Both the position numbers and the translations under genes were made by a program. 64,000 nucleotides of DNA. Origin: Pelagomonas calceolata. Its lineage: Eukaryota > Sar > Pelagophyceae > Pelagomonadales > Pelagomonadaceae. The notes beneath the pieces are model-generated. The model was not told the origin of the DNA. It saw only the letters and a list, made by a program, of their open reading frames with translations, and did no database searches. Position 1 is the first letter of the stretch, and every line of letters begins with the position of its first letter. Below, in pieces: positions 1 through 64,000 of the stretch. The DNA lies in NCBI GenBank assembly GCA_918797485.1, contig CAKKNE010000003.1, forward strand, positions 4,588,001 to 4,652,000, written 5' to 3'.

Positions 1-178
1 GCCCCTCATGGTGCGCCTGCAGGCGGACGCCCTCGCGGACTTTGGCTATCCGAGCGGGGAGCGCGGCGTCGCCCGGTTCGGCATGGAGATGCGGAAGGCG
101 ATGCGGGGCTTCCCGGACGACGCGGAGTTCCGCGGTCTCGTCGCCGAGCTGTCGACCTACGGCCGGCCGCGCGCGTAA
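1..178 (+). CDS. 3' end of an unknown gene
   Basis: The frame beginning at base 2 is open to a TAA at 176-178 and gives the last 58 residues of a protein that starts outside the window. The codons strongly favour G or C in third position, as in the clear genes here. The peptide is a mixed, helix-like stretch (it contains LQADALADFGYPSGE and a basic end, GRPRA). I do not recognise the family. It converges on the minus-strand WW-domain gene, whose stop lies only 10 bases further on. Confidence 0.55.
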   Translation, partial: PLMVRLQADALADFGYPSGERGVARFGMEMRKAMRGFPDDAEFRGLVAELSTYGRPRA

Positions 179-188
179 GTTTAGTGCA

Positions 189-839
189 TTAGTCCGCTAT
201 CGCCTCGAGCTCGGGCTGGACCCACGTCGCCTCGCCCGTGCTCGAGTTGAAGTAGTAGTGGCTGCCGACCTCTTCGTCCCAGTGCTGCGTCCACTCGCCC
301 CGGTCGTCGTCGCCGTCCGAGGGCCACTCCTCGCCCCGGTCGTCGTCGTCGTCGTCGGCCGCGGCCGCGCCGTCCCTGTGTGCACGCCTGGCTGTGCCGC
401 CCCCCGCGCCATCAAAATCGTCGGGCACGAACCCGTTGGCCGTCGGCGCGTGGAACCGGCGCGCGTCGACGGCGCGCGGCGGCCGCCGCTCCGCGAGCGG
501 CGGCGGCGCCACGCGCGGCGGCGCCACGCGCCCGCGCCCCGCCGCGGCCGCGACTGACACGCGCCGGACGGGCCCGCGCGCGAGCGGCGACGCGTGCCGC
601 TTGCACTCGGACGCGCTGTCGACCGCGGACCGCGGACCGCGGGGCTCCGGCGCCGCGCCGAAGCGCACCGAGCGCCGCGGCGCGGCTCCGGCAGAAGGCG
701 ACCGCCAGCCGGGCGGCAAGGCGGGGGCCGGCAGCGGGCCGGCGCCGCGCGCCGGCTTTGGCGTGGCGGCGCGGCCGAAGCGGTGCGAGCTCAGCGTGCG
801 CTGCTCGGGCCGCCGCCGCGGCGATTGTTGATGGAGCAT
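189..839 (-). CDS. WW-domain protein with a disordered basic N-terminus
   Basis: The C-terminal ~35 residues form a WW domain: W in GEWTQHWDEE, the central YYFN, then STGEATW and a closing P. This is the module that binds proline-rich ligands. The preceding ~175 residues are low-complexity Arg/Ala/Pro with an acidic run of Asp shortly before the WW domain, so they are probably disordered. I chose the Met at 839 as start (about 216 aa); an in-frame Met at 935 is also possible but would intrude on the promoter of the divergent actin-related gene. WW proteins with such tails are often splicing or transcription factors, but the target here cannot be read from sequence. Confidence 0.7.
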   Translation of the reverse strand: MLHQQSPRRRPEQRTLSSHRFGRAATPKPARGAGPLPAPALPPGWRSPSAGAAPRRSVRFGAAPEPRGPRSAVDSASECKRHASPLARGPVRRVSVAAAAGRGRVAPPRVAPPPLAERRPPRAVDARRFHAPTANGFVPDDFDGAGGGTARRAHRDGAAAADDDDDDRGEEWPSDGDDDRGEWTQHWDEEVGSHYYFNSSTGEATWVQPELEAIAD

Positions 840-1063
840 CGGTCGCCTCCACCACGAGGGCAGCGAAAAACTGCTCGTGGGAATTTGCCGCCGCGCCAGG
901 TACAACCAAGGTATACCGTAGGTACTTTCGGGCACACATACTGCGGTAATAATTTAACGCAGGCACACGCCCGACGGCGGGACGTGTGGCTCAGAGCCGC
1001 GCGCGCGCACGCGATCATCTACACGTAGCACCGCTGCCGCAACAAACGGGCTGCCCTTGGAAC

Positions 1064-2197
1064 ATGGTCTACGGCCAGTTCCACGACTGTGATGCGGGTT
1101 CCACGATTATCCTGGACGTCGGCTCGTCGTCCGTGAAGGCCGGCTTCTGCGGCGAGGACCTCCCGCGGGCCGTCTTTCCCGCTCGCGTGGGCGACAAGCC
1201 GACACACAAAAAGCGGTCCGCGCGCGGCATGCCCGAGAGCGCCGAGGCGACGCCGGCGACTCGCCGGGACTTCCCGGTGCGGGACGGCGCCGTCGCGGAC
1301 TGGGATCTTTTGGGGAAACTGCTGGAACTTACTTTTACGGAAGAACTGGAGACAACACCGGAGCAGGGCTACGCCGTCCTGGTCGCCGAGGCGCCGGGCG
1401 CCAAGGAGGAACAGCGGGAGAGGATGGCCCGGCTCCTCTTCGAGACCCTGAAGGCGCCGGCCGTGTGCTTCTACAACGCGGCTGCTTTGTCGCTTTTCGC
1501 GTCCGGGCGGACGCGCGGGCTCGTTTTAGACGTGGGCGCGAGCGTCTCGAAAGCCGTGCCGGTCTTCGAGGGATTTGGGATAGCGCACGCGCTGACGACC
1601 TCGAAGCGCGCGGGCGCGGCGGTAACGGCTGTGCTGGCCGAAAAAATGGGATTGGGCCACGACGACGCGCGCCGCGCGAAGGAAAAGGCGTGCGCGTTCG
1701 GGGCTCCCGAGGACGTTGAGGTCGAGCTCCCCGATGGCACGGTCGTTTCCGTGGACGCCGCGGCGCGGGCTTTGGCGCCGGAGGCGCTCTTCGAGGACCG
1801 CGAAGTCGGGGAGGTCGACGAGGACTGCACGAGCCTCACGCGGCCGGGCGACGACGACCGGAACCTTCAAACGCTCGTCGCGTCGTCCCTGCAGCTGTGC
1901 GACAAGGACCTGCAGGTCGAGTTCGCCGAGAACGTCGTGCTGGCCGGCGGCACGACCATGCTGCCCGGCTTTTGCGGCCGTTTGCAGAATGAGCTCGAGC
2001 GGGGCCTGAGCCACCGCGCGCGCTGCGTCCCGGGCGGCGCCGGCGGGCCCGCGGAGCGGGGCTACACGAAGCAGCGGAAGCACGCGGCCTGGGTCGGCGG
2101 CTCGCTCTTCGCGTCCCTCGAGACGTTCGAGCACATCAAGGTCACGAAGCGCGAGTGGGAGGACGACGAGGAGGCGGTACACAAGCGGAGCTTCTAG
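1064..2197 (+). CDS. divergent actin-related protein
   Basis: The 377-aa product has the length and ends of the actin fold. The N-terminus has LDVGSSSVKAGFCGED (phosphate-1 loop) followed by PRAVFPARVG. The C-terminus has VVLAGGTTMLPGF (adenosine loop), AWVGGSLFASL and a final VHKRSF, like the actin C-terminus. The middle is poorly conserved: the phosphate-2 loop, normally DSGDGVTH, is DVGASVSKAVPVFEG, so nucleotide hydrolysis may be altered. It is therefore an orphan ARP rather than conventional actin; ARP subclass is not assigned. The start at 1064 matches the usual actin N-terminus, although the frame is open further upstream. It is divergent from the WW gene with a gap of about 220 bases. 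Confidence 0.85.
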   Translation: MVYGQFHDCDAGSTIILDVGSSSVKAGFCGEDLPRAVFPARVGDKPTHKKRSARGMPESAEATPATRRDFPVRDGAVADWDLLGKLLELTFTEELETTPEQGYAVLVAEAPGAKEEQRERMARLLFETLKAPAVCFYNAAALSLFASGRTRGLVLDVGASVSKAVPVFEGFGIAHALTTSKRAGAAVTAVLAEKMGLGHDDARRAKEKACAFGAPEDVEVELPDGTVVSVDAAARALAPEALFEDREVGEVDEDCTSLTRPGDDDRNLQTLVASSLQLCDKDLQVEFAENVVLAGGTTMLPGFCGRLQNELERGLSHRARCVPGGAGGPAERGYTKQRKHAAWVGGSLFASLETFEHIKVTKREWEDDEEAVHKRSF

Positions 2198-2775
2198 CGG
2201 CCGGTGTCCGGGCGGGCACAATAAGCGGGCACTTTTGTGCCTTTTTAGTCACGGCCCGGGTCTAGATAAACTCTAGAGTCATGATCACTGGCATGATTAG
2301 CCCTGATTTAAGTTGGAATGGAACATGACTCGGAACTTGAGGGGATTCAAGTTAGTAGGGCCGTGACCGCGACTCGGCATGTACTAGTAGTATCTACTAG
2401 TAGTAGACCGTGACTCGGACTCCGAGTCGGAATGGAAGGCCCTCAGTCTGAGGGGCCCGACCCGGCGGGCCGGGGTCACGGTAGCCTCCGAGTCGGCCTG
2501 ACTCGGAGGCCGCTCAGGCTGACTCGGACTCGCCGAGACTGAGTCGGACTCCGAGTCGGCGGCTGACTCTAGAGTCGGAGGTAGTAAGCTACAAGCACTA
2601 GCCTCTAGTATCCATCCACTGGTACCTGAGAGGAATTATCAGTGTAAGTAACTAGGGGATCATGGCACAATCGCTGTAGAAAGCAAGTGGAAAGTGGAAA
2701 ACCGTACCGTACCTCCCCCAGCACTGAAGATATATATCCATCAGAGTAAAGGGAAAGAGAGGCGCCATTCCCAGG
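2198..2775. repeat. gene-free stretch of short palindromic repeats
   Basis: No credible coding frame. From about 2240 to 2595 the sequence is built from variants of ACTCGGACTCCGAGTCGG and its complement, many self-complementary, mixed with CTAGTAGTA steps. Related GAGTCGG words recur at 39060-39090 and 51780-51900. Bases 2600-2690 resemble parts of a dispersed repeat also found, inverted, at 36900-37390 and at 55960-56300. Confidence 0.6.
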
Positions 2776-4005
2776 ATGGCCCGCGGCGACCCGCCCGCCG
2801 TGCCCGTCCGGGGCGTGCCGCAGGTCTCGTCCAAGCCACTGCGGAAGACGCGCATCCAGCCGGCGACGCGGCGGCGGGCGTCCGGGGAGGAGCTGGACGC
2901 CGCCTCCGCCGGGCGCGCGCCGCCGCCGCCGGACCGGCGGCAGCTTTGCGAAGGCATGCTGCGCGGGGGCTTCGTGCAGTCGTTCGTGGACTTCTTCTAC
3001 CTGACGCACCGGCCGGATCCGGAGAACGAAGGGAGGGACGTCCAGGTGCCCGCCCGGGAGGCCCAATACCTGCGCGAGAACCTGGAGCGCGCCGAGGCGG
3101 CGCGGCGCCGCGGCGACACGGGCGCGGTGTACGCGGCCTACGCGAACGTCGCCAAGTACTACGAGAGCCGCGCGGGCGACGCCGCCACGGGCGTCTACTT
3201 CTACGAAAAGTGCCTCGAGGTGGCGCGCCTCACGGGCGACCACCGGGGCGAGATGGCCGCGCACCACGACCTGGGCCTCGCGCGCATGGCCGCGGGCGAG
3301 GCCGAGGCGGCGGCGCGGCACCACGAGCGCCACCTGGCCATGGCCCGGGCACTGGACGACGCGCGCGAGGCGCGCCTGGCGTCGCGCGAGCTCGCGGGCG
3401 TCTACACGGCGCGGGCCGAGGCGCTCGAGGCCGCGGGCGCGCCCGCGGTCGACGCGCGCCGCGCCGCGCTCGCCGCCGCGCGCGACGCCGGCGACGCCGG
3501 GCGCGAGGCCGCCGCGGGCCTCGCCTTCGGCCGGGCCCAGGTCGCGTCCGGAGAGCCGGAGGCGGCCGTCGCGACGCTCGAGCAGGCCGAGGCGCTCCTC
3601 CGCAAGCTCGGGGACGTCAAGGGCGAGGGCCGCGCGGCCGCCGCGCTGGCGGCCGCGTGGCGCGACCAGGGCGACGACACCGCGGCCGCCGCGTACCTCG
3701 AGCGCTGCCTCGCGTCCGCAGCCGCGTCGAGCGACCTCGCCGCGGAGGCGCAGGCGTGCCGCGCGCTCGGCGCGCTCGAGGCGGCGGCGGGCGACGGCGA
3801 CCGGGCGGTCGAGCTCCTGGAGAAGAACTTCGACATTTCCCGGAAGCTGCTCGCCACGGGAGACGCCGACGTCTCCACCGCGGACCGCGCACGGGCCTAC
3901 CTCGGCGTCGTGCGCGGCAACGTCCGGCTCGGGGCCTTGGTGGGGGCGGTCGGCGGCGACGTCGCGGCGCTGCTCGGCTGGAAGTGCGCGCGGACCCCCC
4001 TGTGA
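2776..4005 (+). CDS. TTC29: TTC29-like axonemal TPR protein
   Basis: The 409-aa single-exon product follows the TTC29 layout. There is a basic N-terminus, then the family start LCEGMLRGGFVQSFVDFFYL (about residues 56-75), then a chain of TPR-like helical hairpins rich in Ala and Arg (about 95-370), and a closing LLGWK motif. Both the entry motif and the LLxWK ending match the human protein as I know it. TTC29 is a ciliary/flagellar protein linked to axonemal dynein and sperm motility in animals. Its presence implies that this alga has, or recently had, a flagellum. Start chosen at 2776, the first ATG of the conserved frame. No introns. Confidence 0.8.
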   Translation: MARGDPPAVPVRGVPQVSSKPLRKTRIQPATRRRASGEELDAASAGRAPPPPDRRQLCEGMLRGGFVQSFVDFFYLTHRPDPENEGRDVQVPAREAQYLRENLERAEAARRRGDTGAVYAAYANVAKYYESRAGDAATGVYFYEKCLEVARLTGDHRGEMAAHHDLGLARMAAGEAEAAARHHERHLAMARALDDAREARLASRELAGVYTARAEALEAAGAPAVDARRAALAAARDAGDAGREAAAGLAFGRAQVASGEPEAAVATLEQAEALLRKLGDVKGEGRAAAALAAAWRDQGDDTAAAAYLERCLASAAASSDLAAEAQACRALGALEAAAGDGDRAVELLEKNFDISRKLLATGDADVSTADRARAYLGVVRGNVRLGALVGAVGGDVAALLGWKCARTPL

Positions 4006-4676
4006 GCTCCTAATGTTCCCTCGGTCGGCGGATGGCCGGCAGACTGGGTCGAAGCTAGGTTGGCATTAACCCCAGGGGTTATTAACCCCAATCGTGGTCC
4101 GGGGTCAGTAACCCGGGTAATTACCCGTTAGTACGGGTTATTAACCCCAGGATCTTATAGAGGGGTAGGGGAGGGGGAGGGGAGGGGGGCCATATTGCTA
4201 TTTCGAAGCTCCGGTTGGGCATCCTGACCGAGCAGGGAGAAGGCTCTTAGGAGGTTGTTCCTTTTTTAGGTCTTCCCTAACTAATTAATTTATTTATTTA
4301 TTTGCTTGCTTACGAGCTAGGCCGCCTATGACCGAACGCCCGCCCCGCCCCCGCCCTCGTACGCCGTCGCCCCGAGTGTTAGCTCGGAGGCGACGACGGC
4401 GAGGGGGGGGCAGGCCGGACACCGGAATCCCAGATCCGCGACGGTTATTTATTCGGCCCTCATACGTCATCGTCCCGAACAATGATAGAGCTCGGCGGCC
4501 ACCTAGCCACCATGGTCTCTCCGACGACGCGTACTATTTATGCATAGGTCTGCCCGAGGCGGTGGCCAACCCGCCGGCCGCGCCCCAGGCTGCCCAAATC
4601 TGCCGCCCAAGGGCGACGAAGACGATCCCCAAGGCCCGGGGTAACTACGTACGCACGTTTTACGTGATGCATAAGT
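4006..4676. repeat. TTAACCCC-rich tract and LINE 3' end, plus orientation
   Basis: Bases 4060-4155 repeat GGTTATTAACCCC-type words; a similar tract lies at 29240-29395. From about 4190 comes a LINE 3' end: the codons for RLGILTEQ near the LINE ORF terminus, then a stop, the 3' UTR, an ATTT tandem (about 4270-4305) and a GC-rich extension to about 4380 containing CCCTCGTACGCCG. The same order is seen, on the opposite strand, at 28890-29080. The remainder, to the stop of the dehydrogenase gene, shows nothing recognisable. Confidence 0.65.
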
Positions 4677-6338
4677 CTAGAAGTGGATCGGCTGCGACGA
4701 GGCGGCCATGCACGCCTCCTTCATGGCCTCGCTGAGGGTCGGGTGCGCGTGGCACGTCCGCGCGACGTCCTCGGACGAGGCGCCGTACTCCATGCCCAGG
4801 ACGCCCTCGGCGATCATCTCGCCGGCGTTCGGGCCGATGATGTGCACGCCGAGGATCTTGTCCGAGGCCGCGTCCGTGAGGACCTTGACCATGCCCTCGG
4901 AATCGCCGACGGCGCGCGCGCGCGAGTTCGCGCTGAACGGGAACGAGCCGACCTTGTACTCTATGTTAGCTTCCTTGAGCTGCTCCTCGGTCCGGCCCAC
5001 CGTCGCGAGCTCGGGGTGCGTGTAGATGACGCCCGGGATCGCGTCGTAGTTCACGTGGCCCGCGAAGCCGGCGATGTTCTCCACGCACGCGATGCCCTCC
5101 TCCTCGGCCTTGTGCGCGAGCATGGGGCCGTCGATCACGTCCCCGAAGGCGAAGACCGAGGGCACCTTGGTGCGGAAGTGCTCGTCCACTTGGACCCGTC
5201 CCAGTTTGTCGGTCTCGATGCCCAGGTTCTCCAGCCCCAGCCCCTCCGTGAAGGGGCGCCGGCCCGTGGCCACGAGAACAACATCGAAATGGTCGGTCGT
5301 CGCGTCGCCGCCTTTCGCAGGGGCGTGCGTCAGCGCCACGCCCTCCTCGGCGACTTCCGCCGACTGCACCGCGGTCTTGAGCTTGAACTTCATGCCCTGC
5401 TTCTTGAGCAGCCTCAGAAAGGTCTTGCCTACGTCTTTATCCGTCCCGGGCACGATGTGGTCCAGAAACTCGATCACGGTCACCTTGGTGCCCAGTCGCC
5501 GCCAGACCGAGCCCATCTCGAGGCCGATCACGCCTGCGTGGACAGTCTATCGGTGGGTCGCCCGCGGGGGACCGCCGTCCGGCCCCACGCCATCGAGCCG
5601 ACGAGGGCGCCCCGAAATCTGGTGTCTACGCGGGACCGCGCCGCCGCCGATCACGGCCATGGTCTTCGGGATCTCCTTCAGGTCCAAAGCGCCGGTGGAG
5701 TCCACGATGCGGCCGCCCGCGTTGTCCACGGGGCACGGGGGTAGCGGAGAGACTTCCGACCCGGTCGCTAGTAAGATGTGGGCCGCGTCGAGCGTCTCCG
5801 CGCCGCCGTCGTTCAACGCCACTCCGACGCTGTTCGGGCCCTGGAGCGTCCCCTTGCCCTGCAGGTAGTCCACCTTGTACTTCTTGAAGAGGAACTCGAT
5901 CCCTCCCGTGAGCGAGTCGACGCTGGAGGCCTTGTTGGCCATCATCTTGTCGAGGTCTACTTTCACGTCGTTCACCACGATGCCGTGGTCTTTGAAGTGC
6001 TTGGTCGCCTCCTCGTAGAGGTGCGAGCTGTGCAGCAGGGCCTTGCTCGGGATGCAGCCCACGTTCAGGCACGTGCCGCCGAGCGTGCCGCGGGACCTGC
6101 GAGTAGCGACCGGCCGGGTCGGGGGCGCCGCCGCGTCGCGGAGGGTTGATTGGCGCGCCGCGCGCGACTCGACGCACGCCGTCTTGAGTCCGAGCTGGCT
6201 CGCCTTGATCGCGGCGACGTAGCCCCCCGGCCCGCCGCCGACGACCACGACGTCGTAGCGCTCGCTGGACAGGGCGCGCGCCTGGCTCCGCGCCGCGGCC
6301 GCGAAGGCGCGCAGGCGAGGCAGCGCGGCGATGGACAT
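4677..6338 (-). CDS. DLD: mitochondrial dihydrolipoyl dehydrogenase (E3), three exons
   Basis: Exons are 6338-6169, 6096-5642 and 5533-4677, joining in frame to 493 aa. E3 reoxidises the dihydrolipoyl groups of pyruvate, 2-oxoglutarate, branched-chain and glycine-cleavage complexes, passing electrons through FAD and a disulfide to NAD. Visible: an Arg/Ala-rich mitochondrial presequence (residues 1-25); VVVGGGPGGYVAA for FAD; the redox disulfide GGTCLNVGCIPSK; a second Rossmann motif at the exon 2/3 junction (VIGGGVIGLEMGS); and HPTLSE, the catalytic His-Glu region near the C-terminus. Both introns fit introner-type insertions: intron 1 splits ES/RGTLGG and intron 2 splits the NAD-binding glycines. 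Intron 2 begins with GC rather than GT. Confidence 0.93.
5534..5641 (-). mobile_element. introner-type intron (DLD intron 2, GC-AG)
   Basis: 108 bp. Duplicated flank GCGCGGTC at the 5' splice site and GCGTGATC just after the 3' AG (6 of 8 match). The ends are related inverted repeats, CCGCGTAGACA and CTGCGTGGACA. The interior contains GGCTCGATGGCGTGGGGCC, shared with the EHD, PPR and NAMPT introns. The 5' splice dinucleotide GC lies in the duplicated target and AG in the element. Confidence 0.75.
6097..6168 (-). other. intron (DLD intron 1), probable old introner
   Basis: 72 bp. Duplicated flank GTCGCGCG / GTCCCGCG (7 of 8). The 5' GT lies in the first copy; the 3' AG immediately precedes the second. 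The left end, CGGCGCGCCAATCAA, resembles the introner terminus; the right end is decayed. Removal restores ES-RGTLGGTC, as expected for the family. Confidence 0.7.
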
Positions 6339-8265
6339 TGAACCGGAGCGTCTGGATGAGGATGGAGGACAGGGATGGGAGGTGGAGGAGGCTGGAGAGT
6401 GATAAGACTGACACACTAGCTGCCTAGTGGCGGAGAAAAGAGCATGTTTCCCGGAATCAAGTTTCACTGTAACACACCATGGAATTTTCTTCTTCAGCAA
6501 AGGCGACGTGGTGCTCACGGGGAAAGCAGTGTGAAGGGGGGGGACGTGGGTTGCGGATTTCAGTCGGAAACCTGAAACTTCCGGACTCCCAAAGCCGGAA
6601 ACCTGAAACCTCCGGCGAGAATCGGGCCGCAACCAACCAAAACCAAAACCCGCGCACCACTTTTTTCTAGTGTGTCGATACGCTAGATCACTAGGTCTTG
6701 CGGCTCGCCAAAGTACACCAGCGCTTGACGCCGCCATCTACTACCCAAATAGTACATCATATCAACTCCAGCCCAGTTTTCATACATATCCGACGGAACC
6801 GGAGCCGACGGCCCGCGCTCGGAGGGCGGGAAAAGAATTCTACTAGACAACTCCCGAGTTTATGTTCGTTTCCTTCCATTTGTTAGGGGTAGAGTCCATG
6901 CAGCCGGCCAGAACGTCTAGTGAGCATGATCATGTACTCCGTTAGAGCCTCGCCGCGAAGCGACTTCGCGCCCCCCACGTTTTCATGAAGGTGAGCGAAA
7001 ACCCTGGACCCGCGAGTATCAGCGACGACACCATCCAGATGGACCATAACGCCGTTGTTCTATTCACAATCGACCGACTTGCCCGTTCTCCGCGGACGAC
7101 GGTGCGTACGCGGGGCACTGAATTGGCCCCAGACCGGTGGTTTATAAAATAAATTCGCGTTTAAGGCGCTTCGGTTACGGGACGGGCCAGATAACCGGCC
7201 TGAACGTCTACTACATAGGATTACCTTCTCGGAAAACTCCTCGCGCCTGGTTCGTCCCGGGACCCCAAGATCTCACTCATATTGCAAAATACTTGGACCT
7301 GCGACCATCAGCCCGTGTACCATCACCATGGACCTTGACGCGATCATTTGTTTCATGATCGACCGACTTATGCGAGCTCCAGATAAAGATGTTCACGTCC
7401 CGAGCGTGGGCAGCCAAAAGTACCCTTCTTATAATGTAGATGGCATATACTCGTAATTGACTATCGTTGGGGTAGTATGGGGTCCAACGAGACCGCTACG
7501 GCGACTACTGGGGGCCCTCGGGTAATTGACGTATTTGACGCTAACGAGGCACCAACGGGTCCAAATTACACACTTCTTTCGGGGGCAGATCGGCTCCTGG
7601 AGGCCTCTCGGGGTAGGTCTGGTAGTGGGTAAGCGGCTGCACCGCTTACGCCATCGATGCAGCAGCCTAGAGGTCTCGGAACCCAGACCTGCCCTAAACT
7701 TGCTAAAGCTCCTTTGTCTGCTGAGAGAATTGGCCAAAATATGCTGTAAGCGGCGGCGTGTGCGGTGTAGGCGCTTGCACGCGACCACTGCCGACCCAAA
7801 GCGAACCCCGGGAGACCTCCGCGCCGCAAATCGACAGGATTCCATCGGCGCGGCCGTCATGGCGGGACCGTCAATATCGCGAATTAAAAAAATTATTTTT
7901 TTCGCCCCCCAGTAAGTGTCCCATTAATCTCTTTGGACCAGTATCGAACCGAACGATACTCAAACGACTGCATGGCGCATCTCGGAGTTCCTCGCGGAAT
8001 CCGCGCCTACCGGGCGCGGACGGGAGCTGGGGCCCGCAACCTGAAACCTCGGGCGTCCGTTTCCGTGAACCGGAAACCTGAAACCTACCACAACTCGGAG
8101 GCGGAAACCTGCAACCTGCCACCCACGTCCCGCCCCTTACTGTGAGTGGAGGGCATCAAGAGCATTGACTCACTGTCTCATACTGTCTCATTTTGCCAGC
8201 CGATATCTGTTTCTACGACCTAAATACAAAAATATATATCGCACACGACAGCGGGTACGAAAAGC
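6339..8265. other. long gene-poor stretch with two diverged coding remnants
   Basis: No intact gene. About 6525-6650 and 8030-8150 are inverted copies of one ~100-bp repeat with CGGAAACCTGAAACC words; they lie upstream of the DLD and PPR genes. At 6985-7100 and 7270-7390 two direct, diverged copies read in frame as GPASISDDTIQMDHNAVVLF and GPATISPCTITMDLDAIICF, both followed by (T/M)IDRL. This points to remnants of one coding element. A minus-strand open frame at 7429-7860 has no recognisable domain. The base composition is closer to 50% G+C than in the neighbouring genes. Confidence 0.5.
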
Positions 8266-9834
8266 ATGCGTCGGATCCACGTCGTTGCACTCGTCGCCCT
8301 CTCGTCGTCCGGGACGGAGAGCTTTGTGCTGCTGGCTGGCCGCGGCGCCCGGTGGTCGACCCGTCCCGCCACCGCCACGACGCTCTCGTCCGAGGAGCGT
8401 TTCGCGGAGGAACTGCAAGGGCTCCCCTCCGCCGTGGATCAGCTGCGCGCGATCGACGCGAACGGCGACGGGCTGGGCACGACCGCGCCGTTCGCCGTCG
8501 TGCTCGCGACGGCCGCGGCGTCGGACGCGCCGGCGGCGGCGGTGGCCGCGCTCGTGGGCCACGTCGCGCGGCCGTGTCCACCGCGCCGGGCTCTTCGTGC
8601 CCACTCGTTCGATCGCGCAGGTCATGGCCCGCGTCAAGCGGGCCGGCGTGGCTGTCGACGACGCTTTGCGCGCGGCCGCGTCCAGGGAGCCGGCGGCCCC
8701 CCTTTCTTCTCAATCGTGCGATCACCCAGGCTCACCGCGCTGGCGCCCGCTCTCCTTCGCGCGCGCAAGGATGCGGAATGCCTCGCGGCCGTCGGGGCCC
8801 TTTCCGCGAGAACGGCGTCCGACGTCCGTTGTGGCGTCGCCGCAGCCGCGCGGAGCCGCGACGACGCGCAGCTCCGCGCGTACGTGGCCGAGGCGGCGGC
8901 CGACGAGGACACGCTCAAGACGCTGGACGACGCCTCCTTGAAGGCGGCGATGCGGGGTCTCGCGAAGAAAGGCGACCACCGCACGGCCTACTCGCTACTC
9001 GACGCGCTCCCCGCGGAGCGGAGGAGCCCGCTGCTCTACCATGGGGCCATCACGGCCTGCGGGCGGTCGCGGCCGATCAAGGGTCGCACGGCGATGCTTC
9101 TTTGGAGGCGCATGAAGGAGGAAAACGTGACCGTGCCGCGCGCGACGTACAACGCCTTGCTCCACGCGGCGCAGGGCTCGCTGACGGAAAACGCCACTTC
9201 TGCGCTGCTAGCGGCGATGGATCGCGACGGCGTCGCTCTCAACGTCGTGTCCTACGCAGTGCACGAATCAAATTTCGCGGCGCCCGCGCCGTCGACGCGA
9301 TGCCTGCTCGATGGCGTGGCGGCGCGGGTCTCGCACCGCCCGGCTGGGCGCCCCCGACGCGCTGGTTGATTTGCGCACAGGTCCTACAACGTGGCCCTCA
9401 ACTCGCTCGCGAAGCAGGGGCGGTTTTCCGAAGTGCTCAGTCTCCTCGAAGCGATGGAATCTGCCTCCATCAAGCCGACCGAGGTGACGTTCGGGACCGC
9501 GATCAACGGCGCGGCGCGCGCGAACAACTCGGCCGCGGCCGTCGCGCTGCTGGGGGCGCAGACGTCCGTGGGACTGCCCCTGGGCGACCCGGCGTTCGCG
9601 TCCGCGTTGGAGGCGTGCCTCAACGACCCGGACACGGCGGCTGGGGCCTCGCGGGCGGCCGAGGTTCTCGACGCGCTCGCCGCGGCGGACGTGAGCCTCA
9701 AGCGGCGCGAGCGCGTCGAGGAACTTGCGCGCGCCGCCATCTCGCGCAACCGCGCCGCCGTGGACGACGACCGCCTGAAGCGCGACGAGGACATCCTCGG
9801 TATGGTCCTGCAGAATCGCCGCGTCGAGGTCTAG
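8266..9834 (+). CDS. plastid-type PPR protein, four exons
   Basis: Proposed exons 8266-8562, 8621-8679, 8730-9248 and 9381-9834 join to 442 aa. PPR proteins bind organelle RNA and control its processing, stability or translation. The second half has typical helix pairs: ATYNALLHAAQ, NVVSYNVALNSLAKQGR, EVTFGTAINGAARANN. The N-terminus (MRRIHVVALVALSSSGTESF) reads as a signal peptide followed by a Phe and an Arg/Thr-rich stretch, the pattern of complex-plastid targeting in stramenopiles. Intron 3 is secure, because its removal restores NVVSYNVALNS. Introns 1 and 2 (58 and 50 bp) are inferred from two frame changes and good 3' acceptors, so exons 1-3 are less certain. Confidence 0.75.
8563..8620 (+). 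other. probable intron (PPR intron 1)
   Basis: 58 bp, GT-AG, phase 0, ending in GATCGCGCAG before GTCATGGC. Removal gives AALVGH-VMARVKRAGVAVDD without a frameshift. The flanking duplication is weak (GTCGCGCG / GTCATGGC, 4 of 8). Confidence 0.5.
8680..8729 (+). other. probable intron (PPR intron 2)
   Basis: 50 bp, GT-AG, phase 2, ending ATCACCCAG. Removal joins DDALRAAA to LTALAPALLRARKDAE, a continuous helical stretch. The flanks are only weakly similar (GTCCAGGG / GCTCACCG). Confidence 0.45.
9249..9380 (+). mobile_element. introner-type intron (PPR intron 3)
   Basis: 132 bp. Target duplication GTCCTAC on both sides (9249-9255 and 9381-9387). Ends are imperfect inverted repeats: CAGTGCACGAATCAA after the first copy, and the complement of CTGTGCGCAAATCAA before the second. 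The interior has GTCGACGCGATG followed by CTGCTCGATGGCGTGG, the same hairpin module as in the EHD introns. The donor GT is the start of the duplicated target and the acceptor AG is the element terminus. Confidence 0.85.
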
Positions 9835-10552
9835 GATGATGATATATAAGTTAAGTGACTTTTTACACCACTACTTCGATGTTTAGAGGTCAATTAAGCC
9901 CTATTCGCTGCGCTCATAGAACAATCGACCTCTAATCGAAAAAGTGATGAAAAAAGACACATCAACTTATTTTAGGGTTCGCCCCGCCCCGACCTTACCA
10001 AATGTAGATTTTAGAATTTTAAGATTTATATTTAATTTATGATATTGTTATGACGAAAATGATTTCAAGTTATGCTTTGTGTGTGTGTGTGTGTTAAACT
10101 TGCTTCAAGATATACACCAATTTGCCTGTCGGCAAATCGATGCATATCTATCGCAAGCGCGCGCCCCCAAAAACACAGATCATTATATATTCAAGTTAAT
10201 TACTCTTTATATATTAATTACACTTTCGTGAAAGCGTTGCCAAAGCACTATGAAAGAGCGTTTCTGTATATATTCTATGATATGATCTACTTCGTCTGCT
10301 GTGTAATTACCAATGTTGAAAATCGAATTTACTAGTAAAATTTTTCTTATTGGACAGTTACTTATTCATCCTCGGAACTTTCAGGTCGGGGCGGGGCGAA
10401 CCCTAAAATAAGTTGATGTGTCTTTTTTCATCACTTTTTCGATTAGAGGTCGATTGTCCTATGTCAGGCTATGAGCGCAGCGAATAGGGCTTAATTGACC
10501 TCTAAACATCGAAGTAGTGGTGTAAAAAGTCACTCAACTTATATCATCATCT
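9835..10552. mobile_element. AT-rich inverted-repeat (foldback/MITE-like) element
   Basis: The left arm 9835-9994 and right arm 10384-10552 are near-perfect inverted copies of about 160 bp; the right arm carries about 9 extra bases near 10465. Arms begin and end in GATGATGATATA / TATATCATCATC and carry GTTCGCCCCGCCCCGACC at their inner ends. The ~390-bp core is strongly AT-rich, with a GT microsatellite near 10080-10094, and has no credible ORF. It sits exactly between the convergent stops of the PPR and ankyrin genes (9834, 10587), so both 3' UTRs should carry one arm. No clear target duplication was seen. Confidence 0.85.
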
Positions 10553-10586
10553 CCGGACTCGGAGGCGTCGTTTTAACAGTCTTAGT

Positions 10587-12157
10587 CTACCACCAGCTCC
10601 GCGGCCGGTTGAGGCGCGCGCAGGCCCGCTCGAACTCCGCCGCGGCGTCGTCGAGCTCGCCGGCCTTGTCGGCGAGGCGCGAGAGTCGCTCCCCGCGCTC
10701 CGCCGCCGCCGTGCGCAGGCCGCCGAGCCCCCCCGCGCCGCCATGCGCGTCGCGGGCCCGCGGCGACGGCGACGGCGCGGCGGCGCGCGTCCAGGACGCC
10801 GGCAGCAGCGACGCTAGCGCCGACGGCCGCGCGGGGGCGCCCTTTTCGAGGGCGAGAGAAAGAGCCCCCCACGACGCGTCCGCGCCGGGTGTCGCGCCGA
10901 CCGCCGCCGCCTTCGCCGCGCACGCCGCCCGGAGCGCGGCGGAGTCCGGCGAGGCGCGCGCGTCGGCCGCCGCGCAGACGGCCACGATCGCGGCCGAGAG
11001 GGCCGGCGGACACGGCTCGGGCGCGGCGGCCCGCGCGAGTGCCAGTTCGGGCGCGTAGACGCCCGCGGCGTCGCGCGCCGCCGGCGCCGCGCCGCCGCGC
11101 ACCAACGCCTCGGCCGCGGCGGCGACGTCGTCCGGGTTCTCGTGGGAGGCGAAGCAGCAGTGCAAAGGAGCGGCGCCCCGCCCCAGCCCGACGCGCGCCG
11201 CGCTCGTGTGAGGCGGCGGCCGCGCGAGGAGCCGAACGTCGGCGTCCGCGCCCGCGCCCAGGAACGCGGAGAGCGCGGGCGCCCGCCGGCAGAACGCGAG
11301 CGCGTGCGCGGCCGTGAAGCCCCGTCCGTCGCGCGCCGCGAGCGCGTCGGGCCCGAGCGCCGCCGCCGCCGCGCCCGCGGCCGCGGCTTCCGCGCGCGCC
11401 GCTGCCACCACCAGCGCGTGGGCCGGCGCCGCGCCGCGGCGGTCGCGCTTCGACGCCGGCGCGCCCGCGGCGACGAGCGCCTCGACCTGCGTAGAACCAA
11501 AAACCGTGGCTCCCGAGGCCTTGACCTGTTCGATGGCCGATAGCTTCCGCACGGGCCTCCAACGCAAACGGGGCGCGCCGCGGCGCACGCGACGTGCAGC
11601 GCCGTCGCGCCGGCGCCGTCAACCGCGCCCACGTCGGCGCCCCGCTCGAGCAAGTGCGTGACGCGGGCGCCGCGCGCCGCGGCGACGTGGAGCGGCGCGC
11701 GGCCCCGCGCGTCCCTCGCGTTCACGTCACATTCGCCCGTGTCGTCGTCGCAGAGCGCCCGCGCGTGCGGCGAGCCCCGGAGACAGGCGTGCCGCCAGGT
11801 GCCGGAAGCTCCGAGGCCGGCGCGACCCGCAAGGAGGCGCGCGCCGAGCGCGAGGAGCCACGCGCCGCGGTGCGTCGTCACCAGCACAACGCCGGCGTCG
11901 CCCCGCCGCCCCACGGAAAATGCGCCGGGCGGCGTGTGCGGTGGCGGTGTCACATCGATCGCGCAGCCAGCGTCGACACGCACGACAGCGCGCTTGCTGC
12001 CGTCCTCGGCCTCGACGACGAGCGTCGTCGCGCCGCGTCGTCGCAAGAGACGCGCGCGCGCGTCGACGAGCCGGGCGCCCGTGAGCCGGCTAACAAGACC
12101 CTTGCCCTTCCGGAGCCACTGGACCCTGCCCGCTAGGGCGACGTCCTGCTCCTGCAT
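10587..12157 (-). CDS. PH-like, ankyrin-repeat, R-SNARE-motif protein, two exons
   Basis: Exons 12157-11570 and 11486-10587 join to 495 aa. Residues ~8-120 look like a PH domain (AGRVQWLRKGKGLVSRLT, then alternating strands and a closing helix). Residues ~140-330 contain ankyrin repeats (GRAPLHVAAARG, GATALHVAC, GFTAAHALAF, GAAPLHCCFASH). The last ~45 residues match an R-SNARE core: ERGERLSRLADKAGEL, then AAAEFERACARL and NRPRSWW at the very end, close to the VAMP2 pattern ERDQKLSELDDRAD...WW. The zero-layer Arg is present, but no membrane anchor follows. PH plus an anchorless R-SNARE recalls amisyn, a negative regulator of SNARE assembly; the ankyrin insert is unusual. Function is inferred. 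Confidence 0.72.
11487..11569 (-). other. intron in the ankyrin/SNARE gene
   Basis: 83 bp, GT-AG, phase 0, ending TTCTACGCAG. Removal joins TALHVACAAARP to VEALVAAGAPASKRD, completing one ankyrin repeat. The flank similarity is poor, so the donor could be shifted by a few codons. Confidence 0.6.
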
Positions 12158-12227
12158 CTGCGCTTAGCACATCAGGACCGCACGAAGATGCTGAAATGCG
12201 ACTTATAACAAAAGCATCGCACTTTAG

Positions 12228-12440
12228 ATGGGCAAAATACTATTAGCAGTCAATTCGGGTTGCGGGGGCGCGCCTCGAGGGGTGACGGGGGAGCTATCCC
12301 CCGCGAGCGTGTACGTAAGCTTGCTGCCGGTCGTAGAAGCGTGCGTCGTCGTCGCCGTGCCCGGGCGCGTTGGTGAAGTCCGGGTTCCCGCGGACGAGCC
12401 GGAGGCCGTCGATCTTGATCCGGGCGTAAGGCGGCGGTCC
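12228..12440 (-). repeat. dispersed coding-3'-end repeat, copy 1
   Basis: On the minus strand it encodes ARIKIDGLRLVRGNPDFTNA...GDDDARFYDRQQAYVHARGG and a stop, then a near-palindrome GGGGGATAGCTCCCCC and the terminal sequence AACCCGAATTGACT. The same end recurs at 22236-22600, 45115-45385, 49615-49880 and 54115-54395. This copy starts latest in the coding part. Confidence 0.85.
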
Positions 12441-12458
12441 GAGTCCACAGTGACATCT

Positions 12459-12562
12459 GCCCCGTACCGTCAACGGTACGGGGCACACAGGCACTAGTGA
12501 GTTTTGCGCCACTAGCATTAAGCTGTTTTACGCCACTCGTCACAACGCTGTTCTTCGCCGCT
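12459..12562. repeat. short palindrome-headed repeat, copy A
   Basis: Starts with a 24-bp palindrome (CCCCGTACCG... mirrored, one central mismatch), then GCACACAGGC and three related ~15-bp steps (GTTTTGCGCCACTAG, GTTTTACGCCACTCG, GTTCTTCGCCGCT). It is about 95% identical by eye to 18607-18722. No coding capacity. Confidence 0.75.
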
Positions 12563-12569
12563 AAGTAAT

Positions 12570-14015
12570 TCAAAGGTGGAAGAAGAGCGGCCCATGGTCG
12601 TGGATCGGGACGGCGGGCGCTCGCCTGGCGAGCTCCGCGGCAAGAAAGCCGTCGGCCGCGTAGAGACGCCGCTTCGACGGCTGGGGCTTGCCATCTTCAA
12701 AGAGGCGGACGGCGAACGTCATGTTGCGCATCGCCGACGGCCGCACGAGCATGCACCCCAGGTCGATGTGCGTATAGTTAAAGGCCACGCTATGGAAATT
12801 TCTGCGAAGGTGGCAGGAGAAGTCGACGGCCGTCGACCCGACGTCCGGGCGCGCGTTGAACACGGCAAGCTGGTGCCGGAAGAAGTCGACGTGGTAGATG
12901 TTGTCGCCGTTCGTGACATGGATGAAGTCGCAGCCGCCTCGCCGGCGCATCTCGAGGAGCCACAGGTCCGTCAGGATGTAGCCGTAGTCTTTTTTGACCG
13001 TGACGCCCCAGCGTCGCCTGAAGGCCGTCTCGGCGCGCTGGTAGCGATCGTCGAAGCGCTCGTGGATCTCGAAGCTGCCCGACGCGTTCTGATCAACGCA
13101 CGACGCCTCGAACGCCACGCGGCGGCGGAAGCAGGGCAACAGCGGAAGCCGCCAATCCGTGTTGGCGAGGTGCACCTCCAGGTCCACCGGCGTCCCGGCC
13201 GCGCGCACGGCCGCTCGCATCGTCTGCAGCATCGTACCGATCACGCTCTTGTGGCCATTGTAGCTACGGACGTATGCGCAGATGCGGGTCGCGTTGCGGG
13301 TCGCGGGGCCCCCGGGCGCCGCTCCAGTCCGCGCCGCCGCCGCATCTAAGTCCGCGGGGCGGCCGCACGCGCAATTTCCGCCGACCGGCCGGCACGTCAC
13401 GCCGTGGGATCCTTGTCGTCCTACGTCCAGCCTGTTGTCGCACGCGCCGACGCGATGGTCCATGCGACACGCCACCTGTTCGTACTTGGCCGTACGTCGG
13501 CGCGCCTCGTGGACCTTATATTTTGCCGTCACCGCCGCGGTGAGGGCGTGGACCTTATATTTTGCCGTCTCCGCCGCGGTGAGGGGCGCCGCCTCGCAGC
13601 CGAAGCGTCTTCCTTCTCGCCGCCCGTGGCTCTGGAAGTGTCGGTGGAGCGCTTGGACGTTGCACTCGTCCTTGCTGCAGAAGGCGTACTCGAGATCGGG
13701 GTAGCGTCGCCCGTAGCACGTGGCGCCTTCGAACACATCCGATATATTCACCTGAAACGAGCCGAGTCCCGCGCGGCAGGCCGGCGGTGACGCGGCGACG
13801 GATGTGTTTGCCGCTCCAAACGGCCGAGCCGCCGCGAGGTGCGGCGAGGCCAGCAGCACGCCGAGGGCCAGCCCGCGCCCCGCGGAGCTGCCGGAGCCGG
13901 ACAAAAGGGTGCCGACGCCCGTGATCGCAGCAGCGGAGCTGCGCGCCGTCGCCAGGACGGCGATGGCGAGCAAGGTCGTCGTGGTCATGGAGGGGCAGCG
14001 CCACGTCGGCATCAT
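12570..14015 (-). CDS. type II membrane glycosyltransferase-like protein
   Basis: The 481-aa product has a hydrophobic N-terminal segment (about residues 10-35: TTTLLAIAVLATARSSAAA), as in Golgi type II enzymes. Residues ~95-140 form a cysteine-bearing module (ATCYGRRYPDLEYAFC, then HGRREGRRFGC) that I associate with algal nucleotide-sugar transferase-like proteins. The C-terminal half contains ICAYVRSYNGHKSVIGTMLQ and an acidic motif HVTNGDNIYHVDFF that could bind metal and a sugar nucleotide. Inside is an in-frame 39-bp tandem duplication (13 aa, TAKYKVH units) at about 13510-13588. The exact family and donor sugar are not assigned. Confidence 0.6.
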   Translation of the reverse strand: MMPTWRCPSMTTTTLLAIAVLATARSSAAAITGVGTLLSGSGSSAGRGLALGVLLASPHLAAARPFGAANTSVAASPPACRAGLGSFQVNISDVFEGATCYGRRYPDLEYAFCSKDECNVQALHRHFQSHGRREGRRFGCEAAPLTAAETAKYKVHALTAAVTAKYKVHEARRRTAKYEQVACRMDHRVGACDNRLDVGRQGSHGVTCRPVGGNCACGRPADLDAAAARTGAAPGGPATRNATRICAYVRSYNGHKSVIGTMLQTMRAAVRAAGTPVDLEVHLANTDWRLPLLPCFRRRVAFEASCVDQNASGSFEIHERFDDRYQRAETAFRRRWGVTVKKDYGYILTDLWLLEMRRRGGCDFIHVTNGDNIYHVDFFRHQLAVFNARPDVGSTAVDFSCHLRRNFHSVAFNYTHIDLGCMLVRPSAMRNMTFAVRLFEDGKPQPSKRRLYAADGFLAAELARRAPAVPIHDHGPLFFHL

Positions 14016-15240
14016 TTCTGAAATGCTGCCGGGCTGCCGTCTGGGGGTCTGTATGCGCGTTGGCGCTGCTTTTTAGCTCCTTTGGGAGCACACAGCGAGA
14101 GCGAGTGTGGGAGAGAGACGCTGGTCACGGCCGCTTCACTATAGGATGTTGGAATTGCTAAACTTAGCTAAACAAAGGCGCCTAATGCCGCCCGTAACTC
14201 GGCACGCGGGCATCCTCGTGCAAAACACTTAGTGTACGCCGTGGGCACGGGCAGCCGGGCTACGCGTTGCAAAAAACGCGGCAGCAATTGGGCTGCCTCT
14301 CGCCGAGAAAACGGCCAAAAACCATGCAAAAAGCCATGCGATCGTCTTTTTTGGCGCCGTTTCGAGCCGATCGGGCCACCGCAGCGTCGGACATCGTAAA
14401 ACATGTGGCCGCGGACGATTTAAAACACTAAACAGGGGCAGCGGTCCGTGGGATGTCAGTCTATGCGTGGTCCGCGTTTACGGCGAGAACGCGGCTTCGG
14501 GCGAAAATCGCGCCCGTGGGTCGCGAGATTTGGCAGAGGCCTTCTCAGCCACCATGACGTGCATACGAGGGGCGTCGAGGGCTGTGTTGAGGACCACGGG
14601 GAGCAGCAATGCCTGGAGCGCGTCGCGGCGGCGCCGTGGGCTCGAAATCTCAAAAGTTATGAGAACGTCACGTCGATATCGTCAGTAGGCATGGTGATGG
14701 AGCGAAAACGGCCGAAGGTTCTCATAACTTTTGCGCTCACGGCGGCTGAGAGGGCTATATGTCCGGCCAAATGGGCAGCCCCTCTCGCTCCCAGGAGCGC
14801 CCGCGAGCTGCTACTTTTTTGCTCATCCGCGAGCTGGGACATCGGACGACGTGCTGCGGCCGCGCTTCCGCTGAAAACAGGCGCGGCGACCGGTGAACTC
14901 CACCATTCACGCTGCGCGTTTAGCTAAACAAAGCTAAACTTTTGGCATGCGCCGCTGGCGATTTGAGGCTTCCCGTCCGCGGCCCGGAGGCCCTCAGGCA
15001 CGGATCTTACGTAGAATGCGCTTTTATTTCCAAAATCCCTAATATTATAATCTCGGCTTTTGGTGCTACCGTGTGGTGCGGGCCATCGTGCGAAGTAAGG
15101 TCGCCGACGCGAGCCCGCCAGACAAACGCTTGGAGGCTTGCGACACCGGCTCTAGGGCGCAAGGACCGGCTAAACGGAAGCTGGGCGAACAAAAACGACG
15201 CGCGCGCGCCGTAAGTACACAAAGAACCTAGGAGTGCCCG
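14016..15240. other. gene-poor stretch with inverted-repeat words
   Basis: No frame with a recognisable domain. Bases 14651-14666 and 14717-14732 are inverted 15-bp copies (AAAAGTTATGAGAAC) about 50 bases apart, a potential hairpin. GCTAAACTTAGCTAAACAAAG near 14157 and TTTAGCTAAACAAAGCTAAAC near 14918 bracket a ~780-bp block and may be the ends of a decayed element. Confidence 0.4.
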
Positions 15241-15250
15241 GGGACAGATA

Positions 15251-15403
15251 CTACGTGGGCAACGCTTCGTCGATGGCCGCGAGCGCCGCGAGGAGCGCGC
15301 GGCAGCGGTCGCCGTCGGAGACGTAGAGCGCGCCGGCGAGGCACTCGAGGCCCGACGCGTCGGCGTAGAGTCGTAGACGCTCGCCGCGAGCCGCCGCGGA
15401 AAG
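15251..15403 (-). pseudogene. C-terminal fragment of an unknown gene
   Basis: A 50-codon frame with the host's GC-ending codons (contains LRLYADASGLECLAGALYVS and DRCRALLAALAAIDEALPT before TAG), closed upstream by an in-frame TGA. No Met start and no upstream continuation is visible, so it may be a terminal exon or a gene remnant. It resembles nothing I can name. Confidence 0.4.
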
Positions 15404-15514
15404 TCAAACCCTGAATCCGCGTACTCGTTTTGTTGCTTGAAAAGTTGAGGACCGTCGAGGTTTTCACCAGACCCCCATACAGACATCTTGTTATGTATTG
15501 TATAGAATTTTTTT

Positions 15515-15700
15515 TTTGGCTTTGAACTTGAGTCCTAAGAGCCTTACCCTGCTCGGTCATGATACCCAACCGGAGCTTCGAGAGCGATAAGGTTATAGAC
15601 GATAAGGTAACGATATAAAGATTCCGAGTCCTCAATCTCAGGCCGCTCCCGTGGATAACTTCGTTGATACTACCGTGACTTCTCCGAGTCCGTTTGCGCC
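15515..15700 (-). repeat. decayed LINE C-terminal fragment
   Basis: The minus strand reads LSKLRLGIMTEQGKAL, matching ISRLRLGILTEQGEGS at the end of the longer LINE copy at 57326-58170, with upstream similarity (NEVIHG..., LYIV). The reading frame is short and lacks the usual tail repeat. Confidence 0.6.
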
Positions 15701-15740
15701 GCAAGTAAACAACAACAACTAGTACTAGTAGTAGAGTTAA

Positions 15741-16340
15741 CTACCCTTTGCTAAGCGGCGCGGCGCCCCAATCCACCTCCCCGAGGGGCCCCGCCAGGAT
15801 TCCCGCGTCGAGCCGCTCCAGAAGGTAGTCCGCCACGGCCAGGCACCGCTCCGCCTCGACGTCTCGGGCGCCGAGGTGCACGTGGCGCCAGATCGCCGCG
15901 CCGAGCGCGTCGCGCCGGTCGGCGCCGTCGCGGGACGAGGCGTCGTCGTACTCGAGGGCCGCCTGGAACGAGTACTTCTGTACGTCGGTCAAATGTTTGT
16001 TCACGGAGATCTCCGCGACACCCGATGCTCGTATTCGCGCCTGCGTGTCCTCCCAGAGCTCGTCGAAGACCGCCTCCTGGAGCAGCCGGCGCTCGCGCCT
16101 GGTGGAGGCGCCCTCCGTCTCGAACGCCCGGTGGACGAGCCAGACGTGCGCGAAAATGAGGGAATGCTGCGGCCGGAACGCGCGCGTGTCGATCCCCGCG
16201 CGCTTCGCCCAGTTCGGGTGCGATGCCTGCAACGCGCACGCCCGAAAGAGCGCATGGGCGGTGCGCGCGCGCGTCGCGTCGGCGCCGAAGTAGCCCACTG
16301 CTTTGAGGAGGGGCCGCAGTCGCGTCTCCAAGGACGGCAT
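15741..16340 (-). CDS. UQCC1: UQCC1/Cbp3-type cytochrome bc1 assembly chaperone
   Basis: The 199-aa product matches the ubiquinol-cytochrome c chaperone domain over most of its length: the tryptophan/histidine helix SLIFAHVWLVHRAFETEG, FDELWEDTQARIRASGV, FQAALEYDD, LGAAIWRHV, and the closing EVDWGAAPL (compare EVSWRPL in human UQCC1). Cbp3/UQCC1 binds the mitochondrial ribosome and newly made cytochrome b during complex III assembly. The N-terminus has several Arg and few acids (MPSLETRLRPLLKAVGYFGA), weakly presequence-like. It diverges from the NAMPT gene across 188 bases, so the two probably share a promoter region. Confidence 0.85.
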   Translation of the reverse strand: MPSLETRLRPLLKAVGYFGADATRARTAHALFRACALQASHPNWAKRAGIDTRAFRPQHSLIFAHVWLVHRAFETEGASTRRERRLLQEAVFDELWEDTQARIRASGVAEISVNKHLTDVQKYSFQAALEYDDASSRDGADRRDALGAAIWRHVHLGARDVEAERCLAVADYLLERLDAGILAGPLGEVDWGAAPLSKG

Positions 16341-16528
16341 CGCTTGCGCTTTCGATTGCGTTTAGCAGCTGTGCGTCAACGATTGGGACTACACGTGCCG
16401 GCTGGCTCGTAGTCGCTGCGCCGTCGCGCGCGCCGCGCGCGCGAGGTCAAAATCGGGTTTTATCTCCTATCCGCCGATAGGTGTGTGTATCAAGGAGCAG
16501 TCTCCTGGACGCCGCAGGACCGGCAGCG

Positions 16529-18383
16529 ATGGACAACCTCCTCCTCCTCACGGACTCGTACAAGGTGAGCCACTGGGCCCAGTACCCGCCGGGGACCGAG
16601 ACCGTGTACTCCTACTTTGAGAGCCGAGGCGGCAAGTACGACGAGGTCTGCTTTTTTGGCTTGCAATATTTCCTGAAGCGCTACCTCGCGGGGGAAGTCG
16701 TGACGGAGGCGCGCATCGACGAGGCCGCGGCCTACTACGAGGGCCACTTCCCGCCCGGCTTCGAGTTCAACCGAAAGGGCTGGGAGCACATCGTCGACGA
16801 GCACAAGGGCCGGCTCCCCCTCACCATCAAGGCGGTGCCCGAGGGGACGGTGGTCGGCGTGAAAAATGTCTTGATGACGGTCGAAAACACGGATCCGAAG
16901 TGCTTCTGGCTGACGAACTACGTGGAGACGCTCTTGGTGCAGGTCTGGCACGCGATGACCGTCTGCACGCATTCGAGGGAGCAGAAGAAGGTGATCGCGG
17001 CCTACTTAGCCGAGACGGGCGACGTCGGCGGCCTGGGCTTCAAGCTGCACGACTTCGGGTTCCGCGGCGTTTCGAGCGTGGAGAGCGCGGGCACCGGGGC
17101 CTGTGCCCACCTGGTGAACTTTCTGGGGACGGACACCGTCGCGGGCTTGGTCGTGGCCCGAGAATACTACGGGTGCCGCACGGCCGGCTTCTCCATCCCC
17201 GCGTCGGAGCATTCGACGATCACCGCGTGGGGGCGTGCGGACGAGGCCAAAGCTCTGGAGAACATGCTAGATCCAGCGTTTGGCACGCACGACGCCTTCA
17301 AATTAAACTTTCGGATGCGCCATCGACGCGACGTCGTCCCGCTACGCTGGCTCGATGGCGCGGATGGTGCGCGGCCCCTCGCCTCGGCGTCGTCGCGCGA
17401 CCGCTCCTCACCGGTCACGTCAACGTAGGCTCGACGCGTACCCCACGGGCCTGGTAGCGTGCGTGTCCGACTCCTACGACGTCTTCAAAGCCTGCAGCGA
17501 GATCTGGGGGGAGACGCTGCGGTCGAAGGTTTTGGGGCGTGAGGGGACGCTCGTCGTGCGTCCCGACTCCGGCGAGCCCTGCGCTACGTCGTTAAAATGC
17601 CTCGAGCTGCTCTACGAGAAGTTCGGCGGTCCGCTCGTCCGCGTCGGTCGCCTCGAGGTGCCTTCGCTTGGCGTAGTAGTCGTCGGTCGACCTACACGCC
17701 GTCGACACGACGGTCGCGGCGATGGCCTGCCGGTGGGGTCAAAGAAGTACTCGAATCGCGTCTCGTCGACGACGCGCCGACGAAGGCGGACGCCGGCTCG
17801 CCACCTCCGCGCCCGTCGGCGCGACGGCTTCATTCGCGCAGGTCAGGTGAACGAAAAGGGCTACAAGGTCCTGGACCCCCACGTCCGCTTGATTTGGGGC
17901 GACGGCATCGACTACCAGGCGTTGTGCACGATCTGCGCCACGCTCAAAGCCAACGGATGGTCCCTCGACAACATCGCCTTTGGGAGCGGCGGCGGCCTGC
18001 TCCAGAAGCTGAATAGGGACACGCAAAAGTGCGCGTTCAAATGCTCCTCCATCACCGTCGGCGGCCAGGACCGGGACGTGTTCAAGGACCCGGTCACGGA
18101 CCCGGGCAAGGCGTCCAAGCGGGGGCGCCTCGCGCTCGTGGCCGATTCGGAAGGCTCCTACGTCACGAAGACGGCGTGTCCCAGGGAGGGCGTGCCCGGC
18201 GACGTGCTGGTCGAGGTCTTCCGCGACGGGACGTTGTTGGTGGACCAGTCCTTCGACGACGTGCGCGCGCGCGCGGCCATTCCCGACCCCTCGACGCTGC
18301 CGCTGCTCGGGGGCGTCGCCGGGGCGCCTCCGCAGCAAATCGAGGTGCTCTACGGCACAGTCGAGCAAATCGACGGACTGTAG
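16529..18383 (+). CDS. NAMPT: nicotinamide phosphoribosyltransferase, three exons
   Basis: Exons 16529-17286, 17429-17628 and 17842-18383 join to 499 aa (human enzyme 491). NAMPT makes nicotinamide mononucleotide from nicotinamide and PRPP, the salvage route to NAD. Visible: [20 protein letters not shown] at the start; [31 protein letters not shown]; and [20 protein letters not shown], the PRPP/product-binding region, followed by RGRLALV. Intron 1 removal gives [22 protein letters not shown]; intron 2 removal gives [17 protein letters not shown]. Intron 1 uses GC as donor. An in-frame Met at 16481 would add 16 residues; 16529 gives the family's usual start. Confidence 0.93.
17287..17428 (+). 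mobile_element. introner-type intron (NAMPT intron 1, GC-AG)
   Basis: 142 bp. Flanks GCACGACG / GCTCGACG (7 of 8), with the donor GC inside the first copy. The interior carries GCGCCATCGACGCGACGTCG and GGCTCGATGGCGCGG, the hairpin module of the other introners; the terminal repeats are decayed. Confidence 0.75.
17629..17841 (+). other. intron (NAMPT intron 2)
   Basis: 213 bp, GT-AG, phase 1, ending TCATTCGCGCAG. Flanks GTCCGCTC / GTCAGGTG match at 5 of 8. It contains an open frame throughout, so it can be mistaken for coding sequence. Confidence 0.7.
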
Positions 18384-18606
18384 AGGTGTCGCTACTTTGG
18401 CCGGCATCCACCCTCCAGACTCCATGTTCGTAGGTCGCGTGAACCCCCCCTTTGACCCCGGAGGCGTCTGTGCTTCCTTCCTGCCTAACACGAGCACCCC
18501 GGATCTCTAGGCTCTAGTACTCGCAGGCTAGGCTGGCGGTAGAGGCCCGGGCTGGCAGGTATCCTGAGTCAGTGTATGTCCTTCCTTTGGGATATTCCTT
18601 CCTAAG

Positions 18607-18722
18607 ATGGCTGCCCCGTACCGTTAACGGTACGGGGCACACAGGCCCTAGTGAGTTTTGCGCCACTAGCATTAGAGCTGTTTTACGCCGCTCGTCAGAA
18701 CGCTGTTCTTCGCCGCTCGTCC
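18607..18722. repeat. short palindrome-headed repeat, copy B
   Basis: Second copy of the repeat at 12459-12562. Here the 24-bp palindrome is perfect, centred on GTTAAC. The downstream three-step pattern (GTTTTGCGCC..., GTTTTACGCC..., GTTCTTCGCC...) is conserved. Confidence 0.75.
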
Positions 18723-19291
18723 TTTCCGTCCCCGTAAAAACGTTTCTCTCGCTCCCCGCGTTCCGATGAGCACCTTTTCAAAACCATCCGGGGAGCGAGA
18801 CCTATGTTAGGCACAAATTACACACTAGAAAATTCACAAAAAATGCCTCCGCGCGTAGTCCGGCCGTCGGGGGCCTCTATGCTGACCCATGGGTGGGTCC
18901 GAACCGTTCGGACCGCTCAAAACCTCCACAACGCCGACATTCAGTGGGCCGAACGTGACGTCGAGGCCGACTTCGTGCAGCCTAAATTGTGCATTCCGGG
19001 CCAATTGAACCAAAACCGTGGCCACGGAGCATCTATTACGATCGTATGCGATGGCCCACGCACGTCAACGGGCTCGCCGCGATTCGATGACAACGAGCCG
19101 GCCCATACCCCGAAATGCGCCGTCGGATGCCGCAGCCGAACGGGCCTTATGGTTCGCTCCAGCCGTTCCACGTCGTTCGGTAGGTCCCCACGCTTGGTCC
19201 CGCGCTCGGGTAGATCGCTTCGCGCCGCGGAGGACCTACTAGTACGTTGGGCAGATCACGGGCAAATCACGACCTTCTTCAACAAGGTTAC
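18723..19291. other. gene-free stretch
   Basis: Intermediate G+C with no recognisable coding frame or RNA gene. CTCGCTCCCCG near 18750 and CGGGGAGCGAG near 18790 form an inverted pair around a ~30-base loop. Confidence 0.4.
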
Positions 19292-20517
19292 TCAGCGGGG
19301 ACCGGGCGCCATCGTCATCCGCCGGTTCCGGTGCTTCTGCGCGAGGAGCAAAAGCGGGTCGCGCGGCGGCGCGGCCGCCTCGTCGTCGGCCGCCGCGTCC
19401 GACTCGGACGCGTCCGAGCCGGGCGGGCTCTCCGGATCCGTGGCGGGCGCTGCGGCGGGCGCCGGCGCCGGCGCGTCGTCGCCGACGGGCTTCGCCATCT
19501 TGGTCAGCCGGTCCGCGGCCCGCTCGAAGCCGCGCTTCGCCGCCCGCTCGTACCTGCGCGGACGTCGACCGGTATCTCGGACCCGTCGGCCGAAGCCGAA
19601 ACTCGGACCATCGGTTGCCGCGCCGCGCCGCGCCACCGGACCGCCGCGTCGTACGCCGTCTCGTCCGGCGGCGGCGCCAGCAGCAGCGTCTCGTAGAGCC
19701 GGCCCAGGTTGAAGGCCGAGCGGTCGCAGCCCTGGTCGGCGGCCTTGGCGTAGTAGTGCTGCGCCCGGGCCGCGTCCGCCTTGAGGTCGCCCTCCGCCTT
19801 CTCGTACATGTACCCCAGGGCGGCCTGGGCGCCCCGGTGCTTCCGCCGCGCGGCCTTCTCGAACAGGAGGCGCGCGGTCCTCCGGTTCGCCCGCTGCCCG
19901 AGGAGGCCGTGGTAGAACACGCGCCCTAGGTTGTACCGCGCGCGCGGGTCGTCGTCGCGCGCCGCGTCCCGGTACCTGCGCGCAACCGGACCAGCGCGTC
20001 GGGCGCGCCGACGACGCGGCCGCGCGGGGCTCCAGCCTCTCGACCGGTGTCGCACGGAGTCCGAAATGAAGGCGCCGCGAAATGTTGAGTCCTGCGCCGC
20101 CCGGGACAGCGTCCGCGCCCGGCGCGGGCGCCGCCGCTCCGCGGCGCCCGTCTCGGCGTATTCGCCGACCACGCCGCGCGACGCCCGGTGCCCCAACGCC
20201 GCCGCGAACTTGTGGCACCGCAGCGCGTCGGCCGGGCTGACGCGCACGCCCAGGCCGCCGCTCTCGAAGAGCCTGGCCGCCTCGTGCATCTTGGCCGCGT
20301 CCGGCAGGTCCCGCTCGAAGTCGTGGCCCCGCAGCACCCGCCGCAGTTCGGCGTGGTCCCGCAGGAAGAAGGCGGCCCGCCGCTGGAGCTGCATCAATTT
20401 CGCGTCGGCCTCGCTCGCCTTCTGGCCGCAGGCGTCGTTGACGACCTTGCCCGCCTGGACCGCCGCGACGACGCCCGCCCGGCGGCGCACCTGCTCCCGG
20501 TGCGCGGCGCGCCGCAT
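19292..20517 (-). CDS. SEL1-repeat (TPR-like) protein, three exons
   Basis: Exons 20517-20108, 19975-19655 and 19553-19292 join to about 330 aa. SEL1-like repeats are scaffold helices. Visible units: PADALRCHKFAAALGHRAS, DPRARYNLGRVFYHGLLGQ, GAQAALGYMYEKAEGDLK, and CDRSAFNLGRLYETLLLAP. The C-terminus is acidic and disordered, with a basic end. Both introns restore the frame and repeat register: ARTL-YRDAARDDD and DETA-YERAAKRGF. The start is uncertain; the frame extends to 20721, but only 30 bases would then remain before the divergent desaturase, so I prefer the Met at 20517. Partner and pathway unknown. Confidence 0.75.
19554..19654 (-). other. introner-like intron (SEL1 intron 2)
   Basis: 101 bp, GT-AG. 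Flanks GTACGACG / GTACGAGC (6 of 8), donor inside the first copy; ends GTCCGCGCAG. Confidence 0.65.
19976..20107 (-). mobile_element. introner-type intron (SEL1 intron 1)
   Basis: 132 bp, exactly the length of PPR intron 3. Flanks GTCCCGGG / GTACCGGG (7 of 8). The 3' part CGACGCGCTGGTCCGGTTGCGCGCAG (26 nt, positions 19976-20001) aligns with CGACGCGCTGG...TTGCGCACAG of PPR intron 3, and the 5' part has CAACATTTCGCGGCGCC like its ATTTCGCGGCGCC. Confidence 0.75.
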
Positions 20518-20750
20518 CGCGCCTTGCCTCCGGGCAGCCTGTGCTTGCCTGTGCTTGTTCGCGTTGACTGTGAGTGTTTGCCCGGAGGCTGGTGGCGCCC
20601 CCAAAAGTCGGCCCCCGTAAAGATCGCCCAAAGGTCGTTTTCTACTGGAGGTGTCGGGGAAATTGCGTGCGGGTTCCTCGCCGCGCTGACGGTCGTCAAT
20701 ATTCCACGGCCATAAACTCATAGCTGGCCGGTGCCGGCTTCGTCGCGGTC

Positions 20751-22010
20751 ATGGGCAAGGGCGCGCAGCGCTCCCCGGCGCACATGAGCGAGGCGGAGGA
20801 GAAGACGACGGCCGACGTCCTCATCGGCGGCTACCTGTACGACGTCGCGTCTTTCAAGCACCCCGGCGGGTCCATCGTCAAGTTTCTCACGAATAACGGC
20901 GACGCCACGGAAGCGTTCGAGGAGTTCCACGGGCGCTCCAAGAAGGCCCAGGCGATGCTGCGCAGCCTGCCCAAGGTCGCGGCGCCCCGCGACGTCCTCG
21001 ACGCGCGCGAGGGGAACGGACGGACCGATCTCACGCGAGGCTACGCCCGGCTGCGGGAGGAGTTCGCCCGCGAGGGCCGCTTCGACCCGAACAGGAGCGA
21101 GATCGTCTACCGGGTCGGCGAGGTCGTGCTCATGCACGTCGTCGGCGCCTACCTCGTCCTCGCCACCGGATACGCGGCCGCGGGCATCATCCTGCTGGGC
21201 CTCGCCTCGGGCCGCTGCGGCTGGCTCATGCACGAGGCGGGCCACTACTCGCTGACGGGCGAGATTTCGGTCGACCGCGCCCTCCAGGAACTTATTTACG
21301 GCGTGGGCTGCGGCATGTCGGGCGCCTGGTGGCGCAACCAGCACAACAAGCACCACGCGACGCCCCAGAAGCTGCAGCACGACGTCGATCTAGACACGCT
21401 GCCCTTGGTGGCCTTCCACGCCAAGATCGCGGCGCGGGCCAGAAGCCCCCTCGTCAAGCTCTGGCTGCGGCTGCAGTGCTACCTGTTCATCCCCGTCTCG
21501 TGCCTGCTGGTCGCCTTGGGCTGGCAACTCTACCTGCATCCGAGGCACGCGCTGCGGACGAAGCGGAAGCGGGAGTTGGCGTGCATGGCCCTCCGCTACG
21601 TCCTGCTCTTCGGCGTCGTGTTGAGGGGCATGGACCACCCCGTCTGGGCGTACCTGGCGTACAACCAGGTCGCCGCGAGCTACATCTTCACGAACTTCTC
21701 GCTGAGTCATACCCACTTGCCGGTCACCGAGGCGGACGAGTTCGTGCACTGGGTCGAGTACGCCGCGAAGCACACCACGAACATCTCGCCCAGTCCCCTG
21801 TGCAACTGGTGGATGGCCAACCTGAACTTCCAGGTCGAGCACCACCTCTTCCCGGCGATGCCCCAGTTCCAGCACAAGCACATCTCGCCGCGCGTGCGGG
21901 CGTTCTTCGAGGCCCACGGCCTGGTGTACGACGTGCGGCCCTACTTCTCGTGCCTGCGGCAGACGCTCGCGAACCTGCACGCCGTCGGCCACTCCACGAA
22001 GGACGACTGA
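20751..22010 (+). CDS. front-end fatty acid desaturase with cytochrome b5 domain
   Basis: The 419-aa single-exon product starts with a cytochrome b5 domain (heme motif HPGG at residues 37-40) followed by a membrane desaturase with all three histidine boxes: HEAGH (~160), HNKHH (~196) and QVEHH (~360). The Gln replacing His in the last box marks front-end enzymes (delta-4/5/6/8), which put a double bond between an existing one and the carboxyl end in long-chain PUFA synthesis. It acts in the ER membrane using cytochrome b5 electrons. Regiospecificity cannot be read safely. It is divergent from the SEL1 gene. Confidence 0.9.
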   Translation: MGKGAQRSPAHMSEAEEKTTADVLIGGYLYDVASFKHPGGSIVKFLTNNGDATEAFEEFHGRSKKAQAMLRSLPKVAAPRDVLDAREGNGRTDLTRGYARLREEFAREGRFDPNRSEIVYRVGEVVLMHVVGAYLVLATGYAAAGIILLGLASGRCGWLMHEAGHYSLTGEISVDRALQELIYGVGCGMSGAWWRNQHNKHHATPQKLQHDVDLDTLPLVAFHAKIAARARSPLVKLWLRLQCYLFIPVSCLLVALGWQLYLHPRHALRTKRKRELACMALRYVLLFGVVLRGMDHPVWAYLAYNQVAASYIFTNFSLSHTHLPVTEADEFVHWVEYAAKHTTNISPSPLCNWWMANLNFQVEHHLFPAMPQFQHKHISPRVRAFFEAHGLVYDVRPYFSCLRQTLANLHAVGHSTKDD

Positions 22011-22159
22011 TGCGGCGGTTCCCTCGTCTCGTCTCTCGTCGCAGCACGGGGCCTAACGAACAGCCGGTATAGTACCTACGCCTGTTCTCTCAGCAACTCG
22101 GAAGCGACGACGTCGAGCTGATTCCTAGATCCGCGTTTCCCTCCCCTTGGCTCATGTGA

Positions 22160-22600
22160 AAAAGAGGAGGATAGCTCCCCCGGCGTGCACCTCTCGGCCC
22201 AAACCCGAATTAGCACGGGACTATATGAGTCTCAGAGTTTAGCTATGGTCTTCGGTGCCTTCGGCGAAATTTCGGAGGAAGCGCGGACGCTGCTCTGCTA
22301 CGCCGCGGACGCGACCGCCGCTCGGACCTGGGTCGAGGACGGCGCGACCTCGCAGGAGCACGCGGCCGCCCTGCTCAAGAACCGCCTTTACCGTCGCTGG
22401 GGCATCAAGACGGCGCGAGTATGCCCGGATCAAGATCGACGGCCACGTCGTGCGGCAACCCGGACTTCACCAACGCGCCCGGGCACGGCGACGACGACGC
22501 ACGCTTCTACAACCGGCAGCAAGCTTACGTACACGCTCCCGACACCCCTCCCAGGCCGCCAAGGCGCGTGGCCCCAAAACCCGAATTGACTATACATATG
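22160..22600 (+). repeat. dispersed coding-3'-end repeat, copy 2 (longest)
   Basis: A short 3'-end fragment (GATAGCTCCCCCGGC...CCCGAATTAG, ~22166-22215) is followed by the longest copy, 22236-22600. The frame from 22236 reads FGAFGEISEEARTLLCYAAD, ...SQEHAAALLKNRLYRRWGIK, then shifts frame at about 22418 within the part shared with the other copies. The 3' end has the usual CCCGAATTGACTATA. I do not recognise the encoded domain. Confidence 0.8.
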
Positions 22601-22812
22601 GTATTGCAGTGTAAAAATAGTGCAGTGTCTCTATATATAAGCAATGACCGTGGTTAATTGAAGGCACGGTCGCGCCGCGTTGCCACCAGTCCTGGGCCGA
22701 GGCGCCGGGAGCGACTGTACCCGCGCACGCAGAGCCAAAACGAGCGCTGCAAGTGTAAGCACCCAGCGCCACGGCAGGCTGTTGAGCAAGAGGTGTTAGA
22801 AGCTGCACGAAA

Positions 22813-23907
22813 ATGCGCAGCGCCGCGCTCTTGACGTCTGCGGCGGCGCTCGTCGCGCGGCCGACGCCACGGCACCCCCCCCTGAAACGCGGCAGCACAG
22901 CGGAGAACACGGACTACGCCGCCACGCTCTCCCAACACACGGCGCTCGCGCCGTTCGCGGCGCACGTCGAACGCGAGCTCGTCTAGCGGTTCGGGGCGCG
23001 AGAAACGGAGCGCGTGCGCCAGAGCTGGCGGCTCGCCGACGCGGGCTACGTGCACTTCGACCAGATTGTGCCCGGCCACGAGTACATGAAGCAGGAGGCC
23101 CGGAGCTACGTGCCCGGGCTGAACCCGGTCGCGTTCTGGGACACGTCGAGCATGGCGTGGGCGCGGACGCTCGAAGAGAGCTGGGAGGTCGTGCGGGACG
23201 AGTTCGAGAGAGTGGCGCTGCAGGACGCGAAGCGGACGAAGCGGGTGGGCAACAACGTGTGGGCCGGCGCCGCGGACTCGGACAGCGCGCAGAAGTACGG
23301 CCAGGACTGGAAGACGCTCGTGCTGATGGACCGGACGACGTGGGACCCGGTCAACTCGAAGCTGTTTCCCCGGACGGCCAAACTTTTGGCCGACGCGGAG
23401 GCCCCGATCGTCGAGGCGTTCTTCGCCGCGATGACGCCGCGGTCCCGCATCAACCCGCACACCGACAGCTGCAATTTCATCCTGACGTCGCACCTCGGGC
23501 TGCGGATACCGGAGGGTTGCAGCCTGACGGTGGGCGACGAGACGCGGACGTGGACGGAGGGCGGCGTGATGCTCTTCGACACGTCCCTGTACCACGACGC
23601 CGCGAACGACTCGGACGACACGCGCTACATTCTAATGCTGCGGACGTGGCACCCCGAACTCTCGGACGTCGAGCGGAAGGCCCTCCAGTTCCTGTTCGAC
23701 GTGTTGGACGTGCCCGATTTGATCTCGAGCGACCCGGTCGCGCAGTTCCGGGCCGAGCACGAGCTCGCGGGCCTGCGCACGCGGCCGGAGGTGCGGGCGC
23801 GCGCCGCGCCGCCGGACGCGCTGGAGCCCAGGCCGAAGCAGCAGGGGAACAAGAAGAAGAAGAAGAAGGCCCGGGCGCGTGCGGGTGGCTTCGGCGTGTC
23901 CACGTGA
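22813..23907 (+). CDS. aspartyl/asparaginyl beta-hydroxylase-like protein with in-frame TAG
   Basis: The frame from the ATG at 22813 encodes a hydrophobic, signal-like start (MRSAALLTSAAALVARP) and a helical stretch ending HVERELV, then a TAG at 22984-22986, then continues without another stop to 23907. After the TAG come RSRINPHTDSCNF (metal His and Asp), EGCSLTVGDE, GVMLFDTSLYHDA (second His), a 2-oxoglutarate-type Arg in YILMLRTWHPEL, and a poly-Lys tail. This is the AspH fold (2-oxoglutarate/Fe(II) hydroxylation). No good ATG follows the TAG before the fold begins, so the stop is either a real lesion, a read error, or hidden by splicing I cannot see. Confidence 0.7.
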
Positions 23908-23940
23908 AAAACCGGCGACGAGGGGCGCCCCTTCTTCCGA

Positions 23941-24035
23941 TTCTAATAAAATAATTAAGGAAGGAAGGACTATCCTAAAGAAGGACATACACGGAGCCTT
24001 CTCCCTGCGGCGGCGGCGCTTAAAAGAGAGACCCG
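23941..24035 (-). repeat. LINE 3' tail fragment
   Basis: AATAAAATAATTAAGGAAGG...GGAGCCTTCTCCCTG matches the 3' UTR and last codons of the LINE copies at 28960 and 57290, with a 3' tail of AATAAA type. Confidence 0.6.
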
Positions 24036-25219
24036 GACGTCTAATACCTATCTAAATGCGCGCCACCGTGACTCTCACATCCCGTCGGGGATATGTTACA
24101 CGGCACTCTCCCCAGGCCGTCCGCTTGCGGATCGCTAGGTCAACAAGCTAGGTCAACCACTGACAACCAGCCGTGGGCGTTTCGGGCTCGTCGCCATGCC
24201 GTATAGCATAGCCACGCCCGACGGACCTGGGCGCTTGTCCGGGCGAGCGGCAGCGAGGGGCACGGTCCTACTGGACGGCCGGACCGTGGCCCGGATGGAG
24301 CCCCTGGCCGGGGAATCTACTACTAGTCCCACTAGGCCTACTTGAGCACCCAGCTTTTAACGCGCTCTCCGTGCCCGTGTGCGGCACGGGGCAGCCACCG
24401 GGCGTGTGTGGAGGTCCTAGGAACTCGTCCGCGCCTGGCATAAAGAGCGCGCGTCGAAAGCTAGCCGCCTCGGCGGTCTGCGAGTGCCCAAAAGCCTGGT
24501 GCTCTGCGAAGGCCCTAAATCGGCGCGCGACTGCGAACAGATCTCCAAATTGCTGGTAGAGAAGCGCCTGACCAACGCAAACAGCGATGCACCTTCAGAA
24601 GTCCACCAGCTATCCGTCGCCACATGTCAATCCGCGGCCGGTCGGGAGAGCATATTCGGTGAATGTCGATCGCGGGCCGCTTGGGCACCTATCGACAAAA
24701 TTCGACCGGTATGACGTACGTATGCATTCCAGGGGACGTTGGAATGACGCGCCGACGCGCCGCGCCAGTGGAAGGGACTTATGGCCCGCGACGCCGACCG
24801 CGGGGAGTCGAACTCGTCCGAGAGCGGCCTTTAGGACGCTAGGCGTATATTCATAGGATACCAGCGCGGGTGGGGGGTTGGGGGCACTCTCTGGTGCAAG
24901 GAAAACCCGCACCACCCCCGTCACGCGCGGCTGGCCCTCCGAGAGTACAGCCCCTCTACCTCGCGGGTTTTAGCTCTCCGTAGTATCTCAGCTTCAACTT
25001 CCCCCCACGTCAACCTCAAGTTGAAGTAAGGGTAGTCATAGGTAGCCACGGACCCCCCTCAGACCTCCTCAAACTCACTCCTACTTCTGCTGGGTTCTTC
25101 CGGACGCTTTTGGACGTCTATCTGGGTGCTCAAGTAGGTCCGGTGGGACCAAGTATGTGAAAATGCTGACGGTCCGTAGCGAGGGGGGAGGAGTGGGGGC
25201 CTGTGGCACAGGCGGGCGC
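24036..25219. other. gene-poor stretch
   Basis: No recognisable gene. A plus frame at 24484-24714 (76 aa) and a minus frame at 24610-24924 have no domain I know. The minus frame contains VSYEYTPSVL, echoing VNYEYMPSTL at the end of the open frame at 7429-7860, so both may derive from one repeat. Confidence 0.35.
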
Positions 25220-26134
25220 CTACTTGCCGGCGGCGCCGGCGAGGATGCCCTTGAGCTCGCCGTACATGACGAGCACGAGCGCCGAGCCGACCGTGCGCAG
25301 CGCGTTCGCGCCGGCGCCTTTGAAGAGCGCGCCGACGCCCTCCTCGGCGGCGATCTTGCCGAAGCAGTCCATGGTGCCCTTGTAGACCCACTCCTCCTGG
25401 GGCTTCTCCGACTGCATCTGCAGGCGGCGGCGCACCGTGTCGAAGGGGTAGCTGGCGTACGCGGCGCAGAGCGCCGCCGTCTGCGCGCACGCGAACTTGG
25501 AAGCGATGCCCACGAGGCCCTTGTCCTTCTGGTAGGGATTAATGCTCACGAGCGTGTCGTTGACGCCGAAGTACGTGCCGCGGAACGGCACGATGCCCAC
25601 CACCGAGACGCCGAAGCCGTTGTAGAGGCCGAGCGGGCCGGCGGGCCCCGAGGCCGTCTTCGAGAGGCAGTCGATGAGGCCGTTGAACTGGGCCTTGCCC
25701 GAGCCGACGTCGCTGGCCAGGCGCGTCCGCGCGTAGTCGAGCGGGTAGACGATCGTCAGCGAGCCGGCGCCCGCGAGGCCGCCGCTGGCGACGTTCACGG
25801 CGAAGGACTTGCCGAAATCCGTCTTGGGCGAGTACTTGGGGAAGAAGCCCTTGATCGTGTCCTTGAAGGCGAAGTTGAAGGCCTGCGTCGGGAAGTAGCG
25901 CAGCACGTTGACGAAGTTGCCTCTCCAAAACGCCTGGATGCCCTGCTCGGCCGCGACGCGCGTGAAGCAGTTCACGATGCCCGTGTAGCGCGGCACCTCG
26001 CCGGAGATGATCTTGGGGTTGGCGTCCTGCGTCTGGATGATGAGCTTGACGCGCTCGATCGGCGCCGTGCACGTCTTGGCGATGGCGCCCGAGATGCCGC
26101 CCGCCAGGAAGTCGGTGACGAAGGAGCCGCCCAT
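25220..26134 (-). CDS. AAC: mitochondrial ADP/ATP carrier
   Basis: The 304-aa product has the three ~100-residue repeats of the mitochondrial carrier family, each with PX(D/E)XX(K/R): PIERVK (first), PLDYAR (second), PFDTVR (third). It also has the ADP/ATP carrier start FVTDFLAGGISGAIAKTCTA and RYFPTQAFNFAFKD. It exchanges cytosolic ADP for matrix ATP across the inner membrane. The signature normally read as RRRMMM is RRRLQM here, an unusual replacement of two of the three Met. The start at 26134 gives the usual short N-terminus; the frame is open further upstream without family similarity. Confidence 0.9.
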   Translation of the reverse strand: MGGSFVTDFLAGGISGAIAKTCTAPIERVKLIIQTQDANPKIISGEVPRYTGIVNCFTRVAAEQGIQAFWRGNFVNVLRYFPTQAFNFAFKDTIKGFFPKYSPKTDFGKSFAVNVASGGLAGAGSLTIVYPLDYARTRLASDVGSGKAQFNGLIDCLSKTASGPAGPLGLYNGFGVSVVGIVPFRGTYFGVNDTLVSINPYQKDKGLVGIASKFACAQTAALCAAYASYPFDTVRRRLQMQSEKPQEEWVYKGTMDCFGKIAAEEGVGALFKGAGANALRTVGSALVLVMYGELKGILAGAAGK

Positions 26135-26726
26135 GGCGTCCGCTCTTTGTCCGGCCTGCGCGGTCGTTCGCGTGCGGCGGGCTGCCGCCTCGTCGAGTCG
26201 CGGGGCGGCGGGGCGCACGCCAGTCGGACAAACGACGTGCGGCGGGGTGTGGTATCGACGGGCCGGCGGCGCTCGACGCACGCCATATTTAAACGGATGA
26301 CGTCGCACGCTGCGCTGGATCCCAGGTCGGGCGGGACTGGCGAGGAGGCCGATTTTGGCTTTTTTATGCGGCGTTTGCTGTCGGACCCAGTCGACGGCGA
26401 GAAGCGATGACAGCGCCACGCCAGGTCGAAGAGCAGTGCGCGGGTGGGGACTTTTTTGCGTTTCGCTGTCTATCCTACAAATGCCGTGGCTGTGGGGAGA
26501 GAGTAGAAACGCGTCATCCAAACGACGCCAAGCGACGAAATCGCAGGCTTCTGGACTCCTCTCGAGACGTGGAGTGCCTTTTTAGCGGGCTTCGGTGGGT
26601 TTGACCGCAAAACCGCGCAGCGGGCACCCTAGGAAAGTGAAGTGCAAACAACCATAAGGAAACAGGAGCCGTGCGCAGAGAAAGCGCGAAAAAAACGGAG
26701 GGCCACGAGACCCAACAACGGGGCGA
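26135..26726. other. intergenic region upstream of AAC
   Basis: About 590 bases between the ADP/ATP carrier start and the hidden exon. Nothing recognisable beyond promoter-like sequence. Confidence 0.3.
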
Positions 26727-26938
26727 CTAAGTGAGAGGCGTCGCGAGCCAGCGCGGGTCGTGCACGGGAGGTTCCGGCTCGCGCCGCAGGACCAGGCCGA
26801 CGCGCCGGCGGATGTCGAAGATTCGCACTTGATGATCCCTGGGCTCCAGCGACTCGGCACGGCCCACGACCGCAAGATTTCGTTCCGCGACGTCCGGCGG
26901 CCGCCGGTTCGCAGCGAACCGGTTCTGTACGAACTCGC
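26727..26938 (-). CDS. unrecognised terminal exon
   Basis: A 70-codon frame without a Met but with strong host codon use. It starts after a good acceptor (TTTTTACTACTAG before GCGAGTTCG at 26938) and ends at TAG 26727-26729. It includes EFVQNRFAANRRPPDVAERN, then LAVVGRAESLEPRDHQVRIF and LRREPEPPVHDPRWLATPLT. Upstream exons would lie within 26950-27240 on the minus strand, but I cannot place them. Function unknown. Confidence 0.45.
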
Positions 26939-27590
26939 CTCGCCTAGTAGTAAAAATCGAGAGATGGGATTGTGAGGCGAAGGCTGTCGACGTAGAAACC
27001 CACGACTCTGGAGACTCGGCTCAATGTGAGCGGGTTGAGCCCCAAAACCCGCGCGTTGCCCACCCGTCGTCCGGACGTTTGTACTGCACCGCAGCACGCC
27101 TCGCCGGAGGCCGCAGCGAGCCCTGCCTCACAGGACCTCTGGGGCAGAGGCTCGCACACAGCGACGCGGCCGCGCGACGCGCGACGCGCACGAGGAAGCG
27201 CAGTGGTCGACGACAGCGCTCCCTTTGACGAATAACTCAGGCTGCACGCGGCGATTCATCGCTACACGAGACGGTGCGCGGGTATCAGCTAGCGGCTGTA
27301 AGACACTAGCCAGCATCAGCCCACACAGTATATTAGCCGCGGCGCGCATAGACTGCTAGCTGGCCTGCGTGCGCGACGGTACGTTATCGATTCGCTGCTG
27401 TCTTGCGCCGTGACGAGGAATCCGGGCTCGCGACGCCACTCAGCGCATAGGACGCCCACAAACCGCTGGGTCCCCGATCTAGCGGCTGGGCCGGTGTGTT
27501 TAATCAAAGTAAATCACTGGCGATTGCGAGCCTCCAGAGAGCTCGCGGGCTCCTACGTCGACAGCGGACGCTTGGACGCTGCCGAAGGAG
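26939..27590. other. stretch with possible upstream exon(s) of the minus-strand gene
   Basis: GC-rich with several open minus-strand frames (for example LNPLTLSRVSRVVGFYVDSL at ~26965-27025), but no clear exon boundaries. The rest up to the PIG-U start shows nothing recognisable. Confidence 0.3.
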
Positions 27591-28778
27591 ATGAGCGCTC
27601 TCGCGGGCGGCCTGGCGCTGCGCGGCGCGGCGTGGTACTGGTGGGCGGCGCGGCGGCATGCCGTCGAGACGCCGCTCTACGCTGGGCCGCCGCTCGCGCT
27701 GCCGGAGCTCGGCGCCTGCGGGCGGCGCGTGAACGCCACGCTCCCTACCGTCGCGTGCGCCGCGGCGTACGCGCGCCGGCCGGCGGCACGCGTCGCGGCG
27801 GGGGCGCTCGGCGACGCCGCGGCGGCGGCTGCGCTCGGCGACGTCCTGGGCGCGCCGCGCGGGGGGGCGGTCGCGTGGCTCGGTCTGAACCCCGTCGTCG
27901 CCGCCGCCGCCGCCGCCGGCTCGGCGCAGCCGTGGCTCGCGGCCGCGCTGTTCGGCGCGGCCGCGCTCGCGCGGCGCGGCGCGGCCGGGCGCGCGGCGGC
28001 GCTCTGGGCGGTCGGCTCCGCCGCCGACGCGGCGGCGGCGGCGGCGGCGCTGCCCGCGCTCTGGGCGGCGGCGCCGCCCGGCGCGCGCGCCCGGTCGGCG
28101 GCGCTCGCGGCGCTCGCGGGCTGCGCGCTGCGCGCGGTCCTGGTCGCGGTCGCGCCGGCGCCTGGAGCCGCGCGCGACCGCGCCGGCGCCGCGGCCGCGG
28201 CCGCGCGCGCGCGGCTCGGCGCGGCCGGGCTCCGGCCGCGCGCCGCGCCTCGGCGCGCCGGCGGCCCGCCGCCGAACGCGGGCCCGTGGTGGTACCTGGC
28301 GCGCGTGAGCTTCGGCCGCTTCGTCCCGCTGTTCCGCGCGGCGCTCGCGGCGTGCGCGGCGCTCGCCGCGGCCCCGGCGAGCGCGCGGCTCCGGCGCGCG
28401 CCGCGCGCGGCGGCGACCTTCGCGGTCGTCTCCGGCCTGTGCCTGCGGCCCGGCGCGACGCTGGGCGACGGCGCGGTGGCCGTCGCGGCCGCGGCGCTCG
28501 GCGCCGGCCCGGCGGCGGCCGTCGCGCGGCGCGGCCTCGTCGCCGCTCGCGGCGACGCGGCGCTGCGCGCGGACCTGCTCCTGGTCGCCGCGGTCTTCGT
28601 CGTCCTCGGCGTGCTCGCGGCGGCGGGCCCCGCCGCGGCGTACCTGTGGCTCGTCGCGGCGACCGGCAACGGCAACCACGCCTACTTCCTGGGTCTCGCG
28701 CACTGCCTCGCGGCGTCGGTCCTGGCGACGAAGGCGCTCGCGTGGCACGTGCCGCGTAGGCGCGCGCTCGCCGCGTAA
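27591..28778 (+). CDS. PIGU: PIG-U-like GPI transamidase subunit
   Basis: The 395-aa, very Ala-rich polytopic membrane protein matches PIG-U/Cdc91 at scattered but ordered motifs: an early VETPLY (family: EVSTPL); PNAGPWWYLARVSFGRFVPLF (21 residues, ~225-245; family PNxGxxWYxxxxxFxxFxxxF); ATLGDGAVAVAAAAL (family TVGDxALY); and near the end ATGNGNHAYFLGLAHCL (family GSANSNFFYAITL). PIG-U is part of the ER complex that attaches GPI anchors to proteins. Many hydrophobic Ala/Leu segments are consistent with a multi-span membrane protein. Composition is extreme (about 40% Ala), which weakens similarity scores. Confidence 0.7.
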   Translation: MSALAGGLALRGAAWYWWAARRHAVETPLYAGPPLALPELGACGRRVNATLPTVACAAAYARRPAARVAAGALGDAAAAAALGDVLGAPRGGAVAWLGLNPVVAAAAAAGSAQPWLAAALFGAAALARRGAAGRAAALWAVGSAADAAAAAAALPALWAAAPPGARARSAALAALAGCALRAVLVAVAPAPGAARDRAGAAAAAARARLGAAGLRPRAAPRRAGGPPPNAGPWWYLARVSFGRFVPLFRAALAACAALAAAPASARLRRAPRAAATFAVVSGLCLRPGATLGDGAVAVAAAALGAGPAAAVARRGLVAARGDAALRADLLLVAAVFVVLGVLAAAGPAAAYLWLVAATGNGNHAYFLGLAHCLAASVLATKALAWHVPRRRALAA

Positions 28779-28888
28779 TGGAAGCGAGGAGACGAGACTC
28801 CTGCAGCGGGCATGGCTCTCCCGAGGCTAGTACGCACACTGGCCCCCCGGGCAGGCCACCAGGTTCCCACTTACCGGTTAATAAATAA
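28779..28888. other. short spacer
   Basis: PIG-U 3' flank; nothing recognisable. Confidence 0.3.
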
Positions 28889-29240
28889 CACTCGGGGCGG
28901 CGGCGTACGAGGGCGGGGGCGCCGGGGGCGGGGAGATCGTGGTGGCTAGGCGTTCTATCTCTAAGCAAAGCAAATAAATAAATTAAGGAAGACCTAGAAA
29001 AGGAACAAGCTCCGAAGAGCCTTCTCCCTGCTCGGTCAGGATGCCCAACCGGAGCTTCGAAATAGCAATAAGGTATCTGTATACAGTATTCTCGGTCTCT
29101 TGCGGTAAAAATTCCCCCATTCAGAAGCGGCAATGACCTTCGAGGCTCAGACCGCGCGCGACTCGGATAGGGTGAGACTCGTATAATCGTTCAAGGAACG
29201 CATCACGTTCTTTCGCGAAAGCCGCCGAACATTCAAACAA
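28889..29240 (-). repeat. 5'-truncated LINE copy
   Basis: The minus strand carries about 250 bp of the end of the LINE ORF (matching 57350-57550 through LRLGILTEQ and back to the codons before CEAFEEERE), then the 3' UTR with AAGGAACAAGC and AGGTCTTCC (complement), the AAATAAAT tail at 28968-28984, and the GC-rich extension with GTACGAGGGCGGGGGCG. Truncated at the 5' side near 29240. Confidence 0.7.
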
Positions 29241-29486
29241 TGTATGTTAATAACCGGTTATTTGCCTATTATTACCCCTCTGAGGATCCCGATCTGAGGT
29301 AAATAACCCGTGCGAACCGGCAATTACCCGGGTTATTCACCCCAGGCGGCGCCAGCCTGAGGGGTGAATAACGGTTCAATAACCCCTCAGGTACGTGGGA
29401 ACCTAGGGCTACCGTGACTAGTACTACTAGGCTCGGCGTAGTTTTTATTTTTTACTTAGTATTATATTCAAGCGGCCGGGATATTT
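29241..29486. repeat. TTAACC/ACCCC palindromic tract
   Basis: Words such as AACCGGTTATT, TTACCCGGGTTATT and GGTGAATAAC repeat in both orientations. A similar tract adjoins the LINE copy at 4190. No coding frame. Confidence 0.5.
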
Positions 29487-30848
29487 TTACGAGTAGACGG
29501 CCGGCGCCGCCGGCGCGCGGCCCGTGCCGCCGCAGAGCGGGCACGCCATCGATTCGGTCCCGAATCGGGCGTCGTCGGCGCACGCGTCCGCCATCAGATC
29601 CCGGAGGATGCCCAGGTAGTGCGAGGGCTTGGAGGCCGGATCCCGGTCCGGGTAGATGGGGCACACGCGCAGGTAGTTGATGAAGGTCGCGCCGTCGCCT
29701 TTGTAGTTGAGCAGCGTCGCGTCGGTGGCGTGGCCCTGAATGATCTCCGCGTGGAGCCGCTTCAGACTTTCGCGGTCCGTGAGCGGGCCCTGGATGACGC
29801 GCAGCGTCCGGCCGACGACGGAACTCTTGGAGGGGAACGAGCACAGCTCGAGCCAGGCCCGGTTGCAGTCGACGATCTGGAACGGCGCCGTCGCCTTGGT
29901 GACGACGCGCGCGGCCGGGTCCGCGTCGAAGGTCGCGTCGCGGAGGCAGCCGGGCACCCTCGTGAGCGGCGTCTCCGTGGATCGCACGATGTCCTCCGAC
30001 AGCGCGTTCACGTCGTACACGAGCTCGAGCGACCTCAAGCGACACCCGCTCTCGGCGAAGCGCGCGCAGAAGAGGCCCCGTATCCCGGCCTCGCCCCGCG
30101 CGCCGTGCCGGCGCGCGTCCGTCGTGCGCGCGCCCCAGTGGCCGTAGACCGCGTCGTTCACGACCGTCGGCGCGGGGGGCAGCACCGAGCACGCGAAGGT
30201 GGGGGCCGCGGCGACGCGGTACGACAAATCGGCGGACCGCCCCACCGACCGGAACAGCACGGACAGCGACGCGACGTCGTCGATGAAGCCGTCGACGCCC
30301 CGCGACAGTTTTCTGTTCCCCTCCACGTCCGCCGGCCGGCAGGCCTGGTGCGGGTTCAGCGGCTGCCTCAGTTCAAAATCCGACGTGAGGAACTTGCCCC
30401 ACTCCTCCCTCTCCAGCACCCCTTCGCCCCTTTTGCGAAACACGCACTGCAGCACGGCCAGGCGCCTCTTGGCGATCTGGCGCGCCCGCCGCTCGGACTC
30501 GTCGCGCTCCACGGCCGCCTCCTCCAGACCCGCGACCTCCCTCCGCAGCTTCTCCAAGGCCTCCTTCTTGCGCGCGCGCGTGTTGCGCGCGTGCTCTCGG
30601 TTTCTTTCCTTCTCGAGCCGCGCGCGCTCCTCGGGCGCGAGCGACACGCCCGGCGGCGCGAGCGGCCGCGCGGGCCGCCGCGCCGCGTGCTTTTTCTTCT
30701 TCGCCGGCGGCGGTCGCGAGTATTCATCACAATTTGGCGCCGCTGGCTCTAGACCGACGCCGTCGAGGGCGTCCATCCAGCCCAAGTCGCTGTCGTTTAG
30801 TTCCGCACAAGCGTCGAGGCCGGCCCCGGCGTCGTCGCGTGTGGTCAT
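29487..30848 (-). CDS. bZIP-PAS transcription factor, aureochrome-like without the photoactive Cys
   Basis: 453 aa, single exon. A basic-zipper region lies at about residues 70-125 (KERNREHARNTRARKK, DNA-contacting NxxxAxxxRxRKK, then heptad leucines). The middle (~170-300) contains LSVLFRSV and CRLRSLELVYDVNAL, similar to the conserved region of stramenopile bZIP-PAS proteins. The C-terminal PAS domain (~315-420) has FQIVDCNRAWLELCSF, GRTLRVIQGPLTD and NYKGDGATFINYLRVCPIY. In a true LOV domain the motif is GxNCRFLQ; here the adduct-forming Cys is Leu, so FMN photochemistry of the usual kind is not expected. The end has CPLCGGTG, a possible zinc knuckle. Confidence 0.85.
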   Translation of the reverse strand: MTTRDDAGAGLDACAELNDSDLGWMDALDGVGLEPAAPNCDEYSRPPPAKKKKHAARRPARPLAPPGVSLAPEERARLEKERNREHARNTRARKKEALEKLRREVAGLEEAAVERDESERRARQIAKRRLAVLQCVFRKRGEGVLEREEWGKFLTSDFELRQPLNPHQACRPADVEGNRKLSRGVDGFIDDVASLSVLFRSVGRSADLSYRVAAAPTFACSVLPPAPTVVNDAVYGHWGARTTDARRHGARGEAGIRGLFCARFAESGCRLRSLELVYDVNALSEDIVRSTETPLTRVPGCLRDATFDADPAARVVTKATAPFQIVDCNRAWLELCSFPSKSSVVGRTLRVIQGPLTDRESLKRLHAEIIQGHATDATLLNYKGDGATFINYLRVCPIYPDRDPASKPSHYLGILRDLMADACADDARFGTESMACPLCGGTGRAPAAPAVYS

Positions 30849-31452
30849 GCAGGACGCGTCGCGCGAAGGGCGTGTTTTTGTTCTCTCTCGTGCCTGCTGT
30901 CTTCCTTGGTGGGTCGTAACTAGGTAGGGCGTAGGGATTCCTGCCCGTATTGCTTGTGTACGGGTACTGCCTTTGGGTAGACGAGGTGAGGGGGGTTCCG
31001 GGCGTAACGCCTAAAGGCATCCCTAACGAGTATTCACCAGTTATCAATGTTTACCAAGTTTTCGCTACCGTACTGACTGCCAGTCACGGTGCCTGGCCCG
31101 CCCGGGGCCCGGCCGGTGTCGCGGTCGGCGTGCGTCCCGACTCCGGAGCGAGGTTTGGGATTTAACGGGAATGTCCGCGACTGAGATGATATGATACCTG
31201 CAATCGTCCGACCGCCCAACTTTGCTTTGGCTTCACTATTCTACTTAGCTTCAATTATGCCTTGAATACCCGGATAGAGTAGGTCCAGTGAATACCTACG
31301 GTACCGTACCTCTAATCCTCCCCCTGCCCGGGGCTGGGGTACCATCTTGTACCACGGTACCGTAGGTACCGTGGTACCTACGGTACCTACGGTACGATGG
31401 TACGGTAATGCCTGGACGAGGTAGATTGACCTTGAGAGGCTCATGAGGCGAG
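30849..31452. repeat. intergenic tract with GGTACC/CCTACGG repeats
   Basis: At 31296-31412 a tandem, partly palindromic array of GGTACC and CCTACGG words. Similar arrays lie at 33262-33298, 37572-37602, 39232-39270, 42940-42985, 45398-45436, 55888-55915 and 56308-56372. No coding frame. Confidence 0.6.
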
Positions 31453-31806
31453 ATGTCCCACCGCACGCACCGATTCGACGCCTGGCACCTGCTCGCGGAG
31501 CCCACGTTCGGGGCTATTTTGGCTCCCGCGGAGGGCGAGGCGCTGGCCGAGCTGGCGCGGCGCGAAGAGACGGCGCGGGACGAGCTGCGGCGCGCGCGCG
31601 ACGCCGAAGCGCCGACGCCGGTCGGCGTCGCGCCGCGCGCGGACGCGGACGACGACGCGGCGACCGAGGGCCGGAGCGCGGACGGTGACGACGACGACGA
31701 CGAAGGCGCGTCGCGCGCCGTCGACGACGACGCGTCGGCTGACGATGAAGGTGACGACGACGAAGAATACGAGGATGAGCTCGGGTTGTCGTCAGACGGA
31801 GACTAG
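31453..31806 (+). CDS. small acidic protein
   Basis: 117 aa. The N-terminus SHRTHRFDAWHLLAEPTFG looks ordered; a short Arg/Glu helix follows (about 30-47), and the C-terminal 55 residues are almost all Asp, Glu, Ala and Gly. Acidic tails of this kind occur in chromatin and ribosome-assembly factors, but there is no specific motif. The frame and codon use support a real gene; function unknown. Confidence 0.5.
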   Translation: MSHRTHRFDAWHLLAEPTFGAILAPAEGEALAELARREETARDELRRARDAEAPTPVGVAPRADADDDAATEGRSADGDDDDDEGASRAVDDDASADDEGDDDEEYEDELGLSSDGD

Positions 31807-32630
31807 CGCGTGCGTCGCGACTTGATAATTTCTTCGTTGCGCCACGCTCCGTGCGCGTTAGCTCGCGGCTCTCCTCAACTCAGGTCAGCCCTTTCTTGGT
31901 GGCGCGTGTTATTTCTGGCTGGCGGCCCGCGCCGCCGCCGGTTGCCAGAGCGGTAATTTAAGGCCCGGGCCCCGATTTGACTATCCTGGCAGGCATACTA
32001 GTAGTGGAAGTACTCATGACTTACCTCAGTGAGAATCCCCGCCCATAGACCCCACCCACCCTGCGTTACTCAGTAAGAAATCCCGTCTATAGCGACGTCT
32101 ATAGCGGGGGCGCGGCGGGGCGAAGGCTGTCAGTGCTAAGCGGCGTGATGTGGAGCTCCGAGTCTGCCTCCTTGTCTGGGAGTGGTTGCCAGTAGAGGTT
32201 CGCGGATACACTGGCAAGTAGCAGCTAGTCACGGTATCATGATCACGATGCTTGAGCAATGGCCCACATGGCGCTGGCAGTGGGTCCCCTCATTTGAAGA
32301 TCGGGTTCCCGCCCTTCACGCCTTAAGTTGGCCGGGAGTCCGGGGAATTTGGATAAGGAGCCCCAGAGAGGTACTTTGAGCGCCCCGAGACCGGGCTGGG
32401 CGAGACTCGAGAGCGAGAGGGGTATTTTCGCGGCGGGACGCGGCTGCAAACTCCATTTCGGCCCTTAATCTCCCGATCCCTTATGCTACGTATGTATGCG
32501 TTGTGGGGCGTCTGGTTCAAGTTTCCCCCGGGCCTGTATACTACTACGAGTGTCCGCGTCCCAGTCGGAGGCCTGTCTAGGAGGTCCGGCTCGGTTTACC
32601 CTCGGACGGCGGAGAATCGACTAATAGTAT
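31807..32630. other. gene-free stretch
   Basis: Mixed composition with CTAGTAGT words; no convincing coding frame, RNA gene or repeat boundary seen. Confidence 0.35.
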
Positions 32631-33125
32631 TCAGTCTCCATCGTTAGGCACGACGCCAGCCGCCCAAGGGTGCGCGGCCCAGGGCTTGTCTGGACCAGTT
32701 CGGGCGGGCGGCCGTCGTCGCGGCGGCAGGCTCGCAGCGACCGCCCGGTGCAGGCGGCGCGCCGGCGCGGCGTCCTCGTCGGGCGCGGCGGCGGCGGCGT
32801 TTGCGGGCGCGGCGGCCGGGCGCATCGCGGTACTAGTGCCGACGACGAGGACTGTAAGCGCGGATCGTCTCAGGCCAGCTGTGCCGAGGCACCAGGCTCC
32901 GCGTAGTTCCGTCTTGCCGTGTACGAGCCGGAACGCGCCCGGCGCAAGGTCGAAGGCCGCCGCCACGCGCGCGCGCAGCAGGTCGCAGGACGCCGTCGGC
33001 CGGACCCACATCTCCACGGACTTGGTGTCCGACGCCACGGTGACGCGGAGCCGCGGTTTTTCGCGCGCCGGCGCGGCGTCCTCGTCGGGCGTGTCCAGTC
33101 CGGCGTCCGTCGCCTCCGTAGACAT
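32631..33125 (-). CDS. ubiquitin-like domain protein
   Basis: 164 aa. Residues ~24-95 read as a beta-grasp domain: PRLRVTVASDTKSVEMWVRP, then a helix LLRARVAAAFDLAPGAF and FRLVHGKTELRG, then LRRSALTVLVVG, in the order of ubiquitin (FRLxxxGKxLxD...STLxLVL). There is no C-terminal Gly-Gly at the end of the domain, so conjugation is unlikely; a Pro/Arg-rich tail follows. PDEDAAPAR occurs on both sides of the domain. The partner is unknown. Confidence 0.5.
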   Translation of the reverse strand: MSTEATDAGLDTPDEDAAPAREKPRLRVTVASDTKSVEMWVRPTASCDLLRARVAAAFDLAPGAFRLVHGKTELRGAWCLGTAGLRRSALTVLVVGTSTAMRPAAAPANAAAAAPDEDAAPARRLHRAVAASLPPRRRPPARTGPDKPWAAHPWAAGVVPNDGD

Positions 33126-33375
33126 GCGCGCACCTTTGCGCCGCTTGTCCCGATCGTGCCGTGCTGCCCAGGTTTTGTCCCCAATGATCGGGGCTGCCTT
33201 TCCTCACTCACCTGCGAATCACTCGGATGGGCTGTCTAGCCCATCATATTTACGTAAAACACGGTACCTACGGTACCTACTGCGGTACCGTAGGTAGGGG
33301 TATAAAAAATATAAGATATTGGCGCCATTTTGCGGTCGTGATCCACAAAGCCTTGCTCACACGCCGAAAGGCGCG

Positions 33376-36300
33376 ATGGCCAGCTACCTCGGGTCGCTCA
33401 TCTCCGGCGGCGGCGACGCGCCCGCCGCCGCGCCGGAGCCGGCCGTCGGGCCCGGGCTCCCGCGCGCCGAGGCGCTTTCGTTAATAGACGTCGACGACGA
33501 GGGCGCGTTCGCCGTCAACGAGGAGAGCGCCCAGATCCTCGCCGGCATCGAGGGCAAGCTCTGCGTGGTCTGCGTCGCCGGCCTGTACCGCACGGGCAAG
33601 TCCACGATCGCGAACCTGCTCGCGGACGCGCACGGCAAACGCGGGAACTTCACGATCGGCCACGGGGTGCGGCGGTGCACGCGCGGCATCTGGCTGTGGG
33701 GCGCGCCCGTCCGGACCACGCTCGCGACGGGCGAGCCGTGCACGATCGTGCTGCTGGACGTGGAGGGCCTCGGCGGGCTCGAGGCGGACGGCCACTACGA
33801 CACGCGGCTCTTCGCCCTGGCCGCGCTGCTCTGCTCGACGCTCGTCTACAATTCCCTGGGGGCGGTCGACGAGCACGCCATCTCCAACCTGGCGTTCGTG
33901 GCGAACCTGACGCAGCACGTCCGGATCACCGAGGACGACCACCCAGGCGAGGGGGACTTCGAGCGGCACTTCCCCGCGTTCGTGTGGGTCGTGCGCGACT
34001 TCGCGCTCGACCTCGAGGACGAGCGCGGCGACGCCATCGACGCGAACGAGTACCTCGAGAACGCGCTGCGGGAGCAGGTGGGCTTCGACGCCGCGACGGC
34101 GGAGCGGAACCGCGTCCGCCACATGCTCAAGGCCTTCTTCAGCGAGCGGCGGTGCTTCTGTCTGGAGCGGCCCGTGCTGGACGAGGACCGCCTGCAGAAT
34201 TTACAGGCGGTGCCCGTGGACGAACTGCGGCCCGCGTTCCTGCGGAGCTTCGCGGAGCTGCGCGAGCACGTTCGCGCCATGTCCGCCGTCAAGCGGGTCC
34301 GAGGAAGGGCCGTGTCCGGAAGGACCTTCGTGGAGCTGTGCAGGCGGTACGTGGACACGCTGCAGTCGGGCGGCGTGCCCACGGTCGCGACGGCCTGGGA
34401 GGAGGTCATGGCGCGCGAGTGCGCGCGGGCCCGGGCCGAGGCTTTAGAGACGTACGAGGCCGCCTTCGCCACGCACGAGGACGTGGAGGACGACGAGACC
34501 TTGCTCAAGACGCACCGGGACGCTGCGAAGCGCGCGCTCGGGGCGTTCCGGGCCCAGGCCGGCGGCGCGACGTTCGAGAGCAGCCTGGGCGAGCTCGAGG
34601 CGGAGTGTCTGCAAAGGCTAGAAACGAGGCGCGCGGCGAACTTCGACCAGTCCGCCAAGGCGTGCGACGCGCTCTGCGCGCGGCTGCACGACGCGGAAAT
34701 TGCGCCGAAGCTCGGGAGCGCGGGCGACCGCTACGCGGACGCCGCCGCTCTGGCGTTCGACGCGCGCCGCGTCGCGGCGATGTACGAGAAGGGCGCGCGG
34801 GGCCCGGCCCGGCCCGGGCGGCTCGCGGCCTACTTCTCGGGGCGGATCCTGGACGCGTACCGCGTCCTGTTCGACGCGAACGAAGACGCGCACCACAAGG
34901 CGCTGGACGCGGCGGAGGCTCAGGCGCGCGGGGCCGCGCAGAGTCTCGCGCGGTGCGAGGAGCACAAGAAGGCGGCCCTGGAGCAGCTCGAGGTGCTGCG
35001 GGCCGAGGTCGTCGCCGTCTCCGGGGAGAAGATGCGCGTCGAGGCGCAGCACAAGGCGGCGCTCGACCGGGCGCGCACCCTGGAGGGCGAGGGCGACGCG
35101 TTGCGGCGGCGCGCCGACGAGGCCCACCAGGACCTCGAGGACGCGCGCGAGCGTCTGGAGTCGGAGCAGACGTGGCAGGCGCAGCTCCACGCCCGGCTGG
35201 AGGCCGCGGAGGTCGAGAAGGGGGAGACGTCGTCCAGGTTGGCGGAGCTCGGGGCCGCGCTGGACGAGCGCCGGCGCGACGAGGCGGCGGCGCGCGCGGA
35301 ACTGGGGGAGAAGCGCGAACGGGAGGAGGCGCTCAAGGCCGAGCTCGCCGACGCGGCGCGCGCGGCCGCGGCCGTCGCGGCGCAACTGCGCGACGCCGAG
35401 GCGCGCCTCGCCCAGGCGGAGCGCGCCGGGACTTCCGCGAAAGCGGAGCGGGACGAGCGGACCGCGGCGCTCGCCGCCGAACGCGAGCAAGCGGCCGCGA
35501 CCCGCGAGGCGCTGGCGGCGCTCGAACGCAACGTCGAGGCGCTCCACGAGGAGCTGGCGGCGGCGCACCGGTCCCGGGGCGCCGCCGAGGAGGCACTGGA
35601 CGAGGCGCGAAACGCCGGCGACGCGTCGCGCGAGGCGGCCGAGGAGCGCCTCGCGCGGGGCGCCGCCAAGGAAGAAGAGCTGGAGGCGGCGCTCCGGGGC
35701 GTTTCGACGGAGAAGGCGGCCCTCGAGGCCGAGAGGGCGGATCTACAGAAAGCGCTGGCGGACGCGCGCGACGAGGCGCTGAGCGTGGAGCGGGCCCGGA
35801 AGCGCGCGGACGGCGAGCGGGCGGAGCTGGTTCGCAAGGCCGCGCAGCGGACCGAATACCTGCAACAGCAGCTCGACGCGCACCGGAGCGGCAAGGCCGC
35901 GGCGGAGGGCGCGCTCGCGCGGGAGAAGACCCAGACGGATTCCACGACGCGCGAGCTCGACGCGCTCCGGGCCGTCAACGCCGAGCGGGCCTCGACCGCG
36001 GAGGCCCGCATCCATCTCCTGGAGAAGCAGCTCGAGCAGGCCAAACAGGCGTGCCGCGAGGCCGAGCGGCGGGCCGCGTCCCTCAAGTCGAGCCTCGAGT
36101 CCAGCGCGTCCGAGCTGAACGCCGTGGCGGCGCAGCGCGCGGTTCTTTTGGATGAAAAGGAGAAGATGCAGGCCCTCTGGGAGAAGTCGCTGACCGACCA
36201 CTTTCATTCGTTGCACGAGGCCCAGGCGACGCTGGGTGACGTGTCGCAGAAGGCGGACGCGCGGCACGAGGCGACGGCCTCGCGCGTCGCCGCGCTCGAG

Positions 36301-36699
36301 AGCCAGCTCGACGACTACCGGCGCATCGTGGACAAGGTCCAGACCCGCCGCGAGGGGCTGCTGCGGAAGCGGACGCGGTCGCGGCTCGTGAAGCAGACCT
36401 GGCACGTCAAGTGCTTCCGCCTGGTCGGCGGCGCGCTGCTCCACGGCGACCGGGACGGCGCGGGCGAGAAGGCGTTGGCGCTGGACGCGCGCGCGACTGC
36501 GGAGGCCATCAAGGCCGACGTGCGCAACGCGTTCCGCGTCCGCAATTCCAACGGGGACGAGCTCCAGCTGGCCGCGATCGACCGCGTGGACATGGACGAG
36601 TGGCTCGCCGCCGTCGCGGAGACGGTCGCCGACCTGCGCGCGGCCGAGGACCGCGTCGCCGACCAGGCCGAGCGCTTCAAGCAGGAGTCGGAGAACTAG
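33376..36699 (+). CDS. GBP-like large GTPase with long coiled coil and C-terminal PH domain
   Basis: 1107 aa, single exon. The N-terminal GTPase is of the guanylate-binding-protein type: GLYRTGKST (P-loop), DVEGLGG (G3), then SLGAVDEHAISNLAFV and FVWVVRDF (RD motif in place of NKxD). Residues ~250-480 are the helical GBP C-domain. A coiled coil rich in Glu, Ala, Arg and Leu spans roughly 490-975. The last ~110 residues form a PH-like domain (GLLRKRTRSRLVKQTWHVKC, FRLVGGALLHGD, VDMDEWLAAV with the closing Trp). GBPs are dynamin-superfamily proteins that oligomerise on membranes; here a PH domain could replace the lipid anchor. Start at 33376 rather than 33319, since the added residues are not family-like. 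Confidence 0.88.
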   Translation: MASYLGSLISGGGDAPAAAPEPAVGPGLPRAEALSLIDVDDEGAFAVNEESAQILAGIEGKLCVVCVAGLYRTGKSTIANLLADAHGKRGNFTIGHGVRRCTRGIWLWGAPVRTTLATGEPCTIVLLDVEGLGGLEADGHYDTRLFALAALLCSTLVYNSLGAVDEHAISNLAFVANLTQHVRITEDDHPGEGDFERHFPAFVWVVRDFALDLEDERGDAIDANEYLENALREQVGFDAATAERNRVRHMLKAFFSERRCFCLERPVLDEDRLQNLQAVPVDELRPAFLRSFAELREHVRAMSAVKRVRGRAVSGRTFVELCRRYVDTLQSGGVPTVATAWEEVMARECARARAEALETYEAAFATHEDVEDDETLLKTHRDAAKRALGAFRAQAGGATFESSLGELEAECLQRLETRRAANFDQSAKACDALCARLHDAEIAPKLGSAGDRYADAAALAFDARRVAAMYEKGARGPARPGRLAAYFSGRILDAYRVLFDANEDAHHKALDAAEAQARGAAQSLARCEEHKKAALEQLEVLRAEVVAVSGEKMRVEAQHKAALDRARTLEGEGDALRRRADEAHQDLEDARERLESEQTWQAQLHARLEAAEVEKGETSSRLAELGAALDERRRDEAAARAELGEKREREEALKAELADAARAAAAVAAQLRDAEARLAQAERAGTSAKAERDERTAALAAEREQAAATREALAALERNVEALHEELAAAHRSRGAAEEALDEARNAGDASREAAEERLARGAAKEEELEAALRGVSTEKAALEAERADLQKALADARDEALSVERARKRADGERAELVRKAAQRTEYLQQQLDAHRSGKAAAEGALAREKTQTDSTTRELDALRAVNAERASTAEARIHLLEKQLEQAKQACREAERRAASLKSSLESSASELNAVAAQRAVLLDEKEKMQALWEKSLTDHFHSLHEAQATLGDVSQKADARHEATASRVAALESQLDDYRRIVDKVQTRREGLLRKRTRSRLVKQTWHVKCFRLVGGALLHGDRDGAGEKALALDARATAEAIKADVRNAFRVRNSNGDELQLAAIDRVDMDEWLAAVAETVADLRAAEDRVADQAERFKQESEN

Positions 36700-37914
36700 G
36701 CGGGCCTGTCGTCGTCGCCGGGCCCGGGGGGGGATCTTTTTAAAACCAATCGACATAGCGGCCATCGATTTCAACTGGCTCTGAGACGGACACAGTGGCA
36801 ACATCATGATCGGCATCATGATTTGCAGTGGCCAGCCTACTTCTAGTATTTACTAGTATTTATTTAGGCTAGCTGCGTATGTACGTGTACTCTGCCGTTC
36901 ACGGGCCTAGTACAGCGATAATGCTATGATGCTGTAGTTACCTTTATCTAGAGCTCCTCTCAGGTTCTAGTAGATGAACGTACTTATGGGGTTAGCCTCA
37001 CTTGGGCTTTGTAGGGTCGATTCCCGCTGTTCCCCCCAGTGAAGTGAACTTACTTTAGGTTCACCCCGGTGTTTTTACGGCGCCTACTTAGCGCCGGGCT
37101 TGATCCACTTGGATAAGTAAGAAGATACGGGATATAGGGAAATATCAGCTCCGGGCACATGCCGGCTGATATAGCGTGTTGATAGGCGAGAGTAATGTAG
37201 CCCTAGATCCGGCGATAGGGGGCTATGGCGTTGCAGATATATATCTAGGGGAGTTTTCACCTCACGTTTCAGTGAGAGTTCTTCCTGTTGGCATCTCCGT
37301 GTCATATTGACACCCGAGAGACCTAGCTACCACAGCTGCATTGTGCACTTGCTGCACCCAGCTCATTAGACACCAGCACATACCGAAGCTAATATCGCTG
37401 AACCTAGCTCAGGCTCACCCAGCCTAGGGCTGGGCCAACCTGACTACGAGAGTGTTTCATAGTGAACTGTTGTTACACCGTAGCGTCAAAGACACTCGCT
37501 GTATAGACTCAAATATTAGAGAGTGGGAGATACATATCTAGGGTAGGAAGGACTAGTAGGTTTCTCTCTCTACCGTACCATGGTACCGTACCTACGGTAC
37601 GTCTCGGAATTAATTACTGCGGGAAAATTAATTACGAGGGAATTAAGAGCCAGCGAAAAAACTCCGAAGACTCCGATCCGCAATTCTCTGTTGTTTGGGC
37701 ACTAACAGAGAGCATCCGCGAACCACGCAGGATCACCGCGACCCAGGGCGACCGCGCCTTGGCATGGCAGACCGACGGCGACCGTCACGGCCCAATCTTG
37801 CCCCGACGCGCTAAAGCCTTAGCAAAGGGCAACTCGAGCGCACCATGCATGCGCAGCCGCCTAAACAAAAACGACGGACGCGGACGCACGGCAAGTGATC
37901 CATCTGAGACCTCG
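36700..37914. repeat. intergenic region with a dispersed repeat, minus orientation
   Basis: Bases ~36900-36985 and ~37255-37385 are inverted copies of 56210-56300 and 56000-56125 (shared words: AACTCTCACTGAAACGTGAG, CAACAGGAAGAACTC, TGGTGTCTAATGAGCTG). A GGTACC array lies at 37572-37602. No coding frame is recognised; an open frame from 37759 only extends the sulfotransferase N-terminally. Confidence 0.55.
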
Positions 37915-38955
37915 ATGGCGCCGCGGCCGCCGGGCCACCCTTTGTGGTTCGCGGTCCTCGGCTCTGTCGTCGCGGCCGTCCCGTTGGTCCCGAGCCAGCG
38001 CCCTTTGGCCGAGAACATCACCGAGTACTTCAAGAGCCGGGCCCGTTCGTCTCGCGACCGGCTAGCAACGGAGCGGCGCCCGAAGCCGACGCTCCAAATG
38101 CCCTTCGTCTTCATGCACCAGCGGAAGGCCGGCGGCAGTTCGATGCGGAGCGTGCTCGTGCACGCGGCCCAGCAAAATAACCTCACCTACTGGGTGCCAT
38201 GCTACAACAAAATCGGCTGCGAGAACTATGACCCGCCCGTCGACGGCACGGCGAAGAAGTTTGCCGTGTTTGGCGGCCACATGTACTGGTCGGGCGTCGA
38301 GAAGGCACTCGGCACCGCCCGCGGCAAGCGCCCACACCTGGACAGCAACGTGCCTTTCGAGTGCTACACGAGCTTCCGCGAGCCCCTCGGCCGCGTGGCC
38401 TCGTGCTGGGACTACCGGGGCTTCCGCGCGTTCGCCGGCGATAACATATCGGCCATTACGCCGGCGAAGTTCCGCGAGTACCTCGCGGAAGGCATGAATT
38501 CCTATGACGAGGGCTGCAACAACGAACCGCTACGGTTGCTGTCCGACTCGGGTCGCGCGGAGGAGAAGGTCAACAAGCTGACGTCCGGGACCGGCGGGGA
38601 ACCGTGGTGCGACGCCGACGGCTGGGCCCTCGACGCCGCGGCCACGCTCGAGCGGACGTTGGCGCACCTGACGGAACATTGCGTCGTAGGGGTGCTGGAA
38701 CGCTGCGAGGACACGAAGGCGTCAGTCGAATTCTTCTTTCCATGGCTCGCGGCATCGTTCGACTGCGGCGTGCACCTCAATAAGTACAGCGGCAGCGCCC
38801 ACAGCGACCTGACGAGGTCGGAGGAAGCCGAGATCAAGCATCAGAATCGGCTCGAATACATGGCCTACGACGTCGCTAACCGCCTCCTCGACGCGCAACT
38901 CGAGGTCGTCGCCGCCGCGCGCAGGCCGGCGGGACAGCACAACTTTGTTGCATGA
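37915..38955 (+). CDS. Golgi-type carbohydrate sulfotransferase
   Basis: 346 aa from 37915. A hydrophobic N-terminal segment (LWFAVLGSVVAAVPLV) serves as a signal anchor. The 5'-phosphosulfate loop is FVFMHQRKAGGSSMRSVL, and the 3'-phosphate region is CYTSFREPLGRVASCWDYRG, both typical of membrane sulfotransferases that use PAPS to sulfate polysaccharides. Several Cys fit a lumenal fold. The upstream in-frame ATG at 37759 would add 52 residues before the anchor and seems less likely. The substrate is unknown; sulfated cell-surface polysaccharides are common in such algae. Confidence 0.8.
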   Translation: MAPRPPGHPLWFAVLGSVVAAVPLVPSQRPLAENITEYFKSRARSSRDRLATERRPKPTLQMPFVFMHQRKAGGSSMRSVLVHAAQQNNLTYWVPCYNKIGCENYDPPVDGTAKKFAVFGGHMYWSGVEKALGTARGKRPHLDSNVPFECYTSFREPLGRVASCWDYRGFRAFAGDNISAITPAKFREYLAEGMNSYDEGCNNEPLRLLSDSGRAEEKVNKLTSGTGGEPWCDADGWALDAAATLERTLAHLTEHCVVGVLERCEDTKASVEFFFPWLAASFDCGVHLNKYSGSAHSDLTRSEEAEIKHQNRLEYMAYDVANRLLDAQLEVVAAARRPAGQHNFVA

Positions 38956-39398
38956 GCTACGTCCACGTTACAGTGCAGTGTAGAAGTGCAGTGTATATAT
39001 CTAACTGTGTACTCCAGATACTTGGCCATTACTAGTAGTAATCATCCGGGTTCGAGCTACTAGTAGGGTCCGAGTCCGAGTCACTCTTCTGTGTGGGATG
39101 ATTAGGGCCCGGGTAACCCCGGGCAATTCTTTCTTGTAAGATTTTGACGCATACTCCGTGAGTCCTAATTAAGCTAAATTAACCTGCGAAGAATCCTAAT
39201 ACTGCCAGGAGACTTCAAATATAGGGGGGTAAGGTACCTACGGTAGGTACCGTAGGTACCGTAGGTACCGCAGTAATACCAGTTAGCGAAATCAATTGCA
39301 ATTATTTCCTGGTAAAAGGCGGCAAAAATCGAATATTCCAGTCAGAGACTGATAATGCTCGCCCGGGCAGCCTCGCCAACCGCGGTGGTGGGAATGCG
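38956..39398. repeat. intergenic, with GGTACC array
   Basis: GTCCGAGTCCGAGTC words at ~39065 and a GGTACCTACGG/CCGTAGGTACC array at 39232-39270. No gene. Confidence 0.45.
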
Positions 39399-40683
39399 AT
39401 GACAGGGGCTCGGTATTGCCTCCTCCTGCTCCCCGCGGTCGCCCCGGCGCCGCCAACGGCGCTGCTGTCCTGCCGCGCCGCGCACGACTTTCTCTGCGCC
39501 GGACGCACCCGGGAGAATCGCGGCACGGTGTGCTTTGACGTCGCCGCTTCGGCCGGCGGAACGCCGGCGGTCAGCCGCTTCCAAGCAAACTCGCCGAAGG
39601 GGGCTAAAACTCTGCGGCTTCCACGGGGTCGCTTCCGTCAACGCGGGGCGCGCCCAGCGCATGGCCCTGTTCCTGGCGGACGGGCGCTGGCCGGCGACGC
39701 CTGGCGGTGCGGTCGTCGTCGAGACCGAGGACATGCCCTGGGCAGCGACGCTGCCCCGCGCCGACGCCGCCGCGCTCGCCGCGCGCGGCGTGCCCGTGCT
39801 GGTCTACTCGGCGGCAACGAGCTACTCGACGTGGCCCGCCGAATTCGGCTCGGGTGGAAACGACACGCGGCCCTACGTCCTCGCGCCGGACCACGACTAT
39901 GTCGCGAGCCGGGGCTACGCGGACGCGTTCTGGCGGCGTGCGCCCCCGAAATACGCGTGGGCCGCCAAGGCACCGCACGCCGTCTGGCGCGGGTCGTCGA
40001 CGGGCCCGGTCGTGGGCGACCCGGCGAAATTGGATCAGAACGCGCGCCTCGCGCTGTGCCGGCGCGCCCAGAATTTGACAGTGCTCGACGCGCGCATCTC
40101 GAACGTCGTGCAACTGCGGGGCGCTGTCGCGGAGCTCGTCAAGAAAAACTACAAGGGTGCGCCGATCCTCCCGGAGACGTGGCTCGCGGCGAAGGCGGTC
40201 GTAGATGTCGACGGCAACTCGAATAGCTGGGCGGGGTGCTTCTGGAAGCTGGGCAGCAACTCCGTCGTGCTCAAGGTCGTGACGGAGCTGCGGCAGTGGT
40301 ACTACCCGCTCCTCGCTGCGAACACGCACTTCGTGCCCGTGGCGAGCGACCTTTCGGACCTCGATACGCGCCTCCGTGCGGCGCTCGACCCCGCGAACGA
40401 CGCGGCGATGCGCAAAATTGCCGACGCGGCGACGGCGCTGATGAACTCGACGCGCATGCGCTACGGGCCGACGGCGGACGCGTTCGCGCGATACCTGGCC
40501 GGGCGCTTTTTGCGCCGCGACGGCGGCGGGGCGCCCGGCCCCGCGGCGAGCCCCGCGCCCGAGCCGCCGCCCGGCCCGCTGGGCCTCGCGGACCGGCTCG
40601 AAAAGCTCGCCGCGCTGCACGAGCGCGGCGTGCTGACCGACGCGGAATTTGCCAAGGCGAAGGCGCTCCAGCTGGGGCTCTGA
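39399..40683 (+). CDS. GT90 (CAP10-like) glycosyltransferase with C-terminal SHOCT-like motif
   Basis: The body of the product (frame open from 39535) has the GT90/CAP10 motifs: HAVWRGSSTGP; VDGNSNSWAGCFWKLGSNSV; VLKVVTELRQWYYPLL; and HFVPVASDLSDL. GT90 enzymes transfer xylose or glucose in the secretory pathway. The last ~30 residues, DRLEKLAALHERGVLTDAEF, resemble the SHOCT short C-terminal module. The N-terminal signal peptide (MTGARYCLLLLPAVAPAPPT, from 39399) lies in a different frame and the change falls around 39590-39620. Either a one-base indel or a small intron joins ...AKTLR to LCGFHGVASV. The precise model is unsettled. Confidence 0.75.
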
Positions 40684-40750
40684 GCACCCACAGTATGTCA
40701 TAATGATAATGCCTACTAGTCACCCGTGGCCCAGTGGTAGGTACTTGTAG

Positions 40751-40866
40751 TAAATAAATAAAAATAAATTAAAGCAGACCTAAAAAGGGCACAAGCTCCT
40801 AAGTGCCATCTCCCTGCTCGGTCAGGATGCCCAACCGGTGCTTCGAAATAGCAACTAATATAATTA
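40751..40866 (-). repeat. 5'-truncated LINE 3' end
   Basis: AAATAAATAAA tail followed by the 3' UTR (AGACCTAAAAAGGGCACAAGC) and the last codons (CTCCCTGCTCGGTCAGGATG, complement of LGILTEQ region). About 115 bp in total. Confidence 0.65.
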
Positions 40867-40938
40867 GAAATTGAGCCTCTGAGGAGTCACGCCGCTTGGC
40901 GGCTTTCGCCCCGTTTACATTTGGAGCTTGGTCCTTTT

Positions 40939-41259
40939 TCAAGTTCTTCTTAATGCAAGTACCTCTACATTGTAGTTGACACCTCTAGATTTGTCGTATT
41001 TTAACTGTGTAGCTAGGGTGTGCAGTGGTGCTTCTTTTGGATACTTCAGGTAGTCTATTTGTGTGTAGAATGGATCTTTTTCTGGATCATTCACTTCATA
41101 TAGAGCTGCCACTGGGTTTGTTCGGAATTTTGATAGGAATGTCAGATCGGAGAAGTTTTCTCTTTTGTCTGATAAACCTAGGGTTTCACGAGCTTGTCTG
41201 TGTTGCTCAGATGTAGCTGTTGAGGTTGACCCAGCCGCCCTGATCCAGTGCTCATGTTG
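40939..41259 (-). CDS. AT-rich open frame of unknown origin
   Basis: A 106-codon frame between stops on the minus strand, with no Met. It contains SEQHRQARETLGLSDKRENF, LTFLSKFRTNPVAALYEVND and YTQIDYLKYPKEAPLHTLAT. The codons are AT-leaning (for example AAA, GAA, CCA, ACA), unlike the host genes, so it may be an exon of a foreign or mobile element. I do not recognise it. Confidence 0.4.
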   Translation of the reverse strand, partial: QHEHWIRAAGSTSTATSEQHRQARETLGLSDKRENFSDLTFLSKFRTNPVAALYEVNDPEKDPFYTQIDYLKYPKEAPLHTLATQLKYDKSRGVNYNVEVLALRRT

Positions 41260-41903
41260 TTAGGGAGTTGTAGTTACAGCGATGTATATCTGCTGTTATG
41301 TAGGTCGTTTTCGAAACCAATCAACCAGTAGGGAGACGGTGCCAAGTTCAGGCAGAGCGTCGACTCCCGTACCGCAAGAGTCAACCGACCTGGTGGAGGG
41401 GTTTCTGAGTGTTGGAGTCTAACAGGGTATCAACGCAAAGTTGAACGGCCGTGGGCCCATAACCTGCTAAAAATACTAGGCAGTGAGGTGCCTAGGAGCA
41501 CGGCAGTGCTTTGCACTGATTCCCTAGTTGCCAGACCCCGTGGTACTAAAATACGGAGAGAGGTTGTGCTCATACGCGTTCTTAATAGTCTAGGAGGGAA
41601 TAAGGACTACTAGGGTAAGGATAGGGGTATTTTTCTAGCAGCCTAGCCACCCGGCCGACTCCCTGCTTGGCTGATTTTTGTATACATCCTATTCTACTAG
41701 TACTACTAATGGTGGCACTCCAATTTTAGTCATGGGAGAGACCGTCCAAGACACGGGCCGCGGCCCAGACTCAGTACCATGGGAGATGATGGTCAACACT
41801 GTAATCGAGGAGGTCGGTCGCGAGGGCGCTCTCATCAATCGGGCCCGCCACCCCGTGGAAACCCCTTCACTTCTCTAAAGCACACACATCCTTAGTACCT
41901 TAC
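41260..41903. other. gene-free, lower-G+C stretch
   Basis: Probably part of the same foreign or repeat block as 40939-41259. GTAGTTACAGCGATG near 41268 resembles the repeat at 36920 and 56250. No coding frame of note. Confidence 0.4.
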
Positions 41904-42887
41904 TCAGTAGGACGAGTACGACCGGCCGCCGGCGAAGCCGCCAGTCGGGCCCTCGACGTACGAGGAGACGGCGTCCTTGGCGGCGCCGAAGAGACCCAGG
42001 GCCGCCGACCCCGCGCGCGCGGCGAGGCCGTCGTCGTCAGGCGCGTCGCGCGCGTCGGCGAACGCGGGATTGCCGTGGCCGCCGTAGCGCCCGCCGCGTG
42101 CCGTCCCGGCGTGCTCCCACGCCGGGCCGGACGCGTACGCGGTGGGCGGCGCGGCGGCGCCGCGCGCGCGTCGCGCCCGCCGCTTCTCCTCGCGCCGCCG
42201 CTCCTTCTCCCGCTCCTTCTCCTTCTTCGCTTTGCGGCGCTCCTTGCGCCGCGCACGTTCGGCGGCGGCAGCGCCGTCGTCCGGCGTAGTGGCGGCGGGC
42301 GCGGGCGCGTCATCCTCGGACTCCTCCGTCGCCGATTCGTCGCCGCCCCCGGCGTCGAAGAGCGCGAACGTCCGGGGTGCCGCGGGCGCGGCCCCCAAGA
42401 GCCCGCCGGGGGACGACGGTGCAACAACCGCGGCCGCGGGTGCGGCTCCGAACAGCCCGCCGAAGCCGAACGGGTCGTCCGTCGGGGGTGCCGCGGCCGC
42501 GGGCGTGGCGACCGCGCGCGCGCCGAACGCGTCGCTCGGCGCGACGGCGTCGGCTGGGGCGAAGAGATCGGGCGCGATGGGGTCGCCGGGCGGCGGCGCG
42601 GGCGGCGCGGGCGCGGGCGGGCTCGCGGGCGGGCTCGCCGCCGTCGCCGCCGGGGCGCCGGCCTCGACCGCTTCCCGCCAGAGCGCGTCGAGCGAGTTGC
42701 GCGGCGCCTCGCCGCCCCCTCTCGTCGCCGGCGGCGGCCGCGGCGGCGGAAAGCCTCCGGCGCCCCGCGCGTAGGGCTGCTGCCGCTTCAGGGCGGCGTG
42801 GAGGGCGGCGAGTTGCTGCCGGCAGCTCGCGAGGTCCTGCCTGAGCTGGGCGTTCTCAGCCCGCAGCCGGCGCAATTCGATGTCCAT
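41904..42887 (-). CDS. disordered protein with short N-terminal coiled coil
   Basis: 327 aa. Residues 1-35 form a coiled coil (ELRRLRAENAQLRQDLASCR). A Pro/Ala-rich disordered stretch follows with Asp-Pro-Phe-like motifs (DDPFGFGGLFG), which can bind clathrin-adaptor ears; then an acidic patch and a highly charged Lys/Glu/Arg helix (~205-240). It ends in a Gly/Tyr-rich tail. This composition is found in endocytic adaptors and RNA-binding scaffolds; I cannot choose. Codon use supports a gene. Confidence 0.55.
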   Translation of the reverse strand: MDIELRRLRAENAQLRQDLASCRQQLAALHAALKRQQPYARGAGGFPPPRPPPATRGGGEAPRNSLDALWREAVEAGAPAATAASPPASPPAPAPPAPPPGDPIAPDLFAPADAVAPSDAFGARAVATPAAAAPPTDDPFGFGGLFGAAPAAAVVAPSSPGGLLGAAPAAPRTFALFDAGGGDESATEESEDDAPAPAATTPDDGAAAAERARRKERRKAKKEKEREKERRREEKRRARRARGAAAPPTAYASGPAWEHAGTARGGRYGGHGNPAFADARDAPDDDGLAARAGSAALGLFGAAKDAVSSYVEGPTGGFAGGRSYSSY

Positions 42888-43411
42888 CTTTGCGACAATG
42901 GCTTACGGCCGTGTCGACCGCTGTATGTATACTTATGTAGGGTACCTACGGTACCTGGTACCCTCACGGTAAGGTACCTTGCTATTACAGAACGTTTACT
43001 CCTCCCCTCCGAGAGGCCTCGGAACAGTTATCAAACCATCGCAAACAATCGCCCAAACACTTGAATTCAGGTAAAAACACTTGCGCGCGCAGTACCCGCA
43101 ACTTGAACGCGCGACTGCCGCCCCTATCCGAGTCAGCGCCCCTGAGCCCGCCCCCAGCGCAAGATAGCCACCGACGACGCCCCTTAGACCGAACGCAGCC
43201 CCTTTTTAGCACCCTTTTTGGGCGGCGGGGGATAGCTCCCAAAACCCCGAATTGACCTCTCCTTGACCCCTACCCCTAGAGGGGACTCACCTATGCCTCT
43301 AACCAAAGCCGCGACAATCCCGGCAGTCGTCAGCCTACCCGACTCACTGGCGCACTTACGGAAACCTACAACCGTCCTCGCGCATGCACGCCACCCGATC
43401 GCACGCAGTCG
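42888..43411. repeat. intergenic with GGTACC array and a solo repeat end
   Basis: A GGTACC array at 42940-42985. GGGGGATAGCTCCCAAAACCCCGAATTGACC at 43226-43256 is a solo 3' terminus of the dispersed coding-3'-end repeat family, without the coding part. Confidence 0.6.
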
Positions 43412-44671
43412 CTAGCTCAGCCGGCCGTAGAGCTCGAAGCGCCGCCGCTCCGGGGGCAGCTCCGGGTGCCACGCGTCGAGGACGAGGACGATCCGCGGGT
43501 CGGCGCCTTCGTGAATGACGTCGTGCTCGAACGAGTCGTCGAAGACGAGTGGCGCGGCGCCCCACTCGACGCGTTTTGCGTCGGGCGCGCCGACGCGCAG
43601 CGACGCGCCCGCCGCGGCCGCGACCGTGACGTGCGCCCGCAGCCGCGCGTTCGACGGCCCGCAGTGCGGCAGGATCTCCGTGCCCGGCTGCAGGATGCTG
43701 AACTTGGCGTTGAAGAAGGCGCCCGCCGCCCGGACGGCGGCCAGCGTCTCCGCGAACCGCGCCGCGACGCGCGCGTCAGGCACCTCGCCGTGCTTGAGCA
43801 GCGCGACTTCGTCCCAGCCCCAGTCGTCGCCCGGGGCGCCGGGCAGGCGCCGCGCCAGGCCCTCGGCCTGCCGCACGACCAGCGCGTCGGCGCGCCGCGC
43901 AAGCTCGACCGCGAGCTCGCGCCCAAACGCCGCCGTGCGACGCGCGAGCCGCTCCAGCCCGGGCAGCGCGCCCGCGGCCCACAGCGGCCGCGCCGTTAGA
44001 TTAGCCGCGTGATGCGCCGGCCGCTGGTACGGCGACGGCCAGAGGCCGCGGCCGGCGCCGCGCGCGAGGACGAGCTCCGCCGCGCGCGCCCGGCCCGCGT
44101 GTCGGAGCGCGACGGCGAGCGAGTCGAGCGCGCCCGGGTGCGCCGGGAGCAGCTTCAGGCACACGTCGCGGTAGTGCCGCGCGCGCCGCGCGGGCGGCAG
44201 CAGTGTGCGCCGCCGGTTGTACTCGGCCAGCGCGGGGGACGCGGCGTCGCGCGCCGCGACGGCCTCCGCGAGGAGCGCGAAGAGGGGGTCGTCCGGCCCC
44301 TCCGCGTCGAGGCCGAAGTCGGCGGCGACGCAGCCCGCGAGGTAGTCGTCGCGAACGGCGAAGCGCGCGCGCGTCGCCGGCCAGTCGCGTTCGAGCCGCG
44401 GCTGGACGGCCTCCGCGAGGGCCCGCACGCACCCGTCCGCGCCCGGCAATCCGACGCCGTCGCCGGTCGTGACGGACCAGGACGCGTCCTTGAGGACCTC
44501 CGTGCTTTTGAACGGCGTCCCGTCGCAGTAGGCGCGCACCGCCGCGCACACGTCGTCGCCGTCCACGAGCGCCAGCGCGGGCCGCGGCCCACCGTCGACG
44601 GGGATCGTCACGTTGCCGCCGCGCGTGAGCGCCACCGCGGCGAGGACAGACCCACCGTGCCACCGTCGCAT
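43412..44671 (-). CDS. aspartyl/asparaginyl beta-hydroxylase
   Basis: 419 aa from the Met at 44671. A signal-like N-terminus (RRWHGGSVLAAVALTRGG) precedes a helical, TPR-like half with Asp/Ala/Arg-rich hairpins. The C-terminal catalytic domain is intact: SPYQRPAHHAANLTARPLW, FSILQPGTEILPHCGPSNAR (21 residues, first metal His in PHCGPSN), VFDDSFEHDVIHEG (second His) and DAWHPEL after the 2-oxoglutarate-binding R. AspH enzymes hydroxylate Asp/Asn in EGF-like domains in the ER. It is the second member in this window after 22813-23907; the two share only the family motifs. Confidence 0.88.
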   Translation of the reverse strand: MRRWHGGSVLAAVALTRGGNVTIPVDGGPRPALALVDGDDVCAAVRAYCDGTPFKSTEVLKDASWSVTTGDGVGLPGADGCVRALAEAVQPRLERDWPATRARFAVRDDYLAGCVAADFGLDAEGPDDPLFALLAEAVAARDAASPALAEYNRRRTLLPPARRARHYRDVCLKLLPAHPGALDSLAVALRHAGRARAAELVLARGAGRGLWPSPYQRPAHHAANLTARPLWAAGALPGLERLARRTAAFGRELAVELARRADALVVRQAEGLARRLPGAPGDDWGWDEVALLKHGEVPDARVAARFAETLAAVRAAGAFFNAKFSILQPGTEILPHCGPSNARLRAHVTVAAAAGASLRVGAPDAKRVEWGAAPLVFDDSFEHDVIHEGADPRIVLVLDAWHPELPPERRRFELYGRLS

Positions 44672-45109
44672 AGTAGTTGTTTCCCGAGGCTGCCCTTTCC
44701 AGCAGTGAAGCGTGTGCACTCTACACTTGATTCCTTCGTTTTTGGCAGCTCTATCATAGAATACACCACCCAGCGCATATGAATACATACTAGACTCAAA
44801 TGCCAGTGGGGGTAGTAGGGTACCGTAGGTAGGAAGGGCTAGAGGGTTTCTCTCTACTTCCCCTGGACGCGAGCGTCCATTAGAAGCTTCTTCTACTCAA
44901 GGATGTATCTCAGCTGGCAAATGACATTCGAATCCTATTCAAGTTGGGGGGTCGTTACGATCCCGCGGCGCCCGTGTTGTAGAGGCCTCAACAGCCCTCT
45001 GTTTACAGGAGGAGCTTTGTTTAGGGCCCCAGGGCGGTCCCGGACTTATATAAGGCTGACTCAGGTCTATCAGCTCAGGCTAGGATCGGCCGGGCCCGGG
45101 TAGTATCTC
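44672..45109. other. intergenic stretch
   Basis: Short GGTACC-type words near 44820; otherwise nothing recognisable. Confidence 0.35.
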
Positions 45110-45114
45110 AGTAG

Positions 45115-45385
45115 CAATATCGCAGGAGCACGCGGCCGCCCTGCGCAAGAACCGCCTTTACCGTCGCTGGGGCATCAAGACGGCGCGCGAGTACGCCCGG
45201 ATCAAGATCGACGGCCTCCGGCTCGTCGGCGGGAACCCGGACTTCACCAACGCGCCCGGGCACGGCGACGACGACGCACGCTTCTACGACCGGCAGCAAG
45301 CCTACGTACACGCTCACGGGGGATAGCTCGCCCGACACCCCTCTAGGCGCGCGCCCCCAAAACCCGAATTGACTACTGCGGTATA
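45115..45385 (+). repeat. dispersed coding-3'-end repeat, copy 3
   Basis: Begins TCGCAGGAGCACGCGG and encodes KNRLYRRWGIKTAREYARIK, then ...NAPGHGDDDARFYDRQQAYV and a stop in GGGGGATAG, ending AACCCGAATTGACTA. It is followed by a GGTACC array at 45398-45436. The reading frame is intact here. Confidence 0.85.
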
Positions 45386-45534
45386 GCTATTTTCCCAATA
45401 CGGTACCTACGGTACCTACGGTACCTACGGTACCGTAGTATACCAGCTTGTACCGAGTACCGCAGGAAGTTGTAGACTGTGGGAGCAGAGCGCAGTGCGC
45501 AACCAAATGGGCCGTGGTCTCTAACTCATAACGA

Positions 45535-47271
45535 ATGGGCCGCCTCCTACTGCTGCTGTCGCTCGCGCCCCGGACCGTCGGAGGGTTCCAGCCGATGCGT
45601 GTGCGAGAGGCGCCCCGCGCCGCCGTCGTCGCGCGCGGCATCCCGAAGATGTTTCGTTGGCTCACGGACCAGTACCCGGCGATCATGGAGCGCATGGCCG
45701 ACGGCCTGCCGGCGCAGCAGAAAAAGTCGGACGTCGACGACCTGTACCTCGACATGAACGGCATCATCCACATGTGCACGCACGGCAACGACCCCGAGAT
45801 CGCGGAGACCAGCGCGCGCGACCAGCTCGTGCGCATCTTCGCCTTCACGGACAAGGTCTGCAAGATCGTCGCCCCCAAGCGCACGATCGTCCTCGCCGTC
45901 GACGGCGTCGCGCCGCGCGCGAAGATGAACCAGCAGCGGAGCCGCCGGTTCCGCTCGGCGAAGGAGCGCGAGGAGCTGCGCGCGGAACTCGTCGCGGCCG
46001 GCCGCGACGTGCCGGCCGACGCCGACGCTTTCGACTCGAACTGCATCACGCCCGGCACGGCGTTCATGGCCCAGCTCGGCGAGGCCTTCGAGGCGTGGCT
46101 CGCGCACAAGGGCGCCAACGACCCGTTCTACGAGTCGGTGGAAATCGTGTTTTCGGGCCCCGACGTCGCGGGCGAGGGCGAGCACAAGGTCATGGACTTT
46201 ATTCGGGCGCGGCAGAAGACGGAAACGCGGGGCTCGGCGAAGCACTGTTTCTACGGCTTGGACGCGGACCTGATCATGCTCGGGCTCGTGACGCACGAAC
46301 CGAAATTTCTCTTGTTGAGGGAGAAGATGTCCGTGCGGCACGCGCGGCGGGGGCGGAAGCCCAAGGATCCGCTGGAGTACACGCGGTACGACTTCGAACT
46401 GCTCGAGGTGGGCTTGCTGCGGGACATGCTGCGACTGCAGTTCGACGAGGACCGGGACGTCGAGCGGCTCGTCGACGACTTCGTGTGCCTGTGCATGCTG
46501 GTCGGCAACGACTTCCTGCCGAACGTGCCGCACCTGGAGATCGCGGACGGGTCCCTGGACCTGATGATGTCGACGTACAAGGAGCTGCGCCCGGCGCTGG
46601 GCGGCTTCGTGTCCCGTAAAGAAGCGATCCACCTGCCGCGCCTCGAACTTGTGTTTCGGAGCCTCGCGGCCTTTGAACCGCAGTACTTCGCCCGGCGGGG
46701 GCTGCAGGAGCAGAACGAGGCCTACCAGTCCCGGGACTACGCGGACGCGTACTACGCGGCCAAGTTCGGCATCGCGCCGGGCGACGCCGGGGCGCGGCGC
46801 CGCGTCGTCCGCGACTACGTCCTGGGCCTCCACTGGTGCCTGCGCTACTACCACGGGGGCTGCCGGAGCTGGGACTGGTTCTACCCGCACCTCTACGCGC
46901 CGCTCGCCTCGGACGTGGTCGACCTGGCGGACCTCGCGCTCGAGTTCCCCTCGTCGTCCTCGAGGCCGGTGCCCCCGCTCGTCCAACTCATGTCCGTGCT
47001 GCCGGCGCAGTCCTCCCGGCTCCTGCCGGAACCCTACGCCGCGCTGATGACTTCGCCGGCGTCGCCGCTGCGGGAGTTCTACCCCGCGGACTTCGAGGTC
47101 GATCCGAACGGCAAGGCCCAGCCCTGGGAGGCGGTGGTCCTCATCCCGTTCATCGACGAGGCCCTGATGGCGCAGACGCTCGCGGCCGTCGACCACGCGC
47201 GCGCATTGACGCCCGCGGAGCGGCGCCGGAACCGGGCGCGCGCGTCGCCGTGGACGTCGGGCGGCGGGTAG
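45535..47271 (+). CDS. XRN-type 5'-3' exoribonuclease with secretory/plastid presequence
   Basis: 578 aa, single exon. Residues 36-~560 match the XRN catalytic region: GIPKMFRWLTDQYP; LYLDMNGIIHMCTHG; AVDGVAPRAKMNQQRSRRF; GPDVAGEGEHKVMDF (acidic metal site); YGLDADLIMLGL (DxD); VGNDFLPNVPHLE. XRNs degrade 5'-monophosphate RNA. Normally the protein begins directly with MGVPxFFRWL. Here 35 residues precede it: a hydrophobic core LLLLLSLAP, then GGFQP and an Arg-rich acid-poor stretch, the form of a bipartite plastid (or ER) targeting signal with Phe after the cleavage site. The C-terminal extensions of XRN1/XRN2 are missing. Location is inferred. Confidence 0.85.
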   Translation: MGRLLLLLSLAPRTVGGFQPMRVREAPRAAVVARGIPKMFRWLTDQYPAIMERMADGLPAQQKKSDVDDLYLDMNGIIHMCTHGNDPEIAETSARDQLVRIFAFTDKVCKIVAPKRTIVLAVDGVAPRAKMNQQRSRRFRSAKEREELRAELVAAGRDVPADADAFDSNCITPGTAFMAQLGEAFEAWLAHKGANDPFYESVEIVFSGPDVAGEGEHKVMDFIRARQKTETRGSAKHCFYGLDADLIMLGLVTHEPKFLLLREKMSVRHARRGRKPKDPLEYTRYDFELLEVGLLRDMLRLQFDEDRDVERLVDDFVCLCMLVGNDFLPNVPHLEIADGSLDLMMSTYKELRPALGGFVSRKEAIHLPRLELVFRSLAAFEPQYFARRGLQEQNEAYQSRDYADAYYAAKFGIAPGDAGARRRVVRDYVLGLHWCLRYYHGGCRSWDWFYPHLYAPLASDVVDLADLALEFPSSSSRPVPPLVQLMSVLPAQSSRLLPEPYAALMTSPASPLREFYPADFEVDPNGKAQPWEAVVLIPFIDEALMAQTLAAVDHARALTPAERRRNRARASPWTSGGG

Positions 47272-47722
47272 GGTGTGTGTCCTCCTTGTTTTTTTGGGGG
47301 GCGCCGGCCGTGAATCAACCTAGGTAGCCTGAGCACATGCGGCACATGTGGGGGGTCCACATTTTGCTTCTAAAGGACACGAGACGCGGGGTATGGGGTT
47401 CAAGATGCTTCTTTTTTTCACCGTCGGGGTTCGTGTCTTAGGGAGGGTGGTGGGGGGGTGCTGCACCCCAATGCAGCCGCCGCGGAGGCGGCACCGCGGG
47501 TATACAAGCTCGCATTTCGCGTCGGCTCCGCGGCTCTAGGGGCGGCCTAGCACCATGCAAAGCAAATAAATTAGAAATCGAGGACGGAGAGGTAGAGCTC
47601 CACATCACGCAGCTTAGCACCCTTCTACCCTCTAGTGTTACAGAATTTATTATTGCTTCGACGCTCCGCGCGGCCGGAAACAAGCACGAAATGGACAGGG
47701 CCATCGCGTGTGATATATATCG
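47272..47722. repeat. intergenic with LINE-UTR-like words
   Basis: Near 47545-47575, GGGGCGGCCTAGCACC...GCAAAGCAAATAAATTAG resembles the junction between the LINE GC-rich extension and its AAAT tail. No coding frame. Confidence 0.4.
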
Positions 47723-49246
47723 TCAGAGCTCGTCGAGCGAGCGAAACTGCGCGCCGCGCGACGGAAAGACGAGCTCCGCGCCGCCGGCCAGGAGCATCAT
47801 CGCGACGGCCGCCGCGAGGCTACCCCTGAGCGCGCGCCGCGCCGCGCAGGAGACGGCGCGCGGCCGGCCCGCTGCCTCGAAGAGCCGCGCGGCGTCGGCG
47901 GGCGCGCGCGTGACCCGCAGGTCCCGGAGCGCGCGCCGCAGCGCCGCGAGCGCCTCGGGCGTCTCCGGGGCGCACGCAGCCTCGAGCGCCTCGAGGACGC
48001 CCGCGCCGTCGACGCCGGCGCGGGCGTCCATTTCGCCGGGCGTTTCCGGCGCGTCCGCCCCGGCGGGGAACCCGAGCACGCGGGGCGCGATCCAGGCGCG
48101 CCAGAGCCACGCGGGCGCGAGCGCCACGGCGGCCTCGAGCGCGGCCGCGCCGTAGAGGACGACCCACGCGCGCCGCGCGCAGACCGGCGTCGGCGCCGCG
48201 CGCGGCGCGCGCCCGCCGTCCGCGAGCGCCGCGCGCGCCGCGCGCCGCGCCGCGCGGTCAGCGGCGGCCCCGAGCGCGAGCCGCGCCTCGCGCGCGGCGG
48301 CGGCCGCGGTCGCGCGCGCCTCGGCGGGCAGCGCCCCGCCGCAGGCGGCGTGCGCCGCGAGCAGCGGCGCGTAGAGCAGCGCGTGGCCCCAGGCGAGGCG
48401 CGCGAGGCGGGCCCGCCGCTCAAACACGAGCGGCAGGCCGGCCGTCGAGACGAGGTCGTAGAACTTTCCGAGGCCCGCGTCCGCGCGCTCGGCGTCGAGG
48501 CGCTCGAGCGCGAGCCCGCGGCCGCCCAGCTGGACGAGGGCGCCGTCGGTCCGCCGCACGCCGACCTCGAGGAGCAGCGCGCCGGCCACGACGACCGGCC
48601 CCGCGAGCGGCCGCGGCGCCGCGGCGTCGGGCAACGGTCGCGCCGCGTCGGAGAACGCGGCCTCGAACGCGGGCAAATGATTTCCGGGTTCGCACGCGAG
48701 GTGGAGCACCGGCACGATGCCCTCGCGCGTCGCGAGGCTCTTCGCGAGGAACGCCCCGCAGCCGGCCGCGTCGTCGCCGGCCACGCACACGAGGACGAGG
48801 TCGCACGCGGCCGCGAGCGGGGCGTCCGGTCGGTTCTCGTGCAGGCGCAGGTCGGCGCGGCCCAGAACCTCGCCGCGTGTCGTGGCCACACCGGCGTCCC
48901 ACGCGACGACGCGCGGCAGCCCGGCCGCCGCCGCGCACGCCGCACGCAGGTCGGCCTTCTCCGCGGCGCCGCGCGGCGTGGGAGCGCCCCGCCGCGCGAG
49001 GAACGCGCGCAGGTCCTTTACGGGCGCGTCCGCCGGCGGCGCGGCCGCCTCCTCCGGGGGCGGGGCGGCGTCGTCGCGCCACGGCCGCACGTCCACGTCC
49101 GCGTAGCCGCCGAGCGCGAGATGGCCGCCCACGTAGCGCGCGAGCAAGCCCGAGCGCGCGCCCCGCGCGCGCGGCGAGCGCACTACGAGGACCCGCGGCC
49201 GGCTGTAGTGCGCGGGGCACCGGGAGCGGCTGCCGGGCTCCCGCAT
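47723..49246 (-). CDS. unknown 507-aa protein with SAP-like segment, possible ketopantoate reductase relative
   Basis: A long single frame with strong codon bias. Near the N-terminus LLARYVGGHLALGGYADVDV recalls the dinucleotide fold of ApbA/PanE proteins but lacks a clear GxGxxG. Residues ~75-108 (VKDLRAFLARRGAPTPRGAA, EKADLRAAC) resemble a SAP-type helix pair. A Rossmann-like strand DLVLVCVAGDD is followed by EGIVPVLHLACEPGNH. The C-terminal half is Ala/Arg-rich helix with a hydrophobic segment (AAAVAMMLLAGGAEL). I regard the reductase link as tentative and would label it hypothetical. Confidence 0.5.
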   Translation of the reverse strand: MREPGSRSRCPAHYSRPRVLVVRSPRARGARSGLLARYVGGHLALGGYADVDVRPWRDDAAPPPEEAAAPPADAPVKDLRAFLARRGAPTPRGAAEKADLRAACAAAAGLPRVVAWDAGVATTRGEVLGRADLRLHENRPDAPLAAACDLVLVCVAGDDAAGCGAFLAKSLATREGIVPVLHLACEPGNHLPAFEAAFSDAARPLPDAAAPRPLAGPVVVAGALLLEVGVRRTDGALVQLGGRGLALERLDAERADAGLGKFYDLVSTAGLPLVFERRARLARLAWGHALLYAPLLAAHAACGGALPAEARATAAAAAREARLALGAAADRAARRAARAALADGGRAPRAAPTPVCARRAWVVLYGAAALEAAVALAPAWLWRAWIAPRVLGFPAGADAPETPGEMDARAGVDGAGVLEALEAACAPETPEALAALRRALRDLRVTRAPADAARLFEAAGRPRAVSCAARRALRGSLAAAVAMMLLAGGAELVFPSRGAQFRSLDEL

Positions 49247-49614
49247 CAGTGAATGGAAATTGCTGTGTGAATGGAGGGATTGATTTTGAGGCTGTGAGGC
49301 ATGCTGTGCTGTAGCCTATGCATCTCTAGTGTCTCACCTGTACAGGCCGCTAGCTCAGATTTCCGGCCGAAGCCTGGAAGCCGGAAGCCGCGCCCCGGGG
49401 ACGGTATCTCCTCGGACTAGCTTCGGACGTTTGCTGAGATTTACAAAACGGGTTTCCGGGAGCTAGTTAACATAGTTAACATGACGCTATATCGGCGCGC
49501 GTAGAGAAAAAAAAATCGGGCATTATATATTTCCCGGGGTCCGTTGTGCCAGAGCACAACGAGTCGTCTTTCTATATACAGATAGCGACACTCGCGAAAT
49601 AACTATAGTCAAAT
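49247..49614. other. intergenic stretch
   Basis: No gene; GAAGCCTGGAAGCCGGAAGCC words at ~49370 loosely resemble the GGAAACCTGAAACC repeat at 6570/8040. Confidence 0.3.
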
Positions 49615-49880
49615 CGGGTTTTGGGTTTTGGGGGCACGCCCTAGGGAGGTGTCGGGGGAGCTATCCCCCGCGAGCGTGTACGTAAGCTTCAAGTTGCTGC
49701 CGGTCGTAGAAGCGTGCGTCGTCGTCGCCGTGCCCGGGCGCGTTGCGGCGTTGGTGAAGTCCGGGTTGCCGCCGACGAGCCGGAGGCCGTCGATCTTGAT
49801 CCGGGCGTACTCGTGCGCCGTCTTGATGCCCCAGCGACGGCCGTCTTGATGCCCCAGCGACGGTAGAGGCGGTTCTTGAT
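49615..49880 (-). repeat. dispersed coding-3'-end repeat, copy 4
   Basis: On the minus strand it starts at AAGAACCGCC and ends CGATTTGACTATAG. It carries an internal ~23-bp duplication of CGTCGCTGGGGCATCAAGAC (49833-49878) and an extra 6 bases in the GNPDF region, so the frame is damaged. Confidence 0.8.
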
Positions 49881-50040
49881 AGCGACTATCTATAGCGACA
49901 TTGGCTTTCCAACTGTAAAACGGGTTTCAGAAGCCGTTTTTTCATCGGCTTTCGAGACGGTCCTGTGCATTTCAATCATGCTGCTGTCGAGAGCGCCCTA
50001 CTCCTAAGAATCACGAGTGGCCCCTCCGGGCTGCCCGGCG

Positions 50041-50658
50041 ATGGAGGTCGTCGCCACGGCGCCGGATAACGACGGAGACTGGGGGCGCGCCGCCGCGGCC
50101 ATCGACGACGGCTGGGGCGGGCGCGACGATGTGACCGAAGCGGGCGGCGCGCAGCGAGACAGGGCAACCGGCGCCGCCGCGCCAAACCCCGACGAGGGAG
50201 CGTTTTGGGCGACCGCGTTAGGCGACGGACGCGGCGGAGCGACCGCGTCGGACGCACCGCGCCACGCGGCCACCGCGCGGCGCCTTCGCGCCCTGCTGGA
50301 CTTCGATGCGCCGACCGCCGATCCCGAGCCATCCGCCGCGACCGCGCCGCCGGCCCGTGTCCTCGAGTCGCCGTCGCCTACCGCGACCGCGCCACCGCCC
50401 GCCGCCGGCGCCGAATCACCGTCGGCCGCCGCGCCCGCGCCGCCGGCCGCCGGCGCCGAACCACCACCGGCCGCCGCGCCCGCGTCGCCCGCAGCCACGG
50501 CGCTGCCACCGGCTGCCACCGCCGCGCGGTCCTCGGGGAACGCCGCACAGGCCGTCGGCGGCTGGCTGGTCTCGGCCGAGCGGCCGTGGCGCGAGCGGCT
50601 CGCTGCGCTCGAGCGCGCGGCGCACGACGCGCGCTGTCGCGCGGCGGAGGCGCTCGGC

Positions 50659-50694
<36 letters not shown>

Positions 50695-51675
50695 ACGAAG
50701 GCAGAGGCCGGGGCCGCTCGGGTCGCGCCGCCGCCGCCGCCCGCGGCGCGGGCTCTGGACGGCGACGCCGCGCGGTGGCTTCGCGGCATGCTCCACCCGA
50801 CGAAGAATGCGGTCCTGGACTTGAGGGGCTCGTACCGCGTCTTCAAGTGCTTCCGCGGGCCCGACCACGAGTGGGTCGAGGCGCCGCGGACGGTGTTCGC
50901 GCGCGGCGTCTCCCAGGCGTGTCCCTGCTGCCGCGGCCTGCAGGTGTCGGTCACGAACTGTGTCGCGACGCGCGCGCCCGGCGTCGCCACGGCGTGGCGC
51001 GCGGCGACACGGAACGCGCCGAGCGTGCCGCCGCCCGAGCGGTGCCTCGCCTCGTCGACGGCGCGGGTCTGGCTCGCGTGCGGCGCGGGGCTGAACCACC
51101 CCGACTACCGCGCTGAGGTGCGCGCGGCATGCCTCGGGCGGGCGGCGTGCCCCGCGTGCGAGGCGGCGCAGACGTCGGACGGCGCCGCGGGCGCGCCCGC
51201 GGCGAACGTGCCGCCGTCGCCGGACGTTGACGCGGGGGGCGCCGCGCCGGTCGTCGCACCGCGCCGGTCCGGTCGCGGCGACCGCTTCGACCGCGCGCGC
51301 GCGCGCCACGAGCGCCGCGCGGCCGCGCGGGGCGACCGCGCTGCGCGCTTTGCGACGGTGCGCCGGCCGCCGCTGCCGCCCGGTCCAGACGGGGCGCGGG
51401 CGGCGGGGCTCGCCGCGCGGCGCGCCATGGATGCGGTCCTCGAGGACCTCGTCGCTGCCGCGGCCGCCGCCGCGGACGACGCGCTGCGGCGCCGTGCCGC
51501 GATGCGCCTCAAACTTTCCCGCCGGCCGCCGCCGCCGCCGCGCGCATCCACGGACACGCATCCCGCACGCCTGACGGCGCGCCGCAACCGCGCCGCGCGG
51601 CTCGCCGCCGAGAAGGCTGCCGCACGGGCCGCCGCGCGCAAGAGCCGCCTGTCGGGGGTCTGCGGCGTCATGTGA
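50041..51675 (+). CDS. zinc-ribbon (DUF4379-like) protein with Pro/Ala-rich N-terminus
   Basis: 544 aa from the ATG at 50041. Residues 1-~240 are low complexity (Pro/Ala, with a poly-Pro run at ~215). Residues ~255-310 have the treble-clef pattern of DUF4379-type zinc ribbons: HPTKNAVLDLRGSYRVFKC, HEWVEAPRTVFARG, QACPCCRGLQVS. A second Cys set (LACGAGLNHPDY, CLGRAACPACE) lies at ~345-380. The C-terminal ~150 residues are basic, ending in an Arg/Ala-rich helix (KAAARAAARKSRLSG). A nucleic-acid-binding role is plausible. The upstream GTG at 50017 is not used as a start in eukaryotes. Confidence 0.65.
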
Positions 51676-51997
51676 CCCGCAACTGCCGTATGGTCCCACC
51701 CCCTTCACATGCCGATCGCGATGAATATGAATAAGTTGTGCCAGCCTAAATGGACTTTTACACCATCATGATTCAAGTTTTCGAGCAAGGAGTCATCCGA
51801 GTCAGTGACATCACGACTCGGAACTGTAATCGCCACACTCAGGGGCCACTCGACCTACTGCTCTCCGAGAGCTTCTCCGAGTCACGGACTCACGACGACT
51901 CACGGTCGACCTCGATCATGATGCCCGAAGCTCGTGCCAGTGTCGCATGCAACGTGTTCGCAACGCGCAATATACCCGTCCTAGCTACCTAGGCCAC
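51676..51997. other. intergenic stretch
   Basis: GAGTCGG/CTCACGG words at 51780-51905 like those at 2240-2595. No gene. Confidence 0.4.
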
Positions 51998-53944
51998 CTA
52001 GCCAGACTCGCCCCGCGAACAGTGGTGCTGCAGGCACAGCAACCACTCGGACATCTCGTCGCCCGAGGCGGCCGCGAGGTGGTAGGGCCGCTCGCGTGTC
52101 TCGATCCGAATGGTGAACGGCCGGTCCGACTCGGGCCTCGGCTTGGCGCGGCACCCCGCGAGGTCCAGCGCGCCGGACCTGTGTGGAAATCAACCAGTGA
52201 GTTAGGTTATCCTGAGAAATATTGCGTGGACCTTCGTGAACCTCCACGCCATCGAACCGACGCCGTCACGGGCGACAACGTCGCGTCCATGGCCTGAAAA
52301 CTCCACGCCATCGAGCAGACGCAGCTACGGAGACAACGTCGCGTCCATGGCGTGGGGCGCCCGAAATTTGATTTCCACGCGGCGCCGGACGGCTTCGGCT
52401 CCTCCGGCCGCCGGTAGTACTCAAGCGTGCCCTCCCGCAGCGCGAAGTAGCGCCGCTGCCACTTGCCCGACGTGGCCTGCTTGTGGAGCCAGCCGCGCAG
52501 CTCGCCGTCGGGTTGCAGCGAGGACGCCGACGGCGGCGGCGCGCCCGGCGTCGAGGTGAAGTGCTGCATGATGCCGGGGAGGTCCCGCTCGATGACGTCC
52601 TCGTAGAGCTGCAGGGTTTCCTTGGACGCCTTCGGCAGCTTCGACAGGTCGTACGTGGCGAGCGTCTGCGCGTACTCGTAGGGGTTCGGGAAGTCGTTCA
52701 GGGGGACGTTGGCCTGCTGCGCGACCTTGCGGAACTCGTCCGGGAGCGTGCTCAGCAACCGCTCCTTGGCCTTGGCCTTGCCCATCATCGACGGCATCGA
52801 CCTCCGGAGGTGATTGAACCTGTGTGGAAATCAACCAGTGAGTTAGGTTATCCTGAGAAATGTTGTGTGGACCTTCGTGAGCCCCCACGCCATCGAGCCG
52901 ACACGGTCGCGAGGAAAACGTCGCGCCAATGGCGTGGAATTGCCACGCCATCGAGCAGATGCAGCTACGGAGACAACATCGCGTCGATGGCGTGGGGCGT
53001 CCGAAATTTGATTTCCACACAGGATTGAACACGAGGCAGTGGGCCCGGCCCTTGCGCACGCGCTTGATGAACTCGTTCACCTTGCGCGTCCGCGCGCCGG
53101 CGGGCAGCGCGTACAGGTCGGCCAGCAGCCGCTCGCGCTCCTCGGACATGAACCGCTCGAGCTCCGGGTTTCGCAGCGGCTTGTCCCAGAACGACGACAT
53201 GTAGCTCCGCTTGACCTCCGGCGTCTTGAACACCTTGCCGAGGAACCACATCGTGCCCCCGTAGACGTGCATGATCTCCTCCGTCGTGAGGGCGTCGGCC
53301 TTGTTTAACACCAGTCTCATCTTCTCGTCGTGCTGGTGGAGGGACTCGATGACCGTCTTGAGCTCGTCCGATATGTCGATCTTGTGCGCGTCGAAGAGGA
53401 GCAGAATCAGATCACTGCGCTCGGCGAACCACTTCACGATCTCGGCGAAGTCGTAGTTCCGGCCCATGGTCTGCTTGGAGCCGGCCAGGATGCCGGGCGT
53501 GTCGATGAGCGTGAGTTCCTTCGTGAGGTCGCACCTCAGCTCGGAGATGCAGAATTTGTTGAGGAACGCGGCGCCGTGGCGGCTGAGCGCTCGGAATGGC
53601 CGTCGCTTGTCGGCCGTCGCGGCGTTGCCCGGGATGGGCGTCGGGCTCGTGCCGTCCATCAACGCGGCGAAGCCGTCCGTCGTCGGCTCGGGGCCGATGT
53701 GGATGCCTGGAAAGTCGCGCCCCGCGAGGTAGCGGATGAACGTCGTCTTGCCCGCCGAGTACTGACCAAGCAGCAGGACCATGGGTTTCGCCAAGAGTTC
53801 CGCGTCCGACAGGAGAGACGTCGTAAACCGGTCGAAGAGCATTTGCTGCTCCGCCCCGCGCACCTTCTCGCCGTACAGGCCCACCAGCGCCTCGGCGACC
53901 GAGCCGTAGTTCGCAGGCGCATACGTGCTCTTCTTGGGGGCCAT
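51998..53944 (-). CDS. EHD-type dynamin ATPase with C-terminal PH domain, three exons
   Basis: Exons 53944-53031, 52819-52391 and 52178-51998 join to 507 aa. The first two thirds match EHD ATPases: GQYSAGKTTFIRYL (P-loop), HIGPEPTTDGF (switch I), DTPGILAGSKQ (G3), LVLNKADAL (G4), the KGRAHCLVFNHLRRSMPSMM region and the helical stalk NDFPNPYEYAQTL. EHDs bind and tubulate membranes in endocytic recycling. In place of the usual EH domain there is a PH domain (residues ~400-500: GWLHKQATSGKWQRRYFALR, LEYYRRPEEPKP-SGALDLAGC, closing DEMSEWLLCLQ). Both introns are young introners and both restore the frame exactly. I know of no such architecture among standard EHD proteins. Confidence 0.92.
52179..52390 (-). 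mobile_element. introner element (EHD intron 2)
   Basis: 212-bp intron. Target duplication GTCCGGCG (52383-52390 and 52171-52178), exact over 8-9 bases. Inverted termini CCGCGTGGAAATCAA and CTGTGTGGAAATCAA. The interior has two hairpin units, each bounded by CCACGCCATCGA and its complement. Donor GT comes from the target, acceptor AG from the element. Confidence 0.92.
52820..53030 (-). mobile_element. introner element (EHD intron 1)
   Basis: 211-bp intron. Target duplication GTTCAATC exact at 53023-53030 and 52812-52819. Perfect 15-bp inverted termini CTGTGTGGAAATCAA. The body is highly similar to EHD intron 2, including the two-hairpin interior and the shared 3' segment CTCAGGATAACCTAACTCAC. 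Confidence 0.93.
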
Positions 53945-54114
53945 GGCTAGAGTATTAGCTTCTCTAATGGGCCTTTGCGACGGCGCCCGCGGCGCGGCCG
54001 ATCGCGTCTCGTAAAACCCGTTTAAAGATAATTAGTACTTCGGAGGCACCCGCGTGCGGGGTCCGTTACGTGCGGGGTACATGCAAGGAACCTACTAGTA
54101 AACCCGCAGGCGGG
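53945..54114. promoter_or_regulatory. 5' flank of the EHD gene
   Basis: Short region upstream of the EHD start; it contains GTAAAACCCG-type words but no clear promoter element. Confidence 0.25.
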
Positions 54115-54395
54115 TGCTTCGCAGGAGATTTCGCAGGAGCACGCGGCCCTGCCCAAGAACCGCCTTTACCGTCGCTGGGGCATCAAGACGGCACGCGAGT
54201 ACGCCCGGATCAAGATCGACGGCCTCCGGCTCGTCGGCGGGAACCCGGACTTCACCAACGCGCCCGGGCACGGCGACGACGACGCACGCTTCTACGACCG
54301 GCAGCAAGCTTACGTACACGCTCGCGGGGGATAGCTCCCCCGACAACCCTCTAGGCGCGCGCCCCCGCAACCCGAATATTGACTATAGCTATTTC
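54115..54395 (+). repeat. dispersed coding-3'-end repeat, copy 5
   Basis: Starts TCGCAGGAGCACGCGG, the same 5' point as copy 3. It encodes NRLYRRWGIKTAREYARIKI through QQAYVHARGG and a stop in GGGGGATAG, then the palindrome and CCCGAATATTGACTATAGC. A solo 3' end (GCCCCCAAACCCGAATTGAC) follows at 54466-54485. Confidence 0.85.
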
Positions 54396-54892
54396 CCCCC
54401 TCGAACGACCGTGACACTTTCGGACGCCTAGAACTCTCGATGCCTAGAACTCCCTATAGGCGCGTGCCCCCAAACCCGAATTGACTTTAGTTATCCAGGA
54501 CAAACTATCATAATATAATTTAAGTTTTCCTATTCTTATGGTTGATCGGGACACTGTCAGGGTGGATATAAATATCTGCAGGGTACCTACTGCGGGTATG
54601 TAGAATAAACCGCTAGGGAGGCTGAACCGCGCATAGTCCTGCACTGCAAAGGCCTGGCCCGGGGGCCCATCATACCACGCGTCAGCTAGCTCCGACTCGA
54701 AGTCAATATTATTCTACTCTACTCGTAGTAGAACTGTAAACAAGCGGATTTGGGAGTTCCGCCGAGGGCATTAGGCACCAATCTCAAATCTTTCGAAATC
54801 CGATGCCCCCCCCCCAAGCCGGCTTAGCTACAAGCGTCGAGACGACACCTCACAGCAATCTTGCATCCCAAACCTGTGGGCGTGCACCAAAA
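54396..54892. other. intergenic stretch
   Basis: Contains the solo repeat end at 54445-54490 and GGTACCTACTGCGGGTA at ~54582. No gene. Confidence 0.45.
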
Positions 54893-55674
54893 ATGCTGGC
54901 TCGTGTCGCAACCCTCTTTGTGAGCAGCAATGCGCTAGCCAGCGCGCTCGCGCCCGCCAGGCCGACGCTGTACGTCTACGACCACTGCCCCTTTTGCGTG
55001 CGGGCGCGGCTGGCCTTCGGCCTCAAGGGCATCAAGCACGACGTGCGCTTCATGGCGAACGACGACGTGGACCTCCCGACGTCGCTCGTGGGCAAGAAGA
55101 TCGCGCCCATCTTCGACGACGGCAACAGCGCCCCGTACGCGGAGTCGCTGGACATCGTGCGCAACGTCGACGCGGACCCCGCGTACGGCACGCCCGGCGC
55201 CTTCCGACCGCTGTCGGACCGCACGGACCTCAAGGCGTGGCAGAAGTCCGTGCAGACGCCTTTGCGGCTGCTGCAGCGGCCGCGGTACGTGAAGACCTAC
55301 CTGCCGGAGTTCGTCACCGGGAGCTCGCGCGACACCTTCGTGAAGAACCACCAGCTGCCCCCCTACGAGAGAAGGCCAACTGGCGCTCGGACGAGTTCAC
55401 TATGGATGAGCGCTGGGCCATGTACAACGACCAGTCGCGGGACGCCGAGCTGATCGCCGAGGTGAACCAGAAGCTGCAGGACCTCGAACCCCTCATCCAC
55501 TGCCCCGACTGCGCGACCGAGGGCGGCGTGTCGCTGGACGACATCGACCTCTGGTCGCGCCTGCGGTCGCTCACCATCGTCAAAGGCCTCGTGTTCCCGC
55601 CGAAGGTCCGCGCGTACCTCGACACGTTCGCCGACAGGGGCGACCTGCCGCTCTACGACGCCATCGCGCTCTAG
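54893..55674 (+). CDS. glutaredoxin-2 (GrxB)-like protein, frame broken
   Basis: The N-terminal frame (54893 on) has a secretory/transit-like start (MLARVATLFVSSNALASALA), then LYVYDHCPFCVRARLAFGLK with the CPFC redox site, then LVGKKIAPIFDD and ESLDIVRNVD, all matching E. coli Grx2. At about 55367-55373 (GAGAGAAGG) the frame must change to reach ANWRSDEFTMDERWAMYNDQ, EVNQKLQDLEPLI and LSLDDIDLWSRLRSLTIVKG-type sequence (here VSLDDIDLWSRLRSLTIVKG) ending at 55674. An apparent extra AG dinucleotide explains it. Grx2 reduces protein disulfides with glutathione and has a GST-like C-terminal half. Either a sequence error or a recent lesion. Confidence 0.8.
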
Positions 55675-56543
55675 TGTCCCCGCGCGGGGCGTTGCTTGTA
55701 TAGTAAGGAGCTCGTCAGTTTCAGTTTTCTGTGCGAACTTGAAAGAAATATAACCTAGCCTTACAAATGCCAGCATTTTCCCGATTTACCCCATTTCAAA
55801 AATACCCGCGACGCGCTCCGTGGAGCGACCTAGAGCTTGCGCCAGGTGCAAACACACGTGCTTGTGCTAGACATACTAGGACTCCTACTGCGGTACCGTA
55901 GGTACCTACGGTACGGTGATGATCCAGAATTGGGTCTGGTTGTCGTTGTCAAGGTTCTAATTGTAGATGATTTTCATAAGGGGCTGTTCCTACCCTATGT
56001 GCTGGTGTCTAATGAGCTGGGTGCAGCAAGTGCACAATGCAGCTGTTGTAGCTAGGTCTCTCGGGTGTCAATGTGACACGGAGATGCCAACAGGAAGAAC
56101 TCTCACTGAAACGTGAGAGTGTGGGAACCCCCTCAACCCTGAGAATACAGAGTTGGAATAAAGGAGATTAAGAGGGAGAACTTCTTGAAGGAAGTATCCT
56201 AAGATACAGGCCACTAGCCTCTGATATCTACTAGAACCTGAGAGGAGCTCTAGATAAAGGTAACTACAGTATCATAGCACAATCGCTGTATACATAACGC
56301 TGCGACATACCGTAGGTACTCTTGCTATACGGTACCTACGAGTACCGTGGTACCGTAGGTACCGTGGTACCGAGACGGCAGTCCCATGACTTCGAATACG
56401 GAGCCGACGCGGGGTCATGGCGACCGCCACGCCCCATATTTACTCTTGCTGACACGACATCCATCTCTGGATAGTTCACGTGCAATTGGAAACTGAGACA
56501 TCGTGCCGGCCCGACCGTACCTGTACCTCGTTGTGATCCGTCG
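55675..56543. repeat. intergenic with dispersed repeat, plus orientation, and GGTACC arrays
   Basis: GGTACC arrays at 55888-55915 and 56308-56372. Bases ~55960-56300 carry the plus-orientation copy of the repeat found inverted at 36900-37390 (ACTCTCACTGAAACGTGAG forms a short hairpin at ~56098-56118). No coding frame. Confidence 0.55.
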
Positions 56544-57263
56544 ATGTGTTGCTGCGTTGTTGCGCTCCGGCGTTTCCTCGGCTACGAGGCGGGGATATGT
56601 GACAAGGCGCGGGACCTCGACGCGGACGACGCGCGGTACGACGAGCTGTCGCGCCGCGCGCGCGCGGCCGCCGCCGACGCGCGGGCCCGCGCCGCAGTCG
56701 ACGCGGGCGCCGCGACGGAAGGTCCGTCGCTCACTGCGCGCGTCGCGGCCGCGAATCGCCACGCGCGGGTCGAACTGCGCGAAGTACCGGTAGGGCCAGC
56801 GCCCCGTGGCGGCGCGCGCACCGCGAACCCGCTGCTCACGGAGGCGGGCGCGCCGCCGCCGCCGCGAGATCGATCGCGCGACCGCGCGCGGAACCGCGCC
56901 GAGCTCCGCTCTGAGCTGGACCGCCTGGTAGCGTCCGGTGCCGCGCCGCCGTCGCCCCGGGCGCCGCCCCTCGATCTGCTCAGCGGCGTCCCGCCGGCCA
57001 CGCCCGCGCCGCCGCCGCCACCCGTGCACCCACTCCACCCTCGCGTCGAGCAGGCGCTGCGAAACGAGCACGCGCTACGCCACGCGTGCTTCGGCGCCGC
57101 GACCACGAACGCGCTCCTCGGCGCGGAAGAGCCCGGCGCCGCGAGGTTCGCGGACGCAGGCGTCTCCGCTGACATCGTCGGCGCGGAGGCCAGGCGGTTT
57201 TTGCCGGGCCGTCCCCAGCCGCCGCTAAACGTCCGAGAAACCGCCGGGAGAGTCATAGACCAG

Positions 57264-57266
<3 letters not shown>
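56544..57266 (+). CDS. unknown protein whose stop codon lies in a LINE tail
   Basis: 240 aa with host codon use, Ala/Arg-rich helices (DLDADDARYDELSRRARAAA, RARNRAELRSELDRLVASG) and a central Pro-rich loop. No known domain. The TAA at 57264-57266 is the first repeat unit of the LINE's TAAA tail, so the native C-terminus may have been cut off by the insertion. The N-terminus is also uncertain; MCCCVVALRRFLGYEAG is not a typical start. Confidence 0.45.
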
Positions 57267-57294
<28 letters not shown>

Positions 57295-58170
57295 ATTAAG
57301 GAAGACCTAAGAAAGGAACAAGCTCCTAGGAGCCTTCTCCCTGCTCGGTCAGGATGCCCAACCGGAGCCGCGAAATAGCAATAAGGTATCTATACAACGG
57401 ATTTTCGATCTCCCGGGGTAACTCGTCCCCCATGACCAAGCGACATCGGCCCTCATCGGTCAATTGCCGTGCCGGGGGGCAAACCGAGTATAATCTCGCA
57501 AGAAATGCCTCCCGTTCTTCCTCAAAGGCCTCGCATTCAAATAACGTGTGTTGGATCGTTTCCGATTCACGAGATTCGCAACAAGGGCATTGCGCGTTAC
57601 GAACAAGCTGCGTTCGGCTGCTCGAACTCCGGAGGTCGTGGCAACCCAATCGGAACTTCGTCTTCAATCTCCGCCCTTCCCGAAGAGACCCGGGGCACGT
57701 TCTGAGTAAATATTCCGGCAAGCCGAAACGTTCCTTCTCGACCCAATTGCTCATGTTGCGGAGAGTCGACATTTCCTTGAAGCCATCGGCGAGCTCGGAA
57801 ACTCGGCGCGATGCGACGAATTCATTGACGAACTTTTTCGCGGCCGGTTTTTTCAGAGGCCCGGGCCAATTCGCTTCTAACGCCAGATTTTCAAGGAACA
57901 AAGCTCCGTTCTTCGACGATCCGCGACCTTTAGAATCATTCATCAGGCCGTCGTATACGCGGCGAACGAGGAAATCCTGAGGGTCCAACGACAAGATGCT
58001 GTTGCGGAATTTCAACGCCGCGGCGTTTATACGAGTTCCGACGGACGCGACGCCCAGTTCGTGCCAGACGGCGACCGAAGCCGTTTTCGCTTCCACGCCG
58101 AGCAGGCGCCGATAAATGATATTCAACGCGACCGCGATGTCGTGATATTGGCTTTCCGGACAAGCGTGCG
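57267..58170 (-). mobile_element. 5'-truncated non-LTR retrotransposon (LINE), C-terminal part of ORF2
   Basis: The minus strand encodes ~280 residues of the region after the reverse-transcriptase core: CPESQYHDIAVALNIIYRRL, SVGTRINAAALKFRNSI, the zinc knuckle CPCCESRESETIQHTLFEC (CxxC...H...C) and the C-terminus ISRLRLGILTEQGEGS. A 3' UTR and a tandem (ATTT)n tail follow (57264-57296). The zinc knuckle after the RT is typical of LINE ORF2 proteins. No RT catalytic motif is present, because the copy is truncated near 58150-58170. This is the longest of the LINE copies in the window. Confidence 0.85.
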
Positions 58171-58806
58171 CTTGCACTCCTCGTCCGTCGAGCACGGTTC
58201 ATCGTTCGCGGCGAAGACCCAGGCCATTTGCTGGTGCTTGTACCACCGGTTCCGCCGCGTCTCGCGCGGCGAAGGCGTCGTACGCGCGGGCCATGTTCGT
58301 CCGCGTGCGGTACAGCCTCGCGTGGGCCCGGGACAGCGCGTGGCCCGCGCGGGCCACGACGTAGTGGAGCGCGGCGTTCTCGACCCAGGCGCCGTGGAGC
58401 GCCGGGACGCCGTACGCGCCGCGGAGGTATTCGAGGTAGAGCAGCTCCGCGTGCGCGGCGCCCCCCGACGGGCGACGCGGATCCCAGCGCGAATCCCCGC
58501 GCAAAGCGCGTCGCCTTGACGACGACCGCGGTCCGGCGGCCGTCGAGCACGAGCGTCGACGCGTTCACGTACTTCTCCAACGATACAATAGACTCGTTCC
58601 CCGGCGTCCGCAGCGGCGCGCCGGGGCCCGCGAGGTCCGCGGCCGCGCGCACGCGCCAGCCCGCGGGCGGCGGCGACCGCGGCCGGCCGCGCACGGCCGC
58701 CTCGATCCACGCGTCCGCCGCCGCCGCCCGCGCGAGCGCCGTCGGCCGGCCACGCGCGCGCGCGCAGGAGCGACGCGATTGCGGCGGCGCGGGCGAGGCA
58801 GCCCAT
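58150..58806 (-). pseudogene. decayed secretory-kinase-like (FAM69/DIPK-type) gene
   Basis: Three frames must be combined. From 58806: a signal-like start MGCLARAAAIASLLRARAWP. Then ESIVSLEKYVNASTLVLDGR and RTAVVVKATRFARGF (kinase N-lobe strand with VxVK). Then, in another frame, HAELLYLEYLRGAYGVPALH and GAWVENAALHYVVARAG (alpha-C Glu and following strands). Then, in a third frame, RNRWYKHQQMAWVFAANDEP and CSTDEECKRT. It then runs into the LINE and no catalytic loop follows. Frameshifts plus LINE truncation suggest a pseudogene; some shifts could be missed introns. Confidence 0.55.
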
Positions 58807-59029
58807 TTCGCAGGGCGTGGCCCCATGTGGGGGCAGCGTAACACACTCTCAGCTCAGTCGCCGCGGAGCGATCGCACCGACATCGCGGAGCGAACGCGAC
58901 GACGCCGCGCCGCGGAACCGATCGCTGCGACGCGATAAGGGGCTGCCCGGGTGGGGGAGTCTGGCCGCGGCTAGGTCGCGGCGTAAAAAGGTGGCGCCGC
59001 CGCGTTAGAAGGGCGCTGTGCTTTGCGGA
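58807..59029. other. intergenic stretch
   Basis: GC-rich, with CGCGGAGCGA words that grade into the tandem array at 59030. Confidence 0.35.
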
Positions 59030-59138
59030 GCGGTCGCGTCGACGCGCGGTTGCGTCGACGCCGCGGAGCAGTCGCGTCGACGCCGCGGAGCGGTCGCGTC
59101 GACGCCGCGGAGCGGCCGCGTCGACGCCGCGGGGCCCT
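59030..59138. repeat. 22-bp tandem repeat upstream of the fusion gene
   Basis: About five units of GTCGCGTCGACGCCGCGGAG with small variations, ending 8 bases before the start codon at 59146. It must lie in the promoter or 5' UTR of that gene. Confidence 0.75.
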
Positions 59139-59145
59139 TCCTATT

Positions 59146-61755
59146 ATGGGTGCCCGTGCCGTGGGCCGGCTTCTGGCCGCGGCCGCCGCCGCGCGCGCCG
59201 CGGGCGTCGTGCCGTGCAACGCGTCCGTGCCCGGCGCCGCGGCGCCGCGCTTCGTGTTCGTGCGGGGCTTCGGCGGCACGGGGACCGGCCTGGCCGCGAA
59301 ACTGCTGGGCCAACTCCGCGGCGTCGACGCGCTGGCCGGCGTAGACCCGCGCCACCCGGAGCACCAGAGCGAGGGCCAGTACGCGCAGACGGTCTTTCCG
59401 ACCATCAAGAAGCGCACCGCGCGGCGGTGCGGCGGGTCGATCGCGACGTGCGACGCGCTGGTGGACGAGTGGCGGGGCCGGACCGGGGAGCTGCGCGCCC
59501 GGCTCTGCGCGGAGTGGGCGCCGCACTGGCGCGGCGCGCCAAACGCCGCCAAGCTCGAGAAGACGCCGGACCTGGCCGTGCGCGCGTTGGCCGCGCTCTT
59601 TCCCGCGCAGCGCGAGGCCGCGGTCGTCCTCGTCGCGCGGCACCCGCTCTTCTGGCACCACGCGCGCCACTGCGCCGCGCCCGACCCGACGTGCGTCGTC
59701 GGCACCTGGGCTCGCCTCGTGCGGAGCGCCATTCGCGCACTCCTGGAGGGCCCGCTGGTGGCGGTGGTCGCGCGATACGAGGACCTCGTCTCGCGAGGGG
59801 CCGAAGTCCTCGCGTCGGTCGCCGCGGACCTCGGCCTCGCGACCTCGCGGCGCCTTTCGCTCCGAGGCGGCCTCGGCCTCGCGACCTCGCGGCGCCTTTC
59901 GCTCCGAGGCCGGCCGACGCGGGCGCTGCTGTGGCAGTTCTCGGACCACGACGGCCGGGACTACGCGCCGGCGGTCCGCGACTGCCTCGCCGCCGCCGCG
60001 TGCGCCGGCGCCGTGCGCGCGCCCCGGCGACAGGAAGCAATTCAACATTGAGACTCGCCAACGCAGGCACGGCCGCCGCCGGCCTCGAGGCTGCGTTCGG
60101 CTACAACGTCACCTCGGCGAATGGGGACGGCTTCGAGGCGCTCGGGACGTCGCTCCTCCGAAGCTCGCGCGGACCGGCGGTCCGCGCCTGGGCCACGGGC
60201 ACCCCCCTGGGTCCTGCGCCTGCCGGGCCGCCTCCCGACCGCGGCCTCCTCGAGTCGGGCTACGAGTGCTACCGCCGCGCGCCTACCAACGCGACGGCGT
60301 GGCGCTTCGCGAATTCGATGAAGGGCTGGCGCGGCCGGGTCGAGGACCTCCCGCTCTTCGCGGAGCTCAACGCGAATCGCGGCCGCGGCGACCGCGCGCG
60401 GACGCGGCCGTTCTGCAGGCTCACGAACCTCGCGTACGCGAACGGGACGCTCTTCGCGAGCCCCGCGGCCGCCGAGGCCGCATGGCGAGCCACTGCGCGG
60501 GACATGCTCGGCTGGCGCGATCGGATCGAGAACAGTAAGGACGTCGCCGCGCAGCGGCGCCAGGCGTGCTACGGCTTCCTCCCGCGAGCGCCCGAGCTCA
60601 AATTCGCGGACGTGCCGCGGTCCGCCGTCCGGGCTGGCGGGCGGCAGATCTTCTGGGCCCAGGACGAGCTCCAACCGCCCAAGAACAACGTAGCGCACGC
60701 GGCCACGCGAGGCCTCTACTTCGGGTACTCGCTGGCGCGGTGCGCCCGGCGCGACGACCCGCGCTGCCCCAAGGTGGACGACGTCGTCCTGCCCGCGCGG
60801 CACCACATCGGCGGCGGGAGTTGCTGCGGCGCCAGCGACGGCTGCCCGGCCTGCGCCCTCGGCCGCGACTGGACGACGCTGGTGAAGGCGGCCTCGGGGG
60901 TCGGCTGGCACGCGGGCGTCGCCGCGTTCGCGGCCAACGCGGGCTGGGGCCCGAGCGCGACGTATAAAATCGTCGACGCGGTCTTCAGTCCGCACAACTT
61001 CGGCAGCCCGAGCTCGCTCCCGGAGGAGTACTTCCTGGACCCTGGGCACGCCGAAGACCTCCGCGCGGCCCTCGACGCGGCCCTCCCCGCCACCGCGGAC
61101 CTCTGCGGCGCCGGGGGGGGCTGCGTCGGCATCCTCGCGCGGGACCCGCCGCGCCGCCTGCCGCCCGGACTCCCGGCCGAGCTTCGCGCCCTCCTGCCGG
61201 ACCTGGGCGTCGCGGAGGTCGCCTTTCCCAGGCGCGCGCCCTCCCCCGCGCGCCAATTCGCGATGATGCGCGCCGTGGACGTCCTCGTGGCGCCCCACGG
61301 CGCGGCCCTCGCGAACGTGCCATTTCTGCCCAAATGCGCCGTCGTCCTCGAAGCGACCGCCTGCGGCTTCCTCCTCTCGATGTTCGCGGCCCTCGCGTGG
61401 AACTCGGGCCACATGTGGCTCCCCCTCTACTCGGAGTCGTGCCCGGCGCTGGACGCGCCGGTCCGCTACGGCAGCGACCGCCGCCAGACGGCCAGCAGCG
61501 TCGCGGCGTGCACCAACGTCCAGCGCTGTCGCGGGCCGTGCGAAATCAACCTCGAACTCGATCGTGTTCTCCCCAGAGGACGTGTCGAACTTTGGGTTCC
61601 GCACAGGCCGCGCCGTTGTCCGCGACACCGCACCCAACGTGACGGCGCCCCACGTGGCCGCGCTCGTTCGACGTGCACTGCGCATGCGGGAGGCATGCGT
61701 TGCCGAAGAGGCAGGAGCAAGCCGGGGACGAGATCGGGGCCGCCACGGGGGTTAG
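59146..61755 (+). CDS. sulfotransferase-GT61 glycosyltransferase fusion, two exons plus frame change
   Basis: Exon 1 (59146-60016) starts with a signal-like peptide (RAVGRLLAAAAAARAAGVV) and encodes a sulfotransferase-like domain: FVFVRGFGGTGTGLAAKLL (phosphate loop), AKLEKTPDLAVRALAALFP, VVLVARHPLFWHH. A 50-bp GC-AG intron (60017-60066) joins AGAV-RTAAAGLEAAFGYNV in frame. The remainder is a GT61/EOGT-like domain ending with VDVLVAPHGAALANVPFLPK and CAVVLEATACGF, the most conserved part of that family. Near 61560 the better coding frame shifts by one base (VFSPEDVSNFGFRTGRAVVR, ending 61755). Exon 1 has an internal 42-bp tandem duplication (14 aa, GLATSRRLSLRG units). Lumenal location and joint action on a glycan are inferred. 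Confidence 0.72.
60017..60066 (+). other. short GC-AG intron in the fusion gene
   Basis: 50 bp. Flanks GCGCGCCC / GCACGGCC (6 of 8). The donor GC is in the first flank; ends CCAACGCAG. Its removal is what joins the two domains; without it exon 1 ends at a TGA at 60049-60051. Confidence 0.6.
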
Positions 61756-61799
61756 CATACTAAAAGGACTAGGGGTACTACCAGGCCGTGGTCGCGTCG

Positions 61800-62130
61800 C
61801 CGGGTCGCGGGGTCGTCGCATCGACGCCACGGGGGCGGCGAGGCGGCCACGCGGCGAGTCGCCCGGGGCGGCGAGGCGGCGGCGCCCGCCCTCGTCTATG
61901 AGAGACGGCTGGGTGCCGTCCTGGACGACCCAGCCGCCCCACCGCATGAACGACCCCTCGAAGGCGCCGGGACCATAATTCATGTCGCTTCGGGCGTCCG
62001 CGAAGCAGAGACGGGCCGTCCGGCGGCACGCGGCCGCCAGCGCCCGGTCCACCGCCGGCGTCGCGGCGTCGGTGGGCCCAGCTTGGCAGCTGAGGCTAAT
62101 GATGATGATGTCGCGACGGCGTGACCACCG
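61800..62130 (-). CDS. possible exon of an unknown minus-strand gene
   Basis: One frame reads ISLSCQAGPTDAATPAVDRA, ALAAACRRTARLCFADARSD and MNYGPGAFEGSFMRWGGWVV with host codons. No clear start, stop or splice site, and the family is unknown. Confidence 0.3.
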
Positions 62131-62508
62131 TTGCTGGGGCAGTGGATGCGGGCGATCGTGGGCCTGTCACGAATCGCTTGCGGCCCACTAAAAAGCACGT
62201 ATGCGGGAGAACACGGCCCGGGAGGGCGCCGCGGAGCAGATTTGGCTAATCTGGCCGCAAAGCCGCAAGGGCAGCGGGATCTGTTCTACCGCCGCAGCAC
62301 TTACTCTTGGACTCCTCGACGGCTTCTGTGGGCCCGCGCGGGCTAGCGTAAGACAGACACTAGCAAGCAAGCAAGCAAGCAAGCCACTTTGCGCGGGCGC
62401 TCCACTACCATGCAACCATTGCGCGCAGAAATTATATTTGACATCTCAGTATTGCTGCGAAACGGGACGAGAGCCGTGAGCGCGCTACACAGCGCACAGC
62501 ACCAGCCC
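62131..62508. other. intergenic with a tetranucleotide microsatellite
   Basis: An AGCA tandem (about 62363-62383, CAAGCAAGCAAGCAAGCAAG). G+C begins to fall here. No gene. Confidence 0.4.
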
Positions 62509-63330
62509 TCACTGCAGCCTCTGCGCAGCAAGCAGTCGCGATGCATTCGTCGACGCGGCGCAGTGGTCTGCCTCGAGCTTTTTTCGCTCAATATCAACTA
62601 ATTCGTGCCGCTCTGCGGCTCGTTTTTGCGCATTCATTCTTTGAGAGTGAACTGCCACAGCACGACTTTCCGCATCCGTAATCTTTTTCAGATCAAGATG
62701 ACGCAAAGTCTTCAGGCGATCAACAGCAAATCGCCGATAGGCAGTAGGGTCTTTCAACGCAATTGGATTGCCGTCCAGGCTTAGCTCCATCAAGTGTCGT
62801 AAATGAAAGAAGCAATCAATTGCGTCTAACGAGTGGATTTTATTGTTGCTCAAGAAGAGGCGCTGAAGCGATTGGACCTGTTGCAGGGACCCAATCTTAT
62901 CTATATAGTTACGCCGAACATTGAGTTCAGTTAGAGACTGCAAACCGCTGAGCCCGTCTAGCTCTGTTAGCTTATTGCCGGCAAGGTTCAATACCCGCAA
63001 CTCCGATAAGGCATCAAGTTGCTCGACTTTTGCGATGGTATTCGAATGAAGGTCTAGCACATCAAGCTTTATCAGCTTACTAAGGTTTGAGATGTGCTTT
63101 ATACGATTTTTGCCGAGCATCAACACCCTAAGCGTTGGTACACACTCAAGATCACGAGATAGTTTTTCGATGCGATTGTTATATAGATCAAGAAAAATGA
63201 GGTTGGGTAGACGAGATAAATTTGTCACCTCTACAATATAACTGTTTTGATAATTAAGCAATCTGATGCGCTCTTCGGCTTTAAGAACTGGACAGGTAGT
63301 GAGATGGCGTCTAGGGGCGAGCCGTGGGCC
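62509..63330 (-). CDS. LRRC49: LRRC49-like leucine-rich repeat protein, low G+C, partial
   Basis: Open between an in-frame TGA at 63331-63333 and TGA at 62509-62511, 273 codons without an obvious ATG start, so probably an internal/terminal exon. It begins HLTTCPVLKAEERIRLLNYQ, then seven SDS22-class leucine-rich repeats (LIFLDLYNNRIEKL, LRVLMLGKNRIKHI, LDVLDLHSNTIAKV, LRVLNLAGNKLTEL, LTELNVRRNYIDKI, LQRLFLSNNKIHSL), the cap LSLDGNPIALKD, and LRHLDLKKITDAESRAVAV. Each step matches LRRC49, a subunit of the tubulin polyglutamylase complex at centrioles and cilia. Compared with every other gene here it is AT-rich, with ordinary A/T-ending codons. Confidence 0.8.
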   Translation of the reverse strand, partial: GPRLAPRRHLTTCPVLKAEERIRLLNYQNSYIVEVTNLSRLPNLIFLDLYNNRIEKLSRDLECVPTLRVLMLGKNRIKHISNLSKLIKLDVLDLHSNTIAKVEQLDALSELRVLNLAGNKLTELDGLSGLQSLTELNVRRNYIDKIGSLQQVQSLQRLFLSNNKIHSLDAIDCFFHLRHLMELSLDGNPIALKDPTAYRRFAVDRLKTLRHLDLKKITDAESRAVAVHSQRMNAQKRAAERHELVDIERKKLEADHCAASTNASRLLAAQRLQ

Positions 63331-64000
63331 TCAGCTGTGCTACTCAGGCTTTCGGCGAACGAAAGCGCCATCGACTGTTTCGAGTGGACGGATGGTCTGA
63401 TAATTTGAACCTTATTGTAGCCTACTACTCAGTAAGACGTAGTAGGTCTTCCTTATTCAAATAAATGAATGAAAGGTAGATAAATTAGTAAACAATCGCC
63501 ATCGTCGCCTCCGAGCGAACACTCGGGCCGACGGTGTACGGGGGCCGGGGGCGTTCGGTCACGCAGACCCCGCGTCGGCTTGGTGCAAGGCGGCCGAGCT
63601 CTAAGCAAAGCAAATGAAGAAATAAATGAGAGGGGGCGACGCCGACGCCGCGACGGCGTATGAGGGCTGGGCGGGCCGGGCGAACGGTTCAACGAAACGG
63701 TCACGCGGGGAGGCGTCGTGGTGGCTAAGCCACAGCCTCTGGTTGCCTAGCTCCTTCGAACCTTCGAACTGGAACCAACTAAACTTGCATAAACTAAGCA
63801 ACTAAAAACGGCGAGGGCGGGAAAAAAGTACATCACAGCGCCTTTCGCCAGGCTTCCCAAGAGCAGCACTCCAGCTATGGCACGGAGCAAGGATTTCCGG
63901 CGGCGAGCTCCTCCGGCCGACTGACTAGGCTGCCGATAAAGGCGAGATGGCGACACCCCCGCCCCACCGTAGGAGGAGCGCCACCACCTCGAAAGCCACA
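63331..64000. repeat. window end: LINE-UTR-like repeats
   Basis: 63440-63480 has AGGTCTTCCTTATTCAAATAAATGAATG, and 63520-63730 holds two related units with GTACGGGGGCCGGGGGCG / GTATGAGGGCTGGGCGGG and CTCTAAGCAAAGCAAATG, resembling the LINE 3' extension at 28890-28980 and 4310-4380. The last 200 bases show nothing recognisable. Confidence 0.45.

Follow-up and report, generated by a model that had tools for sequence, protein, structure and literature searches.

Introner-type DNA transposon copies as the predicted introns of an EHD-type gene in Pelagomonas calceolata

Described introners and the two elements of the EHD-type gene

The introners of Aureococcus anophagefferens and Micromonas pusilla were reportedly recognised by Huff et al. 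in 2016 as short non-autonomous DNA transposons, which are said to carry one splice site and to co-opt the other from the duplicated target. The elements that we describe here from Pelagomonas calceolata share with these introners the DNA-transposon type, the single carried splice site and insertion in both directions. Introner Elements have been reported from P. calceolata itself by Guerin et al. 2022 (PMC9481584), so the case is not new; the text of that paper describes an intron-length peak at ~210 bp, which it calls the characteristic length of A. anophagefferens Introner Elements, and a genome of strain RCC100 with six nuclear contigs, 32.4 Mb, a plastid and a mitochondrion. The introns described below fall in the same 210-bp class. 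Their kind is already in print, and very probably their family is too. The text of PMC9481584 gives the length peak, whereas the element ends, target duplicates, GC donors and orientations come from the present analysis.

Two further systems bear comparison. The introners of an Aureococcus sp. TARA MAG have 8-bp duplicates, as in P. calceolata, but are described as carrying both splice sites and adding 12 nt to the mRNA (PMC9860276), whereas the P. calceolata mRNA is predicted to be unchanged; the P. calceolata ends also hold a GTGTGG, which could in principle act as in the TARA MAG introners. The introner elements of Amoebophrya have inverted and direct repeats and a predicted hairpin, as here, but according to the account in PMC7789003 their direct repeats are 3-5 nt long and their splice sites span a wide non-canonical range, in contrast to 8 bp and GY-AG (GY being GT or GC) in P. 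calceolata. The same account gives canonical splicing motifs for Aureococcus elements, whereas ~30% of the predicted P. calceolata donors are GC.

We analysed a window of 64 kb, by which we mean the whole stretch of DNA presented. The features of the EHD-type gene within it are as follows.

51998-53944, minus strand: EHD-type dynamin-like ATPase gene with a C-terminal PH domain, 507 aa (from the spliced frame and homology)
53944-53031, 52819-52391 and 52178-51998, minus strand: predicted exons of the EHD-type gene (from the spliced frame)
52820-53030, minus strand: predicted intron A, the donor copy of the target duplicate plus element A, 211 bp (from the splice model)
52820-53022, minus strand: introner element A, 203 bp, ends CTGTGTGGAAATCAA, both exact (by end match)
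53023-53030, minus strand: target duplicate of intron A, donor copy GTTCAATC, with the predicted 5′ splice site GT (exact 8-mer)
52812-52819, minus strand: target duplicate of intron A, exon copy GTTCAATC (exact 8-mer)
52820-52834, minus strand: terminal repeat of element A on its acceptor side, transcribed as TTGATTTCCACACAG (by end match)
52179-52390, minus strand: predicted intron B, the donor copy of the target duplicate plus element B, 212 bp (from the splice model)
52179-52382, minus strand: introner element B, 204 bp, with 2 mismatches in its donor-side end and none in its acceptor-side end (by end match)
52383-52390, minus strand: target duplicate of intron B, donor copy GTCCGGCG (exact 8-mer)
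52171-52178, minus strand: target duplicate of intron B, exon copy GTCCGGCG (exact 8-mer)
52179-52193, minus strand: acceptor-side terminal repeat of element B (by end match)

The reading frame of the gene is broken twice, by the 203-bp and 204-bp elements. The initial annotation had held that both introns are made by inverted-end elements with exact 8-bp duplicates, and we located these at 52179-52382 and 52820-53022. Element A is flanked by GATTGAAC at 52812-52819 and 53023-53030, which is GTTCAATC on the minus strand, and element B by CGCCGGAC at 52171-52178 and 52383-52390, which is GTCCGGCG on the minus strand. The 15-bp termini given in that annotation hold for both ends of A and one end of B, but the other end of B departs from them at 2 positions. 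On the minus strand both introns (53030-52820 and 52390-52179) read GT...CACACAG. Allowing up to 3 mismatches, the 15-mer end matches 6 times in the window against 0.31 expected, and when the 64 kb were scanned for two ends with a duplicate, elements A and B were the sole matches, against 0 for the reversed window.

Removal of each element together with one duplicate (GT...CAG; 212 and 211 bp) is predicted to restore the codons, as had been proposed: the resulting 507-aa frame encodes an EHD-type protein with EHD and PH homology that continues across the two junctions. The spliced product matches EHD4 (5mtv) with E=7e-107 over residues 16-389, across junction A (residue 305), and the Pfam domains in it are Dynamin_N, DUF5600 and PH, the last covering residues 412-501 and spanning junction B (residue 448). 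At E<=0.001, Pfam gave no match to an EH domain. The combination of an EHD-type protein with a C-terminal PH domain is, to our knowledge, an unusual pairing. If element A is taken out and the extra 8-mer left in, the frame stops at 318 aa. We also considered that intron retention might truncate the protein, and rejected this: with either or both introns retained, the first stop still falls after codon 507 or 508, in the wrong frame. Because retention leaves the length of the protein unshortened, the case for the introns is made by homology and frame, not by stops. We infer from the sequence that both introns are spliced and conclude, on the same basis, that the pair is transposon-made. The two introns are a clean, quantifiable example of introns made by a DNA transposon.

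Genome-wide copies and possible mobilisers

The genome assembly has 8 contigs and 32,445,274 bases. The exact 13-bp end of the elements occurs 1,721 times in it (878+843; control, 1+0), and the exact 15-mer end 790+772 times (reversed control, 0); further copies with 8-bp duplicates were found by this search. Our sample comprised a census, namely the ends listed for C1:1-1.84 Mb (minus-strand ends past ~1.39 Mb come from the 15-mer list), the 20 best copies by whole-element similarity besides the sister copy, the locus L082 and 36 exception loci, the last defined by 38 ends whose outside 8-mer neither starts with G nor ends with C. Every element in the sample was located via at least one exact end. 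In the loci taken, 97 elements could be paired and 52 exact ends had no partner, 14 of these in the census. Duplicates match at 6/8 bases or more in 83 of the 97 and at <6/8 in 14, and are 8/8 identical in 29 of the 58 paired census elements. A set of 75 elements was obtained by setting aside 22 of the 97: the 14 with duplicates <6/8, 6 that have GY on either strand but allowed no coding call, and 2 that lack GY, at L036 and L047. The features of introners recur in these data, namely many similar introns scattered over unrelated sites of a single genome, terminal inverted repeats with target duplicates of fixed length and, as predicted, one splice site carried and the other taken from the duplicate, with no net change to the mRNA.

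The initial annotation had read two copies so alike in one gene as a sign of a recent burst. This did not survive the comparison, since elements A and B are 88.2% identical to each other and each has closer relatives elsewhere in the genome, and a burst local to the EHD gene was rejected. The 28 full-length copies compared divide, at the cut-off used, into two sets of 14; among them the nearest to element B is L028 (95.6%) and the nearest to element A is L021 (91.6%). In a genome search with element A, for which 40 of 527 candidates were scored, 6 other places outscore the sister copy and 1 ties with it.

The same end, preceded by the same 8-mer CGAGTAGT, is present at L050 (C3:13 kb) and L078 (C6:3.896 Mb), each of which lies close to a contig end; this fits the 192-kb duplication that PMC9481584 reports between contigs 3 and 6. 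At L049 (C2:2597756-2598696), three exact ends lie in the same direction, 140-150 bp apart, and two of them have the preceding 8-mer AGGAGCAT; this is perhaps a local tandem duplication of one end.

The 8-bp target duplicates are as in MITEs of the hAT superfamily. A genome search for a transposase with introner ends found none, and the one hAT that it recovered has other ends. This hAT, at C4:4499549-4503199 (L042, 3950-7600), has identical 14-bp ends CAGGGCAGCAGAAG, the 8-bp duplicate TTGCTCGC and a 714-aa frame with Dimer_Tnp_hAT. It is ruled out as the mobiliser, since its ends differ from the introner ends; ends common to the introners and an autonomous hAT were accordingly absent from the hATs recovered, of which further ones may have been missed. 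Searches with KDZ, MULE, P-like and IS1595 models gave 0 matches, with the KDZ and P-like controls also silent and intron-bearing genes liable to be missed. A putative autonomous element at C1:549074-552524 was discarded: the 8-mers outside it differ, and its right end pairs with a nearer left end to give a 71-bp element. Carriage by a virus was likewise rejected, on a search with two 19-mers: one was present in 0 viral contigs; the second occurs in one viral contig, within a frame that by eye resembles a phage HNH endonuclease and with no paired ends, and we take this as chance.

Two further observations concern the hAT on C4 itself. It is apparently intact, with one match to its protein in the genome, and its left end lies within a reading frame whose start is, by eye, MYND-like.

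Predicted splicing, orientation and RNA structure

We propose that a transposase acting in trans pastes the element into exon DNA, with an 8-bp duplication of the target. The two terminal repeats each read ...TTGATTTCCACACAG outward and would thereby offer a ready 3′ splice site in either orientation, while the 5′ splice site would be the first two bases of the upstream target copy (GT, or GC in ~30%). The spliceosome would then excise the target copy and the element, leaving the mRNA as it was. Insertions into non-GY targets are rare, and would most simply be gene-breaking and hence purged. Both the acting transposase and purging as the cause of the GY rule are what we infer.

This model makes predictions about the DNA on either side of an element. 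We trained codon statistics on long frames and applied them to each flank. Among 48 elements from L001-L082 and the window whose duplicates have at most one mismatch, 41 have the same strand and frame across after removal, and 38 of these are also stop-free; the corresponding values for 2,925 random window positions are 56% and 45% (44.8%). In the census, one open frame runs across 49 of the 58 paired elements, compared with 44.8% of random positions (p=7e-10), and 9 elements lack one. Wherever the duplicate predicts one strand and a coding call was possible, the predicted and coding strands agree (46/46; 39/39 without the exception loci and the window). Predicted intron phases (n=60) are 24 in phase 0, 13 in phase 1 and 23 in phase 2. 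Of 58 spliced translations (17 GC, 41 GT), 20 were picked by eye for Pfam, and the junction falls inside a single domain in at least 11 of them: in 5/10 with GC donors (tRNA-synt_1b, zf-CW, Hydrolase_4, Cation_ATPase_C and ABC_membrane) and in at least 6/10 with GT donors (Kinesin, Glyco_hydro_3, FMN_red, AIRS_C, RdRP and Acyl_transf_3).

The two ends of the elements also differ in what they have kept. The terminal CTG, which supplies the CAG of the predicted acceptor, is changed at 0/75 acceptor ends versus 9/75 donor-side ends (p=0.004). The choice of exception loci favours this result, and they were therefore excluded in a second count, which gave 0 versus 8 of 66 (p=0.008); in the census alone the counts are 0 versus 5 of 46 (p=0.06). 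Positions 4-13 of the end decay alike on the two sides (15 donor-side and 16 acceptor-side elements). Strand agreement and acceptor-side conservation are consistent with the annotated origin of the splice sites, the donor GT coming from the target duplicate and the acceptor CAG from the terminus of the element. The transposon-to-intron mechanism put forward with it is in turn supported by strand, frame, acceptor conservation and Pfam domains across the predicted junctions.

Using an asymmetric subterminal motif as a compass, we found 32 elements in one orientation relative to predicted splicing and 29 in the other, with 14 unassignable. The elements thus lie both ways, and therefore either end can serve as the predicted 3′ splice site. 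Huff et al. are said in a review (PMC10228655) to have reported insertions in either orientation, so both-way insertion here is confirmation, not discovery. Introns could alternatively have spread as RNA, through reverse splicing and reverse transcription, a route proposed for fungal introners according to PMC9860276. Such spread would account for many similar introns, mostly in coding context, but sense-strand RNA copying would not yield 32 versus 29 orientations, and the balance therefore makes RNA-mediated copying unlikely. Together with the terminal inverted repeats and the 8-bp target duplicates outside the element, which also argue against it, this leaves spread as RNA an extremely improbable explanation.

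Three candidate splicing signals were also discarded. A CTAAC branch point fixed by element orientation is ruled out because the elements lie both ways relative to predicted splicing. The TTGAT in the terminal repeat found no support as an obligatory branch point, base 12 of the 13-bp end being changed equally often at acceptor and donor-side ends (5 and 5 of 75). A donor GTGTGG carried by the element is unsupported, because the target sequence would then be irrelevant.

In predicted folds, a terminal stem of at least 10/13 pairs forms in 71 of 75 introns, with the first donor base unpaired in 70, and the two EHD introns are predicted to fold better than shuffles (z -7.8 and -3.6). Such stems, and a donor consensus that is absent beyond GY, would suit a non-spliceosomal removal like that of euglenid nonconventional introns, in which an RNA hairpin of the terminal repeats joins the ends. 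However, the hairpin is expected anyway, because terminal repeats pair by construction, and the borders are not of the non-canonical euglenid type: GY-AG is found in 81/83 elements with good duplicates, and such borders, GY at one side and a CAG kept intact only where it would act as acceptor, are what the spliceosome needs. We therefore regard euglenid-like removal as highly unlikely. The reading that we prefer, of which we are nearly certain as far as sequence can speak to it, is that the introns are copies of a high-copy non-autonomous DNA transposon (a MITE-type introner), with a donor from the target and an acceptor from the element.

The predicted hairpin permits, without showing, a role in donor choice. 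The 5′ splice site might be chosen by position, with any GY 8 nt outside the terminal hairpin joined to the CAG at its other foot, a suggestion that we make tentatively and with more doubt than belief. If true, the element would be a two-way portable intron, and each copy a natural test of a random donor.

The donor requirement and target preference

Because the target is near random and the acceptor constant, the surviving copies amount to a genome-scale experiment on donor needs. In 58/58 paired census elements one strand or both have GY at the donor place, and GY is also present in 81/83 of all paired elements with duplicates of 6/8 or better. These are the unconditioned counts; the 75/75 of the 75-element set is partly by construction, its elements having been oriented by GY. 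Donors in this set are GT in 51 and GC in 24, and without the exception loci and the window they are GT in 44 and GC in 20 of 64. Genome-wide, the dinucleotide at 8 bases outside the end is GT for 703 and GC for 371 of the 1,721 ends, against 5.3% GT and 12.0% GC in nearby sequence. From the 51:24 ratio and dinucleotide frequencies, taken both uncorrected and corrected for the A at position 7 of the duplicate, we estimate that GT is kept about three to five times as readily as GC. Beyond GY, neither positions -3 to -1 nor positions +3 to +6 show a canonical base preference in the 75-element set, and a donor seems to require a G followed by T or C and hardly more. In the main texts that we searched, which did not include Huff et al. 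2016, we found no statement of GY-only donors with ~30% GC for P. calceolata, and none of a split between selection and target preference for its introners. High use of GC-AG is on record for Emiliania huxleyi, at 56% of 241 junctions as given in PMC4028052.

Exceptions to the rule are few. At 38 of the 1,721 ends the outside 8-mer has no G at its start and no C at its end, against ~786 expected from base composition. The donor copy is still GY in 10 of the 17 paired elements at these exception loci, which means that an altered exon copy can account for the odd 8-mer (for example at L048, L057 and L063). The other 7 of the 17 lack GY, and 6 of these have duplicates too poor for the pairing to be trusted.

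The GY rule could reflect the target preference of the transposase and not the loss of unspliceable insertions. GY is present even in the 9 census elements without an open frame, and Hermes, a hAT transposase, is reported to prefer nTnnnnAn (PMC10368747). Consistent with such a preference, A at position 7, the mirror of T at position 2, is in excess over the 18.5% expected, at 23/75 or 26/81 (p=0.004, uncorrected), position 2 itself being confounded by splicing. The 81-element counts restore to the 75 the 6 elements with GY on both strands, because dropping these lowers the count of C at position 8. Symmetric ends, however, imply a palindrome, yet C at position 8, the mirror of G at position 1, is found in 31/81 (p=0.19 against an expected 31%), and positions 7-8 are RC in 21/81 (p=0.08 against an expected 18%), far from the near-fixed G at position 1. 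Among duplicate positions 3-8, position 7 alone stands out clearly (4-base p=0.001, uncorrected for the 26 non-GY positions); position 3 is marginal (p 0.05), and two flanking positions are likewise marginal. Since the ends are alike and so imply a mirror-symmetric target preference, which is absent at position 8, the G at position 1 would come mainly from selection for splicing, and we consider target preference an unlikely source of the rule as a whole. The A at position 7 may have been left by a hAT-like choice of target, of the kind that Hermes makes. One genome begins in this way to separate selection, at position 1, from transposase preference, at position 7.

The second element at L047 has neither GY nor a frame. 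At L036 (C4:4406369-4407367), where the duplicate is good and the frame open, the donor-side duplicate has CT and the exon copy GT, and this locus is a candidate for a lost or shifted donor.
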